This document shows, piece after piece, positions 1 through 64,000 of a stretch of DNA of 64,000 nucleotides. The translations under genes and the position numbers were made by a program. Origin of the DNA: Terriglobia bacterium. GTDB taxonomy: Bacteria > Acidobacteriota > Terriglobia > Bryobacterales > UBA6623. The DNA lies in assembly GCA_009838515.1 (NCBI GenBank), contig VXRL01000002.1, positions 147,248-211,247 on the forward strand, written 5' to 3'. Numbering within the stretch: position 1 is the first letter of the stretch; each line of letters begins with the position of its first letter. Below the pieces are notes generated by a model that saw nothing but the letters and a program-made list of their open reading frames with translations, did not search any database and was not told the DNA's origin.

Positions 1-146
1 AGGTCAAACGCAGGATTGCCCGCGATTTGCTACCGCTCGGAGGCTAAACGGCTGAGCCTGTTACAGATAGGGCTCGAAAATAAAGTTTCCGCAAATGCAG
101 GCCACCACGGCATGCCCGGGCCCTATAGAGATACGATTAGGTTGGC
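1..146. other. Left edge, no gene assigned
   Basis: One forward frame is open from the edge to a TAA at 45-47 and could be the last 14 codons of an upstream gene such as a DUF1553 partner, but this is too short to identify. Positions 48-146 hold no recognisable feature. Confidence 0.3.
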
Positions 147-1514
147 ATGTTTCGCAGTGAAGGATTGAATCGCCGTCAGACGATCCGGTCGCTCGCCGGC
201 GGCGGACTGCTGCTGCCCGGCCTGCTGTCGGAAATGATGGGTGCCACGGCGGATGATCCGCTAAGCCCGAAAAGGCCGCACCACCCCGCCAAGGCCAAGC
301 AGGTAATCTTCCTGTTCATGACGGGCGGCGTGTCGCACGTTGACACGTTCGATCCCAAGCCTTTCCTGCGGCAGAACCACGACCAGCCGTTCAGCAAGAA
401 CCGTGTCTACAAGGGGGCCGACTGGGAATTCCGGCCTTACGGCCAGAGCGGCATCGAAGTCAGCGACTTGTTCCCCGAGATCGGCAAGGTCGCCGACGAC
501 ATCGCGGTCGTGCGTTCGATGACGAACATCAACGGGGACCACTTCGGCGCGACTCTGGGCATCCACACCGGATCGGCGACGTTCAACCGCCCCAGCATCG
601 GTTCGTGGGTCAGCTACGGGTTGGGCACGTTCAACCGAAACCTGCCGTCATTCATGGTGATCGCGCCCGAGATTCCGTATGCAGGCGGGCAGGTCTGGGG
701 CTCGGACTTCTTGCCGGTGCTGCATCAGGGCACGCGCATCGTGCCGGGTGAAGAGCCAATCGCACACATGAGCCGGCGGACGACCAGCGACCAGCAACGC
801 ACCGAGCTGGACCTGCTGGAGTACTTCAACCGGCAGCACCTGCACGGGCGCGAGCGCGACACCAACCTGGCAGCCCGCATCAAGTCGTACGAGACGGCGT
901 TCGGCATGCAGGTAGAAGCGCCTGAGGCGTTTGATCTCACGAAGGAGTCCGACGCAACCCTGAAGATGTATGGGCTCGAGCGCGGCAGCACTGATGGCTT
1001 CGCGTGGCAGTGCTTGGTGGGACGACGACTGGTCGAGCGTGGCGTGCGCTTCGTCGAGCTGATCGATGGTGGCACGAGCATCGACAAGAACTGGGACACG
1101 CACGCCAAGATGGCGAACTACAACCACATGGCCAAGAATGTCGACCAGCCCATCGGAGCGCTGATACGAGATCTGAAGTCTCGCGGCATGCTGGACGACA
1201 CCCTCGTGGTGTTCACGACGGAGTTCGGGCGCACGCCGACCTGTCCGTCTCCTGGTGCCGAAGGGCGCGGGCACCACGCTAGGGTCTACAGCTCATGGCT
1301 GGCTGGAGGCGGAGTCAAGGGCGGCATCGTCTACGGGTCCAGCGACGAAATGGGCTTTGACATCGCCGAGAATCCCGTGACTGTACACGACTTCCAGGCC
1401 ACCATATTGGACCGGCTGGGCTTGGACCACGAGCGGCTTACCTACCGCCACGCCGGGCGCGACTTCAGGCTGACCGACGTGCACGGCCACGTGGTCAAGG
1501 ACATCCTGACCTGA
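147..1514 (+). CDS. DUF1501 family protein, Tat-exported
   Basis: The 455-residue product belongs to the DUF1501 family, which is related to the alkaline-phosphatase/sulfatase fold and common in Planctomycetes and Acidobacteria; its substrate is unknown. The N-terminus has a twin-arginine signal (NRRQTIRSLAGGG followed by a short hydrophobic stretch), so it is probably exported folded. Family hallmarks are VIFLFMTGGVSHVDTFDPKP near residue 55, a GGTSIDKNWDTH segment near residue 315 and the VVFTTEFGRTP motif near residue 360. DUF1501 genes usually follow a DUF1549/DUF1553 cytochrome gene, which could lie left of this window. It converges on the secretin-like gene ending at 1648. Confidence 0.9.
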   Translation: MFRSEGLNRRQTIRSLAGGGLLLPGLLSEMMGATADDPLSPKRPHHPAKAKQVIFLFMTGGVSHVDTFDPKPFLRQNHDQPFSKNRVYKGADWEFRPYGQSGIEVSDLFPEIGKVADDIAVVRSMTNINGDHFGATLGIHTGSATFNRPSIGSWVSYGLGTFNRNLPSFMVIAPEIPYAGGQVWGSDFLPVLHQGTRIVPGEEPIAHMSRRTTSDQQRTELDLLEYFNRQHLHGRERDTNLAARIKSYETAFGMQVEAPEAFDLTKESDATLKMYGLERGSTDGFAWQCLVGRRLVERGVRFVELIDGGTSIDKNWDTHAKMANYNHMAKNVDQPIGALIRDLKSRGMLDDTLVVFTTEFGRTPTCPSPGAEGRGHHARVYSSWLAGGGVKGGIVYGSSDEMGFDIAENPVTVHDFQATILDRLGLDHERLTYRHAGRDFRLTDVHGHVVKDILT

Positions 1515-1647
1515 TCTCGCCCGCAGCTTGATCCCGGTCCTTGGTGCTGTAGACAGTTGCAGGCACATGTATTTCCGGGCTCCGTCTGTAGTATCCCGAG
1601 AGTGCCAGCTCGAAGGACTATCGATGCGCGCTTCTGCCCCGGGAACA

Positions 1648-2385
1648 TTACTCTAGGCGCGCCGTCAACAGCAGGAAGATTCCGTCCGCGATGCCCCTCA
1701 CCCCAGCCTTGCCGACGACCAATGTCTTGCCGTGCGCTGCGGTGAGCATGGTCTCGATTTGCGCCTCTTCAACACCTACAGCTGAGTCAGTCCGCCTGAA
1801 TTTGAGGCTAATCAGGTTCAGCTTGATCGCCTCCGGCGTAGGGCGCTCGTCGGCCACGCTGAGCATGACGCTATAGTCCACCCGATCCTCGCTCTGGATT
1901 TGACCCTTTACGGAGGCGAGGCGGCCGCCGGGAGCGGTGCGAACAGTCAGGGACTCCAGCAGCCGGTATGACGAGAACGGAAACGTGTCCCGGATCTCGT
2001 CGATGGCCTCTCGCAGCGGTTCCGGCGTTACGGACGAGTCCGCCTCGCTGCGGAATGCGCCGACGAGGTGGAGGTCTACGACCACGTCTGCCGGCGCTGG
2101 ATCTGCCGGTGCTGGATCTGGCTGCGGCCTATCTACTTCGGCGAGTGTTTCGAGGACCATGGAAACTTGCGCAGGGCGTCCTTGGACCATCACTACGCCT
2201 AGCGCTGGATCTGCCTTGACCAGCGGTCCCGACTGGCTCACAAGCCTTGCCAGCACGTCAGCCTGTGCGTGCTTCGGGCGGTAGATGCGTGTGAGTTGCT
2301 CGTCTTCTGCGCCGGTCAGCGTTGCGGGCGAGCCAACCAGCAAGAGCAGGGTCAGGCAGAGTGCGGGAATAGTATGGCGTGTCAT
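1648..2385 (-). CDS. Exported protein with secretin short N-domain-like region
   Basis: The 245-residue protein has a cleavable signal peptide (hydrophobic LCLTLLLLVGSPATLTGA). Residues 30-85 look like a secretin short N (NolW-type) domain, with the typical IYRPKHAQADVLARLV opening and a V-x-Q-G-x-x-x-x-V core ending LAEVDRP. A short Pro-Ala-Asp repeat linker follows, then a C-terminal half of unknown fold. There is no secretin barrel, so it is not a complete secretin. The start is supported by a perfect ribosome-binding site (AAGGAGGT) that overlaps the end of the anti-sigma gene. It is the last gene of a sigma/anti-sigma operon, so it may be an envelope partner or target of that regulon. 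Function unknown. Confidence 0.7.
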   Translation of the reverse strand: MTRHTIPALCLTLLLLVGSPATLTGAEDEQLTRIYRPKHAQADVLARLVSQSGPLVKADPALGVVMVQGRPAQVSMVLETLAEVDRPQPDPAPADPAPADVVVDLHLVGAFRSEADSSVTPEPLREAIDEIRDTFPFSSYRLLESLTVRTAPGGRLASVKGQIQSEDRVDYSVMLSVADERPTPEAIKLNLISLKFRRTDSAVGVEEAQIETMLTAAHGKTLVVGKAGVRGIADGIFLLLTARLE

Positions 2386-2395
2386 GTTACCTCCT

Positions 2396-2980
2396 TCAGT
2401 CGATCAGCCAGTGAATTTCAATCGCCGGGTTGTCCGATGGGATGCGGACCCTAACGCCACTGCCTTCGCCGTCGGCATCCGCAATCGAACTCAGCTTGAC
2501 TGCGTCGAGCGGGTCGGCGGCGGTCTCGGGCCTTGCCGCTGCGGGCTGGGCAGGCGATGATCCCAGCCGAAAGGGCTCGGAGAGAGCGAACCCCTGCGCG
2601 GGAGGCCGGGCGGGGGCCAGTGCCACCTGGGGTAGCTCCAAGGCTTGCCAATCCGGTTGCAGGCCCAAGATGGCAATCGAGACGCAGGCTGTCGCGACTC
2701 CTGCGATGCCCCAGCGCAGCCGGTGCCACAGTGACACTTGATCGGAGTTGCCTTGCTCGACCGCGATCCGAGACAGCACCTGCGTTGGCAGTGCGGAGCG
2801 CAGGTGAGGCGGCATTGGAGCACCGCTTTCCATCACTGCTGACCGGACCACTCGGAACTCATGCACCGCTTGCGCGCAGGCCTGGCAAGAATGCAGGTGC
2901 TGTGTGATCCGGCGGGCTTGGAGCTCCCGGACATCCCCTCCGGCGAAGAGCGAAAGCTCTAGTTCCTTGGGGCAGGTCAT
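2396..2980 (-). CDS. Anti-sigma factor, zinc-finger (ZAS) type
   Basis: Starting at 2980 the product has 194 residues. The N-terminal 60 residues carry the ZAS zinc motif H-x3-C-x2-C (HLHSCQAC), the signature of anti-sigma factors that sequester ECF sigma factors. A membrane segment follows (WGIAGVATACVSIAILGL) and then a Pro/Ala-rich extracytoplasmic tail. The ATG overlaps the sigma-factor stop in an ATGA arrangement, so the two are translationally coupled. The start was chosen for this overlap and because residues upstream in the same frame are shadow sequence. Likely role: membrane-anchored inhibitor of the upstream sigma factor. Confidence 0.88.
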   Translation of the reverse strand: MTCPKELELSLFAGGDVRELQARRITQHLHSCQACAQAVHEFRVVRSAVMESGAPMPPHLRSALPTQVLSRIAVEQGNSDQVSLWHRLRWGIAGVATACVSIAILGLQPDWQALELPQVALAPARPPAQGFALSEPFRLGSSPAQPAAARPETAADPLDAVKLSSIADADGEGSGVRVRIPSDNPAIEIHWLID

Positions 2981-3600
2981 GTCTGGCTCCGTCTGTCTCC
3001 AAGGATGTATCGGCGCAGCTTTCCGCGAGCTGCGCTCACTTGCGACCGAACAGTGGCTTGGGTCGTTCCGAGGGCCGCCGCGACTTCTGTGGTCGTCAGG
3101 CCCTCCAAGTCGCGCAGCGTGATGGCCGCCCGCTCCTTGTACGGCAGCCGGGCAATAGCGCGGCGGGTCAAGTCCCGCTGTTCTTGCAGAGAGGCGGTCT
3201 CGAACGGTCCCGGATCGCTCGCGGCCAAGACCTCGGTGTCGATCTCCGCCGTCTCCTTGCCGGGCCTGCGCCGGACCATGTCGCGACAGACATTTACCGT
3301 GAGCTTGTAGAGCCACGCTGCTAGGTCCCTCTTCGGGTCGAAGCTTGCAAGGTGGCGGAACGCCCTGAGGAACGCCTCCTGCGCCGCATCCTGTGCGTCC
3401 GCATCGTTTCCCAGGATGGCGCGGGCCGTGCGAAACACTTGTTGCTGGTGGAGTTCGACCAGGCGACCGAATGCCGCCGTGTCCCCAGACTGTGCTGCCG
3501 CGATCAGGTGCTGAGCCGATTCGGGGTCGCGAGCGGGAGCCGAATCCCCCCTCATCCAAGCGACCGGATTGCCGACAGGAGCTACTCCAGCCACGGCCAT
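2977..3600 (-). CDS. ECF-type RNA polymerase sigma factor
   Basis: Sigma-70 family protein of the ECF group, 207 residues from the ATG at 3600. Region 2 is clear (FGRLVELHQQQVFRTARAIL through DAAQEAFLRAF and LAAWLYKLTVNVCRD). Region 4 is a typical helix-turn-helix (LPYKERAAITLRDLEGLT through ATVRSQVSAARGKLRR). The start is uncertain: an upstream ATG at 3708 adds 36 residues and an internal ATG at 3555 removes 15; none has a good ribosome-binding site. An 18-bp perfect palindrome lies 28 bases upstream of 3600. It directs transcription of a regulon presumably released when the downstream anti-sigma factor is inactivated; the divergent TonB receptor is a plausible target. Confidence 0.9.
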   Translation of the reverse strand: MAVAGVAPVGNPVAWMRGDSAPARDPESAQHLIAAAQSGDTAAFGRLVELHQQQVFRTARAILGNDADAQDAAQEAFLRAFRHLASFDPKRDLAAWLYKLTVNVCRDMVRRRPGKETAEIDTEVLAASDPGPFETASLQEQRDLTRRAIARLPYKERAAITLRDLEGLTTTEVAAALGTTQATVRSQVSAARGKLRRYILGDRRSQT

Positions 3601-3627
3601 CACATTATGAATACTCTTCGCTGGCGC

Positions 3628-3645
3628 AATTCGTGCAAACGAATT
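3628..3645. promoter_or_regulatory. Perfect inverted repeat upstream of sigma gene
   Basis: The sequence AATTCGTGCAAACGAATT has two perfect 7-base arms around a 4-base centre. On the minus strand it overlaps a possible -35 element (TTGCAC), with TATTCA about 19 bases further on. It may be an operator controlling the sigma operon, or a hairpin in its leader. Confidence 0.45.
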
Positions 3646-3827
3646 TCGCGGCGCGGGCGGCTGGCGCGACACGAAAGGGCCCGCCGGGTTCCGGTCGGAC
3701 TCCGCCAATCCATACCTTCAGTCGGGTGCCGCGCCACCGTCCGGCCTGCCAAGATTCGCCAGAAGGGCTCGCAGGCCCGGGCCGACCCGCCGAACGCCAC
3801 CGCCTCATGTCGTCTCCTGCCGACAGC

Positions 3828-3840
3828 GCGCAATTTGCGC
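3828..3840. promoter_or_regulatory. Palindrome at the receptor-gene promoter
   Basis: GCGCAATTTGCGC is a perfect 13-base palindrome with a single central base. Its right arm supplies TTGCGC, a possible -35 box, and TATACT at 3860-3865 is a possible -10 box 19 bases later, which is a slightly long spacer. It lies about 120 bases upstream of the TonB-receptor start and could bind a dimeric regulator. Confidence 0.4.
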
Positions 3841-3961
3841 CTGCGACGGGCCGTGTGCTTATACTGGTAGCGGTGGGGTGGATAGGTCTGGGAAGGATCT
3901 TTTCTCCCAACTGTATTTCGGTTCCGGCCGAGTTCCGGAACAAGAGGAGACGACGAACTAC

Positions 3962-6900
3962 ATGCGACGAAGCTCGTATTCTTTGATCCCAGCCGTGCTG
4001 CTCGCGGTGCTGCTGGCCGCGGTGCCAGCCATGGCGCAGCGGGACATGGGCACGCTGCTTGGCGGCGTTACCGACCCTTCGGGAGCTGCTATTCCCGGGG
4101 CCACGATCACGATTACCGAAGAGGCGACCGGCGTGACGGACACGGTCGAGTCGGATGTCATCGGCAACTACATCAGGCCCCTCATCAAGCCGGGCGTCTA
4201 CACGATTGCCTGCGAATCGCCGGGCTTCAAGCGGTCGGTCCAGAGCGGCGTGATCCTGCAGTCGGCTGGCCGAGTCCAGGCCAACTTCGTGCTTGAGATC
4301 GGCGAGGTCACGGAAACCATCGAGGTTTCCGCCGCGCCTCCGGCACTGCAGACCGAGACGACCCAGATGGGCGGCACGCTAGAGAACCGCCAGACCAGCG
4401 AGCTGCCCTTGGGCGGCCAGCGCCGGTTCGCGTTCTTGGCCCGCACCGTGCCTGCGGTCGTGCCGGCCGAGCCTGGCGCTCGTGACGCTGCCGGCGGCGG
4501 CTTTTCGGCCAACGGCGTGCGCTCGAACGGGCAGAACAACTTCCTGCTCAACGGCGTTGACAACAACGTGAACGTCATCGACTTCATTAACCAGACCGCT
4601 TACGTGGTCGGTCCGTCGGTCGAGGCCATCGGCGAGATGCAGATCTTGACGAACGGCTACAACGCCGAGTACGGCCGCGCCGCCGGCGGCGTGGTCAACG
4701 TGACGATCAAGTCCGGCACCAACGAAGTCCACGGTACCCTGTTCGAGTTCCTGCAGAACACCAAGCTCAATGCCAATCCCTGGGAGTTGAACCGGAACGG
4801 CCAGCCGCGGCAAGGCTATAAGCAGAACCAGTATGGTGCTGCCGTCGGTGGCCCGATCGCTAGGAACCGCACGTTCTGGTTCGCCGACTATCAGGGCACG
4901 CTGATCCGCGATAGCAGCCTGTCCAGCACACTCACTGTGCCGGCCCCCGGTATGGCTCAAGGCGACTTCACCTCTGTCTTCCGTGCAGGCGACGTACTGG
5001 GCCAGGACGCCCTCGGCCGCGACATCACCCGCGGGCAGATCTTCGACCGAACCACGCAAAGGGAAATGGACGGTACCGTCATTCGCGATCCGTTCCCCAA
5101 CAACATGATCCCCCAAACGATGTTCGACCCGATCGCCTCGAACCTGATCGGCCAGTATCCTGCTGAGAACCAGAACCTCACGCCTGCGGGCGAGCGTCCC
5201 GGCGGCAACTTCTTCACCACGCGCAATGCAACCCGTGATGTCCATCAGTTCGACGTGCGGATCGACCACAGGATCTCCGACAACGACAGCCTCTTCGGCA
5301 GCTTGAGCTGGATCGACGAGCAGAAGTTCCAGTCTCCGCCGCTTCCCGGAGAATTGGATGCCGGGGGCTTCTTGGGAGAAACGGAGGAGAATCTCAGCCG
5401 TGCGGCGATGATGAGCTACACGAAGATTTGGTCGCCCACGTTCATCACCGAGTCCCGCATCGCCTACTCGCGCCTGATCACTACGCGTGTGCAGAGCAAC
5501 GCTAACACCGACTCATTCTCGGATCTGGGCTTTGGCGGACTTAACCCGTTCACCACCAACAATGGCGGCTTGATGCGCTTGGCACCGCAGGGTTATAGCA
5601 TCGTCGGCGGGTCCGAGTGGCTTCCGACGCAGGAGTACAACAACGTTTGGGACTTCATCCAGAACGTCTCTTGGAACAAGGGCTCGCACGCGATCAAGTT
5701 CGGCGCGGAATACCGCCCGATCGGCTTCCCGTTCTTCCAGGTGCCGTCTCCTCGCGGCCGCATGAACTTCAACCGGAGAGACTCGGACCAAGTTGGATTC
5801 AACGACACCGGCGACGCCATGGCGTCTTGGCTGCTCGGCGACGTGGACTGGGCTCGCATCACGACCGCGAACTTCATCTCGTCGTTCAAGGATGCCTATT
5901 CGTTCTTCGTCCAGGACGACTGGAAGGTCTCCTCCAGGCTCACCGTCAACATTGGCGTGCGCTACGAATTGACGACTCCAATTGGCGAGAAGTTCGGCCG
6001 CCAAGCCCACCTGGACGTGTTTGGCACCGATCACAGCCAGCCGACACTTGTCATTCCCGAAGGCAAGGACCAGGATGCTCCGCTGCCGCCGAACTTCGCC
6101 ACCGACTACCCGGCGATCGCAGTGTCGCGTGGCCAGACGTCTCTATATCTCACTGAATGGGATCGAACGAATATCGCTCCTCGGATTGGCTTCGCCTATG
6201 AGGTGATGCCCGGCACGGTAATTCGCGCTGGCTACGGCATCTTCTACGGTGCCGAAGAGAACGAGGGCGGAAACCCGAATCGCGGCGAGAACGTGCCCTT
6301 CAACCAAGAGACGAGGTTTGTCAAGGACCGGCCTTCGGACCGCAACCCGTTCGTCCGCAAGTTCTCGAACGGCTTCCCGGTCGATTCGTTCACGCTTCCC
6401 GCCCCGATTTCCTTCCGGTCGCTCTACACGCAGCGCCGCTGGCCATTGGTGAACAAGTGGAACTTCAACCTGCAGCGCGACTTGGGCTGGAACTCTGTGC
6501 TCGAATTGGCCTATATTGGTTCCAAGGGCAACCGCCTGACCGACAACTACCAAGGCAACCCGACAGTTAACGACCCGCGCCCGAATATTTCCTCCTTCGA
6601 CCGGAGGCCATTCAAGGACGTGGTAGGGAATGTCGGTATCACCTTTACCAACAGCAACGGCCGCTCGGCGTACCACGCTTTCACGGCGAAGCTGGACAAG
6701 CGCTACTCGGACGGTGTAGGCTTCCTCGCTGCCTACACGTGGGGTCACGCGCTGGCGGATACGGGCACGACTCTCTCTGGCGGACCTGGATTCCGTACGC
6801 CGCACCAGTCTTTGGAGTACTCTCACGCCAGCTTTGATATACGGCACCGGTTCGTGCTGAGTGGCAACTGGAATCTCCCGACACCGAGCAACTTGAGCGG

Positions 6901-7372
6901 TGCCGCGAACATGATCGTGGGAGGCTGGCAGCTAAACGGAATCCTGACTCTTCAGACTGGCAACTACTTCAGCATAGGAACCAACCGTGCGATCTGTTCC
7001 TGTACGGGAACGACGCGTCCGGATCCGGTTTCGGGCAGGGATCCGAACGCGGCCCCTTCAGGCGGTCGCTCTCCTGAGGAGTGGTTTGACACGTCGGCGT
7101 TCCAAGATCCGGCGGTCGGCACCTACGGGGCTCTCGGCAACTACAGCAACATCGGCCCGCCCACCAACACAGTGGATCTGTCGCTGTTCAAGGACTTCGC
7201 AATCACGGAGAGTTCCAAGCTGCAGTTCCGCATCGAGTCGTTCAACCTGATGAACACGCCTCAGTTCAACCGTCCGAACTCGACGCACGGGTCGGGTAAC
7301 TTCGGCCGGATCTTTGGCACTCGCGGCGGCCTGAACAGAAACTTCCAGCTCGCGCTGCGGTTCATGTTCTAA
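3962..7372 (+). CDS. TonB-dependent receptor, Oar-like
   Basis: The product of 1136 residues is an outer-membrane beta-barrel of the Oar/CarboxypepD-reg type abundant in Acidobacteria. It has a signal peptide (LIPAVLLAVLLAAVPAMA), then a carboxypeptidase-regulatory-like domain (TLLGGVTDPSGAAIPGATIT, about residues 28-115). A plug domain follows with NGVRSNGQNNFLLNGVDNN and EYGRAAGGVVNVTIKSGTN, then a long barrel ending in phenylalanine (LALRFMF), as expected of a barrel C-terminus. The ATG at 3962 is preferred over one at 3878 because it has GAGGAG 11-12 bases upstream and begins the signal peptide directly. The substrate is unknown; such receptors often import polymers or glycans. It is divergent from the sigma operon and followed by a terminator. 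Confidence 0.93.
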   Translation: MRRSSYSLIPAVLLAVLLAAVPAMAQRDMGTLLGGVTDPSGAAIPGATITITEEATGVTDTVESDVIGNYIRPLIKPGVYTIACESPGFKRSVQSGVILQSAGRVQANFVLEIGEVTETIEVSAAPPALQTETTQMGGTLENRQTSELPLGGQRRFAFLARTVPAVVPAEPGARDAAGGGFSANGVRSNGQNNFLLNGVDNNVNVIDFINQTAYVVGPSVEAIGEMQILTNGYNAEYGRAAGGVVNVTIKSGTNEVHGTLFEFLQNTKLNANPWELNRNGQPRQGYKQNQYGAAVGGPIARNRTFWFADYQGTLIRDSSLSSTLTVPAPGMAQGDFTSVFRAGDVLGQDALGRDITRGQIFDRTTQREMDGTVIRDPFPNNMIPQTMFDPIASNLIGQYPAENQNLTPAGERPGGNFFTTRNATRDVHQFDVRIDHRISDNDSLFGSLSWIDEQKFQSPPLPGELDAGGFLGETEENLSRAAMMSYTKIWSPTFITESRIAYSRLITTRVQSNANTDSFSDLGFGGLNPFTTNNGGLMRLAPQGYSIVGGSEWLPTQEYNNVWDFIQNVSWNKGSHAIKFGAEYRPIGFPFFQVPSPRGRMNFNRRDSDQVGFNDTGDAMASWLLGDVDWARITTANFISSFKDAYSFFVQDDWKVSSRLTVNIGVRYELTTPIGEKFGRQAHLDVFGTDHSQPTLVIPEGKDQDAPLPPNFATDYPAIAVSRGQTSLYLTEWDRTNIAPRIGFAYEVMPGTVIRAGYGIFYGAEENEGGNPNRGENVPFNQETRFVKDRPSDRNPFVRKFSNGFPVDSFTLPAPISFRSLYTQRRWPLVNKWNFNLQRDLGWNSVLELAYIGSKGNRLTDNYQGNPTVNDPRPNISSFDRRPFKDVVGNVGITFTNSNGRSAYHAFTAKLDKRYSDGVGFLAAYTWGHALADTGTTLSGGPGFRTPHQSLEYSHASFDIRHRFVLSGNWNLPTPSNLSGAANMIVGGWQLNGILTLQTGNYFSIGTNRAICSCTGTTRPDPVSGRDPNAAPSGGRSPEEWFDTSAFQDPAVGTYGALGNYSNIGPPTNTVDLSLFKDFAITESSKLQFRIESFNLMNTPQFNRPNSTHGSGNFGRIFGTRGGLNRNFQLALRFMF

Positions 7373-7394
7373 GCGGCTGGTCCGCTTGGCTCAC

Positions 7395-7432
7395 GGCCTC
7401 CGCCCTCCGGGGCGGGGGCCGTTCTCGTTGTT
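7395..7432 (+). terminator. Intrinsic terminator of the receptor gene
   Basis: GGCCTCCGCCC and GGGCGGGGGCC form an 11-bp stem with one G-U pair around a TCCG tetraloop at 7395-7420, followed by a moderately T-rich tract (GTTCTCGTTGTT). It lies 23 bases after the receptor stop codon. Confidence 0.75.
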
Positions 7433-7707
7433 CGCCGAGCAAGCTAGTCACTTAGCGCCTCGGTCAGCGCGCGGGACGCGCCCTCGGCAATCACAGCAAC
7501 GTTGGGCCGCCGGCCTTTGCTGAGGTGACTTGCCGTCGGCCCTGAGGCGGCTTCCGAGCTCATTGGCGCTCTTCAGGGCCACGGTGAGAACTCGTTGCTT
7601 GTCTCCGGCCTCAGCATGATTCAACCATGCCTGCTGAGTCGCTCCACATATGTCCAGTGCAGGTATGCGGTAATGGAGTAGTGGAGGTCAGGCATCACCC
7701 TCTGCTA
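7433..7707. other. Intergenic, nothing recognised
   Basis: Between the receptor terminator and the Nudix start there is no convincing coding sequence, RNA gene or promoter consensus. Confidence 0.4.
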
Positions 7708-8262
7708 ATGCGCTCGACCGCCGATCAACTGATTGATGCCGTGGACTCCCGGGATCGCGTCATTCGCTCGATCAAGCGAGGGGACGCGTTGCGGCTGGGA
7801 GCAAACTTCCGAGTCGCGCATCTGTTCTTGTTCAACGATGACTCCGAGTTGCTGATGCAGCGCTTGGCCGCATCGAGACCACGCCATCCGGGTTGCTGGG
7901 GTTCGTCTGTGGCCACGTGTCTAAGGTCGGGTGAGAGCTACGGAGAGGCCATCGTCCGCCGTGCCCTCGAGGAACTTGAAGTGCGCCTCCAAGATCCCCA
8001 ATTCGTCGGCAAGACGGCTATGTCAGACGAAGGTTGCACGAAGTTCATATGCCTCTATTCGGCGATTTGGAATGGTCCGATCACTGTTGAAACGGACCAT
8101 ATTTCTCAGGCTCGTTTCCTGCCAATAGAAGAGGTGGCTCGGTTGCGGGAGGAACAGGCTTGGATGCTAACACCTACGTTCCTGCACTTGTGGGATGCCT
8201 TCCCTCGGGGTGAAGACGAGATCCGCACCTCCGCGCGCGTCGAGCCTGAAGTCCAGAGCTAG
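7708..8262 (+). CDS. Nudix hydrolase-like protein, Idi-type
   Basis: The product is 184 residues from the ATG at 7708. It resembles the Nudix branch that includes isopentenyl-diphosphate isomerase-like proteins: a DAVDSRDRVIRSIKRGDA opening, a FNDDSELLMQRL strand and a Nudix box region GESYGEAIVRRALEEL. The box is degenerate: the usual R-E-U-x-E-E-x-G-U reads R-R-A-L-E-E-L-E-V, so one metal-binding Glu and the Gly are replaced. Activity on a nucleotide or isoprenoid diphosphate is therefore uncertain. An alternative ATG at 7627 would add 27 residues without family resemblance. The downstream gene is on the same strand but shows no functional link. Confidence 0.75.
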   Translation: MRSTADQLIDAVDSRDRVIRSIKRGDALRLGANFRVAHLFLFNDDSELLMQRLAASRPRHPGCWGSSVATCLRSGESYGEAIVRRALEELEVRLQDPQFVGKTAMSDEGCTKFICLYSAIWNGPITVETDHISQARFLPIEEVARLREEQAWMLTPTFLHLWDAFPRGEDEIRTSARVEPEVQS

Positions 8263-8338
8263 TGCGCGCAGTCTTTCAGGCCGGCCAACCGCAGTCCGCG
8301 CGGTGCGGCTCGGCATTCGAGACTGGCCTACCTGCCGC

Positions 8339-10204
8339 ATGCTTGGGTCCCATGGCCAGCGGGGCAACGCCGAGGTCGGCTGGGCTAAGGTAGGAGTCTG
8401 GACAGCGCGACACCTCGTGCTGCTAGATCCAACTGTGCATGTGTGCCGACGCCTGGCAGCTTGGTCTGGATCAGGCCTTACTTGCCTCGAACGTTGCTCT
8501 CTCGCCTTGGTTTTGGTGGTTGGGTTGTCACCTCAGATTTCCGGCGCCGCCAACTATGAGGACATAGCTTCTCAGGCGGGCCTTCGCGTTCCCGTTACCT
8601 TCGGAAATGCAACCGAAAGCAACTATATCTTGGAGACCACCGGAACAGGTGCCGCCATATTCGACTTTGACCGTGACGGCGACAGCGACATCTTCGTCGT
8701 GAACGGCACTACGTTTCCACTCGCTCAAGCAGGCAAGAGCCCGCCGTTGATGCTCTATGTAAACGACGGCCGAGGCCGCTTCACCGAGTCTGCGCTCGAA
8801 ATGGGGCTTGCAGCGAGGGGCTGGGGGCAGGGTGCGTGCGTGGGCGACTTTGACAACGATGGCTGGGACGATCTGGCCGTCACCTACTTCGGCTCGAACG
8901 TTCTCTACCGCAATCAGAAAGGCAGGTTCGTGGATTCAAGCGGCGGGCTTGGTCAGGCGGCTGATTCGCGTAGGTGGGGCGCTGGCTGTGCGTTCTTGGA
9001 CTACGACCAAGACGGCTTGTTGGATCTGTTCGTCAGCAACTACGTCGACTTCGATCCCGAGAATACACCCAAGCCCGGCTCATCCGGAGCTTGCGAGTGG
9101 AAGGGGATCCCGGTCATGTGCGGTCCGCGAGGGCTTCCCCGTGCGAGCAACCAGCTGTATCGGAATCTGGGAGACGCTCGATTCGAGGACGTTTCTGAGA
9201 CCGCAGGAATCCTTGAGGCAGGAGGGCGCTACGGGCTTGGCGTCGTTGCGGCAGACTTCGACATTGACGGCGACATCGACATCTATGTCGCTTGCGACAT
9301 GACGCCTAGCCTGCTGTATCGCAACAACGCCGACGGTACCTTCACCGACATCGCCTCCGAAGCCGGCGTGGCTTATAGCGCCGACGGCCAGCTCCAGGCC
9401 GGAATGGGGGTGGCCGTGGCCGACTACGACGGCAACGGCTTCCTCGACATTGCGAAGACGAACTTTTCGGGCGATTTGCCGTCGCTCTACAACAATGAAG
9501 ACGGCGTCTTCTTCGAGGATCTTGCATTTGAAGCGGGACTCGGGGCGCACCAGCTCCTTGGCTGGGGGGCGCTCTTCATTGACGCCGACGAGGACGGCTT
9601 GCCGGATTTGATGCTCGCCAACGGCCATGTATACCCGGAGGTGGACGCCGCTGACATCGGCGAGACCTACCGGCAGCCGACCCTCCTGTTCAGGAACCTC
9701 GGCACGGGGACGTTCCAAGATGTCTCGGACACGGCCGGTCCCGCCCTGCAGGTGCCCCGGCCGGCCCGCGGCTTGGCATCCGGTGACTTGGACGGAGATG
9801 GCCACCCGGAAGTTGTCATCGTCAACGTGAACCAACCGCCAGCGCTGTTGAAGAACGTTCCTGACGGCACCAACGCACTCGTGCTCAAGTTGGTTGGCGT
9901 TGAGTCGAATCGCAGCGCAATCGGCGCCCGCGTGGAGGTTTCAGTGGGGGGGCGCCGACTGACTCAGGCTGTCGTGGGCGGTGGCAGCTACTATTCGCAG
10001 AGCGACTTGGCCCTGCACTTCGGACTCGGCCAGGCCAACCGGGTCGAGGCCGTTCGCGTGACGTGGCCCCGCGGCCTGAGACAGGAGTGGACTCACTTGG
10101 ACGCCAACAAGCGCTACGTCCTCACCGAGGGGTCTGCGGAACCGGAGTCGACGCCCCTGATCCGTCACCAAGAGGAGGGCTCGCGGCCGGCCCTGGCACG
10201 GTAG
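8339..10204 (+). CDS. CRTAC1-like FG-GAP/ASPIC-UnbV protein
   Basis: A secreted beta-propeller protein of about 620 residues. At least seven calcium-binding FG-GAP/VCBS-type repeats are visible, each with a D-x-D-x-D-G core (for example DFDRDGDSDIFVV, DFDNDGWDDLAV, DYDQDGLLDLFV, DFDIDGDIDIYV, DADEDGLPDLML, DLDGDGHPEVVI). The C-terminal ASPIC/UnbV domain is recognised by NRSAIGARVEVSVGG and HFGLGQANRVEAVRVTWP. A hydrophobic stretch (CSLALVLVVGLSPQISGA) precedes the first repeat and is the likely signal peptide. The start is unsure: GTG codons at 8434 or 8440 would place the signal peptide nearer the N-terminus. Such proteins are frequent in Acidobacteria; their ligands are mostly unknown. Confidence 0.85.
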   Translation: MLGSHGQRGNAEVGWAKVGVWTARHLVLLDPTVHVCRRLAAWSGSGLTCLERCSLALVLVVGLSPQISGAANYEDIASQAGLRVPVTFGNATESNYILETTGTGAAIFDFDRDGDSDIFVVNGTTFPLAQAGKSPPLMLYVNDGRGRFTESALEMGLAARGWGQGACVGDFDNDGWDDLAVTYFGSNVLYRNQKGRFVDSSGGLGQAADSRRWGAGCAFLDYDQDGLLDLFVSNYVDFDPENTPKPGSSGACEWKGIPVMCGPRGLPRASNQLYRNLGDARFEDVSETAGILEAGGRYGLGVVAADFDIDGDIDIYVACDMTPSLLYRNNADGTFTDIASEAGVAYSADGQLQAGMGVAVADYDGNGFLDIAKTNFSGDLPSLYNNEDGVFFEDLAFEAGLGAHQLLGWGALFIDADEDGLPDLMLANGHVYPEVDAADIGETYRQPTLLFRNLGTGTFQDVSDTAGPALQVPRPARGLASGDLDGDGHPEVVIVNVNQPPALLKNVPDGTNALVLKLVGVESNRSAIGARVEVSVGGRRLTQAVVGGGSYYSQSDLALHFGLGQANRVEAVRVTWPRGLRQEWTHLDANKRYVLTEGSAEPESTPLIRHQEEGSRPALAR

Positions 10205-10310
10205 GTCGATTCGCGGCTGCACGGAACGGCATCGGACGATCCTGCCGCGAAGGCTTGGCGGGACGCGGCATCAGTTCGAAGTCGCGGTCAAGAGAGAGCC
10301 CTAGCCAGAC

Positions 10311-11600
10311 TCACCGCTGGCGCCGGATGCGGGGGCGGAGTTGACTCTGCCAGTTCTTGTACTCGGCAAGCAGTGTTTGGACGATCATCGATCGGTTCGA
10401 GGCTAGGTTGCGTGTCTCGCCGATGTCGGCCTCTAGGTCGTACAGCTCGATTCCGCCCTTGTCGGCCAGTAGCTTCCAGCGCCCCTTGCGGATCGCCCAG
10501 CCGGTATCGGAATCCTTGTCGATCCAATTCCAGTACAGAGCCTCGTGGAGGGGGCGATCCAGCCGTCCCGCCAAGGCAGGCAACATGTCGCGGCTGTCAA
10601 GTTGGAGTTCGTCGGGAGGCTCAATGCCGGCCGCGGCAAGGACGGTGGAAAACACGTCGATGGAGATCACGGGTTCGTCAGAGACGGTTCCCGCTGGAAT
10701 CCGTTCTGGCCAGCGCGCTAGGAACGGCACGCGAAGGCCGCCTTCGTACACGCTGTGTTTGAAGTTCCGCAGTGCACCGTTGTTCGCCGTGGTGCCTCGA
10801 GCGCCGCCGTTGTCGGACAGGAAGATGACCAGGGTGTTGTGGGACAGATCGAGGCGGTCCAACGTGTCGAGAATCGCTCCCACTCCCTCGTCCATGATCG
10901 CGAGCATGGCCAAGTAGATGCTGCGCTGCGGATCTGGGCTTGCATAGCGCCGAACGTAGTCCTGTGGTGCCTGGAGTGGGTTGTGGACGGCGTTGTAAGG
11001 CACGTAGGCGAAGAGCGGCCTGTCCCGGTTTTCCTCGATGAAGGCGATAGCTTCCTTGGTGATATTTCGCGTCAGGTAGCCAGAGTCGTCTATCGGCGAC
11101 CGGTTGCGGTAGATCGAGCGGACGTCGTCCGAGATGGCCAGGTCGAAATAGTCGTGCCCGCCATGGCCCAGAAACCCGTAGAACGTGTCAAAGCCCCTCT
11201 CCAGCGGGCGGAAGGGCGGCGCATAGCCCAAATGCCACTTGCCGAAGGCCCCCGTGGCGTAACCGTGGTCGCCGAGGACTTCTGCGAGTGTGGTCTCGGA
11301 CCTCGGCAGACCCGCCCGCGAATCAGCGGCGGTGTAGAAGCCGAACCTTTGGTGGTACCGGCCCGTGAGCAGGCCGGCCCGGGTCGGCGCGCAGACAGGA
11401 CAACTCGCATACCCGCTGGTCATGCGTGCGCCCTCCCGGGCGATCCTGTCGAGATTCGGCGTCTGGATCTCGTCCGGGTGCGGGTAGCAGCTGATGTCGG
11501 CGTAGCCTTGGTCGTCAGAGACGATCAAGACCACGTTCGGAACTGCGCCGGCAGCCGCGGCGACCATGAGCGAGACCAGGGATATGAACAGGGGTTTCAT
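10311..11600 (-). CDS. Sulfatase, secreted, Cys-type
   Basis: A 429-residue arylsulfatase-type enzyme that hydrolyses sulfate esters. It has a signal peptide (PLFISLVSLMVAAAAGA), metal-binding VSDDQGYAD near residue 28, and the formylglycine signature C-x-P-T-R (Cys70, CPVCAPTRAGLLTGRY). GKWHLG near residue 122 and the LSDNGG metal site near residue 263 complete the active-site set. The modified Cys needs a formylglycine-generating enzyme, which is not in the window. The start codon overlaps the stop of the GNAT gene (ATGA), so the two are coupled. The natural substrate cannot be read from the sequence. Confidence 0.92.
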   Translation of the reverse strand: MKPLFISLVSLMVAAAAGAVPNVVLIVSDDQGYADISCYPHPDEIQTPNLDRIAREGARMTSGYASCPVCAPTRAGLLTGRYHQRFGFYTAADSRAGLPRSETTLAEVLGDHGYATGAFGKWHLGYAPPFRPLERGFDTFYGFLGHGGHDYFDLAISDDVRSIYRNRSPIDDSGYLTRNITKEAIAFIEENRDRPLFAYVPYNAVHNPLQAPQDYVRRYASPDPQRSIYLAMLAIMDEGVGAILDTLDRLDLSHNTLVIFLSDNGGARGTTANNGALRNFKHSVYEGGLRVPFLARWPERIPAGTVSDEPVISIDVFSTVLAAAGIEPPDELQLDSRDMLPALAGRLDRPLHEALYWNWIDKDSDTGWAIRKGRWKLLADKGGIELYDLEADIGETRNLASNRSMIVQTLLAEYKNWQSQLRPRIRRQR

Positions 11601-12115
11601 CCTCGATTCCTTTCGAAGCTCAGAAGCATGATGACCGACTCCGTGCCCACCCGGTTGACAATCGGACTCGCCGATGTTCTACGGAACCCCAGCCGCTCAT
11701 AGAGACGAACTGCGGGATTATCGATTCTGACGCTCAGGCTCACTCCAGAGTAGTGGACCTGACAAAGGCTCAGCAGAGCCTGCAGGGTCTTCGTGCCCAC
11801 TCCCAGCCCACGGGCCGGGGCAATCGTCCCGACTGCCAGCTCCGGAATGTTCTCGCCCACATAGTCCGCGCCTGCATCCTCGGGGGAGAAGAGCCGCACC
11901 CACGCGCAGCTCACCGGGTACCCGACGCTGTCGGACTCCGCCACGACGCCGAGATCGCCTTGCCGGCCCCAGTTCTGCCAGTATCTTCTCAACTCATGGT
12001 CACGCAGGGCCTTTTGAATTGGCTCTCCAGATTCCTGCATGCGAGCCGCTAGGGTCAGAAAGCTAAAGATCAAGGTCGATTCGCTCGGCAACACAGTCCG
12101 AATCTGTACGTCCAT
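11597..12115 (-). CDS. GNAT family N-acetyltransferase
   Basis: A 172-residue protein from the ATG at 12115; longer in-frame readings upstream are low-complexity. The acetyl-CoA-binding motif A is IAPARGLGVGTKTLQALLSL and the motif B end is IDNPAVRLYERLGFRRTS, typical of GNAT enzymes acting on amines or proteins. It ends inside the start codon of the sulfatase, an unusual partner for an acetyltransferase. Either the pairing is incidental or the enzyme processes an amino sugar released by sulfatase action. Substrate unknown. Confidence 0.85.
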   Translation of the reverse strand: MDVQIRTVLPSESTLIFSFLTLAARMQESGEPIQKALRDHELRRYWQNWGRQGDLGVVAESDSVGYPVSCAWVRLFSPEDAGADYVGENIPELAVGTIAPARGLGVGTKTLQALLSLCQVHYSGVSLSVRIDNPAVRLYERLGFRRTSASPIVNRVGTESVIMLLSFERNRG

Positions 12116-12333
12116 GACTTGGGCGGAGTGTATCACGGCAAAGGGAAGTGACTGCGTGAGCGGCAGAAGTGGCGGACCGCCCCCCTGAACTCGCGAACCG
12201 AACCCTCGAACTGGGGCTCTGCTAACGCCAGAATCCTGACATTCCCCCGACTGGCGGGAAGTCAGCCAGCACTGCGCGGCAGCAGCGGCTGCCAAGAAAC
12301 GCCGGATGCCAGACCCGCGACCGGATTTGACCG

Positions 12334-13113
12334 CTACTTTTCGGATTGGGCGCGCCGGAGATCGTCCGAGAGCACCACGGCCTCAGCGACTTGTTTCATC
12401 GGCATACGCCGACGCCTGCTCTCCTGCTGCAACTTTAGGTACGACTGCTCCTCTGTAAAGCCAAGGTCCCGTTGCAGAATCCCCTTGGCCCTCTCGATCA
12501 GCTTTCGCGTCGCCAGCTGGCCGGTGAGCTTTGCGACTTCGGAATCTAGCCGCGCCCGTTCGATCTCGGCGCCGACCAGATGGCCGATTGTCGATACCAG
12601 CTTCGTCTCTTGCTGGGAGTGCTCGTGGCACTGGCGGTGCTGCAAATTCAGGACGCCGATCAGGCGTCCTCCGGCGAGGATCGGGACCGACAGAAAGGCC
12701 TCGAATCCGTCTTCGGGAAGCTGGCTGAACGTGCGGAAACGCTTGTCGCGCATCGCTCCGCCCGATATCGCGACCCCTTCCCGATTCTGCGCCACCCAGC
12801 CGGTGATGCCGTCGCCCAGCGGAATGCGGAGATTGCCGACCGCCTCCGGATGCGGGTTCTTGGACGCGCGCAGGACAAGCTGGTCGTCTTCGAGCACGTA
12901 GATGAAGCAAGAGTCCGCGCCGACCACGTCGTTGAGGAATTCAACGATCTGTCCCAGCACCTCGTTCAGGGGGTCGGCAACGGCCAAGCGCCCGCTGATT
13001 CGGTGCAGGAACTCGAGATGCGCGTCCCCGTCGAGGCCGCGCTCCTCATAGACCGGCTCTACCGTCGATCTCCGATTCATCGGGTCGACCTCCTCGATCG
13101 TTTCAACTCTCAC
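12334..13113 (-). CDS. GAF-ANTAR regulator
   Basis: A 259-residue regulator. Residues 30-170 form a GAF domain (VVGADSCFIYVLEDDQLVLRA, LGDGITGWVAQNREGVAI, FLSVPILAGGRLIGVLNLQH). The C-terminal 60 residues are an ANTAR RNA-binding domain (LIERAKGILQRDLGFTEEQSYLKLQ). ANTAR proteins bind paired hairpins in nascent RNA and prevent termination; NasR and NasT control nitrate assimilation this way. It lies directly downstream of and on the same strand as nirBD, so it is probably the regulator of this locus. The start is GTG at 13113, or ATG at 13080. The GAF ligand is unknown; a typical nitrate-sensing NIT domain is absent. Confidence 0.88.
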   Translation of the reverse strand: MRVETIEEVDPMNRRSTVEPVYEERGLDGDAHLEFLHRISGRLAVADPLNEVLGQIVEFLNDVVGADSCFIYVLEDDQLVLRASKNPHPEAVGNLRIPLGDGITGWVAQNREGVAISGGAMRDKRFRTFSQLPEDGFEAFLSVPILAGGRLIGVLNLQHRQCHEHSQQETKLVSTIGHLVGAEIERARLDSEVAKLTGQLATRKLIERAKGILQRDLGFTEEQSYLKLQQESRRRRMPMKQVAEAVVLSDDLRRAQSEK

Positions 13114-13160
13114 TCCAAGTCCATCCTTCCCAATGTGGCATCAACTTCTCCTCATGAAGA

Positions 13161-16100
13161 TCAGGTGCAGGCCGCGCAAGCCTGTGCAGCTGCAGCGTCG
13201 CCTGCTTGGATCACGTGCAGCGGCGTTGCGAGCAGCGCGTCGAGCTGCAGTTTCGGCGGAAGCAGCAAGTACACTCCGTCACCCGCGACCCGCACGGGAA
13301 AAACCTTCAGCGTGTAGGGTTCGCCCGAGAGGCACTCGCCCGTGTCGAGCGAAAAGGGCTTCTTGTGCAGAGGGCAGGTTACCTTGGGCGAGAGCCCAGC
13401 GCTGCCCGCGATTCCCCTGGCCAGCACGAAGGCGTTCTTGTGCGGGCACATGTTCTGACAGGCCCGCCACTGGCCCCTGTCGGTCAGGTTGAAGACTGCG
13501 ATCTGGGTCTCGCCGACCTTCACCGCCGCGCCTCCGTTCCGCGGGAAGTCGGCAACCCTGCCAACTCGGACCCATTCGAGCTTGCGCCCGCGCTGTGTGC
13601 CCCCGGTCGCTTTCGACTCGCCCAGGGTCTGGCCCCCGGGAAGCTTGATCTGCTCGAGCCTCACTCCATCCTTCGGCCAATCGGCCGGGCGGGACTGCCC
13701 GCGCTCGGGAACAATCTCGATTCCGGAGTCAACCTCGTCGGTGTTGACAAACTGCCGGAACAGCTTCCTCCGCACGGGATCGTTCACCACTTCCTTCCAC
13801 TCGCAGCGGTAGCTGTCCACGAGAAACTGCATGCGCCGCTCCAGTTCATCGCAGATGCCGAGCTTGTCGCGGACGACCACGTCCCTAATGCGCTCGATGC
13901 CGCCCTCGAGCTGCTCGATCCAGACCGACGTGCGGGTCAGCTTGTCAGCCGTCATGATGTAGTACATGAAAAAGCGGTCGATGTAACGGATCGCTGTCTC
14001 CTCGTCTAGGGAGGAAGCGAGCAAGTCGCCGTGCCGCGGCTTTGCCCCGCCGTTCCCGCAGACGAAGAGGTTGTATCCGGTCTCGGTCGCGACCAAGCCG
14101 ATGTCCTTCGATTGCGCCTCGGCGCACTCGCGAACGCAGCCGGACACCGCGCCCTTGACCTTGTGCGGCGCGCGGATTCCCCGGTAGCGCTTCTCGATGC
14201 GGACGGCGAACCCGACCGAGTCCTGGACCCCGTAGCGGCACCAAGTGGTGCCGACGCAGCTCTTGATCGTGCGCAGGGCCTTGCCGTAGGCGTGCCCGCT
14301 CTCAAAGCCCGCATCGATCAGCTCCTCCCAGATGGAAGGCAGCTGATGCACCTGCGCCCCGAACAGGTCGACCCGCTGGCCTCCTGTGATCTTGGTGTAC
14401 AGGCCGTATTTCCTAGCCACCGTGCCCAGGGAGATCAACTTTGCGGGAGTTATTTCGCCTCCGGGCACGCGCGGCACGATGCTGTAAAGGCCACCGCGCT
14501 GCATGTTCGCCAGAAACCGGTCGTTGGTGTCCTGAAGTGTGTGGTGGGAGGGATCGGTGATGCTCTCGTTCCAAAGCGACGCTAGGATCGAGGTCACGGC
14601 CGGCTTGCAGATCTCGCAGCCATACCCCTGCCCGTGATCGCGGATGAGCTCTTCGAAGCTGCGGATTCCCTTGACCTTGACGATTTCGAACAGGTCCTGC
14701 CGGGTGTAGTCGAAGTGCTCGCAGAGGCTCTTGTGCACCGCCTTGCCTGCGGCCTCGAGCTCGGCATTCAGCAGGCCCGTCACCATCGGGAGGCAGCCGC
14801 CGCAGCCCGTCCCGGCCGTCGTGCTCTCCTTGACGGCGCTGATCGTCGACAGATCGTGCTCGCGGATCGCTGAGCAGATCGCTCCCTTGGTGACGTTGTT
14901 GCAGAACCACCCCTGCGCGCCGGCCCCGATGCCACCCCATATCGCGGGCCCGCCCACGCCGCCTAAGCCTGCGAGGCGCGCGGGCTCGAAAGGCAGCTCC
15001 TGATCGGATTCGGCCAGAGCGGACAGCTCGGAGTAACCGGAGGCATCGCCAACCAACACGCCTCCGATCAGCCTCTTCCCGTCCGTGCTGAAAAGCAGTT
15101 TCTTGTAGATCCCGGCGAACGGGTCGTCCACCACGAGCGGAACAGCGGATTCGGCCGGGGCCTCGTAGTCGCCGAAGCTCGCAACGTCGACGCCCATCAG
15201 CTTCAGCTTCGTCGAGAGGTTCCCGCCCTCGAAGTGCACGTCCCTGCCCGCAAGCTGGCCCGCCGCGACGTCGGCCATCTCCCAGCCCGGTGCGATCAGA
15301 CCGTAGATCGTGCCGCGGTGCAGGGCGGCCTCTCCGATCGCATAGATGTCCGGATCGGTGGTTCGCAGCTGGTCGTCGACGGCGACGCCGCCACGTGGCC
15401 CGACGTCCAGTCCGCACTCCCGGGCCAGTTCGTCACGCGGTCGGATCCCAGCGGAAACAATGATCATGTCCACGCCAAGGTCTGCGCCATCCGAAAACTC
15501 CATGCCGGTGACACGGCCATTGCCCAGCACGGCCTGCGTGGCCTTTTGCAAGTGCACGCGGACTCCCAAGGCCTCGATCTGGCGCACCAGCAGGTTCGAT
15601 CCCGCCTCGTCCATCTGACGAGGCATCAGGCGCGGGGCGAATTCGACGACATGGGTTTCGAGCCCGAGGTCGTAGGCGGCCTTGGCCGCTTCCAGTCCGA
15701 GGAGTCCGCCGCCGATCACCGCGCAACTCCGAGCTTGCTTTGAGTAGTCGATGATGGTATCGAGATCCTCGATCGTGCGGTAGACAAAGACTCCGCGCTT
15801 GTCAATGCCCTCGATGGGCGGAACGAACGGTCGCGAACCGGTCGCTAGGACAACGCAATCGTAGGGGATATCCAGACCGGCTTCCGACACGACCTTCCGC
15901 TGCGAGCGGTCGATCCGCCGGGCGCGGTCTCCCACATGGAGCTGGATTCCGTTCTCGCGATACCACTCGATGCGCGCTAAGGCCAGCTTGGCGGGATCCC
16001 GATGGTCGAAGTAGGACGTGAGATGGACTCGGTCGTAAGCGGGCCGGGGCTCCTCGCAGAACGAGACGATGCGATAGTTGCGGCCGCCATCGAACTCGAC

Positions 16101-16172
16101 CAGCTTCTCGCAGAAGCGGTGCCCGACGGGACCGTTTCCGATCACCACTGCTGTCTTCCTGCTCCCCGCCAT
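13161..16172 (-). CDS. nirB: Nitrite reductase, fused NirB-NirD
   Basis: Assimilatory siroheme nitrite reductase, 1003 residues, reducing nitrite to ammonium in the cytoplasm with NAD(P)H. Domain order: FAD/NAD pyridine nucleotide-disulfide reductase (VVIGNGPVGHRF, CAVIGGGLLGLEAA), BFD-like 2Fe-2S region (WFCNN ... GTGCGGCLP), and the sulfite/nitrite reductase core. The siroheme-4Fe4S ligands are Cys639, Cys645, Cys679 and Cys683 (C-x5-C and C-x3-C). The C-terminal Rieske NirD domain has intact CPH and CPLH ligands near residues 908-933. NirB and NirD are usually separate genes, so this is a fusion. A strong ribosome-binding site (GGAGGAGGG) precedes the ATG. It is divergent from the nitrate reductase operon. 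Confidence 0.94.
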   Translation of the reverse strand: MAGSRKTAVVIGNGPVGHRFCEKLVEFDGGRNYRIVSFCEEPRPAYDRVHLTSYFDHRDPAKLALARIEWYRENGIQLHVGDRARRIDRSQRKVVSEAGLDIPYDCVVLATGSRPFVPPIEGIDKRGVFVYRTIEDLDTIIDYSKQARSCAVIGGGLLGLEAAKAAYDLGLETHVVEFAPRLMPRQMDEAGSNLLVRQIEALGVRVHLQKATQAVLGNGRVTGMEFSDGADLGVDMIIVSAGIRPRDELARECGLDVGPRGGVAVDDQLRTTDPDIYAIGEAALHRGTIYGLIAPGWEMADVAAGQLAGRDVHFEGGNLSTKLKLMGVDVASFGDYEAPAESAVPLVVDDPFAGIYKKLLFSTDGKRLIGGVLVGDASGYSELSALAESDQELPFEPARLAGLGGVGGPAIWGGIGAGAQGWFCNNVTKGAICSAIREHDLSTISAVKESTTAGTGCGGCLPMVTGLLNAELEAAGKAVHKSLCEHFDYTRQDLFEIVKVKGIRSFEELIRDHGQGYGCEICKPAVTSILASLWNESITDPSHHTLQDTNDRFLANMQRGGLYSIVPRVPGGEITPAKLISLGTVARKYGLYTKITGGQRVDLFGAQVHQLPSIWEELIDAGFESGHAYGKALRTIKSCVGTTWCRYGVQDSVGFAVRIEKRYRGIRAPHKVKGAVSGCVRECAEAQSKDIGLVATETGYNLFVCGNGGAKPRHGDLLASSLDEETAIRYIDRFFMYYIMTADKLTRTSVWIEQLEGGIERIRDVVVRDKLGICDELERRMQFLVDSYRCEWKEVVNDPVRRKLFRQFVNTDEVDSGIEIVPERGQSRPADWPKDGVRLEQIKLPGGQTLGESKATGGTQRGRKLEWVRVGRVADFPRNGGAAVKVGETQIAVFNLTDRGQWRACQNMCPHKNAFVLARGIAGSAGLSPKVTCPLHKKPFSLDTGECLSGEPYTLKVFPVRVAGDGVYLLLPPKLQLDALLATPLHVIQAGDAAAAQACAACT

Positions 16173-16240
16173 GGGAAGTCCCTCCTCCGGATGCGATGCC
16201 CCCTGCCGCGGTATGGCTACTAGGCTGGACCGCGATCGCG

Positions 16241-16256
16241 CCGCCGCTAGTGGCGG
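16241..16256 (-). promoter_or_regulatory. nirBD leader hairpin, six-base loop
   Basis: On the minus strand CCGCC and GGCGG form a 5-bp stem with loop ACTAGC, about 70 bases before the nirBD start. A hexaloop suggests an ANTAR-type target; the loop has A at position 1 but A rather than G at position 4. Confidence 0.35.
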
Positions 16257-16275
16257 AGCTCTGAAAGGGCGTGGA

Positions 16276-16297
16276 ATCCGCTCGGCGGGGAGCGAAT
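16276..16297 (-). promoter_or_regulatory. nirBD leader hairpin, six-base loop
   Basis: On the minus strand ATTCGCTC pairs with GAGCGGAT (8 bp, one G-T) around the loop CCCGCC. It lies 19 bases upstream of the other nirBD leader hairpin. The loop has G at position 4 but not A at position 1, so it fits the ANTAR consensus only in part. Confidence 0.35.
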
Positions 16298-16445
16298 CTC
16301 AAACTACAAGTCCAGTGTAGGAACTCGCCGGCGTTCCACTCGCCAGTTATCCGGACGATAAGAAATTTTTGCTTCACATCTCGCTGCGGGCGTGCTAGCT
16401 TCGGAACAGAAAGGCGGGTGGCGTGCCAACGTCCCTGCCTCACCG

Positions 16446-16471
16446 CCTCGGGACCCAGGCTGTCCGCGAGG
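16446..16471 (+). promoter_or_regulatory. Leader hairpin with shared CAGGCT loop motif
   Basis: CCTCG-GGAC and GTCC-g-CGAGG form a 9-bp stem with one bulge around the loop CCAGGCT. The core GGACCCAGGCTGTCCG matches, with one extra base, GGACCAGGCTGTCCG in the narK leader at 20418-20432. Both are leaders of nitrate genes. Confidence 0.5.
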
Positions 16472-16484
16472 TCCGATCCGCGTA

Positions 16485-16503
16485 GATTCGAAGCCGCCGA
16501 ATC
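16485..16503 (+). promoter_or_regulatory. Second leader hairpin, nitrate reductase operon
   Basis: GATTCG and CGAATC form a perfect 6-bp stem around the loop AAGCCGC, 13 bases after the CAGGCT hairpin. The pair resembles the tandem-hairpin layout of antiterminator targets, but both loops have seven bases, not six. Confidence 0.35.
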
Positions 16504-16643
16504 GCACGGCGCGAGCCAGCGCCGAGCGCGGAGCTTCCCTGTTCCACTCACCTAACCCCGTTCGGGCCGGCGTCTCGCAAGAGTCGGTCTCGACGGGTCC
16601 GGTGCATCCGCACCACGCCTTGAAAGGAATTGCACAGAACTCA

Positions 16644-18179
16644 ATGCAGACAGTGGCCACATCCGAGCGACCCGCGACGAACCCCTTCGTGGTTCTTGGC
16701 GAGGCCGCGCCACAGTCCCGGGCCGCGCGCGGGCTGGTCGGCTCGTCCCCGTTGATTCCGGATATCCCGCTCGAGGACGGCCAGCAGTACCGCTTCCATT
16801 TCGACATGTCGAAATGCGTCGGCTGCAAGTGCTGCGAGGTAGCGTGCGCCGAGCAGAACAACAACCCGGCCGACGTTTCCTGGCGGCGCGTGGGAGAGGT
16901 TGAGGGAGGCATCTTCCCTCACACGCAGCGCATGCACCTTTCCATGGGCTGCAATCACTGCCTCGACCCAGCGTGCATGACAGGCTGTCCTACCGAGGCG
17001 TACTCCAAGGATCCCCGAACCGGCATCGTCCTGCACGATGCCGATTCCTGCATCGGATGCGAGTACTGCATCTGGAACTGCCCGTACAGCGTCCCGACGT
17101 TCAACGAAGCTCGCGGTGTGGTCGGAAAGTGCGACATGTGCCACGGCCGCTTGGCCGACGGCGACGCGCCTGCATGTGTGGACGCCTGCCCGTCTCAGGC
17201 CCTTGCGATCGAGATCGTCGACGTCAGCGAGTGGCGGGGCAAGTACCGCGACGAGGCCAACGCGCCGGGCCTGCCCAGCGCCGACGACACGATCTCGACG
17301 ACCCGCGTCACGCTGCCCGAGCGGCTGCCTCTCGACACCGAGAAGGCCGACTTCCACCGCATCAAGCCGGCGAAGCCGCACTTCTCGCTGGTGCTGATGA
17401 CGGTGCTGACCCAGCTCTCGATCGCGGGCTTTGCGACGACGTGGCTGCTGAGCCTCGCGGGCGCCTCGCAGGCGCTGCGAACCGCGGCGCTGGTATCGCT
17501 CGCGCTGGGCCTGGCATCCTTCGCAGCGTCGCCGCTGCATCTGGGCCGGCCCGCGCTCGCCCCGCTAGCGATCCGCAACGTAAAGACCTCTTGGCTCAGT
17601 CGCGAGATCCTCGGCCTGAGTTCGTTCGGAGCGGCTGCGTCGGTTTGCGCGGCGATGCTGTTGACAGGCATGTCGGGGGCCTCGCTGATAGGCGCCGCCG
17701 CTTCGGTGATCGGTGTCTTCGCAATGTATGCGTCATCGCGCATCTATCTTGTGCCGGGCCGCCCGGCCTGGAACAGTCCGCTGACGATCGCCGACTTCTT
17801 CCTGACCGGTACGACGCTGGGCCCACTACTCGTCGCCATGCTCGGAACGCGATATGACGCTGTCCTGCTCGCATGCGCGGCGGTCTCGGCCGTGGCCCAC
17901 GTGCTGCTGGAAATCTGGCGCTTCTTTGGGTTCGTGCGCACTGATGAGTACGAGAAGCAGGCTACCGCGAGGCTGCTTTCCGGCCCGCTCGCGCGACTCT
18001 TCCTGCTTCGACTTGGACTGCTCGCCACAGGCGCCGTCGGCCTGCCCGCCGTGGGATTCGCGGGCGTGGGCTTCGTACTGGCAGCATGCGGGGCGCTGGT
18101 CGGTCGATACCTGTTCTTCGTCAGCGTGGTGCCTAAGAACATGGCAATGCCGTTTCTGGACAGGAGAGCGGCGGCATGA
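16644..18179 (+). CDS. DmsB-DmsC-like fusion: 4Fe-4S protein plus membrane anchor
   Basis: A 511-residue fusion. The N-terminal half binds four 4Fe-4S clusters, seen as CVGCKCCEVAC, CNHCLDPACMTGC, CIGCEYCIWNC and CDMC ... ACVDAC, in the order typical of DmsB/NrfC electron-transfer subunits. The C-terminal half, from about residue 235, has some eight hydrophobic helices resembling the DmsC quinol-oxidising anchor. It would pass electrons from membrane quinol to the nitrate reductase encoded next, whose start overlaps its stop (ATGA). The start at 16644 follows AAAGGAA; an upstream in-frame extension to 16392 contributes no domain. DmsB and DmsC are usually separate polypeptides. Confidence 0.88.
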   Translation: MQTVATSERPATNPFVVLGEAAPQSRAARGLVGSSPLIPDIPLEDGQQYRFHFDMSKCVGCKCCEVACAEQNNNPADVSWRRVGEVEGGIFPHTQRMHLSMGCNHCLDPACMTGCPTEAYSKDPRTGIVLHDADSCIGCEYCIWNCPYSVPTFNEARGVVGKCDMCHGRLADGDAPACVDACPSQALAIEIVDVSEWRGKYRDEANAPGLPSADDTISTTRVTLPERLPLDTEKADFHRIKPAKPHFSLVLMTVLTQLSIAGFATTWLLSLAGASQALRTAALVSLALGLASFAASPLHLGRPALAPLAIRNVKTSWLSREILGLSSFGAAASVCAAMLLTGMSGASLIGAAASVIGVFAMYASSRIYLVPGRPAWNSPLTIADFFLTGTTLGPLLVAMLGTRYDAVLLACAAVSAVAHVLLEIWRFFGFVRTDEYEKQATARLLSGPLARLFLLRLGLLATGAVGLPAVGFAGVGFVLAACGALVGRYLFFVSVVPKNMAMPFLDRRAAA

Positions 18180-20389
18180 GTCTCAAGCGACTGCTCGGCT
18201 TCGACACGCGGAAGCAAGACTACGCCTACGGGCGCGACCCGAGCTACGGCTTCACCTCGGCTGCCAAGATCCCGGAGCGCTGGGTGCCGACCACCTGCGG
18301 ATACTGCTCGGTGGGCTGCGGCATGCACATCGGGGTGAGAGGCGGAAAGGCGGTCTCTGTCCGGGGCAACGAGGACCACCCCGTCAACCTCGGAAAGCTC
18401 TGCCCGAAGGGGCTTGCGGAACACGAGGTCGTCTCAGCCGCGAGCCGAGCGCGCCACCCGCTGCTCAAGAACGCGAAGGGCCGCTTCGAGCGCATCGCAT
18501 GGGACGATGCCATCGAAACCCTCGTGCGGGAGTTCCGCAACGTGCAATCGAGGTACGGGCCGCGCGCCCTGGGCGTGGTGAGCACGGGCCAGCTGGTGAC
18601 CGAGGAGTTCTATGCACTCGGCAAGCTGGTGCAGCTGGGTTTCGGCACGAACAACTACGACGGCAACACGACTCTCTGCATGGCCAGCGCCGTGTCGGGC
18701 TACAAGCGATCGTTCGGCAGCGACGGACCGCCCGGGGCGTACGAAGACCTCGAGCAGTCCGACGCGGTGTTCCTGATTGGCGCGAACATCGCCGACAATC
18801 ACCCGATCCTGTGCTACCGCCTAGAAAGGAACCCCGGCAAGACCGTCGTGGTCGCGGATCCCCGCGTCAGCAAGACGGCCCGGATGGCGGACTTGTACCT
18901 GCCGCTCAAGCCCCGCTCCGATATCGCCCTGCTCAACGGCATGGCCCACATCCTGATCCGGGCCGGGCTGATCGACAAGGACTACATCGAGGCCCATACG
19001 ACCGGCTTCGACGAACTTGAGGCGCACCTCGCGAAGTACACGCCCGAGCGCGTGGCGTCGGTGACCGGACTGAGCGAGGAGCAGATCTACCGCGCCGCGC
19101 TGATCTACGGGCGCGCGGAGCGGCCGTTCCTTGCCTGGACCATGGGTGTCAACCACTCGAGCAAGGGAACCGAAACAGTCAATGTCATCAACAACCTCGC
19201 GCTGATTACGGGCAACGTCGGCAAGCCGGGCTCGTCGCCATTCTCGATCACCGGGCAGTGCAACGCCATGGGCACGCGCGAGACGGGATTCACCGCTTCG
19301 ATGCCGGGATACCGGAACTTCGCCGACGAGGCAGATCGATCCGAACTGGCCCACATGTGGGACGTCGACGCGGACAAGTTGCCGCGCGCACGCGGTCTCG
19401 CCTATCCCGACATTGTCGAAGCTTGCGTCAAGGGCGACATCAAGGCGCTTTGGATCGTTGCCACCAATCCGTTGGTCTCGTTCCCGAACGTCGATGTTTT
19501 GCGGCAGGGATTCGAGAACCTCGAATTTCTCGTGGTGCAAGACGGGTTTCATCCGACGCCGACGACCCAGATTGCCGACATGGTCCTGCCTGCGGCGATT
19601 TGGGGCGAGAAGACCGGCACCTATACGAATTCCGAGCGCCGGGTGAGCAAGGTCAACAAGGCCGTCGACCCGCCCGGCGAGGCCCGCCCGGATTTCGACA
19701 TCTTCCTCGCGGTCGCAGAGGAACTCGGTGCCCGCGACACCCTCTTCCCCGGCTGGAGCGAGCCCGAAGACGCTTTCGAGGAATGGCGCGCTGTCTCGAA
19801 GGGGCGCCTCTGCGACTATTCCGGCTTGAGCTACGACCTGCTCGACAAGCACCACGCGATCCAGTGGCCGTTTCCATCGGACGCCGCGCGAGGCGCCAGA
19901 GACCGACGGCCTCCGACAACCCGACTCTATGCCGACGGCCACTTCCAGACACCCGACCGCAAGGCGAGATTATTCGCGGTCGAATGGGAGCCCTACCCGG
20001 AACAGCCCACGAGGTCGTTTCCGTTCGTGTTCAACACCGGTCGCACGGTCGAGCACTGGCACACGCGAACCAAGACCAAGGAAGTCAAGATCCTGGAGCG
20101 CATGTCCCCGGCAGCGTGGCTCGAAATGAATCCGGGCGACGCACAGCGGCTCGGCCTCAGGCCGCACGACCTCGTCACTGTCGTGTCCCCCCGCAGCAGG
20201 ATCGAGCGCTTGGAATTGCGCATCACCGAGATCGTGGCGCCGGGCCAGGTGTTCATGCCGTTCCATTACGAGGAGAAGAACTCGAACCAGCTCACGCAGA
20301 GCGCTTTCGACCCGATCTCGAGGGAACCGAACTACAAGCAAGCGGCGGTCCGTGTTGAACGCAGCGGCCCAAGGAGCGTCGTGCGCTAA
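18176..20389 (+). CDS. nasA: Assimilatory nitrate reductase, molybdopterin subunit
   Basis: A 737-residue member of the molybdopterin oxidoreductase family. The 4Fe-4S motif is Cys41, Cys44, Cys48 and Cys76 (CGYCSVGCGM ... KLCPKG). Cys168 in DGNTTLCMAS is at the position of the molybdenum-ligating Cys of NapA/NasA/NarB nitrate reductases. The C-terminal molydop-binding domain starts near residue 615 (FVFNTGRTVEHWHTRTKTKE). No signal peptide is present, so the enzyme is cytoplasmic and assimilatory. It is coupled by a 4-base overlap to the Fe-S/anchor fusion, suggesting quinol rather than ferredoxin or NADH as donor. The symbol follows the bacterial nas convention; narB or nasC would also be used. 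Confidence 0.88.
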   Translation: MSLKRLLGFDTRKQDYAYGRDPSYGFTSAAKIPERWVPTTCGYCSVGCGMHIGVRGGKAVSVRGNEDHPVNLGKLCPKGLAEHEVVSAASRARHPLLKNAKGRFERIAWDDAIETLVREFRNVQSRYGPRALGVVSTGQLVTEEFYALGKLVQLGFGTNNYDGNTTLCMASAVSGYKRSFGSDGPPGAYEDLEQSDAVFLIGANIADNHPILCYRLERNPGKTVVVADPRVSKTARMADLYLPLKPRSDIALLNGMAHILIRAGLIDKDYIEAHTTGFDELEAHLAKYTPERVASVTGLSEEQIYRAALIYGRAERPFLAWTMGVNHSSKGTETVNVINNLALITGNVGKPGSSPFSITGQCNAMGTRETGFTASMPGYRNFADEADRSELAHMWDVDADKLPRARGLAYPDIVEACVKGDIKALWIVATNPLVSFPNVDVLRQGFENLEFLVVQDGFHPTPTTQIADMVLPAAIWGEKTGTYTNSERRVSKVNKAVDPPGEARPDFDIFLAVAEELGARDTLFPGWSEPEDAFEEWRAVSKGRLCDYSGLSYDLLDKHHAIQWPFPSDAARGARDRRPPTTRLYADGHFQTPDRKARLFAVEWEPYPEQPTRSFPFVFNTGRTVEHWHTRTKTKEVKILERMSPAAWLEMNPGDAQRLGLRPHDLVTVVSPRSRIERLELRITEIVAPGQVFMPFHYEEKNSNQLTQSAFDPISREPNYKQAAVRVERSGPRSVVR

Positions 20390-20414
20390 GCAGACTGCCC
20401 GTCCAAGGAAACGA

Positions 20415-20434
20415 GCCGGACCAGGCTGTCCGGC
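20415..20434 (+). promoter_or_regulatory. narK leader hairpin 1, CAGGCT hexaloop
   Basis: GCCGGAC and GTCCGGC form a perfect 7-bp stem around the six-base loop CAGGCT, 26 bases after the nitrate reductase stop. The loop and stem top recur in the leader at 16451-16466. It may be an ANTAR-type target, though A is at loop position 2 instead of 1. Confidence 0.5.
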
Positions 20435-20464
20435 AATCCAGCAATCGAAGGGAAACATGTCGAG

Positions 20465-20480
20465 CGCGGCACCTGCCGCG
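20465..20480 (+). promoter_or_regulatory. narK leader hairpin 2
   Basis: CGCGGC and GCCGCG form a 6-bp stem around ACCT. It lies between the two hexaloop hairpins of the narK leader. Confidence 0.35.
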
Positions 20481-20486
20481 GTCGAA

Positions 20487-20506
20487 GCCGGATCGGAGCA
20501 TCCGGC
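20487..20506 (+). promoter_or_regulatory. narK leader hairpin 3, CGGAGC hexaloop, next to RBS
   Basis: GCCGGAT and ATCCGGC form a perfect 7-bp stem around the six-base loop CGGAGC. It ends one base before the ribosome-binding site AGGAGGAGG (20508-20516). Its arms nearly equal those of hairpin 1, so the two could swap partners, which would allow an on/off switch. Confidence 0.45.
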
Positions 20507-20520
20507 CAGGAGGAGGCGAA

Positions 20521-21864
20521 ATGGATTTCAAAGGCAAAGCGACCACGATCCAGCTGTTCAGCTTCAGGACGATCCCGATGCGAACGTTCCACATGACGTG
20601 GTTTGCGTTCTTTCTGTGCTTTTTCGGCTGGTTCGGCGTTGCGCCGCTCATGGCCGTGGTCAGGGAGGATCTCGGACTGACCAAGGAGCAGGTCGGCAAT
20701 ACGATCATCGCCTCCGTGGCGATCACGGTGATCGCCCGGCTCGCGATCGGCTGGCTGTGCGACAAGATCGGTCCGCGCAAGGCTTATACGTGGCTGCTTG
20801 CGCTAGGTTCCATCCCGGTGATGACGATTGGCTTCGCGGACAGCTACGAGACGTTCTTACTGTTCCGCCTGGCCATCGGAGCGATCGGCGCGTCGTTTGT
20901 CATCACCCAGTACCACACGTCCGTGATGTTCGCGCCGAACACTGTCGGGACGGCCAACGCGACGACTGCGGGCTGGGGCAATCTTGGCGGCGGAGTCACG
21001 CAGATGGCCATGCCCCTGCTCTTCGCGGCGGTGATGACATTCGCCGCTGACCAGGCCTTGGGATGGCGGATCGCGATGGTAGTCCCGGGCCTGGCCCTGC
21101 TGGGAACCTCCGCGCTCTACTGGAAGCTGACCCAAGACTCCCCCGACGGAAACTACAAGGAACTGCGACAGATCGGAGCGCTTGCAAGTGCCAAGACGGT
21201 CGAGGGCGCCTTCCTGAAGGCGTGCTCTGACACGCGGGTATGGGCGCTCTTCCTGATCTACGGAGCGTGCTTCGGGGTCGAGCTCACGATCAATAACATC
21301 GCGGCGTTGTACTTTCACGATTACTTCGGACTGGGCCTCGCGACCGCCGGACTGGTGGCCGGCCTCTTCGGCCTGATGAACGTGTTCGCCCGGACCTTGG
21401 GAGGGATGGTCGGAGACCGGTGGGGCCTTCGCTGGGGCCTGCGCGGCCGCGTCTGGTTCCTCGCGGGAATCCTATTCCTAGAAGGCCTCGCGCTGATGCT
21501 GTTCTCGCAGCAGTCAATTCTGCCAATGGCGATCGCCACGCTGATCGTCTTCAGTCTGTGCGTGCAGATGTCCGAGGGCGCGACGTATTCAGTGGTGCCG
21601 TTCATTAACAAGCGAGCGCTTGGAGCGGTCGCCGGCATCGTCGGCGCCGGCGGGAACGCCGGTGCCGTAGCTGCGGGCTTTCTCTTCAAGTCCGAGAGCC
21701 TCAGCTGGCCCGATGCACTGCTGATGCTAGGCGCAGTGGTGACTCTCGTCTCGTTCCTCGCCTTCGCCGTGCGGTTCTCCGAAGCGGACGAATCGGCGGT
21801 CGCTCGAGAGACCGAGTCCCGCCTGGCAGGCAGACGACCAGAGCCGGTGGCCGAACCCGTGTAG
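20521..21864 (+). CDS. narK: Nitrate/nitrite transporter, NarK/NNP family MFS
   Basis: A 447-residue major facilitator protein with about 12 membrane helices. The nitrate-nitrite porter signature is visible as GWGNLGGGVTQMAMPL near residue 150, with the MFS loop GWLCDKIGPRKAY near residue 80. It brings nitrate in, or moves nitrite out, for the reductases encoded beside it. It begins with ATG after a strong AGGAGGAGG site and is preceded by a 131-base leader with three hairpins, so it may have its own post-transcriptional control inside the operon. It converges on the PQQ-propeller gene. Confidence 0.92.
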   Translation: MDFKGKATTIQLFSFRTIPMRTFHMTWFAFFLCFFGWFGVAPLMAVVREDLGLTKEQVGNTIIASVAITVIARLAIGWLCDKIGPRKAYTWLLALGSIPVMTIGFADSYETFLLFRLAIGAIGASFVITQYHTSVMFAPNTVGTANATTAGWGNLGGGVTQMAMPLLFAAVMTFAADQALGWRIAMVVPGLALLGTSALYWKLTQDSPDGNYKELRQIGALASAKTVEGAFLKACSDTRVWALFLIYGACFGVELTINNIAALYFHDYFGLGLATAGLVAGLFGLMNVFARTLGGMVGDRWGLRWGLRGRVWFLAGILFLEGLALMLFSQQSILPMAIATLIVFSLCVQMSEGATYSVVPFINKRALGAVAGIVGAGGNAGAVAAGFLFKSESLSWPDALLMLGAVVTLVSFLAFAVRFSEADESAVARETESRLAGRRPEPVAEPV

Positions 21865-21872
21865 GCCTGTGA

Positions 21873-21901
21873 CCTAGCGCGGCCCAGGGGGCCAAGCTGC
21901 G
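21873..21901. repeat. Short interspersed repeat, copy 1
   Basis: This 29-base intergenic sequence matches 46248-46275 at about 26 of 29 positions, sharing CCTAGCGCG and GGCCAAGCTGCG. Just downstream GCTGCGGGCGCAGC folds into a small hairpin between convergent genes, so the repeat may be part of a terminator or REP-like element. Confidence 0.5.
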
Positions 21902-22003
21902 GGCGCAGCCGGTCAGACAGGCGGCGCGGAGACTGCGCTCACCGCGCCGCCAACGCCGCTCGTCACCGATGCACGGACTCACAAGCGGCGGCCCCGCTGT
22001 CGA

Positions 22004-23314
22004 CTAGCTCGAACTGATGCAGAACAGTTCGTCCTCGCTGCGCAGGTACAGCTTGCCGTCGACGATTACCGGCGAGGAGATAAAGAATTCGTCGCCCATC
22101 TCGTTGACAGCCAGCACCTCGTACTCTTTTCCCAGCTTGAGCACGACGACATCGCCCTGCTCGGTAGCGAGGTAGAGCTTGCCGGCCGCCGCCACGGGAG
22201 AGGCCTTGAACGAGTACGTTTCCGGCAACCGTTGCTGGTGGTAGTACTTCTCGCCAGTCTTGGCTTCAAATGCATTGACCATTCCCCGATCCGTGACGAA
22301 GTACAGGATTCCCTCGTGTAGCACCGGCGACGCCGAATAGGCGTTGCCCACTTGGTTGGTCCACTTGATGAAGTCGCCGTCATCCGTGATGTCGCCCTTG
22401 CCGCCGAGCTGAACGGCCAACAGATTGGGATTGCGGTAGCCCGTCATGGCGATCACCATTTCGTCGCCGACGTTGACCACTGCCGGAATCGCATTGGGCC
22501 CGAGCCCGCCCGCTTCCCAAATCAGCTCGCCCGTGTCTAGGTCATAAGTGCGTATGCGCTCGGAGCTTGTCACCAGTTGCTTGCGTCCGCCGTGTTCCAC
22601 AACGATCGGCTGCGCCCAGCTGCTGCGCTCATTGCGTGACGTGCGCCAGAGTTCCTTGCCGGTCGACTTGTCCAAGGCCACGACGTAGGAATCGCCCTCG
22701 TGGTCTTTCTGCAATATGAGCTTGTCTTCGTGGAGCACCGGGGCGATGCCCTCGCCGAATGCGTTGCGCATGTGCATCGGCCCGAAGTCCTTGGACCACA
22801 GCAGCTTGCCATCCATGTCGTAGGCATACACGCCGCGGGATCCGAAGTTTGCTATCAGGATCTCCCCGTCGGTCACCGGGGAATTCGACGCGTAGCTACC
22901 GTAGCGCCGGTGATAACCCTCGTGCGGCTTCTTGGAAATCGCGGTCTGGCGCCAGAGCTGCTTGCCGGTGTCCTTGTCGAAGGCCACCACCAAGAAGTCG
23001 TACAGCGGGAAGTCGCCTGCGCCGTCGTCCTTGTCCGAGATCGCTGCGGTGGTGAGATAGAGCGCCTGGCCGGAGATCACGGGCGTGGAATGTCCCTTGC
23101 CCGGCACGCTGATGCGCCACTTGACGTTCTCGGTTGCGGAAAAGTTGAGCGGGGCGTCGCTCTCAGCCACGCCGTTGTTGTTGGGCCCGCGCCATTGCCG
23201 CCAGGAATCCTTGGCTTCTGGCCCGGCCGCGGCCGCGCTCCAAGCAATTCCGAGGATCGCGATCAATCCATAGCGTCCGAGCGGCGGAGCGGCATTGAAT
23301 CTTGGCATCTTCAT
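22004..23314 (-). CDS. PQQ-like beta-propeller protein, secreted
   Basis: A 436-residue protein with a signal peptide (YGLIAILGIAWSAAAA) and repeated tryptophan-docking blades of the PQQ/quinoprotein alcohol dehydrogenase type, similar in fold to BamB. Examples are VAFDKDTGKQLWRQ, YAYDMDGKLLWSKDF, VALDKSTGKELWRTS and RTYDLDTGELIWEAG. The opening DSWRQWRGPNNNG is common in such proteins from Planctomycetes and Acidobacteria. Catalytic quinoprotein residues are not evident, so a scaffolding or binding role is as likely as an enzymatic one. It is a single gene converging on narK. Confidence 0.87.
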   Translation of the reverse strand: MKMPRFNAAPPLGRYGLIAILGIAWSAAAAGPEAKDSWRQWRGPNNNGVAESDAPLNFSATENVKWRISVPGKGHSTPVISGQALYLTTAAISDKDDGAGDFPLYDFLVVAFDKDTGKQLWRQTAISKKPHEGYHRRYGSYASNSPVTDGEILIANFGSRGVYAYDMDGKLLWSKDFGPMHMRNAFGEGIAPVLHEDKLILQKDHEGDSYVVALDKSTGKELWRTSRNERSSWAQPIVVEHGGRKQLVTSSERIRTYDLDTGELIWEAGGLGPNAIPAVVNVGDEMVIAMTGYRNPNLLAVQLGGKGDITDDGDFIKWTNQVGNAYSASPVLHEGILYFVTDRGMVNAFEAKTGEKYYHQQRLPETYSFKASPVAAAGKLYLATEQGDVVVLKLGKEYEVLAVNEMGDEFFISSPVIVDGKLYLRSEDELFCISSS

Positions 23315-23549
23315 CGTCCTTTTCCTGAACTCTCAACCCTGGCGCGTGCCGTTCGGAAGGCGGGCTGATCGGCTCGACGCCTCCGAGCCCCACAAATGCA
23401 CGGCCAAATTGACTAGGCGTCAGGAATGGCGACTTGGTTGCCTCGGGCCGCACCTCTTCTCGCCCGACCGAGGATCGAGAGCAGAGACGGCGCCGCTGCG
23501 ATACGGAAAGCGCGCACGTTCCTCATGCTCGGAACCTGTCGGTCCGATG

Positions 23550-24827
23550 CTATGGCGTTCCGTGCGCGGGCGAAGGCGTAAGCCGCCTCCGTAGTGGCGG
23601 GCGAATGCCGTAGGTAAGTGACCGCCACACCCACTCCGCTGGCCCGAAGCGGTAGCGGCGAAGCCAGAGGGACGAGGCGATGAGTTGCGCCGCCCAAACT
23701 CCTGCCACCACTCCGACCTGCCCAAGACGGTCCACCGAGCCGAACCACCCGAGACCGTGACCGTAGAAGATCGTCGTGCAGATGACGGTCTGCAGCAGGT
23801 AGTTGGTCAGAGCGGTCTGCCCGACGGATGCGAACGGACGAGTAAAGCGCCGAAGTGCCGGCCTTTGGCACGCCAACATGACTGCGCCGATGAAGCCGAG
23901 GCTTACAACGAGGCTCCCCCAGTAGTTGAACTGCGCCCCGAAGAAGAATGACCAGGCCGACCATCCGCGCTCGAAGTCCAGCGAGATCCCGTAGCCTTGG
24001 ACCGGAAGGCCGATCGCGAGCGCCAGCGAGATCAGCGCGGCGTAGAGCCGGAACGACCGGCGTGCGCTAAACACGCCTTGCGCAAAGAGAGCCATCCCGA
24101 TCAGCATCAACCCACCGGCGCGCCACATGCCCCAAATGAGCAGCACGAACGTCTCGAACTCTAGAGCTGCCTTCGAGCGGACGGGCTGCTGGTCGAGCCA
24201 CCCTCCGCGATACGCGCCCAGTTCCGCGTCGATCATATCCGGCGTCGGCTGCCACACGTCGGTCAAGAACTCGGCCTGCTCTTCCCCCGGCCAGTACGGC
24301 AGCGACAATCCGACGACGACGAGGATTGCCGAGGCGACGCCGACCAACACCGCCCCGAGCACCAGCAGTCGCCACGGCGGCAGCCGGCGCAGCGGGTAAA
24401 CAAGCATCCCGCAGACGGCGTAGAGAAAGAGAATGTCACCGGACCAGAGCAAGTGCCCATGTAGCAGCCCGATGACCAGCAGCCATCCCATGCGGCGATA
24501 GTGCAACCGACCGGATTCGCCGCGCGCCTCAGCCCTTCCGGTCATCAGCACGATGCCGGCGCCGAATAGCATCGAGAACACGGTCATGAACTTTTGGTCT
24601 GCCAGCATCCGGCTCACGACCCAGACGCAGAGATTCGCGCCCGTGAGATCACCGTAGGTGGTGGGGTTGAAGTACGCCGCTTGCGGCATCGCAAACAGTT
24701 GGATGTTCATCACGAGGATGCCGAGCAGCCCGACGCCCCGCAGCACGTCGATCGAGTCGATACGCTCGGTCTGGGCCACGGGTCTGAGGCCCGTGCGCTC
24801 ATCGGATTTGGTTTCTCTTGTGCGCAC
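23550..24827 (-). CDS. DUF418 (YeiB-like) membrane protein
   Basis: A 425-residue integral membrane protein with about ten hydrophobic helices. The opening ERIDSIDVLRGVGLLGILVMN and the C-terminal SVGQTALTNYLLQTVICT are hallmarks of the DUF418/YeiB family, related to acyltransferase-3-like membrane proteins; function unknown. The start is GTG at 24827. It lies downstream of tctA on the same strand, 50 bases away, and might be cotranscribed, but no functional link is evident. Confidence 0.88.
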   Translation of the reverse strand: MRTRETKSDERTGLRPVAQTERIDSIDVLRGVGLLGILVMNIQLFAMPQAAYFNPTTYGDLTGANLCVWVVSRMLADQKFMTVFSMLFGAGIVLMTGRAEARGESGRLHYRRMGWLLVIGLLHGHLLWSGDILFLYAVCGMLVYPLRRLPPWRLLVLGAVLVGVASAILVVVGLSLPYWPGEEQAEFLTDVWQPTPDMIDAELGAYRGGWLDQQPVRSKAALEFETFVLLIWGMWRAGGLMLIGMALFAQGVFSARRSFRLYAALISLALAIGLPVQGYGISLDFERGWSAWSFFFGAQFNYWGSLVVSLGFIGAVMLACQRPALRRFTRPFASVGQTALTNYLLQTVICTTIFYGHGLGWFGSVDRLGQVGVVAGVWAAQLIASSLWLRRYRFGPAEWVWRSLTYGIRPPLRRRLTPSPAHGTP

Positions 24828-24877
24828 TCTTCAGGACCGGATCGAAGCCGGCCAGTTTCGTTGTAGATTGAATCGGG

Positions 24878-26383
24878 CTAGGCGTCGGGAATCCTGCCTT
24901 GGCTGCGCTTCGCCGCGCCTCGTCTGGCCCGGATGAGCGGCCAGAGCAGCGATAGCAACGTCGCGGTCAAGAAAACCAGCAAGATCGGGCGCGTCAGCAT
25001 GGCCGACCAATCGCCGCGGCTGAGGATGAGCGCTCGACGCAGGTTGGACTCCATCAGCGGGCCGAGGATCAGGCCGAGGACTAGCGGGCCGAGCGGAATC
25101 TGTGTCTTGCGGAACAGGAATCCCGCAATGCCTGCGACGTACATGGCCCACACGTCGGTTACGGCGTTGTTCAGCGCGTAGGCCCCCACTGTGCCGAACA
25201 CGATGATGCCGGCCCAAAGCCACGGTGCGGGAATGCTGAGCACCTTCGCCAAGGGCTTGGCTCCCAAGATGCCGATGACCATGATCAGCAGGGAGGCGAA
25301 GATCATCGGGAAGACGATCGAGAAGACGAATGCTTGATTGTTGGCGAAGAGCAGCGGGCCGGGCTGGATGCCGTGGATTAGCAGGGCGCCGATCAGGATG
25401 GCCGAAACGGCATCTCCGGGTATGCCCAGCGTGAGCATCGTGGTCATTCCTCCGCCAATGGCGGCGTTGCAAGCCGAGCAGCTCGCGGCTAGGCCGCTCA
25501 GGGAGCCCTTCCCAAAGCTGTCCCCATCGGAGGATGTACGGCGGGCCTGCTCCCACGCGATCACCGCGCCGATATCGCCACCGGCGGCCGGGATTGCCCC
25601 GACCATCGTGCCGACGGCCGCGCCGCTGAATGTCGCCCTCGCCATGCGCTTGGCGTCGGCGATTCTTGGCAGGACGCGGCCGATCGCGGCGGCAGCTGAT
25701 GCACGGGCAGCCTGCCGATCGGAGATCTGCACCAGCACCTCTCCCAGCCCAAAGAGCCCAATCATCACGGGCACGAACGAGATTCCGTCCAAGAACTCGG
25801 ACATCCCGAACGTGTAGCGCGGGTACGCGGTCATCGGGTCGAGCCCGACCAAGGCCAGGGCCAAGCCGAGGGTGCCGGACAGCACGCCCTTGAGCACGTG
25901 TCCGCCTGAGACGCCCGCCATCAGACTGACGCCGAGCAACGTCAGTCCGAAGTACTCGGCGGGGCCGAACCTGAGGGCGAAGCTGGCGATCGGGAAGGCG
26001 AGGAAGGCCAGAAAGGCGATGCTGGTGAGCTGGCCGGTGGTGGAAGCGAGTGCGTTGATTCCCAAGGCCAGCCCCGCTTGGCCCTTGCGGGTCAGCGCGT
26101 AGCCGTCCCACGAGGCCGCGATGGAAGCCGGCGTGCCGGGGACGTTGATCAGAATTGCGGGAATGCCGCCGGACGGAATGGTGCCGCAATAGATGCCGAG
26201 CAGCATCGCCAGTCCCTGCTCGGGCGAGACCCAGAACGTCAGCGGCGTCAACAGGGCCACGCCCATGGTGGCCGTCAAGCCGGGCAGGGCTCCGAAGACC
26301 GCTCCTAGGCATACCCCGATGGCTAGGAACCCCAGTACCTGCCACGCGAGGACGGCCGACAGGCCCGCCAGGATTTCGGCCAT
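24878..26383 (-). CDS. tctA: Tripartite tricarboxylate transporter, large permease TctA
   Basis: A 501-residue permease with about 12 hydrophobic segments and TctA family motifs: FGALPGLTATMGVALLTPLT, IYCGTIPSGGIPAILINVPG, AIPAAGGDIGAVIAWEQA and TLGIPGDAVSAILIGALL. It is the large membrane subunit of a secondary transporter that takes up organic acids with help from a periplasmic binding protein. It follows tctC and tctB on the same strand in a compact operon. The transported acid (citrate, other carboxylates, aromatic acids) cannot be told from the sequence. Confidence 0.95.
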   Translation of the reverse strand: MAEILAGLSAVLAWQVLGFLAIGVCLGAVFGALPGLTATMGVALLTPLTFWVSPEQGLAMLLGIYCGTIPSGGIPAILINVPGTPASIAASWDGYALTRKGQAGLALGINALASTTGQLTSIAFLAFLAFPIASFALRFGPAEYFGLTLLGVSLMAGVSGGHVLKGVLSGTLGLALALVGLDPMTAYPRYTFGMSEFLDGISFVPVMIGLFGLGEVLVQISDRQAARASAAAAIGRVLPRIADAKRMARATFSGAAVGTMVGAIPAAGGDIGAVIAWEQARRTSSDGDSFGKGSLSGLAASCSACNAAIGGGMTTMLTLGIPGDAVSAILIGALLIHGIQPGPLLFANNQAFVFSIVFPMIFASLLIMVIGILGAKPLAKVLSIPAPWLWAGIIVFGTVGAYALNNAVTDVWAMYVAGIAGFLFRKTQIPLGPLVLGLILGPLMESNLRRALILSRGDWSAMLTRPILLVFLTATLLSLLWPLIRARRGAAKRSQGRIPDA

Positions 26384-26438
26384 CAGTCCGGAATCCTCCA
26401 GCGGTCCGCGGATTTCAGACGTGCCGGCTCCATAGCGC

Positions 26439-26861
26439 TCACTCCAAGGTGACGTTCAGGCCTGCGTCGAATGCCAGATACACGAGTATCGACAGCGCGG
26501 AGGCGTAGCCCAAGGCCGGGATCCATCGCTGGCCTAGCAGGCTCAACATGATCGCCAAGAACACTGCCGTCCGGACGACGAACCAGCCGCTCCCCCACAG
26601 CAGCAGGTACGCCAGCAGCAAGGCGGCGGTCACGGCAACTTCACGCATGTTCGTGATGGAGAACGGCCCCTCGGAGCGGTGGCGCAGTCCCCGCACCAGG
26701 AGCGCGGCTGCGAGCAATGCCATCAAGGCGCCGATCGCCTGTGGAAAAAACCCTGCGCCGGGCAGCCCGCCCGTTCCGGCCGGGAACCCCGCCCCGCTGA
26801 CGATCAGGGCACAGCCAAGAGCCGCGAGCAGTGCGCCGCAGATCGTGTCGGCGTGCCGCAC
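26439..26861 (-). CDS. tctB: Tripartite tricarboxylate transporter, small subunit TctB
   Basis: A 140-residue protein with four hydrophobic helices and the TctB opening DTICGALLAALGCALIVSGA. Its start is GTG at 26861, directly abutting the tctC stop codon, so translation is coupled. It forms the small membrane subunit of the TctABC transporter. Confidence 0.88.
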   Translation of the reverse strand: MRHADTICGALLAALGCALIVSGAGFPAGTGGLPGAGFFPQAIGALMALLAAALLVRGLRHRSEGPFSITNMREVAVTAALLLAYLLLWGSGWFVVRTAVFLAIMLSLLGQRWIPALGYASALSILVYLAFDAGLNVTLE

Positions 26862-27827
26862 TTACGGGATCTCCAAGCGGACGAGCTGGGGGATCCGGCT
26901 CTCGAAGAAACGCTGCTGTTCCAATGCGAATGCCGCGAAGTCTTCCTTGCCCAAATAGTGGGCCTCCATTCCAAGCTCCCTGCAGAAGTCGGCCCACTCC
27001 GCGGTTCCGAAGGCGGCCTCGAAGGCATCGGCTAGCATGGCGACGCGCTCCGCAGGCATCCCCGCCGGGCCGTAGAATCCGCTCCATGCGGGCGCGCCGA
27101 TCGGGTAACCGAGTTCATGGGTCGTGGGCACCTCGGCCATGACACCGGCACGTCCAGCGTCGAAAACGGCCAAGGCTCGCAGGCTCCCGGCTCGGACGTG
27201 CGAAATCACCTCGCCGACTGCGGCGACCGCCGCATCGGAATGCCGGCCGATCACGGACACAAGAGCTGGAGCGGAGCCTCCGTAGGGAAGGTGTGTGAAG
27301 CGCGCGCCAGTGCCTTGCTCAAGCAGCAGGATATTGAAGTGCCAGATTGAGCCAATTCCCGAGTTCGCCATGACGATGTTGCCTGCTTCAGCCTTGGCGG
27401 CCGCGATGAAGTCTTCGAAGCTCTGCCACGGAGAGTCGGGATGGACGACGAGGGCCGGGGCGGTCTTGGAGACTAGACAAATCAGCGATACGTCCGAGGG
27501 TCCGATGTCGGCGTAGCCCAACGAGCGGACGATGGCGATCTCGACGGGAGCGTGTCCGATGGTGTAACCGTCCGAGGGCCGGCGGGCCACGAACGAGAAA
27601 GCCAAGGCACCGCTGGCGCCGGGCTTGTACTCGCAAACGATGGGGACGTTAAGGTGGCCTTCCGCCAGAGACGCCATCACCCGGGAGACCATGTCGGAAG
27701 CGCCGCCGGGCGACGCTTGAACGATGAGCTTGATCTCCTTGGACGGATACGACTCTTCGTGGCCCGAGCAGCCAACCGCGAGCAGGCAGCCAGCGAGAAT
27801 CCAGCGGAGCGGGGGAGGCGTCGCCAA
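26862..27827 (-). CDS. tctC: Tripartite tricarboxylate transporter, substrate-binding TctC (Bug family)
   Basis: A 321-residue Bug-family solute-binding protein. The N-terminus has a lipobox (LLAVGC, Cys20), so it is a lipoprotein rather than a free periplasmic protein. Family features are PSKEIKLIVQASPGGASDMVSRV, KPGASGALAFSFVARRPSDGYTIGH and the PYGGSAPALVSVIGRHSDAAV core. The start appears to be TTG at 27827. It captures an organic acid for delivery to TctAB, encoded immediately downstream. Confidence 0.92.
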   Translation of the reverse strand: MATPPPLRWILAGCLLAVGCSGHEESYPSKEIKLIVQASPGGASDMVSRVMASLAEGHLNVPIVCEYKPGASGALAFSFVARRPSDGYTIGHAPVEIAIVRSLGYADIGPSDVSLICLVSKTAPALVVHPDSPWQSFEDFIAAAKAEAGNIVMANSGIGSIWHFNILLLEQGTGARFTHLPYGGSAPALVSVIGRHSDAAVAAVGEVISHVRAGSLRALAVFDAGRAGVMAEVPTTHELGYPIGAPAWSGFYGPAGMPAERVAMLADAFEAAFGTAEWADFCRELGMEAHYLGKEDFAAFALEQQRFFESRIPQLVRLEIP

Positions 27828-28436
27828 GACGGACGATTATAGCCGACGACGGCCGGTCGATTATACGTGAGTGAAGGCAGGACCAAGGATCGAGCAAAGC
27901 ATGCAAACGCAACACGTACCGGGCTGTGCATCATCTCCGACCGATGGGCGTGTTGCGGCTGAGAGAGCCCAGAGCGAGAGGGACGTGTGCTCCGGTCCAA
28001 GCCCCCCACCGATCTAGTTGTAGGCCTTTCCGACGTGGAACCGGAGTCGCTTTTCGGAAGCGATCTAGAGGAGTAGGCTCCATTGGTGATCAGGTTGCAT
28101 AAAATATACGCTTTTTATTTTCTAACGTAAAGATGATAGTCTCTACATATTCTATAATTAGATTCATATGACACAACTACTAAACCACTACTCTCGATCT
28201 GCCATACCCAAGCACACTGGCTCGCTGCACTCGTGCATTAGCTTAGGTCGATACTTGGCAGGCGTTCTTGTCGACTACAGAGGCGGACGCTTGTCAGGGG
28301 CGACCAGACGTGGCCAAGGATCGAGTCATCCCAAACCACGGTGCTGTGGAGATCTCGCGCCGAGTTCCAACGTCAAGGCACCACAGACTGTGTGGATCCG
28401 TGCCATAATGTCAATAATCGACCCAGAGGTGGATCA
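27828..28436. promoter_or_regulatory. AT-rich boundary and upstream region of the restriction island
   Basis: A 609-base stretch with no convincing gene. Positions 28080-28170 are strikingly AT-rich compared with the flanks and contain TATAAT at 28153-28158 between CATAT and ATATG arms. A small open frame at 28168-28473 overlaps the methyltransferase start and looks spurious. The stretch marks the left edge of a compositionally different island. Confidence 0.5.
28381..28395. promoter_or_regulatory. Palindrome, possible methyltransferase operator
   Basis: CCACAGACTGTGTGG is a 15-base inverted repeat symmetrical at 12 of 14 paired positions, 41 bases before the methyltransferase start and just upstream of CATAAT (28404-28409), a possible -10 box. 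M.SsoII- and M.EcoRII-type enzymes are known to repress their own promoters with an N-terminal helix-turn-helix; this enzyme has one. Confidence 0.4.
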
Positions 28437-29765
28437 ATGGAGTGTTCTGATCCCAAGGAGTTTTCCAAGCTGATGACACGCGCCGGATTGGGTCTCGACG
28501 ACGCGGCAATACAACTAGGTGTGAGCACTAGGACTGTGCGGCGCTACATGAACGGGCAGGTGAAGCGTGTGGACCCGCTCAAGATCGAGAAGCTACGTGA
28601 AATCGCCGACGTGCGAAGTTTTGCGAGCCCGTCCAGTAGTTTTCGGTTCATCGACCTCTTTGCTGGAATTGGCGGGATGCGCCTCCCGTTTGAAGCGATC
28701 GGTGGCCGCTGCGTGTTCACCTCCGAGTGGAATCGATTCAGCCGCGAGACCTATTCTGCGAACTTCCCAGAGCCTCCCGAGAGCGACCATCACTTCGTGG
28801 GCGACATCCGGCCATTCGCAGAGGACCCGAAGCGCGTGCCAGATCACGACGTGCTATTGGCAGGGTTTCCTTGCCAGCCATTCTCCATTGCTGGGGTTTC
28901 CAAGAAGAATGCACTTGGGCGACCGCATGGCTTCCTGTGCACAGCGCAGGGAACCCTCTTTCACGACATAGCGAAGATCATTGAGTTCCATCGTCCGCTA
29001 GCGTTCCTGTTGGAGAACGTCAAGAACCTAGAGCGCCACGACCGAGGGCACACGTTCGCAACGATCATGGGGGTTCTTCGGCGGGAGTTGGGCTACAACG
29101 TAAGCACCGCGGTTATTGATTCGTCTCCGTGGGTTCCTCAAAAGCGAGAGCGGATCTTCATTGTCGGATTTCGGGAGCACGCGAACTTTGACTTCGGAAA
29201 ACTCCCCTTGCCAAGCGGGCCAGCTCCAACTCTTCGATCCATCCTCGAATCAGAAGTGGATCCGAAGTACACGCTCTCAGAGCATCTTTGGAACTATCTT
29301 CAGGGATACAAGGAGAAGCACCGACAGGCTGGTAACGGGTTCGGTTACTCACTCTTCAGCCTCGATGACGTAGCACGCACGCTATCCGCCCGCTACCACA
29401 AGGACGGATCCGAGATCTTGATAGATCAAGACGGGCGGCGACCCCGCCGGTTGACACCTCGCGAGTGTGCAAGGCTGATGGGCTTTGATGAGCCTCGTGG
29501 GACCGCGTTCAAGATTCCGGTATCCGACACCCAAGCCTACCGTCAGTTCGGAAACGCGGTAGTCGTGCCCGTCGTCCACGCTGTGGCGCAGATCATGAAG
29601 CCATGCATTGCCGAGCTGCTCAGAATGCGTGGCCGCGAGGTTCCGCCTTCCATGCGCCAAGAGGACTTGTTCTACCCAGAATGGGCCTCAGCTCGATTGC
29701 AGCGTCCCCTGATCCCGCAGGATCGGTCGGAAGAATCTCGGTTCGCACAGTCGCGGCAGCACTGA
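28437..29765 (+). CDS. DNA cytosine-5 methyltransferase, Dcm/EcoRII type, with N-terminal HTH
   Basis: A 443-residue C5-cytosine methyltransferase. Motif I is FIDLFAGIGGMR, motif IV is GFPCQPFS with catalytic Cys146, motif VI is LLENVKNL, motif VIII is QKRERIFIVGF and motif X is RQFGNAVVVPVV. The target-recognition region reads KHRQAGNGFGYS, RTLSARYHKDGSEILID and RPRRLTPRECARLMGFDEP, closely like E. coli Dcm and M.EcoRII, so CCWGG (or CCNGG) is the expected target. Residues 8-42 form an XRE-like helix-turn-helix (AAIQLGVSTRTVRRYMNG), probably for autoregulation. GAGGTGG precedes the ATG. It protects host DNA from the nuclease encoded next. Confidence 0.93.
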   Translation: MECSDPKEFSKLMTRAGLGLDDAAIQLGVSTRTVRRYMNGQVKRVDPLKIEKLREIADVRSFASPSSSFRFIDLFAGIGGMRLPFEAIGGRCVFTSEWNRFSRETYSANFPEPPESDHHFVGDIRPFAEDPKRVPDHDVLLAGFPCQPFSIAGVSKKNALGRPHGFLCTAQGTLFHDIAKIIEFHRPLAFLLENVKNLERHDRGHTFATIMGVLRRELGYNVSTAVIDSSPWVPQKRERIFIVGFREHANFDFGKLPLPSGPAPTLRSILESEVDPKYTLSEHLWNYLQGYKEKHRQAGNGFGYSLFSLDDVARTLSARYHKDGSEILIDQDGRRPRRLTPRECARLMGFDEPRGTAFKIPVSDTQAYRQFGNAVVVPVVHAVAQIMKPCIAELLRMRGREVPPSMRQEDLFYPEWASARLQRPLIPQDRSEESRFAQSRQH

Positions 29766-29921
29766 TCGTGAGGAGAGGGTTGAACCGAGCGAGCGGCGAA
29801 TCAATCTGGTCCAAGAGTCTAAGGGTCCAGCGTCTGTAGACAGTGCCCGACTACCGTTAGCGTGGCACGTAGCGACTTCAAGCTTATGAAATTGGCAAAG
29901 TACCCGATGGAGTGAAAGACG

Positions 29922-31169
29922 ATGACGCGCGGGCACTTACGAGATTACTTTGCAGGCGTTGGAGTGAAGCGCCTTCGCGCCGTGGACGCTGAACCGAAGA
30001 GTTCGAATCAGCATGAGATCGGCACCACAAGTCAGATGCGCCGCCAGTTCCTACACACTGACGGCAAGGAACGGTTCAAGACGATCTTTGTCTGGCTCGG
30101 CGACGATCAGAACTTTGTCATCGATGAAGGATGTTCTACCCATTACGACACACGCAGCAACCAACCTCACAGGACTCCTGAATGGCGGCTTTACTATCAG
30201 GCCAATCGAGTAACCGAGTTGATGCGGCAAGGAGACACCCTGTTTCTGGCCATGACCCCGGGCCGGACCCTGTACTTCATCGTCACGCCAGACGGATCTA
30301 CGAGCCAACGACAGGTCTCATGGTTGTTCGGCTTTTCGGCCAGCGACTCACAACCAACCGGAACTCTGTTTGTCTCGCGCGAGGTAAAGACAGACGAACC
30401 GGGCCTGAACTTCGCCGCCCGGATGATCCTCGAGCAACTGGGGATCGAGTTCAAGGATCCTATCGCCAGATCGATCGACACAATCATCGATCCATTGGGA
30501 GAGACTTTTCCGAAGACTGCCGAACTCTCCAAGCTCGCCCGGGAGAGCTTGGGTGAAGTACGTGCTGAAGAGGACCCCGACACCGCACTGGTCGAATGGC
30601 TAGACCGGGAGGAAGCAGTATTTCGACGGTTCGAGCGCCGCATCGTGTCGAAGCGGCTCCAAATCGATCAAGGGTTTCTCCTAGGAGACGGAGAGGCCGA
30701 TGTTGATGGATTCATCAGTTTCTCACTGAGCATCCAGAATCGCCGAAAGTCGCGCATGGGGTATGCGCTAGAGAATCACTTGGAAGCCGTGTTTCTAGCG
30801 CATCACGTTTCGTATGTACGTGGGTTCTCGACAGAGAACAAGCATCGTCCAGACTTCTTGTTTCCAAGCGGAGAAGCCTATCGAGCTGCTCCCGAATCCG
30901 GGGCTCCGCACCTGACCATGCTTGGTGCGAAGTCAAGCTGCAAAGAGCGATGGCGGCAAGTGCTGGCCGAAGCATCCAAGATCCAGACGAAACACTTGCT
31001 AACGCTCGAGGGGGGGATCTCGGAGCCACAGACCCAGCAGATGAGGGAATCGGACTTGCAGCTAGTTGTGCCTCGACCGATCCAGGACACTTACACTGCG
31101 GATCAGCGCAGGTGGCTGTGGACCCTTTCAGACTTCATTCGGGAGGTCAAGAGACGCGCGAGATTGTAG
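29922..31169 (+). CDS. EcoRII-type type II restriction endonuclease
   Basis: A 415-residue nuclease, close to EcoRII in length. The N-terminal domain carries GVGVKRLRAVDAEPKSSNQHE, as in the EcoRII DNA-binding effector domain. The C-terminal catalytic domain has GYALENHLEAVF, HRPDFLFPSGEAY and LTMLGAKSSCKERWRQVLAEA, giving Asp311, Lys337, Lys341 and Arg343 in the D ... K-x3-K-x-R pattern of the EcoRII active site. The two-domain layout suggests a type IIE enzyme needing a second site for activation. It follows the methyltransferase after 156 bases on the same strand and converges on the GHKL operon. Predicted to cut unmethylated CCWGG-like sites. Confidence 0.9.
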   Translation: MTRGHLRDYFAGVGVKRLRAVDAEPKSSNQHEIGTTSQMRRQFLHTDGKERFKTIFVWLGDDQNFVIDEGCSTHYDTRSNQPHRTPEWRLYYQANRVTELMRQGDTLFLAMTPGRTLYFIVTPDGSTSQRQVSWLFGFSASDSQPTGTLFVSREVKTDEPGLNFAARMILEQLGIEFKDPIARSIDTIIDPLGETFPKTAELSKLARESLGEVRAEEDPDTALVEWLDREEAVFRRFERRIVSKRLQIDQGFLLGDGEADVDGFISFSLSIQNRRKSRMGYALENHLEAVFLAHHVSYVRGFSTENKHRPDFLFPSGEAYRAAPESGAPHLTMLGAKSSCKERWRQVLAEASKIQTKHLLTLEGGISEPQTQQMRESDLQLVVPRPIQDTYTADQRRWLWTLSDFIREVKRRARL

Positions 31170-31299
31170 GGTTGGTGGCAGTGTCGAGTATGCAGACAGC
31201 ATCGGCTGTTGCGGCGACGTTGGAATGAGCAGCGTGTAAGTGTCGCACGCCATTAGTACATCGGAGACCAATCGGGTCAAGCTGGGATGACTCAGGCTC

Positions 31300-32007
31300 C
31301 TATTGTGCCTTGAACTTATCAAATTCACTCGGCAACATTTCCATGAGAGTGGCATTATCCAATGAAGCTAGGTCCCAAGTAACGTCAAATTGCTGTCGCA
31401 CATGGGCGAGTCGCCTCGGCGAGCCCGGGCCCTTCCCACCCGCACCGCGCTTCAGCTTGCGATTGTTGCTGTCAAAATATAGAGATCGCGCGAGCCTCTG
31501 AAAGTTCCTGTCAAACATATCCTGTTGACTGGTAAGCTGTTCTCGGATCTCAGGCAGGACCGAAGGCCTTCCACAGAGCAGATGATCAGCGTCTTCGCCA
31601 AATTCTGCCAACAGCTGTACTGGCATTCGAATCAAGTGCCTCTGCCCCTTCCGCCAATCGTTCGGATCACTGGCAAGCCATCGATGAACTTCACCAGTAT
31701 CCCAACGGCCGGATTCGTCGCGAGAAAAAAGTTGATCTCGAAAGACAAACGTAAGCCAACACCACAAGCCGGTTCGACTTAGCAAATCTTGGACACTTAC
31801 GGATGACAGGGAATCAAGAACTGCCTGGGCCAGTTCTTTAGCTGTCGCGCACTCCTCAACTGCCAATTCGGTAGTACCCTCGATTGGTGATGCGATGGAT
31901 ATATCGGTAAGATCTATATCTTCGTCAGCAGCGCTACCCCCAAACACTTTCTCAAATATCGGAATGCCTTGGGACGTAAACTCGAAGCTTGAATTGAAGT
32001 GTGACAT
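31300..32007 (-). CDS. DUF6339-like protein of the GHKL operon
   Basis: A 235-residue protein of unknown function. The patterns TGLWCWLTFVFRDQLF, RKLKRGAGGKGPGSPRRLAH and LMEMLPSEFDKF resemble the DUF6339 family as I recall it, which tends to occur in restriction or defence operons; the family call needs a profile search. No signal peptide or membrane segment is visible. It is the third gene of a minus-strand operon led by a GHKL ATPase, 11 bases after the second gene, and converges on the restriction endonuclease gene. Codon and base usage are AT-richer than in the flanking genes, pointing to transfer. Confidence 0.65.
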   Translation of the reverse strand: MSHFNSSFEFTSQGIPIFEKVFGGSAADEDIDLTDISIASPIEGTTELAVEECATAKELAQAVLDSLSSVSVQDLLSRTGLWCWLTFVFRDQLFSRDESGRWDTGEVHRWLASDPNDWRKGQRHLIRMPVQLLAEFGEDADHLLCGRPSVLPEIREQLTSQQDMFDRNFQRLARSLYFDSNNRKLKRGAGGKGPGSPRRLAHVRQQFDVTWDLASLDNATLMEMLPSEFDKFKAQ

Positions 32008-32018
32008 CCGAGCGACCT

Positions 32019-32774
32019 CTAATCCTCCCGAAGCGATGTGACCAAATTCCTATGGATCTTGTGATTCTGAGCAAACCTCACGACAACTTTCTCGATCCAT
32101 CTTATACGCTCCTCTCTATCCTCGTTAACTGGCGGGTCGTCATGAATACCAATTTGATGAACCCAATTCCGCCAATCCACCATCCATTCTGGAGGATCGG
32201 TCGATTGCAGAATCGCTTCCAAGATATTTCTGATCACAACAGGCAAAACCAAACTAGTGAATACTGGGTCACCCTTCGCCCAAGCCTTAGCGTTGGGAAT
32301 AGATTCATCAACGTAAATTGTGGGGTAGTCATTTTCACGAAGTTCAAGCCTCCACGATAGCGGATCCTCGTGCCCCACCGCAAAATAGAGAATCCCGGTA
32401 TTCTGAGATTGCGAGTGATCTTTGGAGTCAGAATCGAGTGTCCAGTTCGGAGTACTACCAAGCAATAAGCCTTTCTCAGAGCCTTCACTCTGAACCACAC
32501 GCAACTGACACGAAGGGCGAGAAAACCTCGAGTCCAATGCTCTCTCTACTCCATTCGATGCGAGTAAGTCATCTAGGATGCCAAGATTGACGGATTCGAA
32601 TCCCTTGTTCTCGAAGAATCTGAGCTTCAGAGTCGAACTTCGATGAATCCCGTTGAAGTTAAACGATTGACGGATCGAAAACATGACCTTTTGGGGCTGT
32701 CCTTCAATGAGCCTCACATCAACTGACCGCACAGGAATGTTCTTGCGACCAGTCAACCTAACTGCCGTTCGCAT
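32019..32774 (-). CDS. Unknown protein, second gene of the GHKL operon
   Basis: A 251-residue soluble protein that I do not recognise. It starts inside the end of the GHKL ATPase gene (16-base overlap), so the two are translationally coupled and probably act together. No catalytic motif stands out. The middle part (TGILYFAVGHEDPLSWRLEL, PTIYVDESIPNAKAW) and the charged C-terminus (VNEDREERIRWIEKVVVRF) suggest an alpha/beta protein. In comparable operons this position can hold a nuclease or an adaptor, but no PD-(D/E)xK pattern can be assigned with confidence. AT-richer than the flanking chromosome. Confidence 0.7.
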   Translation of the reverse strand: MRTAVRLTGRKNIPVRSVDVRLIEGQPQKVMFSIRQSFNFNGIHRSSTLKLRFFENKGFESVNLGILDDLLASNGVERALDSRFSRPSCQLRVVQSEGSEKGLLLGSTPNWTLDSDSKDHSQSQNTGILYFAVGHEDPLSWRLELRENDYPTIYVDESIPNAKAWAKGDPVFTSLVLPVVIRNILEAILQSTDPPEWMVDWRNWVHQIGIHDDPPVNEDREERIRWIEKVVVRFAQNHKIHRNLVTSLRED

Positions 32775-34626
32775 CGGAATCTTGCCTCCATGAAACGACG
32801 AGTTCTCGATTTGTATCGAACCCGGTAATACGAACTTCGAAATCCTTCGTACACTTTCGTGCCTCTAGTACGTTACTCTCCGCCCGAAATGTCGCGCATC
32901 CCTTCTGCTTGTCTTTGTGCGTAATAGTCAACTTTTCTATCTCAAAATCGGCCCTATTCCAGCGTGGTCGGCGACTGCCATCAGCGTATGCCAGCTCAGC
33001 TGCGAGGTCCACGGGCCATTGATCGTGGTCGGTTGCCGCAACAATGCGCAAGCCGTCTGCGTGCTTAGATACGCGAAACGCTCGGGGCCTACGTTGGGGA
33101 AGTGTGTCGGGCGGGACTGGTTGCCCGTCACGCGCTTTCTTCTTGATCGGCGGCCCCTTTGGTATTGCAAATAAATTCTCAAACACTCTTGAGTCTGGCT
33201 GGCTACTGTCACCGTAGAGCAGCAGCCGAAGATCTCTAGGTAGACCCTTGACAAATCTCTTTAGGTTATAGACTGGTGCATCGAAATGATGCCTTTCTAG
33301 CTTCTGTCTGATTTCGATTGATTCGGAAAGATCTAAATGGGCCTTCCCTTCGCATAGGTTAAGGTATGTTGCAAGAATCGACTCATCCACAAAAAAGAGC
33401 AAGTCGTAGTCTCTTGGATCCTTGCTTCGTACCATAGGAAGACACATGCCTTCGCGGAAGAACCCGTCAAGTGGCGACGCACCTTCCGGACAGTTGGCGA
33501 TAGCAGCCCGCAGATTCGTAGCCTTCTTGCTTCCTCCATGCCTGACCAATAGACCCAATTCGAGAACACATGAGCCACCCGTTTGCAAATGTTCTTCGAT
33601 TTTCGACGCTGTTGCTCTGTGCTCGAGATAATCGAGCGTTCTAGCTGCGACAGGCACTGATATTCTATAGTCAGGTGGACTGTTCTTTAGTCCCTTTCTG
33701 ATCAGAGAAAGATATCGTTTGGTGTCACTCTTGATGGAAGTGTTCCTCATCTTCTTGCACACTTTATTAGCGATACCATCGATAGAATGACAGTCTAGAC
33801 GAGTCCCATCCACATTCAACACTAAGGTTTCGTCGATTATGGTTGGGCCGAAGTTCTCGATTGCCGCTGCCAGTATCGAGTCAGGCGTGAGCTCACTATG
33901 GGGATAGGGTATTGCTAGTGCGAGTCCTGTATCTGGAACTTCTTCATAGTCGAGAAATTGAAATGTCTCGATAACGGACTGACGGCAGTCAGCGGATTCA
34001 TGAAGGTGGTAGATCGAAACCCGTTCATGTGCGGCGAAATATGCATGAGTTGCGCGCAGCGAGGAGTCGTCTTCTATTGATCGTAATACGGCCATTCCAC
34101 AGATGGGGGTCTTCTTGTCTTCGGAACGCCGGGTGTAGCCGATAACAGTTTGAATCTCTGATGCAATCAAGAACGTTACCCTGCCAATGCCTCGTCCTCC
34201 TCGTCCCGATGCATCCTTGTTGGATTGACCGAAATTCAGCCAGTAGTTCCAGAAGTCACTGTTTCGGCGGCTCAAGCTCCCGGTTAAACCCGTCGCATGA
34301 AAATCTTGCACAACGAGCCAAGTCATCTCGCTGCTGTCCCACGAGCTTGGTACAGGTAAGTCGCATTTCTTGCGAAATGAGATTACGTCCCGCAGTAGAG
34401 ACTGGTCCGGTGCGATAGCTGAAGTTCCGAATTTGAAGTCGATGCGTACTGGGGCCTCGGCGTTGATACGGGCGTCGAGGCTGTTCTGAATAGCTTCTCG
34501 GACGAATGTCTCCGAGTAGGGGAAGTCATCGCGATCGAAGATTTCGGAATCCAATCCTTCCGTTGTGGGTGTTGGCCCGACTTTGGGCCATATCCATCCC
34601 CAGTGGGAATTATCTGATGAATTCAT
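32758..34626 (-). CDS. GHKL ATPase, MutL/MORC-like, defence-associated
   Basis: A 622-residue protein with an N-terminal GHKL (Hsp90/MutL/MORC-type) ATPase domain. The N-box is FVREAIQNSLDA (Glu44, Asn48), the G1 region is a modified VVQDFHATGL (Asp108, Gly113) and the G2 loop is GRGGRGIGRVTF (from Gly141). The rest, with a basic segment PKGPPIKKKARDGQPVPPDT near residue 500, matches no family I can name. Similar MutL/MORC-like ATPases have been described in restriction-modification operons. It leads a three-gene operon facing the EcoRII-like pair, suggesting a DNA-sensing or clamp-like defence ATPase. Low GC content supports transfer. Confidence 0.8.
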   Translation of the reverse strand: MNSSDNSHWGWIWPKVGPTPTTEGLDSEIFDRDDFPYSETFVREAIQNSLDARINAEAPVRIDFKFGTSAIAPDQSLLRDVISFRKKCDLPVPSSWDSSEMTWLVVQDFHATGLTGSLSRRNSDFWNYWLNFGQSNKDASGRGGRGIGRVTFLIASEIQTVIGYTRRSEDKKTPICGMAVLRSIEDDSSLRATHAYFAAHERVSIYHLHESADCRQSVIETFQFLDYEEVPDTGLALAIPYPHSELTPDSILAAAIENFGPTIIDETLVLNVDGTRLDCHSIDGIANKVCKKMRNTSIKSDTKRYLSLIRKGLKNSPPDYRISVPVAARTLDYLEHRATASKIEEHLQTGGSCVLELGLLVRHGGSKKATNLRAAIANCPEGASPLDGFFREGMCLPMVRSKDPRDYDLLFFVDESILATYLNLCEGKAHLDLSESIEIRQKLERHHFDAPVYNLKRFVKGLPRDLRLLLYGDSSQPDSRVFENLFAIPKGPPIKKKARDGQPVPPDTLPQRRPRAFRVSKHADGLRIVAATDHDQWPVDLAAELAYADGSRRPRWNRADFEIEKLTITHKDKQKGCATFRAESNVLEARKCTKDFEVRITGFDTNRELVVSWRQDSDANGS

Positions 34627-34811
34627 ACTGATGGCACCGCCATGAAGTGAAGAAAGACTATGTACCGGAACGATCTATGGTGAATGAGGCGATTGTAGCA
34701 CCGGTTGGCGATCGGGCCGCCTGCAGGGTTGATCAGTCCTCGGGCGCCGCCGAGGCTGTAGCCGGTTGCATCGGAAAGCGCTCTTGCTTGCAGCGCCTAG
34801 ATTCCGGACGC

Positions 34812-35495
34812 ATGCGGCTAGACTCAAGGTTGAGGGTCCCAGACGAGCTAATCCGAGCGGTGTTGTTTGACTTCGACGGCACGCTGTTCGACAGCGAGTA
34901 CCTGCACCACGAAGCGTGGCTGGAAGCGGTCGAGCCTTGGGGTGTGACAGTAGGCTGGGAGGACTACAAGCGCAACCTTGTCGGCATCAGCGACACGCGC
35001 GCATGCGAATTCTTCCTAGAGTTGGCCGGGAGGCCGCGGACACCCGAGGCAATCCAATCCGGCCGCGAGCGCAAGCACTCCGTATACAGGCGGCGATCGG
35101 TGCAAGAACTCGTGCCTCATCCGAGCGTGGCGACTTGGATTCGCGACAACTGCGAGCGTGTGCCGCTCGGAGTAGTCTCGTCGAGCGCAATTCCCGACGT
35201 GGTGCCGATCCTAGAACGGCAAGGCCTCGCGGACTGCATGCGCTTCATCATCTGCGCAGAGCACGTGGAGCGGCTCAAGCCCGATCCTCTGCCCTACTTG
35301 CTGGCGTTCGAGAAACTACAAGCCGCTTGCAAGATTTCCGATCCGGGGGACTGCCTGGTGTTCGAAGATTCCTCTACCGGTGTCCAAGCGGCCCGCGCGG
35401 CGGGCATGACAGTGCATGTGCTGACAAAGCCCGGGGATCTTCCCTCGGCTCTCGAAGAGTGGAGCGCACGCATCGGTGAATTGGTCGATCGATAG
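34812..35495 (+). CDS. HAD-superfamily hydrolase, beta-phosphoglucomutase-like
   Basis: A 227-residue haloacid dehalogenase-type phosphatase or phosphomutase. Motif I is LFDFDGTLFDSE with nucleophile Asp20 and acid/base Asp22, motif II is GVVSSSA, motif III is the Lys in RLKPDPLPY, and motif IV is CLVFEDSSTGVQAA. A helical cap follows motif I (HHEAWLEAVEPWGV), as in the beta-phosphoglucomutase/phosphoglycolate phosphatase subgroup. The ATG at 34812 fits the family length; an in-frame upstream ATG at 34647 adds 55 atypical residues. It lies just outside the restriction island with normal GC content. Confidence 0.88.
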   Translation: MRLDSRLRVPDELIRAVLFDFDGTLFDSEYLHHEAWLEAVEPWGVTVGWEDYKRNLVGISDTRACEFFLELAGRPRTPEAIQSGRERKHSVYRRRSVQELVPHPSVATWIRDNCERVPLGVVSSSAIPDVVPILERQGLADCMRFIICAEHVERLKPDPLPYLLAFEKLQAACKISDPGDCLVFEDSSTGVQAARAAGMTVHVLTKPGDLPSALEEWSARIGELVDR

Positions 35496-35606
35496 GCCGG
35501 GCGCGTTGCGGGGACCGCAGCGCCAAGCGCCGTCCCATGCATGAGCCGACCGGCCCGCAGGCACGAACTCGACGGCGGCTATCGTCGTCGCAGCTGCGCT
35601 AGGTGC

Positions 35607-37886
35607 TCAATCCGCAGCGACGGCTGATTGGGCCGCAAGACCCTCCTGCGCATCGTGAACCGCTACGGCCGACATGGTGATCACTTCCTCTACGTTGAAG
35701 CCCTTCTGTAGCACCGCCACCGGTTTGGCCATGCCCATCAGGATCGGCCCGACCGAGCGCGCGCCCGCAAACTGCCGAAGCAGTTTGTAGGCGATATTTG
35801 CTGCAGCTAGGTTCGGGAAGATCAGCACGTTTGCCTCACTCTGGAGCCTGGAGAACGGGAAGAATTCCTCCGAAATATCAGGATCGAGGGCAGTATCGGC
35901 CTGCATTTCACCGTCCACGATCAGGCCGGGATCCAGTCTCGAGCAGATTTCGGCTGCCTGCGTGACCCGCTCCGAGTCGGGATTCCTCGCCGAACCGAAG
36001 TTGGAAAACGACAAGAGTGCCACATGGGGCACGATGCCCAGACGACGTGCCCGCCGTGCGGCCAGCATCGCGATCTCAGCGAGGTCCTCGGGGCTGGGAT
36101 CGATATTGACCGTTGTATCGGCCAACAGGTAGATCTTGCGCTGGCGGATCATCATGTAGAGGCCGGACACCTTGCGGACGCCGCTCCGCCGGTCGATGAT
36201 CCGCAGCACGGTGCGCAGAGTCTCCGGGTAGTGGCGCGTGATGCCAGCCACCACTCCGTCGGCGTCGCCGGACCGCACCATCATGCAGGCGAACGCAATC
36301 CGGTCCCGCAGCATTTCGTGGGCGTCCTCGTAGGTGCAGCCCTTGCGCTGCCTGAGCCTGAACAGATCATGGGCGTACTGTTCCAGATGGGGAGAGTGCC
36401 GCGGTTCGACAATCTCCCAGCCATCTGTCGGCAGCATCAGCTCGTCTGCCTTGCGGCGAATCTGCTCCGGGTCGCCCAGCAGCACGGGCCTGGCAATGCG
36501 CTCCTGGTGCAGGACGAATGCCGCCCGCAGGATCTTCTCGTGATCGCCCTCCGGCATTACGAGCCGACGCGGATCCTCCTTGGCACGGTCCAAGATCATC
36601 TGGAACACTTCTTGGCTGCTGTCGAGCCGCACCGCCAGGGCCTGGCGGTAATCTTCCAATTCGATGGTCTTGGTGGCGGCCCCGCTGCTGATGGCCGCTT
36701 CGGCGACTTTGCTGGCCACCTCAGGAGTTACGCGCGGGTCGAACGGCTTGGGAATGATGTATTGCGGGCCGAACCGGAGTTGCTCGCTGGTGTAGATCCG
36801 GCGTACCGAGTCCGGCACTGGGTCCTTGGCTAGGTCCGCCAGTGCCCGCACGGCTGCTAGTTCCATCTCGGCATTGATGGTGGTGGCCTCGACATCCAAT
36901 GCGCCGCGGAACAGGGACGGGAAACAGAGCACGTTGTTGACTTGGTTCGGGTGGTCCGAGCGGCCGGTGGCGATGATGGCGTCCTTGCGCGTCGCCGTTG
37001 CCAGGCCGTACTCGATTTCCGGGTCGGGGTTCGCGAGCGCGAATACGATGGGGCTGTCCGCCATTGAGAGCAGCATCTCGGTCGTGAGCACGTTCGGCTT
37101 GGACAGCCCGACGAACACGTCGGCTCCCTTGACCGCTTCCTCGAGCGTGCGCAGTTCGGTGTCGGCAGCGAAGCGCTCCTTGAAGCGATTCATGCCGTCG
37201 ACGCGATCGGTATGGATCACGCCGCGCGAGTCCAGCAGCAACAGATTGGCGGGGTCTACGCCCAGCTTCAGATAAAGGTCGGCGCATGCGACACCGCTCG
37301 CTCCCGCACCGTTGATGACCACCCGCAGGGAGCGGAGATCCTTGCCGGCGATCTCCGCGGCGTTGAGCAGCGCGGCTCCGCTGATGATGGCCGTGCCGTG
37401 CTGGTCGTCGTGGAAGACCGGGATGCTGATGCGCTTGCGCAGTTCCTCCTCCACATGGAAGCACTCGGGTGCCTTGATGTCTTCCAGATTGATGCCGCCG
37501 AACGTTGGCTCCAGCAGCTCGACGACCCTGATGATCTCGTCCGGATCGTCTGTCTTGAGCTCGAGATCGAATACGTCGATGTCGGCGAACCGCTTGAACA
37601 GGACCGCCTTGCCTTCCATCACGGGCTTGCCTGCGAGCGGCCCGATATTGCCGAGGCCGAGCACGGCCGAACCGTTGGAGACGACAGCGACCAGGTTCGA
37701 ACGCGACGTGTAGCGCCCCGCCAGTCGCGGGTCGCGCACGATCTCCAGGCAGGCCTCGGCGACGCCGGGCGAGTAGGCCAGGCTGAGATCGATCTGTGTG
37801 TCAGAGGGCTTGGTCGGAGCGATCGAGATCTTGCCCGGTCGCGGGTGGCTATGGTAATGGAGAGCTGACCTCTGCTGGATTTTCAT
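35607..37886 (-). CDS. maeB: NADP-dependent malic enzyme with phosphotransacetylase-like domain
   Basis: A 759-residue MaeB-type enzyme, the same length as the E. coli protein. The N-terminal malic enzyme part oxidatively decarboxylates malate to pyruvate: motifs [49 protein letters not shown] and [16 protein letters not shown] (NADP site). From about residue 430 a phosphotransacetylase-like domain follows ([49 protein letters not shown]), usually regulatory. The start at 37886 is set by homology and an AGGGA site; the frame stays open upstream without family sequence. It links the C4 acid pool to pyruvate and NADPH. Confidence 0.96.
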
Positions 37887-38042
37887 GTGGGACGGTCCCT
37901 GTTTCGGTCGGAGGGCGGCACTGCGGGCGCGTGGTCGCGCCGCCGTTGCGATCAGGCCCTTGCGCCTTGGAGCACCTTTAGGTCGATTGTCGCAAGTTCC
38001 GCTGTTGGGCGGTACAATCCTTGCGCGAAAGGGAGTTAGGTA

Positions 38043-38468
38043 TTGAAGCGGCGAGCAGCAGTCGGGTGGGGCCTCGGTATCGTCGTCGCGCTTTGGCTGG
38101 TGGGAGTGGTGTCCCCTCAAGAAGCGGAGCCCCCGCCGGAAGCCACGATCACTGAACTGATGCAGGCGATGGTGATCCCCGCGTCCACCAAATTGTTCGA
38201 CGTGCCGCGCAACGTGCCCCAAGACGACTCCGGTTGGGCCGAGGTTCGCAACAGCGCCGTGCTCTTGGCTGAGTCCGGCACTCTGCTCATTCGCGACGGG
38301 CGGGCCAAGGACTCGGATGTCTGGGCCGCGACCTCGCGCGCCTTGGCCGAGGCAGGCGAGGCCGCTCTGAAGGCGGCTAGGGCGCGTGACCCGGAGGCCA
38401 TCGGAGAGGCCGGCAACCTGCTCATCGACGCGTGCGAGAGATGTCACGAAAAACACTGGATCCGTTAA
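38043..38468 (+). CDS. Cytochrome c'-like monohaem protein
   Basis: A 141-residue exported protein with an N-terminal hydrophobic signal (WGLGIVVALWLVGVVS) and a single haem-binding C-x2-C-H motif near the C-terminus (Cys131, Cys134, His135, CERCHEKH). A C-terminal haem site after a largely helical protein is the layout of cytochrome c' and related four-helix-bundle cytochromes. The start is TTG at 38043 after AGGGAG. The ligand or electron partner is unknown. TACAAT at 38013-38018 could be its -10 box. It is followed by a secreted hydrolase on the same strand. Confidence 0.8.
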   Translation: MKRRAAVGWGLGIVVALWLVGVVSPQEAEPPPEATITELMQAMVIPASTKLFDVPRNVPQDDSGWAEVRNSAVLLAESGTLLIRDGRAKDSDVWAATSRALAEAGEAALKAARARDPEAIGEAGNLLIDACERCHEKHWIR

Positions 38469-38586
38469 TGCGGGGGCGAGCTCGCCACCGCCACCGCGGT
38501 CCATTTCGTGGGAAGGGGGGTGGCTCGCGGGTCGTCTGCGTCGCAAACCTGTGCGTCGGACTGCTAGCCTTGCCTCTTTGATCACC

Positions 38587-40560
38587 ATGCGAGCTGCAAT
38601 CCTCTTCCCTGTCCTGCTGGTTGCCGGCGCCGCTGTCGCCGAGATACCTGACAGCGATGCGCGCAACACCTCGATCCGGCACACGGACATGGTGTACTCG
38701 CTGCCGGACTACACGGCTGAGGAATGGAAGCAGCGTTCGGCCTTCTTGCGCAAGCAGGTGCTCTTCTCCGCGGGGTTGCTGCCGATGCCCGACAAGGCGC
38801 CGCTCGACCCACTGGTCGGGACGGTGATCGAACACGAAGACTATTCCGTGGCGAGTGTTCTGCTGCAGACCTACCCCGGCTACTACCTCGGCGGAAACCT
38901 CTACCGGCCAATCGGCCAGAGCGGCCCTTTCCCGGCAGTGGTATCGCCTCACGGGCACTGGCGCTACGGCCGCTTCGAGAACTCGGAGCTCAACTCAGTG
39001 CCGGGACGTGCGATCAGCCTGGCCCGGCAGGGCTACGTGGTGTTCGCGTACGACATGGTCGGGTGGAATGACACGATGCAAACGCCGCACGGGTTTGCCG
39101 GTCCGCGCGAGGAACTGTGGCTGTTCGGTTCACTTGGCCTGCAGTTGTGGAACAGCATCCGCGTAGTGGACTACTTGGTGTCGCTGCCCGGTGTGGATTC
39201 CAGCCGGCTCGGCGTGACCGGGGCATCCGGCGGCGGCACGCAGGCGTTCCTGCTGGCGGCCGTCGATGACCGCATCGGCTATTCCGCGCCGGTGAACATG
39301 GTTTCGTTCCAAATGCAGGGCGGCTCGCGGTGCGAGAATGCGCCGCTGCTGCGAATCGACACCAACAATGTCGAGTTCGCCGCTGCGTTCGCGCCCAAGC
39401 CGCAGTTGCTGGTGTCGGCCACCGGCGACTGGACGGTAAACGTGCCCAAACGCGAATTTCCCGCCGTGCAGCGCATCTACGCCCTCCTCGATGCGAAGTC
39501 CAACGTTGAATGGCGGCAGTTCGACTCGCCGCACAACTATCACCAAGACAGCCGCGAGGCGGTCTACGAGTTCTTCGGCAAACGTATCTTGGGAGACAGC
39601 GAGAGCGCGCATTTCGCGGAACGCGCATCGCGTCCCGACCAGCTCAGTGCTCTGCTTTATCTCTGGGGCCGGCCCCTGCCAGAAGGCGCGGTCAGCCATG
39701 AGGAACTGGTGCGCCAGCGGATCGCGGCGGCCGAGGCTGACACGCTAGCGCTGGCGATAGACGACGCAGCGTCCTTAGCGAGTGCGCGGTTGGCGTTCAA
39801 GAAGCGCCTCGGCTTGGCACTGCTCGCCGAAGTGCCTTCGCCCGGGACTGTAGAAGCGAAGGCGATCGGCGGTGCCGAGTTCGCGATCGGACGGAGCGGC
39901 GTTGGCGACCGCATCCCCGCGCGGTTCCTGAATGCTGATTCGCGCAAGGGCCCTCCGGTTCTGTTCATCCATGCCGATGGCGCCGAAGCCGCCGCGCACT
40001 CCGGGGTCGGCCAAGCGTTGGCACGGGGTGATGCGCCGGTGCTGTTGATCGATGCGTTCCAGACGGGGTTGGCCGCGGCGGTGCGGGATATCGCGGCGGT
40101 CGGCCGGAATGCCGAACGGTACTATCACGTGTTCAACCGCAGCGATGATGCCAACCGCGTGCAGGACATCCTGACCGCTGCCGCCTTCCTGCGCAGCCAC
40201 ACTGGTTCCGACTCCATCAGTCTGGTCGCCTCCGGGAGCGCGGGCCTCTGGGCGCTCCTAGCGGTTTCGCTGGATAGTGGGATAGGAGCGGTCGTGGCGG
40301 ACTTGGACAACTTCGACGCGGCGAACGACGCCGCCTATGCAGAGGGCTTGTTCATTCCAGGACTGCGCCGCGCAGGTGACTTCCGCGCCGCGGCTGCGCT
40401 GACTTCGGAGCATGCCCGGCTGTTGCTGCACAACGCGCATTCCGCGTTTCCGATGCCCTGGTTCGAGGCGGCATTTGAGGCAGGCGGGAGACTTGGCGAC
40501 CTGTCGGTCCCGGCAGAGGCTCCGCTGGCCTCTAGCATCCTGGAATGGATTGCGCGATGA
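38587..40560 (+). CDS. Secreted alpha/beta hydrolase, acetyl-xylan-esterase-like
   Basis: A 657-residue exported protein with a signal peptide (LFPVLLVAGAAVAE) and an alpha/beta hydrolase core. The oxyanion/fold segment is GPFPAVVSPHGHWRYGR, and the nucleophile elbow is GVTGASGGGTQAF (Ser in GASGG, near residue 220). Possible acid and base regions are LVSATGDWTVN and FDSPHNYHQDSREAVYEFF. The second half contains another hydrolase-like region (VSLVASGSAGLWALLAVS), so the protein may have two hydrolase-like lobes, the second degenerate. Probable carbohydrate or xenobiotic esterase; substrate unknown. Confidence 0.8.
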   Translation: MRAAILFPVLLVAGAAVAEIPDSDARNTSIRHTDMVYSLPDYTAEEWKQRSAFLRKQVLFSAGLLPMPDKAPLDPLVGTVIEHEDYSVASVLLQTYPGYYLGGNLYRPIGQSGPFPAVVSPHGHWRYGRFENSELNSVPGRAISLARQGYVVFAYDMVGWNDTMQTPHGFAGPREELWLFGSLGLQLWNSIRVVDYLVSLPGVDSSRLGVTGASGGGTQAFLLAAVDDRIGYSAPVNMVSFQMQGGSRCENAPLLRIDTNNVEFAAAFAPKPQLLVSATGDWTVNVPKREFPAVQRIYALLDAKSNVEWRQFDSPHNYHQDSREAVYEFFGKRILGDSESAHFAERASRPDQLSALLYLWGRPLPEGAVSHEELVRQRIAAAEADTLALAIDDAASLASARLAFKKRLGLALLAEVPSPGTVEAKAIGGAEFAIGRSGVGDRIPARFLNADSRKGPPVLFIHADGAEAAAHSGVGQALARGDAPVLLIDAFQTGLAAAVRDIAAVGRNAERYYHVFNRSDDANRVQDILTAAAFLRSHTGSDSISLVASGSAGLWALLAVSLDSGIGAVVADLDNFDAANDAAYAEGLFIPGLRRAGDFRAAAALTSEHARLLLHNAHSAFPMPWFEAAFEAGGRLGDLSVPAEAPLASSILEWIAR

Positions 40561-40698
40561 GCTCCGGCTGTCGCGAAGGGACTCGGTTCGACAAGATTAC
40601 GGCGGTTCGCCTGGCGGCGACGCCGCTGGTGCCGGTGCCAGCATTATCGAACTGGCCGCCGCAGCTGAGCGGGAGCGAACCATCCCATAATTGAATAG

Positions 40699-41175
40699 GT
40701 GCTGGAAACGGACAAACAAGACAGGCCGCCGCGGTCCAAGGCAATGATGCTACTGGTCGCGCTGGGACTATTGTTGGGAATAGCTGGCTTCGGCTATCTG
40801 GAGTGGAAGGGGCGCTCGGATCTGCCGGTCGAGCAGGTTGTGCTCACAGACGAGGCGCGCGACTATCTCACCAGCCTCGACCTCAGCGATGTAGAGATGG
40901 GGGCCACAGACAACTCGCTTGGCCAGACACTGGTCGAAATCACCGGCACGATCCGGAATATCGGTGACAGGCCAGTGCGCAGCATCCGCCTGAACTGTGT
41001 CTTCTTCGACGTATACGGCATCGAACTCCACCGCGTACTCTCGACGATCGTGCGGTCGTCGCAGGGTCTACAACCGGGTGGGGAAGTGCCATTCAGGCTA
41101 CCATTCGACGATATCCCTGATGGCTGGAATCAGGTCCTTCCCAGCCTGTACGTTGCCGAGATTGTGTTTGATTGA
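40699..41175 (+). CDS. Small membrane-anchored FxLYD-like protein
   Basis: A 158-residue protein starting with GTG. One membrane helix (MMLLVALGLLLGIAGFGYLEW) is followed by an extracytoplasmic beta-sandwich-like region (LVEITGTIRNIGDRPVRSIRL, PGGEVPFRLPFDDIPDGWNQ) like the FxLYD/DUF3426 families that sit beside envelope complexes. No enzyme motif. Function unknown. Confidence 0.65.
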   Translation: MLETDKQDRPPRSKAMMLLVALGLLLGIAGFGYLEWKGRSDLPVEQVVLTDEARDYLTSLDLSDVEMGATDNSLGQTLVEITGTIRNIGDRPVRSIRLNCVFFDVYGIELHRVLSTIVRSSQGLQPGGEVPFRLPFDDIPDGWNQVLPSLYVAEIVFD

Positions 41176-41358
41176 AGGGCGCTCGGCCCGCGACGATTCA
41201 ACAGAGTCCTGCAACAGCTCTGGTAGACGCCGTGCGCGTGATCGCCCCGGGGGCGAAGTGGATGGGTCCCGTTGCCGTGAAACCGGCCGGGCCGCAAGCC
41301 AGCCTCGATCGCCGAACCTACGGGTTCAGTCAACCGTGCTTCGGCCTCAACCGAGGTG

Positions 41359-41586
41359 TTACGGCTTGTTCGACTCTTCTTGCTGAGCCAGCTTCTGACG
41401 ATTTCGCTCGCGCCATTCGGCATCGTACGCATCGCTCAGTTCCTTTGAGAACGCCTCGGGGTGGCTCATTGGGCGGGCGTACTTCCACTCCCACTCTTCG
41501 GTTTCGGGGATATCGCTGAAATCGATTTCTTCATCTGGGACTTGCTTTGACTCGTCCCAGGGCGGCTCGGGTGCTTCTAGGCCCAT
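41359..41586 (-). CDS. Internal in-frame start: BrnA-like antitoxin segment
   Basis: Within the BrnT-BrnA reading frame an ATG at 41586 (codon 97) is preceded by a perfect AGGAGG (41596-41601) with a 9-base spacer. Translation from it would give a free 75-residue protein holding only the BrnA-like acidic segment. The site is stronger than anything upstream of the full-length start, which suggests that the antitoxin part may be made in excess. This is an inference from the sequence of the site. Confidence 0.5.
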   Translation of the reverse strand: MGLEAPEPPWDESKQVPDEEIDFSDIPETEEWEWKYARPMSHPEAFSKELSDAYDAEWRERNRQKLAQQEESNKP

Positions 41587-41874
41587 ATAAATTTTCCTCC
41601 TGCCCATAGTATAAGAGCGTCTTTCGCTGCGGGATGCAGGTCGGGCCGAGATGATCCGATTTCGGCCTGCACGCTCGGTGAAGATCACGGCGATTGCGCT
41701 GCCCTCTAACAGCTCGATCGCCTTCCAGCGAACCTCTTCCCCGCGAGGAGACCGCAACAGGAGCGGATTGTGACCAAAGATTCGTATTGCATCTTGGAAC
41801 CGTATGCCGTGTCTTCTAACGTTGGTGCGGTTTTTCTCGTCGTCCCACTCGAACTTCGACTCAGGATTCTGCAT
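41359..41874 (-). CDS. BrnT-type RNase toxin fused to a BrnA-like tail
   Basis: A 171-residue protein. Residues 7-92 match BrnT ribonuclease toxins (FEWDDEKNRTNVRRHGIRFQ, WKAIELLEGSAIAVIFTERA, RNRIISARPASRSERRSY). Instead of stopping there, the frame continues through residues 93-171, where DEEIDFSDIPETEEWEWKYARP resembles the first part of BrnA antitoxins. The ribbon-helix-helix part of BrnA is missing; the end is a charged tail. In normal brnTA operons the two proteins are separate and BrnA follows BrnT. An internal start with a consensus ribosome-binding site lies at 41586. Possibly a self-neutralising toxin or a decayed locus. Confidence 0.72.
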   Translation of the reverse strand: MQNPESKFEWDDEKNRTNVRRHGIRFQDAIRIFGHNPLLLRSPRGEEVRWKAIELLEGSAIAVIFTERAGRNRIISARPASRSERRSYTMGRRKIYMGLEAPEPPWDESKQVPDEEIDFSDIPETEEWEWKYARPMSHPEAFSKELSDAYDAEWRERNRQKLAQQEESNKP

Positions 41875-41969
41875 TCGTAAGGTTGGTGGCAGTTGTCGTC
41901 GGCAGGAGAGTCCGGCTTTGCTACGGCTTCGCGTCCAACACCGGGCGTTTCAGCATCCCTGGACCGGAC

Positions 41970-43415
41970 TCACTCTCGCGGACGGTTCCGCGTACCCAGC
42001 TCAGCCCGGTCGACCGGCCCGCCGGGCGCCAGCTGGACGTAGTCCGTATAGCGTACCGACGACCGTGCTGGCTGAGCCGGGGGTTCCGTTCGATCCTCTC
42101 TGGCCCAGCGCTCGAAGCCCTCGATCAGGTCTGGGTGGGCGGATGCCAGATCGGTCGTCTCAGCTTCGTCCCTGTCGAGATCGTAGAGCTCCACTGGGCC
42201 GTCGACAGGGCTGCGGACGAACTTCCACCGTCCGTTGCGGGCCGCCTGTGCCCGTAGCTCGGCATCGCCAGCTACGACTTCCCAGTAGAGCCAATCGTGC
42301 CTGCGTTGCGTTGCGTCCCCGAGCAACGTGGGGACGATGGAGATTCCGTCAGTTCTAGGAGAGTCGACTCCGGCAAGTTCCGCAAAGGTCGGCATCATGT
42401 CCGGAAAGTAGGTCACGTGGTCGCTGACAGACCCGGCTGCCACGCGTCCCGGCCACCTGACGATTTGAGGGATCCTCAGGCCGCCCTCGTACATCGAGCC
42501 CTTGTACCCGCGCAAGCCCCCCGAGGCTTCGAAGAAATCCTCGCTCACGTCGAAACGAGCTTGCGCGCCGTTGTCCGAATTGAAGATCACGACGGTCTCT
42601 TCGTCGATACCCAGGCTCTCAAGCAAGTCCAGCATCCGGCCGACGTCGCGGTCGAGGCGGGAGACCATCGCTGCGTAGGTCGCCCTAGGATTTGGCGACA
42701 CGATATAGCCGATCCGGCGTTCCTGCCCTCCGCCCACTTCGGGGAACTGGCCGAGGTACTCCTCGAGCGAATCGGCCGGAACTGCCAGCTCGACGTGAGG
42801 GATCGTCACAGGCAGGTAGCAGAAGAAGGGCCCGTCGCGGCTGTTGCGAACGAACTCGAGAGCACGCTCGAAGAGGACGTCGTGCGTATATTGCCCTCTG
42901 CCGCCGTTCTCGTTCTGGCGCAGGTTCATCCGGCCGTGGTTGAGCGTCAACCAGAACGGATAGAAGAAGTGTGCATGCACCTGATGCAGGTACCCAAGGA
43001 AGTCGTCAAAGCCCTGTCGCAGCGGATGCCCGGGACTGCCCGCTAGGCCGAGACCCCACTTGCCGTAGCCACCGGTGGCGTAGCCCGCCGACTTCAAGAC
43101 CTCCGCCAGTGTGATGTCGGAGTCCCGCAGGTGGGCGTCGCCGAGGTTGCCCCTAACCGACGTGTGTCCTCCATGCAGACCCGTCATCAAGACGCTGCGC
43201 GATGGAGCGCACACGGTCGATCCGGCGTAGGCCTGAGTGAAGCGCATCCCTTCGGCGGCCAGCCGATCGATGTTTGGCGTCTTGATCTTGGTTTGGCCGT
43301 AGGAGCCGAGGTGGCCGTAGCCTAGATCGTCCGCCATGACGTAGACGATGTTTGGCGGACTGGCGGCGGCGCCTGCTGCCAGCAGGCATCCGAGGAAGAC
43401 AGCGATCAGCTTCAT
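41970..43415 (-). CDS. Sulfatase, secreted, Cys-type
   Basis: A 481-residue secreted sulfatase with signal peptide (LIAVFLGCLLAAGAAAS), metal site MADDLGYG near residue 27, formylglycine motif C-A-P-S-R (Cys69, STVCAPSRSVLMTG), YGKWGLG near residue 117 and FNSDNGA near residue 275. The bulk is arylsulfatase A-like. An ATG at 43415 begins the signal peptide directly and is preferred over a GTG at 43424. It lies on the minus strand between the BrnT-like gene and the CoA-transferase gene and may belong to the same catabolic neighbourhood. Substrate unknown. Confidence 0.92.
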   Translation of the reverse strand: MKLIAVFLGCLLAAGAAASPPNIVYVMADDLGYGHLGSYGQTKIKTPNIDRLAAEGMRFTQAYAGSTVCAPSRSVLMTGLHGGHTSVRGNLGDAHLRDSDITLAEVLKSAGYATGGYGKWGLGLAGSPGHPLRQGFDDFLGYLHQVHAHFFYPFWLTLNHGRMNLRQNENGGRGQYTHDVLFERALEFVRNSRDGPFFCYLPVTIPHVELAVPADSLEEYLGQFPEVGGGQERRIGYIVSPNPRATYAAMVSRLDRDVGRMLDLLESLGIDEETVVIFNSDNGAQARFDVSEDFFEASGGLRGYKGSMYEGGLRIPQIVRWPGRVAAGSVSDHVTYFPDMMPTFAELAGVDSPRTDGISIVPTLLGDATQRRHDWLYWEVVAGDAELRAQAARNGRWKFVRSPVDGPVELYDLDRDEAETTDLASAHPDLIEGFERWAREDRTEPPAQPARSSVRYTDYVQLAPGGPVDRAELGTRNRPRE

Positions 43416-43625
43416 GCCCTGCACGGTATCACGCCAAGATTGTCCGGCGTACGGGGGGCTGTCTTGGGCGTGTGGAAGTGGCCGGGAGTGATGGTGATAC
43501 TCGGCGGGCGCTGGGCTTGTCTTGAGCGATTCGCCTGAGCGCTGTGCAACCCATTGGCGTGCGTGCGTGCAGCAGCCGCAGATTTCGGCCCTGTGCTCGC
43601 AGTCGACGCTGGCTTTGGCGCTGTA

Positions 43626-44972
43626 CTAGCCAAGATCAATTTCGTACGCGGCTTCTGTCACGGCCGCGACTTGGGCCTGCGATACGCCGGGCATCAGCTT
43701 TACCAACCTCATCCGACGGTTGACGAATCGAAAGACCGCTAGGTCTGTGACCAGCACGTCGACAACACTCTTCGCCGTTATGGGCAAGCTGCACTGCCTC
43801 ACGACCTTGGGAGTGCCCCGTCTGTCCGTATGCGACATCGTGATGATGAGTCGCTCGGCTCCCGAAGCGAGATCCATGGCGCCTCCAACGCCCAGCAAGG
43901 GCTTTCCAGGGACCGTCCAGTTGGCCAAGTTGCCAGCCTCATCGACCTGCAGTCCGCCCATGATCGCAGCGTCAACGTGGCCGCCTCGGATCATGCCGAA
44001 CGAGGCGGCAGAGTCAAAGTAGCTGGTGCCCGGCATGGCCGTGACTGGGATCTTCCCGGCATTGACCGGGTGCTCCATCGCCCCGCCGGACTCGGGCTCG
44101 GGCCCGACGCCGAGCATTCCGTTCTCCGAATGCAGGACGATTCCGTGCTCTGGCCCGATCAGATCGGCGACCAGTGTGGGAATGCCGATTCCCAGATTGA
44201 CGACGTCCCCTGGCTTGAGCTCGGCTAGGGCAGCGCGGGCCATCGCCATTCGTGCCTCATCCATCCGCTTGTGAACAGCGGAAACCGAAACTGACGATCC
44301 GAGATCCTCGGGCTGAACGTGAGCCTTCACCAGATAGTCGACAAAGCACCCGGGCGTGTGGATCACGTTCGGATCCAGCTTCCCGACCGGAACGACATGT
44401 TCGGCCTCGGCAATCACTAGGTTCGCAGCCGTGGCCGCGGCGTGATTGAAGTTGCTCTCTGTCATCCGGTAGACAAGATTGCCCGCCAAGTCCGCCTGCC
44501 AAGCACGCACGAGGGCCACATCCCCGCGGATCGGGGAGGCAAGGATCATCTCGCGACCATCGATCAGGCGCGACTCCTTTCCCGCGGCCAGCTGCGTTCC
44601 CGCTCCGGCCGGGGTGAAGAAACCGCCGATCCCTGCTCCGCCCGCCCGAATTGCCTCGGCTAGCGTTCCCTGTGGCAGAAGCTCGACTTCGATCTTGCCG
44701 GACTGAGCCGCCTGAACGACCTCGGAGTTGCTGGAAAAGTACGAGCCGATCGCCTTCCGAATCTGGCCGTTCCGCAACAAACGACCGCCCCCTAGGCCCG
44801 GCTCCCCGACGTTGTTGCCGATGTACGTAAGGTCCCGAGTCTCTGTTTCTGCCAGAGCGTGCAATAGGTGGACCGGACTTCCGGTCATTCCGAAACCGCC
44901 TACCACGAGTGCGTCACCCGAGCGGACCAGCGCCGCTGCGTCTTGGGCCGTGATCAATGGAATCTTCTTCAA
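43626..44972 (-). CDS. 3-oxoacid CoA-transferase, fused A and B subunits
   Basis: A 448-residue CoA-transferase of family I (SCOT/PcaIJ type), moving CoA from succinyl-CoA to a 3-oxoacid. The A half has [19 protein letters not shown] and [18 protein letters not shown]. The B half has [15 protein letters not shown] and the catalytic Glu283 in [10 protein letters not shown]. Subunits A and B are separate in most bacteria; fusion is known. The TTG start at 44972 matches the family N-terminus; an ATG upstream at 45152 adds 60 non-family residues. Given the maleylacetate reductase and dienelactone hydrolase nearby, 3-oxoadipate is the likely substrate. Confidence 0.88.
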
Positions 44973-45332
44973 TGGTCGTCCCCTATCGCCGTGGTCGCTT
45001 CTCAAGCCAGCAAGGCGATCGCCGAGGCTGGGGCGACCACACGGCTTCCCGTCGCGACAAGGTTTGCCGTTCTCGCCAATCTTCGCGCGAGCCCTCTGCA
45101 AGGGCTTGTCTGGTCTCTCCAAGGCCAACCTTCCCGGAAGGTTGGAGATCACGGATCGTCATGCCGCGCTGCTTCGGGATCACGGGCATAGCGGCTCTCG
45201 AAGTTCGCAGCGGCATCGGGAACCGGCGCTCTCCGATGCAGGCGATTCGGTTGCGCGCATCCGGACCAGAATCGGAGAGAGCCCAATCAAGCGGTAGCGG
45301 CTCCCAGTCGACTCGGCCTGCATCTGCGGGCG

Positions 45333-46175
45333 TCAGCTTGCAGGCCCCGCCACGTCCGGACCGCGCATCATTGGCACTAGAATCGGCATGAGCTTCTCCA
45401 TGGCGGTCTCCGGGTCTGTCATGTTTACGAGCCCGGTCGAGATCCGATTGATCCGATTTGGATTCTGCGCCATCGTCACGAACACGCCGGTGAATGCGGT
45501 GTATCGCCAGTACACCTCCTCTAGGGACTGGTCTGGCAGAGCACGGCTGAACGCGAACATGAACCGTTTGTGTAGGTTGCCGTAGCAGCGCGCCATGATG
45601 GCCTGCATCTCCTCGGCGGGATCCTGAGCGATCCGTCCTAGGAAGCGCATGTAGCTTGCAAAGGCTGGATCGGTACTCGCCGTGGCCTTCAAGCCCGGCA
45701 GGAAGAACGCTGCGATCACGTCTTCTAGTTGGGGCGGCTTGCTGCGCTCTTCTGCTACGTCCAGTAGCCGGTAGCGTTCGCTGTCGAGTTGATCCACTCG
45801 CCGGGCACAGATCTGGTAGAGGAGATCGTTCCGCGACTCGAAATGGTACGAGAGCGTGGCGTTGCTCACCTCGGCGGCTCTGGCGATCTCCCGCATCGAG
45901 ACTTCGAGTCCGTGTTCGGCGCAAAGGGATTCGGCCACGTTGAGCACGTGTTGCGCTGTTTCGGACGTCAGCGCCGGGCGCGCGGGCAGCGTGTTGCGAC
46001 GCCATCGGTAGTAGGTCGGCTTCGTGATGCCCACCTCGCGGCAGGCATCCGGGACGCTCATCCCGTTCGAGACCCGCTCGCCAACCTTGGAAAGAGCTTG
46101 GCGGATCTGTTCGGATCGCTTTCCCTGCTCTGGTTCCGGCTCATTGCGCCGATGCACCGAACGAGTACTGTTCAT
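45333..46175 (-). CDS. TetR family regulator with extra N-terminal HTH
   Basis: A 280-residue regulator. Residues 20-60 (SEQIRQALSKVGERVSNGMS, then VPDACREVGITKPTYYRWR) look like the helix-turn-helix of IS3-family transposase OrfA. Residues 72-120 are a TetR DNA-binding domain (SMREIARAAEVSNATLSYHF), and the rest is a helical ligand domain. The double-HTH layout is unusual. It is divergent from the aromatic-catabolism operon, whose promoter carries a 20-base palindrome typical of a TetR operator, so it is the obvious candidate repressor. The CoA-transferase follows downstream on the same strand after 360 bases. Confidence 0.85.
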   Translation of the reverse strand: MNSTRSVHRRNEPEPEQGKRSEQIRQALSKVGERVSNGMSVPDACREVGITKPTYYRWRRNTLPARPALTSETAQHVLNVAESLCAEHGLEVSMREIARAAEVSNATLSYHFESRNDLLYQICARRVDQLDSERYRLLDVAEERSKPPQLEDVIAAFFLPGLKATASTDPAFASYMRFLGRIAQDPAEEMQAIMARCYGNLHKRFMFAFSRALPDQSLEEVYWRYTAFTGVFVTMAQNPNRINRISTGLVNMTDPETAMEKLMPILVPMMRGPDVAGPAS

Positions 46176-46653
46176 CTGGTCGATACCTTCTGCCTACACC
46201 ATTCTCTGCGTCTGTCTTCGGATCAACTCGCGACGACTCGCCAGAGCCCTAGCGCGACCCGGTGGCCAAGCTGCGCACCCTCGCTGCGCGAGCAGTCCCC
46301 AGCGCGCTTCGTGTCAGTGAACCGACCAAAGTATCCGAGAATCGCTTGAATCGGCAGTGCCGCTGAAGATGAATCTGACACCTCCCGAGATCCACGTTCG
46401 ATTCCGCTCAGGCTGCTAGTTTGCGGGTTTGGCCAGCAAAACTAAATTAGATTCTAGCAGATCCGCGCACGCTAACAGGATCTTGAGCTAGTGCCGTTTG
46501 CGGTCTGGGACCGATCGAGCTGCCGCCCGATCGCGGATTGGGGCCGTTCGGTCCAGCGCTCCGCAGCCGAATCCTCGAGCAGCAACAGCAGCCATCGGCG
46601 ATTTCTGAAGGCGTTTTCGTAATGCCCGTTTCCTGAAATGGCTGCACTCGGTG
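46176..46653. other. Upstream region of the TetR gene, no gene
   Basis: About 480 bases between the TetR start and the operon control sites. It contains one copy of a short repeat (46248-46275) and an AT-richer patch around 46430-46460. A minus-strand open frame at 46447-46854 runs across the promoter and has no family resemblance. Confidence 0.4.
46248..46275. repeat. Short interspersed repeat, copy 2
   Basis: This 28-base intergenic sequence matches 21873-21901 with about 26 identities and one gap. It is followed by CTCGCTGCGCGAG, a small hairpin, as copy 1 is followed by one. Confidence 0.5.
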
Positions 46654-46680
46654 AAATTTCGCGCCAAGCTTGCGAAATTT
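46654..46680. promoter_or_regulatory. 9-9-9 inverted repeat upstream of the aromatic operon promoter
   Basis: AAATTTCGC and GCGAAATTT are perfect 9-base arms separated by nine bases. The element ends 14 bases before the -35 box of the operon promoter, a position typical of an activator or second repressor site. Confidence 0.55.
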
Positions 46681-46694
46681 TCTCTGAAACCCGC

Positions 46695-46722
46695 TTGACA
46701 AAGTATTGAACAAGTGTACAAT
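46695..46722 (+). promoter_or_regulatory. Promoter of the aromatic catabolism operon
   Basis: TTGACA at 46695-46700 and TACAAT at 46717-46722 with a 16-base spacer form a near-consensus sigma-70 promoter. It stands 82 bases before the MFS gene start and is the best promoter match in the window. Confidence 0.8.
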
Positions 46723-46723
46723 A
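46704..46723. promoter_or_regulatory. Palindromic operator over the -10 region
   Basis: TATTGAACAAGTGTACAATA reads TATTGnACAnnTGTnCAATA, matching its reverse complement at 16 of 20 positions. It spans the spacer and -10 box, so a bound dimer would block transcription. Length and symmetry suit the divergent TetR regulator. Confidence 0.65.
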
Positions 46724-46803
46724 ACATTCCACAGGGTAGTGCCGGGGCAATCGGAGGGTCGGTCTTTCGGGGCCGAGCGACTCCCGCGCCCGCTAGATCC
46801 GCC

Positions 46804-48138
46804 ATGCAACAGGACGTTCGAGAGCTGCTTGCTCGCCGTCCCATGACGGTCCATCAGGTCGTCACCGTCCTGATCTGCCAGGCGATCAACATCCTAGACG
46901 GCTTCGACGTTGTCCTGATTTCCTACGCAGGCCCGCTCCTGGCGCGCGAGTGGGAGTTGCCCGCGGCCAGGCTGGGTACAGTATTCAGCGCCAGTTTGGT
47001 CGGCATGACCATCGGGGCCTTCCTTCTTGCGCCGCTCGCAGACTACGTTGGCAGGCGCCGCACGATCATCGGCGGCCTGTCCGTGGTCACCGCTGGAATG
47101 CTGCTGACTTATTGGGTGGAAAGTGTCCCGCAGATCGTGGCGACGAGAATCCTGACTGGGTTGGGGGTAGGGGCGCTGTTCGCGAGCCTGACCACGCTCG
47201 TGGTCGAGTATTCGTCCGAAAGGCGCCGCACGCTTGCGGTCAGCCTGCTGTACCTCGGGTACCCTATCGGAGCGGTTCTCGGCGGCTTGATTGCGCAGTT
47301 CAACATCGAGCGGACCGGGTGGCAGGCCTTCTTCCTGTACGGGGGATTGATCACAGGCGCACTGATTCCGGTCGCGCTGCTGCGGCTTCCCGAGTCGCTG
47401 GATTACCTGCTGTCGCGGCAGCCGAAGCGTGCCCTGAGCGCGGCCAACAAGCTGATACGCAAGCTGGGCTACGTGCCGATCGACGCGCTGCCGCCAAAGC
47501 CGCCCGCCGCCGGCCGGCAGGCAGTGAGCGTGCTCTTTTCAGAGGCTTACAGGAGGCAGACCTCGGCGCTGTGGATCAGCTTCTTCGCGTCCTTGCTCGT
47601 AATCTACTTTCTGATCAGCTGGACGCCTCAGATTCTCGCCAGCGCGGGCCTTGCGCTCGATCAGAGCATTCTCGGCGGAATGCTCCTCAATCTAGGCGGC
47701 GGTGCCGGTATGCTGGTTTTGGGCCTGGTGTCCGCGCGCTTCTCGCTGCATCGGCTGATCGCGTCGTACTTCACGCTCGCAGCCGTCGTAATGGCGGTGT
47801 TCGCGCTGTCGGCGCTGTCCCTGCCGCTGCTGATTGCGATCACGGCCGCCATCGGATTCTTCAGCTATGGCTCGCTCATCGGCTTGTACGCCTTGGCCGC
47901 GCAGCAGTATCCGGCCAGCGCGCGCTCGACCGGAGTGGGCTGGGCAATCGGTGTTGGAAGAATCGGCTCGATCATCGGGCCTTACGCTGCCGGCCAGATG
48001 ATCGGCTGGGGCTGGGAGCGATCGACCTACTACTTGGTGCTCGCTGCACCGTTGTTGGTGGGCGCGGCGACCGTGCTGCTGTCGAGCACGTTCACAGCCG
48101 GACGGCACGCTGCGACGAAGAACGAAGCCGTCGCATGA
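46804..48138 (+). CDS. MFS transporter, aromatic acid:H+ symporter family
   Basis: A 444-residue major facilitator protein of the AAHS group (PcaK-like). The first helix carries ILDGFDVVLISYAGPLL, the diagnostic D-G-F-D motif, and the loop 2-3 motif is APLADYVGRRRTIIGG. About 12 helices. It would import an aromatic acid or a ring-cleavage dicarboxylate. The ATG at 46804 is used; upstream in-frame codons overlap the promoter. It is the first gene of a six-gene plus-strand operon with short gaps (21, 51, overlap, 86, 20 bases), expected to be controlled by the divergent TetR protein. Confidence 0.9.
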   Translation: MQQDVRELLARRPMTVHQVVTVLICQAINILDGFDVVLISYAGPLLAREWELPAARLGTVFSASLVGMTIGAFLLAPLADYVGRRRTIIGGLSVVTAGMLLTYWVESVPQIVATRILTGLGVGALFASLTTLVVEYSSERRRTLAVSLLYLGYPIGAVLGGLIAQFNIERTGWQAFFLYGGLITGALIPVALLRLPESLDYLLSRQPKRALSAANKLIRKLGYVPIDALPPKPPAAGRQAVSVLFSEAYRRQTSALWISFFASLLVIYFLISWTPQILASAGLALDQSILGGMLLNLGGGAGMLVLGLVSARFSLHRLIASYFTLAAVVMAVFALSALSLPLLIAITAAIGFFSYGSLIGLYALAAQQYPASARSTGVGWAIGVGRIGSIIGPYAAGQMIGWGWERSTYYLVLAAPLLVGAATVLLSSTFTAGRHAATKNEAVA

Positions 48139-48159
48139 GTGTGCCTGGGAGAAATCAAG

Positions 48160-49728
48160 ATGAAAACACTGACCATTCGACTTTCCTTTGTCGCACTGTT
48201 GCTGGTGCTGATCGCGTGGGAGCCCCTGACAAGCTGGGCTCAGAGCCAGCGCTATCAACGAGTGATGGTGGTTCCGGACCGCGACATCCAGACCACGCTC
48301 GACGGCGAGTTCACGATCGCGGCGGTAGGTGACGTCGTTGCCATACGGCCGACCTCGAAGCTAGAAGTCCCGGAAGTTCAGGCGGTCTACTCGCTCCTGC
48401 GGGAGGCCGACGTCTCGTTCGGCAATCTCGAGCAGAACATCGCCGAGCCCGCGAAGGTCTTGGCCGAAAACGACGCGCGCATGTTCCAAGCCTTGGCCCG
48501 GCCCCAAATCGCTGACGACTTGCGCGCCATTGGCTTCGACTTGATGAACTTCGCGAACAACCACACGACGCACTTCGGGCTCGCAGGGCTGCGAGAGACC
48601 ATGAACCACATGAAGCGCGTGGGCATCGTGACTGCCGGCTGGGGCAGGAACCTCGCCGAAGCGCAGCGCGCCAAGTTCCTTGACACCCCGAAGGGGAGGA
48701 TCGGCTTTCTCGGCATCACCACGAATTCCTTCCGGGATGCACGGCACGCGGGCGAGGATTCGCCGGGCTACGCGGGAGCGAACGCCCTCCACGTCCAAAG
48801 GACGGTAACGATCGCACAGGAGGCGCTGGACGCGCTTCGCAAGGCCAAGGAGATCTCTCCCCAGCTGTTTCCAGGACTGTATCCCATCACCAGCGCCCGC
48901 ACTTTCCGGGACGAAGGAGACAGGATCCGGCTGTACGACGAGTACTACGTGGCCGGCGACCATGCCCACTATTCGTACTCAATTCGCTCGGGCGAGCTTG
49001 AGACCTATGCCGGAGAAGTGAGGAACGCCAAGTACCTGTCTGATTTCGTCGTCGCCAACATTCACTCGCACCACTGGCAGGTGCCGGACAACGCGACCTC
49101 GGCCAGCACCGAGACGCGCGAACCGCCCGACTTTCTCGTCGAGCTGGCGCACGCGGCGATCGACAACGGGGCCGACGCCTTCTACTCGCACGGCGAGGGC
49201 GAGCTGCGCGGAATCGAAATCTACAAGGGCAAGCCCATCTTCTACCAATTGGGCAACTTCACGAGGCAGCCTTTCTTCCAAGAGATCTTCAACCCGGAGT
49301 TTCGGAGCATGGCGCGGCGATTCCCGGCCGGGGGCGGCGGGCCTCGCGGCCGGGGTCCGAGAGCGGGCGGCGGGCCACCCGCCGGTGGACGCGGAGCGGG
49401 TGGCGGGCCTCCCGCCAGAGGTCCAGGAGCGGGCGGCGAGAATCTCACCAGGGCCGAGGTGCAAGGCATGATCTACCCGGTCAACCACGGCCGCGAGTAC
49501 TTCGAAAGCGTCGTAGCGGTCAGTCACTACGACGAGGGAGCCTTGAAGCAAATACGCCTGCACCCGGTCGATCTCAAGTTCGACGGTCCGTTCGTTGACA
49601 TCGGAACGCCCCACCTTGCAAGCGGCGAGATTGCGCAGCGGGTTCTTGAGACGATCCGAGAGGCCTCAGAGCCGTTCGGCACTGAGGTGCGCATCGCGGG
49701 CGACGTCGGAATCATCGAAATCAACTAG
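48160..49728 (+). CDS. CapA family (PGA_cap) protein with Gly/Arg/Pro-rich insert
   Basis: A 522-residue exported protein (signal SFVALLLVLIAWEPLTSWA) with the metallophosphatase-like CapA/PgsA fold: AAVGDVV near residue 55, SFGNLEQNI near 86, MNFANNHTTHFG near 129, IHSHHW near 301 and GADAFYSHGEGELRG near 337. CapA proteins are linked to poly-gamma-glutamate capsules, but many homologues, like this one, sit in catabolic operons with unknown roles. Residues 390-426 are an insert of almost only Gly, Pro, Arg and Ala, placed between conserved strands. Second gene of the operon; ATG preceded by GGGAGAAA. Confidence 0.85.
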   Translation: MKTLTIRLSFVALLLVLIAWEPLTSWAQSQRYQRVMVVPDRDIQTTLDGEFTIAAVGDVVAIRPTSKLEVPEVQAVYSLLREADVSFGNLEQNIAEPAKVLAENDARMFQALARPQIADDLRAIGFDLMNFANNHTTHFGLAGLRETMNHMKRVGIVTAGWGRNLAEAQRAKFLDTPKGRIGFLGITTNSFRDARHAGEDSPGYAGANALHVQRTVTIAQEALDALRKAKEISPQLFPGLYPITSARTFRDEGDRIRLYDEYYVAGDHAHYSYSIRSGELETYAGEVRNAKYLSDFVVANIHSHHWQVPDNATSASTETREPPDFLVELAHAAIDNGADAFYSHGEGELRGIEIYKGKPIFYQLGNFTRQPFFQEIFNPEFRSMARRFPAGGGGPRGRGPRAGGGPPAGGRGAGGGPPARGPGAGGENLTRAEVQGMIYPVNHGREYFESVVAVSHYDEGALKQIRLHPVDLKFDGPFVDIGTPHLASGEIAQRVLETIREASEPFGTEVRIAGDVGIIEIN

Positions 49729-49779
49729 CGATGCCGGTGCAGGGAAACGCGTTGCCGCAGAGTCCATCGGAATAGCGCC

Positions 49780-50553
49780 ATGTGTCATATCCGCAAGCTC
49801 TCGCTTTGCCCGGACGAGCAGCAGGTGTCCGAGTACACCGGCGTGGTGTCGGCGCTCCGCTACGCGAGTGCAGGCGGGTCCAGACGGATCGCATTGCTGC
49901 CCGACATCTACGGCGTGACGCCGTTTTACAAGGGACTGGCATCGCTTCTCTCGGACCGCGGGGCCGTTGTGTATCTGGTCGATCCTTGGCAACCGTTCGG
50001 CGAATTGCCGGAGATGACGCGGGAAGCAGCTTGGGCGAGGCGCCATCACCTGCGCGACCGGGCGTTCTGCGATGAGCTGAATGCCTTTCTGGACCAGGAG
50101 GGAATCGACACCGTTGTCGGATTCTGCATCGGAGGGAACTTCGTTCTCGAGCTGGTTCGTCGTGGCTACCGCGGCACTTGTTGCGCGTTCTACCCGCTGC
50201 CGTGGGGAATGGCCAACGACGACGGGCTGCAGCCGCCATTCGAGTACATGGAGGGTCTGGACCACGAGGTGACGATTCTCATGGGCGAGCAGGACCCTTT
50301 GGCCGGTCCGGAGAACATACGCAGGCTTCGCGAGGTCTGCGCGCGAAACCCGGCCATGGACCTCCACCTATACGGGGTGTCCGGACACGGCTTTCTGGCC
50401 GACGTGGACAGCGATCAAGAAACTCTCCGGAGCAATGCCCGGGCAGCCTTGGACGTCGTGTTGAACCGGGTTTTCCGGGCGCCAGCGCCCGCAAGCATCG
50501 AGCACCCGGCGGCCGACGGGGAACTGCTGGGCTCAAGGGGGATGACGACTTGA
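49780..50553 (+). CDS. Dienelactone hydrolase family protein
   Basis: A 257-residue cytoplasmic alpha/beta hydrolase with the dienelactone hydrolase triad: Cys116 in VVGFCIGGNF, Asp172 in MGEQDPLAG and His203 in SGHGFL, spaced nearly as in the Pseudomonas enzyme. It would open a dienelactone or muconolactone-type ring to maleylacetate. Its stop codon overlaps the TTG start of maleylacetate reductase, the next enzyme of that pathway, which supports the assignment. No low-complexity insert, unlike the exported proteins of this operon. Confidence 0.87.
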   Translation: MCHIRKLSLCPDEQQVSEYTGVVSALRYASAGGSRRIALLPDIYGVTPFYKGLASLLSDRGAVVYLVDPWQPFGELPEMTREAAWARRHHLRDRAFCDELNAFLDQEGIDTVVGFCIGGNFVLELVRRGYRGTCCAFYPLPWGMANDDGLQPPFEYMEGLDHEVTILMGEQDPLAGPENIRRLREVCARNPAMDLHLYGVSGHGFLADVDSDQETLRSNARAALDVVLNRVFRAPAPASIEHPAADGELLGSRGMTT

Positions 50554-51614
50554 CCGACTTCGCCTTCAGAGCGCTTCCCTGGAACGTCGTGTTCGGAATC
50601 GGGGCAGTGGAGCGGCTTCCAGCGGAGATGGATGCCCTCGGCCTCGACCGGGCATTGGTGCTTTGCACGCCTGGCAGTCAGGCTCGGGGCCGCTTGATCG
50701 CGAAACAGTTGGGTGATCGGGCTGCCGGGCTCTTTGCCGATGCCCGGATGCACGTGCCCTCGACGGTCCTTGACGAGGCGTCTCGTCGCGCGCGTGACTT
50801 GGGAGCCAAGAGCACGGTTTCCATCGGCGGGGGATCGACCACTGGCCTGGGCAAGGCGCTCGCGGCGCGCGAAGGCCTAGACAATGTCGCGATCCCGACA
50901 ACGTACTCAGGCTCGGAAATGACGGACATCTGGGGCGTGACCGAGTCCGGTCGCAAGGTTACGTCCCGGGACGCTAGGGTTGTTCCGACGCTCACGATTT
51001 ACGATCCGAACCTCACCGTCAGCCTGTCCGCACGCATGTCGGCCTCGAGCGGCCTGAACGCGCTCGCCCAAGCGGTTGTCAATGTGGCCGCCGACAAGCC
51101 CAGTCCGATCGCATCGGCGCTGGCGGTGGAAGGGATTCGGGCACTCGCGAAGGCGCTCCCGCGCGTCGTCACGGAACCGAACGACCTCGAGGCGCGGTCC
51201 GAGGCCCTGTACGGGGCTTGCATCGCTGCGGGCGCATTGGGCGTCGGCTCCACCGGGTTGCACCACCGCTTGTGCCACACCCTCGGCGGCACCTTCGGCA
51301 CTCCGCACGCCGAGACGCACGCGATCCTGCTGCCGCACAGCGTTGCCTACAATGCGACGGCCTTGCCAGCCGGCACCCAAAAGGTTGCCGATGCGTTAGG
51401 AGTGGCCGACGCCCCGGCCGGGATCTACGAGTTGGCCAAGCAGCTGGGGGCACCGACCGCCCTCAGACAGCTTGGCGTGGGCGAGGGCGATCTCGACAGG
51501 GTGGCGGAGATCGTCGCGCGCCCTTCCGCCCCCGTCCGTCCGCCTGCGCCCATCGATCGCGTTCGAACTCTTCTGCAGAATGCGTTCGAGGGCTTGCCGC
51601 CGCAGCGAGTGTAG
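50550..51614 (+). CDS. Maleylacetate reductase
   Basis: A 354-residue iron-alcohol-dehydrogenase-family enzyme of the maleylacetate reductase type, which reduces maleylacetate to 3-oxoadipate with NAD(P)H. Features: WNVVFGIGAVERLPAEMD, the nucleotide-binding VSIGGGSTTGLGKALA, AIPTTYSGSEMTDIWG, and the metal/active-site region LHHRLCHTLGGTFGTPHAETHA. The start is TTG at 50550, overlapping the previous stop (TTGA), after AAGGGGGA; the frame is open upstream but that sequence belongs to the dienelactone hydrolase gene. The product feeds the CoA-transferase encoded at 43626-44972. Confidence 0.9.
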   Translation: MTDFAFRALPWNVVFGIGAVERLPAEMDALGLDRALVLCTPGSQARGRLIAKQLGDRAAGLFADARMHVPSTVLDEASRRARDLGAKSTVSIGGGSTTGLGKALAAREGLDNVAIPTTYSGSEMTDIWGVTESGRKVTSRDARVVPTLTIYDPNLTVSLSARMSASSGLNALAQAVVNVAADKPSPIASALAVEGIRALAKALPRVVTEPNDLEARSEALYGACIAAGALGVGSTGLHHRLCHTLGGTFGTPHAETHAILLPHSVAYNATALPAGTQKVADALGVADAPAGIYELAKQLGAPTALRQLGVGEGDLDRVAEIVARPSAPVRPPAPIDRVRTLLQNAFEGLPPQRV

Positions 51615-51700
51615 CCGTGCCGTTGGCGAGAGAATCATCGATGCATCCCGTTGCAATCAAGAGAAACCAAAGAGGAACCAACCGAAGAGGAGGCAACAAC

Positions 51701-52528
51701 ATGCCGGACCAACATCCGCGAATCATCAAGCCGACCAGGCGGGAGACGATCATTGGCGCCAGTGCAGCCCTTGGCTCGCTAGTGGTCGGCCCGGACTTCT
51801 CCCGTGCCGCCGAGTGCATCTTGACCTCGACACAGATCGATGGCCCCTACCACATCCAGGATGCCGAAGATCGGCATGACGTGCGCTCTGGCAAGCCGGG
51901 CGTCGACCTCCTGCTGCGCATGAAGATCGTCGACGCCGAGGGCTGCGAGGGGATCGCGGGGGTTAGGACCGAGATCTGGTCCTGCGATGCTCTCGGCAAC
52001 TACAGCGGCCATCCCGACGTCGATCCCAACGTTCCGCCCAGATTGGGTGGCGGGGGCCGCCCACCCGGAGGCGGAGCACGAGGTCGGACTGGCGGGCCGC
52101 GTCCGCCCAGAGCTGGACAACGTCCGCCTGCCGGACCGCCCGGCGGAGTTCGCGGCGGCCATCGTGAGCCGACCGGCCCGAAACGATTCCTGCGCGGCTC
52201 CCAATTGGCGAACGATCAGGGCGAGGCGGAATTCCTGACAATCTACCCCGGCTGGTACAACCCGCGCGCCGTGCACGTACACGTGAAGGTGCATCTTGGC
52301 GGCCAGGAATTGCTCACGACCCAGCTCTATTTCCCCGATGACTTGACCGACTCGATCCATCAGACGGAGCCCTACGCAGAGCGCTACCCGACGCCCTTTC
52401 CGAACTCCAAGGATCGAGTCAAGTACTGGACGACCGGAGGGGAAGAGCCGATCGGCGTCTTTCCGACGATGACGACCGAAGGCAACGCCCAGGTCGGAAC
52501 GCTCACGATCGGAGTCAAGCGGGTCTGA
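51701..52528 (+). CDS. Intradiol ring-cleavage dioxygenase, Tat-exported, with Gly/Arg/Pro-rich insert
   Basis: A 275-residue non-haem iron dioxygenase of the protocatechuate 3,4-/hydroxyquinol 1,2-dioxygenase superfamily. All four iron ligands can be assigned: Tyr101 (LGNYS), Tyr186, His192 and His194 (YPGWYNPRAVHVHVKV). The N-terminus has a twin-arginine signal (TRRETIIGASAALGSLVVG), so it is probably exported folded with its iron; most pathway intradiol enzymes are cytoplasmic. Residues 116-153 are a Gly/Pro/Arg-rich insert between the first ligand and the core. Start set by GAGGAGG before the ATG at 51701. It probably opens a catechol or hydroxyquinol ring for the maleylacetate route. Confidence 0.88.
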   Translation: MPDQHPRIIKPTRRETIIGASAALGSLVVGPDFSRAAECILTSTQIDGPYHIQDAEDRHDVRSGKPGVDLLLRMKIVDAEGCEGIAGVRTEIWSCDALGNYSGHPDVDPNVPPRLGGGGRPPGGGARGRTGGPRPPRAGQRPPAGPPGGVRGGHREPTGPKRFLRGSQLANDQGEAEFLTIYPGWYNPRAVHVHVKVHLGGQELLTTQLYFPDDLTDSIHQTEPYAERYPTPFPNSKDRVKYWTTGGEEPIGVFPTMTTEGNAQVGTLTIGVKRV

Positions 52529-52548
52529 CGGGCCCTCGGGAGTGCGCC

Positions 52549-54081
52549 ATGAGAGCAGCAAAACGAGCAGCGGGCCTCGCGCCGCTGGTGTTGGCCTCCA
52601 CGCTGGCGGCGTGGGGCGCCGGACCGAACATCTTGCTGATGATGGCAGATGACCTCGGTTGGAACGACGTCGGTTTCAACGGGAGCGCGATCGAGACGCC
52701 CGCAATCGACAGCTTGGCGTCCGGAGGGTTGCGCCTGGACCGCTACTACGCGTTTTCGCTTTGTACGCCGACCCGTGTTGCGATCATGACAGGCCGCTCC
52801 CCGTTGCGGTTCGGGATTTTCGGTCCTATCATCGACCACGGCGGCCTGCCGCTTGAGGAAACCACGGTCGGCGAGATCTTTCGGGACGCGGGCTACCAGA
52901 CTTGGTACCTGGGCAAGTGGCATCTCGGCCACGGAAGGCGCGCCTACTTCCCCAACGAGCGCGGCTGGGACCACTCCTACGGCTCGCTGACCGGCGGGCT
53001 TGACCACTACTCCCACAACAGCGACGTGTTGATGGGTGCTCCAGACTGGCATCGGAACGGCGAGCCCATCGAAGAAGAGGGCCACACGACGGACCTGTAT
53101 ACCCAGGAAGCGCTCCGCCTGCTCGAGGGCCGCGACAAGGAAACCCGCTTCTTCATGTACGTCTCGTGGAATGCGCCGCACGCGCCCTTGCAGGCGGTCG
53201 AACCGTATCTGGAGCGGTACGCGCGCGTCGATGACGAAGTTCGGCGGACCTACGCCGCAATGGTGACTCATCTTGATGACTCGGTCGCGTCCCTGATCGA
53301 GGCTCTCGAGCGGGAAGGGCTACGCCAGGACACGCTCGTGATCTGGGTGAGCGACAACGGCGGAATCCCGTCAGGCGGTGGGAACAACAGCCCACTCCAC
53401 GGCGGCAAGGGCAGCCCCTACGAGGGCGGCACGCGCGTGCCGGGCCTCGTGAACTGGCCCGGCACGATCGAGCCGGGAGTCCTTTCCCAGCAGGTCAGCG
53501 CCTTGGACTGGCTGCCGACACTGCTTTCCGCCACGGGGGTCCCTCGGACAGACTCTAAGCCGTTGGATGGGTTCGACATGTGGCCCGCGATCGCTGCCGG
53601 GCGATCCGTCGAGCGCGGCGACTTGGTCTTCGGCTCCAACTTTGGTCGAGCTCTGTTTCGCGGGAAGTGGAAGTATGTCGAGACCGTGCCGGGATGGCTA
53701 GGGCTCGGCGGGCCGGGCAGGCGTCCGGGGCAGGGCCCGCTAGGCCGGGCAGGCGGCGCGCGTCGCCCGGGGCAGGGCCCACCAGGCGGTCGAGGCGGTG
53801 CCGGTCGCCCGGGCCCTCCGGGGCGGGGCCGGCCGCAGCAACGAAGCCAGCAGGCGCTCTACGACGTCTACGCGGACCCTACTGAATCCAACAACGTAGC
53901 CGCGGAGCACCCAGATCTCGTGAACGAGCTCGCGGCCTTCGTCCGCGCCTTCCACGCCGGCGTGCCGAGCATCGCCCGAGGGTTCGGCCTGCGCGATGGC
54001 GGCACGTTTGCCCGGGTCGGTCCTATGGCGACCTTCCCCGAGGACCGCGGGGCTCACGTCATCGACCGCGTTGACGAATGA
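52549..54081 (+). CDS. Sulfatase, secreted, with Gly/Arg/Pro-rich insert
   Basis: A 510-residue secreted sulfatase. Signal peptide APLVLASTLAAWGA; metal site MADDLGWND near residue 32; formylglycine motif C-T-P-T-R with Cys72; GKWHLGHGR near 122; WVSDNGG near 266. Residues 387-428 form an insert rich in Gly, Arg and Pro with repeated RPGQGP units, placed just before the conserved LYDVYADPTESNN segment. It is the last gene of the aromatic operon, 20 bases after the dioxygenase, so it may release phenolic sulfates as substrates. It is followed by a strong hairpin. Confidence 0.92.
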   Translation: MRAAKRAAGLAPLVLASTLAAWGAGPNILLMMADDLGWNDVGFNGSAIETPAIDSLASGGLRLDRYYAFSLCTPTRVAIMTGRSPLRFGIFGPIIDHGGLPLEETTVGEIFRDAGYQTWYLGKWHLGHGRRAYFPNERGWDHSYGSLTGGLDHYSHNSDVLMGAPDWHRNGEPIEEEGHTTDLYTQEALRLLEGRDKETRFFMYVSWNAPHAPLQAVEPYLERYARVDDEVRRTYAAMVTHLDDSVASLIEALEREGLRQDTLVIWVSDNGGIPSGGGNNSPLHGGKGSPYEGGTRVPGLVNWPGTIEPGVLSQQVSALDWLPTLLSATGVPRTDSKPLDGFDMWPAIAAGRSVERGDLVFGSNFGRALFRGKWKYVETVPGWLGLGGPGRRPGQGPLGRAGGARRPGQGPPGGRGGAGRPGPPGRGRPQQRSQQALYDVYADPTESNNVAAEHPDLVNELAAFVRAFHAGVPSIARGFGLRDGGTFARVGPMATFPEDRGAHVIDRVDE

Positions 54082-54110
54082 TCCTCGTTGCCAGCGCCTG
54101 AATCGCCGGG

Positions 54111-54132
54111 CGAGCGAGCGTCCCCTCGCTCG
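54111..54132 (+). terminator. Hairpin after the aromatic operon
   Basis: CGAGCGAG and CTCGCTCG form a perfect 8-bp stem around a six-base loop, 30 bases after the sulfatase stop. No T tract follows, so termination is plausible but not certain. Confidence 0.5.
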
Positions 54133-54457
54133 ACGACCGGACCAGCTGGTCTGTGCCAACGATGCCCCACAGCAGCAGGCGCGGGCCTATGCCAGACAGC
54201 AACTCCTGCAGAGGGTAGCTACGTCCAGCCCGGCCATGGCCGTGTCGTGCTCTCCTCCCTGCGCATACCGCGGATCGCCTGCCAAGAGCAATCCGAGCGC
54301 GGCTCCCTCAGATCGCTGCCTGGCGGCACGACGCCACCGGCCGAGCGGACCGATGAGGGATAGGCGTGTTGGCGTCGGCCTGCAGTTGCAGTTTGTCGGC
54401 CACGCCTATCGGTCGCGTTCAAGAGCTTGCGCTCGGGGAATTGACTGGCGTGCCGCG
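54133..54457. other. Convergent intergenic region, no gene
   Basis: About 325 bases between the operon hairpin and the end of the DUF1552 gene. Open frames here are shadows without family resemblance or ribosome-binding sites. Confidence 0.4.
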
Positions 54458-55861
54458 CTACGCGCGGATGGAGTCGGTCGGTCGGCCTTCGCGGTCCGCG
54501 GGGCCGAGGCGATCAGTGGCTCCCATCGCATCGAGCATCGTGTTGTACAGGTCGAGCGCCTCGCTTCCCAAGTCGAGTATCTGCCCGGTCTTGAACCTGC
54601 CGCCCGCACCTGAGATCGCGTGGAAGACACCGGAAAGCTCGCGCTTGACGTCTGAGTGCCTGCCATCGCCGGATTCGGTCGAAATCGTCACCATCGAGTT
54701 CTGCAGAGCGGACTGCCCGTTGGCATCCTGCACGGCGTCGAGCCGATGCAGGAAGTAGGCTGCCTCCCGCAGGTGCATATGAGCGTGGGCCCGCAATTGC
54801 GGGTTCTGGCTCTCCGGTTTGTAGTCATGCCACCATTCATGGCTGCACGCCTTTGCGCCTGTGGCGTTGCGCTGCCCGGCGTCATCGAATTCAAAGACCT
54901 TGCGGCCGCCGAATTCGTAATCCCCTCGGATGCGCAAGCGCTCACCAGCCGCCAGAAACGTCAGCGAACCGAATCGTACCCGATCCATTTCGACTGCCAG
55001 CGCGTACAAATCCGCAGTCAGCCGCCATTCGCTCGTAAGGGCGGCAAGATCCATGTCGATCCCCTCGCCGCCCGGGTCAGCGTATCCCCCGTGGGCGATC
55101 CGCGATCTCGGCGGCAACTGGGGTCCGTTCGGTTCCTCCCGCCGTTGCGAGAATGCGCGTTGCTCAAACTCACGGATGCGGTCCAAGTGGTCCGCCAAGC
55201 GAGACCTCGATTCGGCGCCCAGCGGGGAGTTGTCCCCGATGAAGTGCTGGTACTGTCCCACCACGGCATCGAGCACGCTCCGGCGGAAGCGCTCCTTTTC
55301 GCCGGCAGCGCCTTCCGGCAGTTCGATTCGCCCGAACACCCGGTCGAACAGATCACGGGGCTTCTCCTGCATCGCCGCCGCCACCGTACCGTCAGAACGG
55401 TAACTGTGGACGTATCTGCTGATGCGGCTCCGCCGGAAATAGGTGCCGGCGATCACCGTCGGAGTGACTCCTCGAGGCTGTCCGTTCGGGTAGTGCGCCT
55501 GGCGAACGACTTGGTCAATGGAGGGACCGCCCGCGCGCGCTTCGCCGTTCGGAGGCTCGGCCGTGAACGCCCCGCTGGAGCCGTCGAAGTGTGCGTTGAT
55601 GCCTGACTCGTCGCAACGAACCTGATCGACGTTTCGCAGGATCAAGAGCCTGTCCGCGAGCGGTCGCAGGGGCTCCATCACGCCATCGAACCCCTCGGAC
55701 TGCAGAGGTGCCGGAATCCCCAGGCCGAAGAAGACATTGAACGCCCGCACTGGAACGGCAGCGGACGCACTGGCCCGCATTTCGTCGAGCAGGGGCAGGC
55801 CGATCCCGATACCCCCTACGCCTCTGAGAACCGTTCGTCGGCTGATGTGACGGTTGGTCAT
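54458..55861 (-). CDS. DUF1552 family protein, Tat-exported
   Basis: A 467-residue protein of the DUF1552 family, found with DUF1592 partners in Planctomycetes and Acidobacteria. The twin-arginine signal is SRRTVLRGVGGIGIGLPLL. Family segments: PLADRLLILRNVDQVRCDE, INAHFDGSSGAFTAEPP, GPSIDQVVRQAH, SRLADHLDRIREFEQRA and FHAISGAGGRFKTGQILDLG. No enzymatic activity is established; it resembles DUF1501 in genomic setting. It lies 30 bases after the DUF1592 gene and forms the usual two-gene unit with it. Confidence 0.9.
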   Translation of the reverse strand: MTNRHISRRTVLRGVGGIGIGLPLLDEMRASASAAVPVRAFNVFFGLGIPAPLQSEGFDGVMEPLRPLADRLLILRNVDQVRCDESGINAHFDGSSGAFTAEPPNGEARAGGPSIDQVVRQAHYPNGQPRGVTPTVIAGTYFRRSRISRYVHSYRSDGTVAAAMQEKPRDLFDRVFGRIELPEGAAGEKERFRRSVLDAVVGQYQHFIGDNSPLGAESRSRLADHLDRIREFEQRAFSQRREEPNGPQLPPRSRIAHGGYADPGGEGIDMDLAALTSEWRLTADLYALAVEMDRVRFGSLTFLAAGERLRIRGDYEFGGRKVFEFDDAGQRNATGAKACSHEWWHDYKPESQNPQLRAHAHMHLREAAYFLHRLDAVQDANGQSALQNSMVTISTESGDGRHSDVKRELSGVFHAISGAGGRFKTGQILDLGSEALDLYNTMLDAMGATDRLGPADREGRPTDSIRA

Positions 55862-55891
55862 CTAGCTGCGGCTCCCATCATAGCTGTGCGG

Positions 55892-58468
55892 CTACGGCTC
55901 TGTCTGCGAGCTTCGGACCAGATCGCTTGTGACAATCGCCTCGATTAGGCTTGCGTAGGTTCCGCCGCTTGCTTGGCTGCGCCGATGGATTCCGTCGACC
56001 GCGGGATCGTCAGTTGGCGAAAGTGGCCGGCCGATAGCGAACTGGGTGACTTTTCTGGTGAGATTGCGTCGGACACGGTCGCTTGCGGCGAGCAGTTCCA
56101 TCATTTCGGCAGACGTGGCATACGCGACCGGTTCGTCGGAGCCCGGAAACAGAATCTCGCCGTCCTCTCGCAGTTCATTGCCGTGCTCGTCGATATCGTG
56201 GTAGCTGCCGAGGCCGTCGAACCGCTCCAGCCCGAAGGCCAGAGGCTCGAACCTGCCGTGACAGCCCCCGCAGGCCGGGCTTTCCACCCGGTCGGTGGCA
56301 ATGGCCCGACGGGATCGCCCGGCGCTAGCCGGCACGGGCGTGGTGTCGGTGCCGGGAGGAGGGGAGCCGACTTCGCCGAAGAGCAGGTCCTCAAGAACGA
56401 AGAGCCCCCGGGTGACCATAGATGCCTCGCTTCCGCCCTTCGTCAACACCGCGCCCTGCGTCAGAATTCCTCCCCGGCTCGGGATGCCAGCGAGTTCGTA
56501 ACGTCTCAGTCCGGACCCCTGACCGTCGAGGCCGTAGTGCGTGGCGAGAGGAGGGGTGAGGTAGGTGAACTGCGCATTGAGCAGGTCCGCAAGCGGCCGT
56601 CGTTGATCCCAGACCAGGTCCTTGAAGAAGGCGATTGTCTCGGAACGCATGTCCGCCCCTAACTGCGGATTCCACAGGGGAAACTGCTCGCTGTCAGGGC
56701 GCAGGGTTTCGAGCCGCCCCAGATCGAGCCACTGGGCGACGAATTCCACCGAGCGTGCGACTGCCCGCGGATCAGCCAGCATCCGGCGGACTTGGCTCCG
56801 CAGCTCCTCGACATCGTGAAGGGTACCCGCGGCTGCGGCGGTAGACAAGGCCGTGTCAGGCGGCTCTCCCCAGATGATGTAGCTGAGCCGTGCCGCGAGT
56901 TCGTGGGCGTCGGTCGGCCAACGGCTTCCGTCGCCCTTCTGCTGCTCGATGCGGTAGAGGAAACGCGGCGACTGCAGCATGGCTTCCACCACATGCCGGA
57001 CGGCCCCCTCGAAACTGCCCCCCGAGGACCGCACGGATTCTGCGAGGGTACGGTACAGGTCGATCTCGCGTTCTGAGAGCGGGCCCCGGAGAATTCGCTC
57101 CCCCATTCGTCGAATGCGGCTGTCCGCCAGGTCGGTGCCGTCTCCCACCATGCGTTTGATGTCGATTCGCTCTGCTGCGGACTCAGCTAGCCGGGCATAC
57201 GCTTCTACATGCCGCAAGTCCACCGTGAGGTTGTAGGCTGTGTTCTCGAATCCGTCCGCGCGAAGATCCGGCGGCACGAGTCGAGCCGCTTCGTCCGAGA
57301 GATCGACCCCCGTTGCACTGCGTATCGAGGCGGCGTACTCGGAAGCCGTAAGCCTGCGGACTGCGCTGGGGAGGTCGTGTCCACCGCGACCGTGGAGGGC
57401 GGGGTCGATAGTCTCGTATGGCCAAGCTGCCCCGCCATCGATCCATTCGCGCAGAGCCTGCTTCTGGGCCGCCGATAGCGGCGGGCGGTTCTGCGGCATC
57501 GCTTCCGATTCCGCCATCAGCCACACAAGGCTCTCGCTCGCCGCCCCCGGCACGATGGCATTGCCGTGGTCTCCTCCTGCCAGGGCTGACTCCCGCGACG
57601 AAAGGTCCAACCCTGCCTGCCTCACGGCGGAATCGTGGCAGTCAAGGCAGTGGCTTGCCAGAAGCGGAGCGATCTTGTCCTCGAACAGCGTCGGCCTTGC
57701 GGACACCTTGACAGGAACCGGCTCGACTAGGCTCGGCCCTGCACGGAAGTTCCGCCCCACCTCCTCGGCCAGCAGGTCGCGGCCGTAGATGGCGACCAAG
57801 TACACGCTTCCCAGCCAGGGCTCCCGGCCCCGGGGGCCGTTTCCGATCAGGAGCGTTGTCTTTTCCCAGTCCGAGGCGGATCCTGCGATCGTGGCTTCGG
57901 AAGCAATCTCTCCGTCGAGGAAAACTCGCGCTCTCCCGGTACGATCGCGGGTGAAAGTCACGTGCGTCAGTGCGGGTCTGGCGCTGGCTTCAGGCGTCCG
58001 GAGTGGATGGGCTTCTCCGGTTCCCGTTCTACTCGTGCGAAATCGAGCTTCGAAGCGGTCGCCCGCTTGGACCAGCGCGAAATTATGCTGACTCGTTCCG
58101 TTGGACATCATGACGATGCCTGCGCTTGTGGCTTCGCCTTGAGCGACGGGCTCGATCCAGGCCTCTACCGTCAGCTCGCCGGATACGCGCACCAAGTCCG
58201 CGATCTTCGCGACACGCTCCAGAGAGCGCAGCCTGGTCGGCCGGTCGATCATCAAGGAACCGCCTGCCAGTGTCACGGCGTCAGGGTCGTCCAGCTTCGT
58301 ATCTGCCACTTCTAGGAAGCCCGAGCGATCCGGCACGAGTTCACCCTTGAGGGAGCCGAAGTCGTAGAGCGCCACCAGGCCGTCGCGGACTCGCGGCAGA
58401 TCTTGCGCCACTCCCGTGCCTGCAAGCGCGTGGACGCATCCCAGCCAAAGCATGCAGGACGCGATCAT
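55892..58468 (-). CDS. LamG + Planctomycete cytochrome c + DUF1587/1592/1588/1585 protein
   Basis: A large exported multidomain protein, 858 residues from the ATG at 58468 (signal ASCMLWLGCVHALAGTGVA); in-frame ATGs at 58540 and 58621 lengthen it. Domain order: LamG-like lectin fold (LTVEAWIEPVAQGEATS ... VFLDGEIASEATI), Planctomycete-type cytochrome c with haem motif C-L-D-C-H, DUF1587 (RRLTASEYAASIRSATGV), DUF1595/1592 (AARLSYIIWGEPPDTAL, VAQWLDLGRLETL), DUF1588 (RGGILTQGAVLTKGGSEA, CGGCHGRFEPLAFGLERFD) and DUF1585 (TRKVTQFAIGRPL). A second C-x2-C-H lies in DUF1588. Probably an extracytoplasmic redox or polysaccharide-related complex with the DUF1552 partner; function not established. Confidence 0.9.
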   Translation of the reverse strand: MIASCMLWLGCVHALAGTGVAQDLPRVRDGLVALYDFGSLKGELVPDRSGFLEVADTKLDDPDAVTLAGGSLMIDRPTRLRSLERVAKIADLVRVSGELTVEAWIEPVAQGEATSAGIVMMSNGTSQHNFALVQAGDRFEARFRTSRTGTGEAHPLRTPEASARPALTHVTFTRDRTGRARVFLDGEIASEATIAGSASDWEKTTLLIGNGPRGREPWLGSVYLVAIYGRDLLAEEVGRNFRAGPSLVEPVPVKVSARPTLFEDKIAPLLASHCLDCHDSAVRQAGLDLSSRESALAGGDHGNAIVPGAASESLVWLMAESEAMPQNRPPLSAAQKQALREWIDGGAAWPYETIDPALHGRGGHDLPSAVRRLTASEYAASIRSATGVDLSDEAARLVPPDLRADGFENTAYNLTVDLRHVEAYARLAESAAERIDIKRMVGDGTDLADSRIRRMGERILRGPLSEREIDLYRTLAESVRSSGGSFEGAVRHVVEAMLQSPRFLYRIEQQKGDGSRWPTDAHELAARLSYIIWGEPPDTALSTAAAAGTLHDVEELRSQVRRMLADPRAVARSVEFVAQWLDLGRLETLRPDSEQFPLWNPQLGADMRSETIAFFKDLVWDQRRPLADLLNAQFTYLTPPLATHYGLDGQGSGLRRYELAGIPSRGGILTQGAVLTKGGSEASMVTRGLFVLEDLLFGEVGSPPPGTDTTPVPASAGRSRRAIATDRVESPACGGCHGRFEPLAFGLERFDGLGSYHDIDEHGNELREDGEILFPGSDEPVAYATSAEMMELLAASDRVRRNLTRKVTQFAIGRPLSPTDDPAVDGIHRRSQASGGTYASLIEAIVTSDLVRSSQTEP

Positions 58469-58905
58469 ATGCCTCACGGCGCGCAGGCCGCCCGGCAGGG
58501 CTGCCTCGTGGATCCGAGCTGAAGCCTCTGCGTAGCGCATTTCTTGCGGTTGTTCGCGGGCCGGGATCAAGCGCACGGACGTGTCAGTCCCTTGCCGATT
58601 GATCGGTGAGCGCCGGGGCATCTTCCGGGCGACCTCGAACTAGGCGAACTCCCACCGTTGCGTCGGCCGCCGTGACCCGGGAATCATCGTGGTATCAGCG
58701 TATCACCGGTGTCGCGTTGAGGATCCGAGAATGTTCGCATAACTTGTGATTGTTGAATCAATTACACTCGATTTCGGAGTGTCCGGGACTTGAATTCTTG
58801 GGCACCGGTTGAACCGCCGCTTCTACCTCTCTCGCGCAGGTGGACTTCTCCTGCTGGGTTTGGAACAAGTTGTATAATTGAGGGAGTCCCCCCACAACAG
58901 GTGCT
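58469..58905. promoter_or_regulatory. Divergent region before gyrA
   Basis: TATAAT at 58873-58878 is a good -10 candidate for gyrA, with its predicted start about 20 bases before the gene; a clear -35 is not seen. Around 58748-58762 there is an AT-rich inverted repeat (ATTG ... CAAT). No gene is visible beyond the possible N-terminal extension of the DUF1592 protein. Confidence 0.45.
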
Positions 58906-61491
58906 ATGCCAGAAGACCATACGAACGATTCCGAAGGAATCTTGAACGGTCCCGATAACTTGGATCACAACATCAGCCCGATCGACATCGAGAACGAGAT
59001 GCGCAAGTCGTATCTCGACTATGCGATGTCGGTCATCATCGGGCGTGCCTTACCGGACGTCAGGGATGGTCTCAAGCCGGTGCAGCGGCGCATTCTCTAC
59101 GCCATGCGCGAAGAGGGGCTGCGGTCGAACCGGCCGCCGCGCAAGTGCGCCCGCATCGTCGGCCAGGTGATGGGCAAGTACCATCCGCACGGCGATTCGT
59201 CGATCTACGAGACGCTTGTGCGCATGGCCCAGCCGTTCAGCATGCGCGAGCTGCTGGTGACCGGGCAGGGGAACTTCGGATCCCTCGATGGCGACCCGCC
59301 CGCCGCCATGCGCTACACGGAGGCGCGGCTTGCTCCGTATGCAGAGGCGCTGCTGGAGCACATCGACATGGACACGGTCGATTTCCGGCCCAACTATGAC
59401 GATTCCGCCGAAGAGCCCGAGTGCTTGGCAGCTTCCGCGCCGAACCTGCTGGTCAATGGCTCCAACGGCATTGCGGTGGGCATGGCGACCAGCATCCCGC
59501 CCCACAACCTCGGCGAACTGGTGGACGCCGCGATCCAGCTGATCAAGCACCCCAACACAAGGTTCGAGCGCATTATTGCGATGGTGCAGGGGCCTGATTT
59601 CCCCACGGGCGGCATTCTGTGCGGCACGGCGGGAATCCGTCAGGCGTATGCTACCGGCCGCGGGCACATCTTGGTACGCGCCAAGGTTGAGATTGAGAAG
59701 CTGCGCAAGGATCGCATGGCTGTCGTGGTCAGCGAAGTGCCGTATCAGGTCAACAAGGCCCGCTTGATCAAGAAGGCGGCGGAGCTGGTCAATCAGAAGA
59801 AGATCGAAGGCATCAGCGATATCCGCGACGAGAGTGACCGCTCCGGCATTCGCATCGTTTTCGAGGTCAAGCGCGGGGACAACCCCGAGGTCGTGCTCAA
59901 CAACCTCTACAAGCACACCGACCTCCAACACGGCTCGGGCGTGGGTATGCTCGCCATCGTGGATGGCCGGCCGAAGGAAATCGGCCTGATCGAATACCTC
60001 AAGATCTTCATCGGTCATCGCCAGGACGTAGTCCGTCGGCGCACGAACTTCCTGTTGCGCAAGGCGCGCGAGCGGGAGCACATTCTGCTCGGTTTCGCCA
60101 AGGCGCTGCTGCGCATCGACGAAGTGATCGCACTGATTCGGGCATCGGCCACGCCCAAGGACGCCAGGGCGGGACTGACCGGGGAGATCGAGGTTGACTA
60201 CAAGCGCTTCCTGCGCCAAGGTGCCGACGCGACCTTCAGGCCTTTCGAATTCACGGAGCGCCAGGCGCAGGCCATCATCGAGCTGCAGCTGCAGCGTCTG
60301 ACCGGCATGGAGCGCCAGAAGATCCTCGATGAACTTGAAGAGTTGCAGAAGAAGATCGCCGAATACGAAGAAATCCTCGGGTCGGAGGCAGTTCTCAACC
60401 AGGTCATCATCGACGAGCTGCGGGGCCTGAAGAAGAAGTTCGGAAGCCCGCGCCGCACCGAGATCGGCGAGGAAGTCCGCGAGATCTCGATCGAGGACCT
60501 GATCGCAGACGAGGGCATGGTCGTGACGGTGACCAAGAACGGCTACCTCAAGCGCACTGCCTTGGACACCTACCGCAAGCAGTCGCGAGGCGGTCGGGGC
60601 CGCATCGGCATGACCACGAGGGACGGGGACCTTGTAGAGCGCCTGTTCTTCGCCACCACCCATTCCTACATCTTGGTCTTCACGAACCTCGGGCGCGTCT
60701 ACTGGCTCAAGGTCTACAACATTCCCGAAGTGCCCGCTTCCGGGAAGGGACGCAACATCGTCAATGTGCTCTCGCTGCGGCCTGACGAAAGGACCGTGCA
60801 AGCATTCCTACCCGTGTCGAGCTTTGACTCGGACAAGTACATCATGATGGTGACGCGCCAGGGCACGGTCAAGAAGTGTTCGCTGGAGGTCTTCTCGCGT
60901 CCGATGTCGCGCGGGATCATCGCCCTGTCCTTGGCGGAGGGAGACGAGCTGGTTGCGGCCAGATTGTCTGAGAGGGACGACAAGGTCCTGATTGCCACCA
61001 ATCAAGGCCAGGCGATTCACTTCAATAATGACGAGGTGCGGGCGATGGGCCGCACTGCTCGGGGCGTGCGGGGCATCCGGCTGATGAATGAGGATTACGT
61101 CATTGGCATGCTTTGCGCTACCGACGAACACTTGGTGCTCACCGTCAACGAGTTCGGCTATGGCAAGCGAACCAAGCTGGGCAAGTACCGTCTTACCGCG
61201 CGGGCGGGTAAGGGCGTGATCAACACCAAGATCACCAAGGCAAACGGGGCAGTTGTGGCAGTCATGCGCGTGCTGCCCGACGACGAGGTCATGGTCGTGA
61301 CCCGTAACGGGAAGATACTGCGCACCAGTTCGGACAAAATCCGCGCCACGGGGCGCTCGGCCCAAGGCGTGAGGCTGGTCAACCTCGAAGACAATGATGT
61401 CGTCGCAGCCGCGGTGGTCGTGCCGCGCACCGACGAGATTGACGAAGTGGTTGATGACGAGCCCGAACAGCCGACGCTCACGATCCAGTAG
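58906..61491 (+). CDS. gyrA: DNA gyrase subunit A
   Basis: An 861-residue type IIA topoisomerase subunit that breaks and reseals DNA for ATP-driven negative supercoiling with GyrB. The catalytic Tyr137 lies in [10 protein letters not shown]. The quinolone-determining region reads [19 protein letters not shown], so Ser98 (E. coli Ser83) is retained and position 102 is Glu where E. coli has Asp87. The C-terminal pinwheel repeats begin near residue 520, and the GyrA box that marks gyrase over topoisomerase IV is QSRGGRG near residue 565. The end is acidic. It stands alone; gyrB is not in the window. Confidence 0.97.
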
Positions 61492-61711
61492 AGCGCCTGT
61501 AGAGGAGCAGTTCGTTAGGACGGTCCGCTCAGGCCTCGAGCCCTCGAGCGAGTCGAATTCCTACCCGCTAGGACGCTACTGAATCGCCGTGTGGTTGTCG
61601 CCGTGCACGCTCGGGGCAATCTCGCGGCGAGAGATCCGCGAATCGCACGCACCGGCCTGCGAGAATCTCCGTAACCCGGCGTGAACTACTCCGGAACGCG
61701 TACGAGTCTCG

Positions 61712-63646
61712 TCACTCAGACCCGCCTGCTAGTGTCGCTCCGGCAGGTTTTTCCTCTGTCGCTTTTGGTGGATCGACCACTGTCAGCCGGACGGACTCCA
61801 ACGGGCGGCGAACGTCGTTGCGTTTCCGCGGAGGTCCGATCCAGAGCGTCGAGAACGCTCTGACCGTCTCGTCGCTGCCGTGCGCCTTTCCAAGGATTCG
61901 GAGCGGATAGTCCCCCGCCGGCAGGTCCGCTGCGACCGCCACATCCAAGAATGCAGTCGGGATGACGACATTGTCGCCATCACCGGAAGGGCCGAAGTAC
62001 TGCTCGGCCCGGAACTGTCCTAGCGCCTCCGACACACCCTGCGGCGGTCCTTCGATCCAGACATCAACCACGTCGCGAAAGCCCGGTTCGGGCATCATCA
62101 GCACGTCAATGCGCTCCGTCGTGCCGGCATTTACGTTCAGGTTTTCCGGCGCCGCCAGCAAGGCGAAGCGAGGCTCGCGCTCTTCGATGCGCAGCCGGTA
62201 CGCCATGTCGGGCCCGCCGCGGTCAATTCGGTCGCGCACCAATAGGCGGTAGCGGCCGCTCTCCGGCGCTCGGAAATAGAGCATCGAGTCCGGATTGCCG
62301 ATCACCGTGCCTTGGCCCGACATCAGGTCATCGTGCTCGGCTACCAAAGATCCGTCGCTGTCGAACAGTTCGAGCACGGTGTCGATATTGGGCAGCCCGA
62401 GCTGTGCCGCCAGCGTGGTGACCACGACCGGTCGGTCAGCCCGAAGTTCGAGCCAATACTCGTGCTCCTCATCGTGGCGGCGCAGAACACCGTTGCAGGC
62501 GACGCCCTCGGGCGAGGGCGAAATCGCTTCGGCGCAATCGGGCTCGGCCATGTCCGAGACCTCGAAGCTGATGGCATCCGTACTGCCGCCCGGCGACTCT
62601 GTCCAGATGCGCCACAGGCCTCGAGGAGCGTCGCGGGGTATGGTCAGCCTGCCTGTGACGCGGTCTCCGTTCCGCTCTTCGATGTCCACCGTTAGGCGCC
62701 GAAGCGCCGTATCCGTGACCCGCAGAGGAATCGTGTACGGGAATGTCAGTCGGTAATACTCGGCGCGACGGACTGGTGCCAACCAGATCCTCTCCACGTC
62801 TTGAAGCCACCGCCCGCGCAGCGAGAGTTCGACCTGCTGGCCCGCGCGCGCTCCCAGAGGGAATGCCGCGTGGGCCACGGGAAGGTTGCCGATGCGGAGC
62901 ATATACCCGCAGTTCTTGTGGCAATTGACGCGCTGCGGGCCGCGGTATTGGTCGAGCTTGAGGTAGTACGTGCCCGACAGCTCGAAGGTGTGCTCGATGA
63001 ACGGTGTTTCCAAGTATTCGTCGCGGTCGTCGTTGAAGGCGACTCGGTTGCCAGCGCTGTCGAGCAGCGACATGTCGTTTTCGAGAAATCCCCCGTATTC
63101 GATCGACCGCAGGTCAAACGTCCAACGCTCGCCGGCTCTGGCCTCGAACCGATACGTGTCGATATCCTTCAGCTGGTGCATCCCGCCTTGGATCGTTTGC
63201 GGTCCGAGGCGGATCGTCTGTGCGCCGGCGATGGTGTCGTTGGGCTCCACCTCGAGCGTCGAGGCAAATCCATCGACGTAGAACATGCGTGAGTTTGAAA
63301 GCCCTCTCGGGGTGCGCAGCGTTGCGATATGAGGCCCTAGCGGTGCGTCCGCACCGATCAAGATCCGGCCCGTGAGGGCGCCCTGGCCGTCAGAGCCTGC
63401 CGGCTGCCATGTCAGGTGAGGAGAATCGAATTCCAGCGTCGCAGGAAGCTCGAGATTGCTGCCTACCAGAGTCACATCGACAGCGGTAGCCACCTGTCCG
63501 CCCAGCGGTTCGATGCGGTCGATCCACGGGTCGGACGGATCCTCGGCCGCCAAGGCACCCGCTAGCGCCAGGACGCTTGCGAGCGCAAGCCGCGCCGCGG
63601 GGGCGTAGCGGCTACGCGAACAGCTCGGGAATCGGTTCCCCGCCAT
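61712..63646 (-). CDS. Pre-peptidase C-terminal domain-containing exported protein
   Basis: A roughly 644-residue exported protein from the ATG at 63646 (hydrophobic ARLALASVLALAGALAAE). An IPT/TIG-like segment comes first (IDRIEPLGGQVATAVDVTLV). Then at least two pre-peptidase-type (PPC) beta-sandwich domains: EVEPNDTIAGAQTI with DIDTYRFEARAGERWTFDL, and ELRADRPVVVTTLAAQLGL with YRLLVRDRIDRGGPDMAYRL. The 35-base overlap with the DUF1501 gene upstream indicates coupled expression. Such PPC-DUF1501 pairs are typical of Planctomycetes and Acidobacteria and are probably surface or periplasmic; exact role unknown. Confidence 0.85.
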   Translation of the reverse strand: MAGNRFPSCSRSRYAPAARLALASVLALAGALAAEDPSDPWIDRIEPLGGQVATAVDVTLVGSNLELPATLEFDSPHLTWQPAGSDGQGALTGRILIGADAPLGPHIATLRTPRGLSNSRMFYVDGFASTLEVEPNDTIAGAQTIRLGPQTIQGGMHQLKDIDTYRFEARAGERWTFDLRSIEYGGFLENDMSLLDSAGNRVAFNDDRDEYLETPFIEHTFELSGTYYLKLDQYRGPQRVNCHKNCGYMLRIGNLPVAHAAFPLGARAGQQVELSLRGRWLQDVERIWLAPVRRAEYYRLTFPYTIPLRVTDTALRRLTVDIEERNGDRVTGRLTIPRDAPRGLWRIWTESPGGSTDAISFEVSDMAEPDCAEAISPSPEGVACNGVLRRHDEEHEYWLELRADRPVVVTTLAAQLGLPNIDTVLELFDSDGSLVAEHDDLMSGQGTVIGNPDSMLYFRAPESGRYRLLVRDRIDRGGPDMAYRLRIEEREPRFALLAAPENLNVNAGTTERIDVLMMPEPGFRDVVDVWIEGPPQGVSEALGQFRAEQYFGPSGDGDNVVIPTAFLDVAVAADLPAGDYPLRILGKAHGSDETVRAFSTLWIGPPRKRNDVRRPLESVRLTVVDPPKATEEKPAGATLAGGSE

Positions 63647-64000
63647 CGTTGATCCTGATCGGCCGCCCGAGCGCGTGGTATTGCGTGTGCGTGTCAATAC
63701 CCAGCTTGCTGTAGATCGTCGCGCCCAGATCCTCGATGGAAATCGGCCGCTCCGTCGGTTCCGCACCCATCGCGTCCGAGCTGCCGATCACTTGGCCGCC
63801 GGGCACTCCCGCTCCCGCGACCGCGATGGAGAACACGCTTGGCCAGTGGTCCCGCCCGGCCGAGTGGTTGATTTCCGGAGTGCGCCCAAATTCGCCGATC
63901 GCCAAGACCAGTGTCGAATCGAGCAGCCCCCGAGCATCCAGATCTTCCAAGAGCGCGTTGAAGGATTGGTCGAACTCTGGGTACAGCTTCTTGTTGGTCT
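63612..64000 (-). CDS. DUF1501 family protein, C-terminal part
   Basis: The last 129 codons of a DUF1501 gene whose beginning lies beyond the right edge; the frame stays open to position 64000 (NKKLYPEFDQSFNALLEDLD). The family motif LVLAIGEFGRTPEIN, GRDHWPSVFSIAVAGAGVPG and the closing YHALGRPIRINDG are clear. It overlaps the following PPC-domain gene. Confidence 0.9.
   Translation of the reverse strand, partial: TNKKLYPEFDQSFNALLEDLDARGLLDSTLVLAIGEFGRTPEINHSAGRDHWPSVFSIAVAGAGVPGGQVIGSSDAMGAEPTERPISIEDLGATIYSKLGIDTHTQYHALGRPIRINDGGEPIPELFA

Follow-up and report, generated by a model that had tools for sequence, protein, structure and literature searches.

Comparison with described systems

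According to the accessible part of a survey of prokaryotic low-complexity regions (LCRs), Arg is under-represented in such regions and Arg-rich ones are linked to RNA binding, and flexible, ligand-binding roles have been proposed for LCRs (PMC6821194). The inserts described here, found in three genes of a 64-kb window (the whole stretch of DNA analyzed) from an uncultured acidobacterium, resemble these LCRs in being rich in Gly, Pro, and Ala, and differ from LCRs as portrayed in that part of the survey in containing ~17% Arg (dioxygenase and sulfatase) and in residing in predicted-exported enzymes. Conserved presence among homologues, a property reported for LCRs without strictly defining them, is seen for the dioxygenase and the sulfatase and not for the CapA-like protein. 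They belong among the bacterial LCRs and do not represent a new system. The RG/RGG domains of RNA-binding proteins are likewise rich in Arg and Gly and disordered, whereas our inserts are Pro-rich, reside in predicted-exported enzymes, and contain at most one RGG triplet each (one in the dioxygenase, one in the sulfatase, and none in the CapA-like protein), being mostly mixtures of RP, RG, and GP. The repeated RGG motif of an RG/RGG domain is absent from the window inserts, and Pfam searches assigned an RNA-binding domain to none of the three proteins. Nor do the inserts follow a collagen-like Gly-X-Y period, as they contain GGGG and PPGGG runs and have DNA periods of 33 and 42 bp.

The folds nearest to the dioxygenase in Foldseek were a spider-mite dioxygenase (5vg2) and SACTE_2871 (4ilt). 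The latter is, by its title, a dioxygenase/carbohydrate-binding fusion and offers a precedent for tethering; its tether is a folded domain, whereas in the window dioxygenase a predicted disordered basic loop would have to serve. For the sulfatase, the nearest folds were human GalNAc-4-sulfatase (1fsu) and S1_19 carrageenan sulfatases (6b0j, 9hh2), S1 enzymes of the same fold that act on anionic polysaccharides. The window sulfatase and its clade differ from other S1 sulfatases in the loop segment carrying the insert, which has 53–86 residues in complete clade members versus mostly ~27 (20–41) in homologues outside the clade (those listed among P0148–P0209). Literature searches covering exported proteins with low-complexity regions, sulfatases of Acidobacteriota, the Bryobacterales, and intradiol dioxygenases that are secreted, in which subscription journals are little covered, gave no report of these inserts among the matches listed.

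The gene cluster and its inserts

The CapA-like protein (48139..49728, plus strand; PGA_cap, PF09587, Pfam 2.5e-42) has 529 aa and an N-terminal signal predicted by a heuristic, and carries a Gly/Arg/Pro/Ala insert of 34 residues (49333..49434, plus strand) together with a 33-bp tandem array of 3.3 copies (49332–49438, plus strand). The intradiol dioxygenase (51701..52528, plus strand; PF00775) has 275 aa, with start and signal called heuristically; its Pfam score of 7.6e-11 was computed on the form starting at 51644. The predicted signal is Tat-like (TRRETIIGA). Y101, Y186, H192, and H194 are invariant in 59 sequences; we take the iron ligands of PF00775 to be two Tyr and two His, assign Tyr101 and Tyr186 as ligands, and regard the protein as conforming to its family. 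The sulfatase (52549..54081, plus strand; PF00884, Pfam 2.6e-62) has 510 aa and a heuristically predicted signal peptide. In 54 sequences C72 and P74 are invariant and R76 nearly so, in agreement with the C-x-P-x-R formylglycine motif of S1 sulfatases. Its Gly/Arg/Pro/Gln insert of 53 residues (53695..53853, plus strand) contains a 42-bp tandem array of 2.1 copies (53725–53813, plus strand), while the Gly/Arg/Pro insert of the dioxygenase comprises 41 residues (52040..52162, plus strand).

Tracts are lacking in the other plus-strand genes of the cluster, which encode an aromatic-acid/H+ symport type MFS transporter (46804..48138; TIGR00895, 335.5 bits, below its cut-off of 418.55), a dienelactone hydrolase family protein (49780..50553; Pfam), and a maleylacetate reductase-type Fe-ADH (50541..51614; Pfam, 3w5s, 3hl0), the latter two with no signal predicted. 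The transporter gene could alternatively begin with the GTG at 46714. The divergent gene on the minus strand (45333..46175) encodes a TetR regulator that bears an additional transposase-like HTH at its N terminus (Pfam). Scanning the operon for promoters and terminators gave no more matches than were found in shuffled sequences.

At the threshold used, a scan of all six frames across the window revealed exactly three tracts (49294–49458, 52028–52171, and 53698–53850), lying in frame inside the CapA-like, dioxygenase, and sulfatase genes and corresponding to inserts of 34–53 residues. This confirmed an earlier note, made from the sequence alone, that three unrelated, predicted-exported proteins of the cluster contain Gly/Arg/Pro-rich inserts; the residue positions given there were correct to within a few residues, and the claim that no such insert occurs in the dienelactone hydrolase or the maleylacetate reductase was borne out. 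Shuffling residues within 977 called proteins gave no tract in five rounds against nine observed, and by this comparison stretches of so few residue types occur far more often than chance would allow. The view that simple duplication does not explain the inserts stood in part. None of the listed 20 of 26 direct-repeat families includes a repeat of at least 20 nt linking inserts of different genes, and this lack of a common repeat ruled out copying from one gene to another; within the CapA-like and sulfatase genes, tandem duplication does contribute.

In the AlphaFold2 models, the insert lies between strands 89–93 and 165–169 of the dioxygenase and between strands 374–379 and 434–439 of the sulfatase. 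The pLDDT is about 50–65 over most of residues 114–150 of the dioxygenase, where 171 of 275 residues reach at least 90, and below 50 at residues 387–430 of the sulfatase, where 370 of 510 do so. Both inserts are thus predicted to be disordered within confident folds.

Conservation and composition of the inserts

The dioxygenase tract was present in all 10 genomes with an orthologue spanning the loop, our own genome included, and an insert of 15–56 residues was found in the window protein and all 54 of its closest homologues (P0001–P0054). The tract likewise occurs in all sulfatase orthologues whose sequence was read across the loop (the window and six loci); over the sulfatase inserts compared for composition, length ranged from 24 to 66 residues. 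The CapA insert, absent from 12 of 16 close homologues, has been repeatedly gained or lost. Absence from close orthologues, which had been named as evidence against the original proposal, is therefore seen in part for CapA and not for the other two proteins. The site is fixed in orthologues while the length varies, and the CapA gene of L024 lacks one whole 33-bp unit, indicating that length changes partly by repeat units. Among the 30 top-scoring sulfatases of our own genome, 28 were without a tract, and another genome of the genus (G009) had none in 313 proteins.

Net charge was positive in all 55 dioxygenase inserts (mean +5.3) and in 25 of 26 sulfatase inserts, while Ser, Thr, Asn, Asp, Glu, and Lys were rare. 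These composition counts leave out dioxygenases P0055–P0057 (truncated or misaligned), 23 of the 63 dioxygenase homologues from P0058 onward (loops shorter than 15 residues), and sulfatases P0141 and P0145 (ending before the loop). The other 40 of these 63 distant dioxygenases have a Gly/Pro-rich, Arg-poor loop at the same site with a mean net charge of only +0.7. Depletion of acidic residues, considered as proof of selection for charge, was strong at first and fell to about twofold after boundary residues were trimmed; charge itself may therefore not be selected. The description of the inserts as basic flexible loops agrees with their positive charge, the low AlphaFold2 confidence (dioxygenase and sulfatase only), and the protein-level constraint in close pairs described below.

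Selection and codon usage

When three close pairs were pooled, one for each gene, pN/pS was 0.137 in the inserts versus 0.156 in the flanks (1,201 codons), the 120 insert codons showing seven non-synonymous and 24 synonymous changes (binomial 2.8e-7). Over longer distances, insert dN/dS was 0.72 between the window and L022 dioxygenases and 0.32 and 0.25 between the window and L024, with flanks at 0.13–0.16. The inserts thus evolve faster than their flanks over longer distances, while close relatives retain the same amino acids in them.

In the window inserts, GC1 and GC2 were 0.83–1.0 and GC3 0.51–0.74. Pooled insert GC3 was 0.636, near the intergenic GC of 0.624, whereas codon usage predicts 0.779 (p 5e-5); by gene, the deficit gave p values of 0.0002 (dioxygenase), 0.04 (CapA), and 0.25 (sulfatase). 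It is not universal, as GC3 was 0.89 and 0.78 in the dioxygenases L027 and L028 and 0.80 in L101. GGC was the commonest Gly codon (25 of 53) and CCG the commonest Pro codon (12 of 26), both below their genome shares (0.56 and 0.51). Because insert pN/pS is near the flank value and GC3 lies below the codon-usage expectation, we conclude that the inserts are not GC-rich filler, and the rate test cautions against dismissing GC-rich low-complexity inserts as slippage noise.

Possible function of the inserts

Our preferred explanation, to which we assign a probability of about 0.4, is that the inserts are selected Arg-rich Gly/Pro/Ala loops, predicted to be disordered, which may act as charge tethers of predicted-exported enzymes to extracytoplasmic polyanions, candidates being sulfated glycans, LPS, or extracellular DNA. 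Such loops could originate when short turns already containing Arg, Pro, and Gly are tandemly duplicated, and would be kept since soluble enzymes then stay near anionic substrates or surfaces. Nearly as likely, the inserts are nothing more than soluble flexible loops, in which repeat growth at surface turns is tolerated, hydrophobic or structured variants are purged, and the positive charge follows incidentally from GC-rich codons. The Arg-poor loops of distant dioxygenases, the free gain or loss of the CapA insert, the variable insert lengths in the dioxygenase and sulfatase, and the only about twofold acidic depletion are all consistent with this; yet a soluble loop could be built just as well from Ser, Thr, Asn, Asp, Glu, and Lys, which are rare, and close-pair pN/pS is as low in the inserts as in the catalytic flanks. 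We consider it unlikely that each loop is a lid covering or shaping its own active site. The dioxygenase insert does start 13 residues after the invariant Tyr101, presumably an iron ligand, and the loop following this residue varies throughout the listed homologues, but the sulfatase insert occupies a C-terminal hairpin that lies a long way from Cys72 along the sequence, and one composition is common to three unrelated folds.

Co-assembly, in which the loops would attach to each other or to a common partner and so gather the three enzymes into one complex or condensate, had been suggested for the exported enzymes and now appears improbable. The chance of three tract proteins within five consecutive genes is 0.0023 given 11 in the sample, the observed cluster itself being counted among the 11, and insert lengths of dioxygenase and sulfatase correlate over six same-contig pairs (rho 0.93, p 0.008), three of which are close relatives and hence not independent. 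The dioxygenase insert nevertheless persists alongside a truncated sulfatase (L022, G005), in genomes for which searching at E 1e-120 gave no sulfatase orthologue (G004, G007), and in two for which no CapA orthologue turned up (G001, G003), with 84 of about 270–340 initial candidates per genome scored in the genus genomes; other tract proteins are located elsewhere in the genome. As the dioxygenase tract persists without an intact or detected sulfatase orthologue, the three proteins are not mutually dependent. Least probable is an origin of the inserts as GC-rich filler from slippage, as an element acting at the RNA level, or as an artefact of assembly. Two of the three contain tandem arrays, and in the CapA gene of L024 (G006) ~23 codons beside the insert match twice within one open frame; slippage filler is contradicted by the codon-position and pN/pS tests, and an artefact by the presence of the inserts in other MAG records. 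The three segments fold no better than shuffled sequences (z −0.68, −0.54, and 0.90), which rules out mRNA structure as their role.

If the loops are indeed charge tethers, an exported enzyme could gain a substrate anchor through a few tandem repeats with no binding domain acquired, and the CapA homologues with and without the insert would provide a natural before-and-after pair. A rather doubtful extension is that they form a lineage-specific electrostatic address tag, whereby unrelated exported enzymes of one acidobacterial clade would repeatedly grow Arg-Gly-Pro loops at surface turns by tandem duplication, replacing folded binding domains by keeping the enzymes on a matrix that is sulfated or anionic in another way.

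Tract proteins in the genome

Over 2.04 Mb (35% of the genome), a tract was identified in 11 of the 1,588 proteins called. The earlier note had taken equal frequency in cytoplasmic proteins as evidence against its proposal. With a crude heuristic predictor, a signal was called in six of the 11 versus 481 of the 1,577 others, a difference that is not significant (p 0.085); a smaller sample of 1.24 Mb had given six of eight. Eight tract proteins have a net charge of +4 or more, six of them with a predicted signal. In a subset chosen post hoc, namely internal tracts of net +4 or more with no adjoining N, all five proteins have a predicted signal; this subset leaves out L100 and L183 (terminal tracts) and L217 (beside N). 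Five tract proteins have no predicted signal. L181 is an SSB, L117 shows a weak DUF4175 match, and L217, which borders a run of N, could reflect faulty scaffolding. L132 is a HlyD-type protein, which we take to be of a periplasmic family, and L183, an M16 peptidase, has a later Met from which, judged by eye, a signal-like stretch begins.

Gene cluster and anatomy of the inserts

The window was placed on contig C27 of its own genome (G000), where the genes run in the order MFS transporter, CapA-like protein, dienelactone hydrolase, maleylacetate reductase, intradiol dioxygenase and sulfatase, with a divergent TetR gene. No intergenic gap exceeds 90 bases, which suggests a single operon, and we infer a role in aromatic catabolism, with three members predicted to be exported. 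A six-frame scan of the 64 kb gave three Gly/Arg/Pro/Ala tracts, all within the CapA, dioxygenase and sulfatase genes, confirming an earlier note that all three proteins carry Gly/Arg/Pro-rich inserts. The best dioxygenase segment was 100% identical to the Terriglobia MAG SB0661_bin_30, followed by Bryobacterales MAGs; several of these Terriglobia/Bryobacterales MAGs originate from marine sponges. The TetR regulator (45333-46175, minus strand) has an additional N-terminal transposase-like helix-turn-helix (HTH_Tnp_1, HTH_23) ahead of the TetR domain. For the CapA-like protein (48139-49728), the NCBIfam model of the lasso-peptide Trp epimerase MslH gave a match at 1.5e-51, far under the cut-off (175/700 bits), in a cluster of aromatic-catabolism appearance.

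The inserts comprise 34 residues with 5 Arg in CapA, 41 with 8 Arg in the dioxygenase and 53 with 10 Arg in the sulfatase, and none contains Lys, Asp or Glu. Tandem repeats were found in CapA (33-bp unit, 3.3 copies) and in the sulfatase (42-bp unit, 2.1 copies). At L024, a locus in genome G006 (contig C294), the CapA insert is 11 residues, or one unit, shorter; at 4997-6619, CapA residues 437-459 (a stretch of ~23 codons that follows the insert) match twice in one open frame, a sign that the site beside the insert is prone to local duplication. AlphaFold2 models, covering the sulfatase and the dioxygenase, agreed with the suggested loop positions, with low-confidence inserts between strands. 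The sulfatase insert (387-430; pLDDT <50) lies between strands 374-379 and 434-439, and that of the dioxygenase (pLDDT ~50-65 over most of its length) between strands 89-93 and 165-169; pLDDT was at least 90 for 370/510 and 171/275 residues, respectively.

Inserts in related proteins

Dioxygenase matches of any kind were present in 18 of 41 genomes. The inserts recurred in orthologues, as the dioxygenase tract in 10/10 genomes with an orthologue spanning the loop (counting our own, and G008, where the orthologue is split by a frame break) and as the sulfatase tract in all orthologues read over the loop (the window and six loci). Among 120 listed database dioxygenases, every one of P0001-P0054 has an insert of 15-56 residues. 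In P0058-P0120 the loop reaches at least 15 residues in 40/63, mostly G/P-rich and near neutral in average charge, and is shorter in 23/63. At L029 (10001-10832) the dioxygenase frame is broken at residue 107-108, just ahead of the insert, and a relative with 43% identity from another family of the order (L011, genome G030, 1771-1938) has a GGP tandem run in the loop region.

The sulfatase tract occurs in the non-truncated members of the P0121-P0147 clade; from P0148 onward, among the rows listed to P0209, the segment at this site is mostly ~27 residues. In G000 (5.84 Mb), at least 150 proteins scored above cut-off as sulfatases (PF00884; 248 candidates, 150 scored), and 2 of the 30 best-scoring carry a tract. 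Alignment to a paralogue in the same genome (55% identity) stops at residue 381, where the insert starts. Retention in close orthologues held for the dioxygenase and sulfatase and failed in part for CapA, 12 of whose 16 close homologues (P0241-P0256) lack the insert, with three carrying it and one having a short form. On a CapA tree built after removal of the loop, insert presence needs three changes, two of them forced by starred branches. The short loops read RRPAGRR, RRIPGGNRG and RSPAGGRD, and may plausibly have been the seed of the insert.

Co-assembly of the three proteins, also proposed in the earlier note, is not favored by these comparisons. At L022, a locus in G005 (RHO3_bin_40), the sulfatase match (10894-11070) stops after residue 59 with a DUF1552 gene close behind, and the dioxygenase and its insert are intact. 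The dioxygenase loop is likewise kept in G004 and G007, where no sulfatase orthologue was found at E 1e-120, and in G001 and G003, where no CapA orthologue was found. Since the loop persists where an intact sulfatase or a CapA orthologue was not found, a three-way complex is unlikely; a trait shared by certain exported proteins of this clade is the better fit.

Selection and possible function

In close pairs (L023-L024 for the dioxygenase and sulfatase, window-L024 for CapA), the pooled inserts showed 24 synonymous and 7 non-synonymous changes in 120 codons (pN/pS 0.137), a skew with a probability of 2.8e-7 without constraint; pN/pS of the flanks was 0.156 over 1,201 codons. Singly, dN/dS of insert and flank was 0.21/0.24 (dioxygenase), 0.07/0.15 (sulfatase) and 0.09/0.07 (CapA). 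At greater distance the inserts diverge faster than the flanks (0.13-0.16), with dN/dS of 0.72 for the window-L022 dioxygenase and 0.32 and 0.25 for window-L024, values that rest on uncertain alignment of such sequence. GC at codon positions 1 and 2 of the window inserts is 0.83-1.0, and pooled GC3 is 0.636, near the intergenic GC of 0.624 and lower than the 0.779 that codon usage predicts (p 5e-5). Singly, the deficit gave p 0.0002 for the dioxygenase, 0.04 for CapA and 0.25 for the sulfatase, and it was absent in the dioxygenase orthologues L027 and L028 and in L101. Together, low pN/pS in close pairs and low GC3 indicate that amino acids, not GC-rich DNA, are kept.

A basic flexible loop would hold such predicted-exported enzymes on anionic glycans, the mechanism we find most likely (probability about 0.4). 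The nearest folds of the sulfatase are human 4-sulfatase and carrageenan sulfatases, and those of the dioxygenase include a dioxygenase fused to a carbohydrate-binding domain. Nearly as likely, selection may ask only for a soluble, flexible loop. PMC6821194 describes bacterial low-complexity regions (LCRs) in which Pro, Gly and Ala are abundant and Arg is under-represented; LCRs rich in Arg are linked there to RNA binding.

Tracts elsewhere in the genome

A census of 2.04 Mb of G000 (35%, a sample of its large contigs, with genes called heuristically) found a tract in 11 of 1,588 proteins. A predicted signal was present in 6/11 carriers vs 481/1,577 other proteins, a difference short of significance (p 0.085). 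Eight proteins had a tract with a net charge of at least +4, and six of these have a predicted signal. Setting aside tracts at protein termini, as well as one adjoining a run of N, left 5/5 with a predicted signal (p 0.0027), a subset picked after the list had been seen. The five tract proteins lacking a predicted signal were an SSB, an M16 peptidase, an HlyD-type and a DUF4175-like protein, and the one whose tract adjoins the N run. No tract was found in 313 proteins (400 kb) of G009, a genome of the same genus. A second pair of tract proteins is found on contig C23, where a sulfatase whose tail is basic and a YHYH protein are encoded ~4 kb apart. In a protein that is GspF-like by eye (L217, 16535-17911), the Gly/Arg/Pro-rich part abuts a run of N and is probably a scaffolding fault. 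A 937-aa protein (L128, 11078-13888) has EF-hands with Gly/Arg-rich loops between them and a C-terminal PPDK_N domain.
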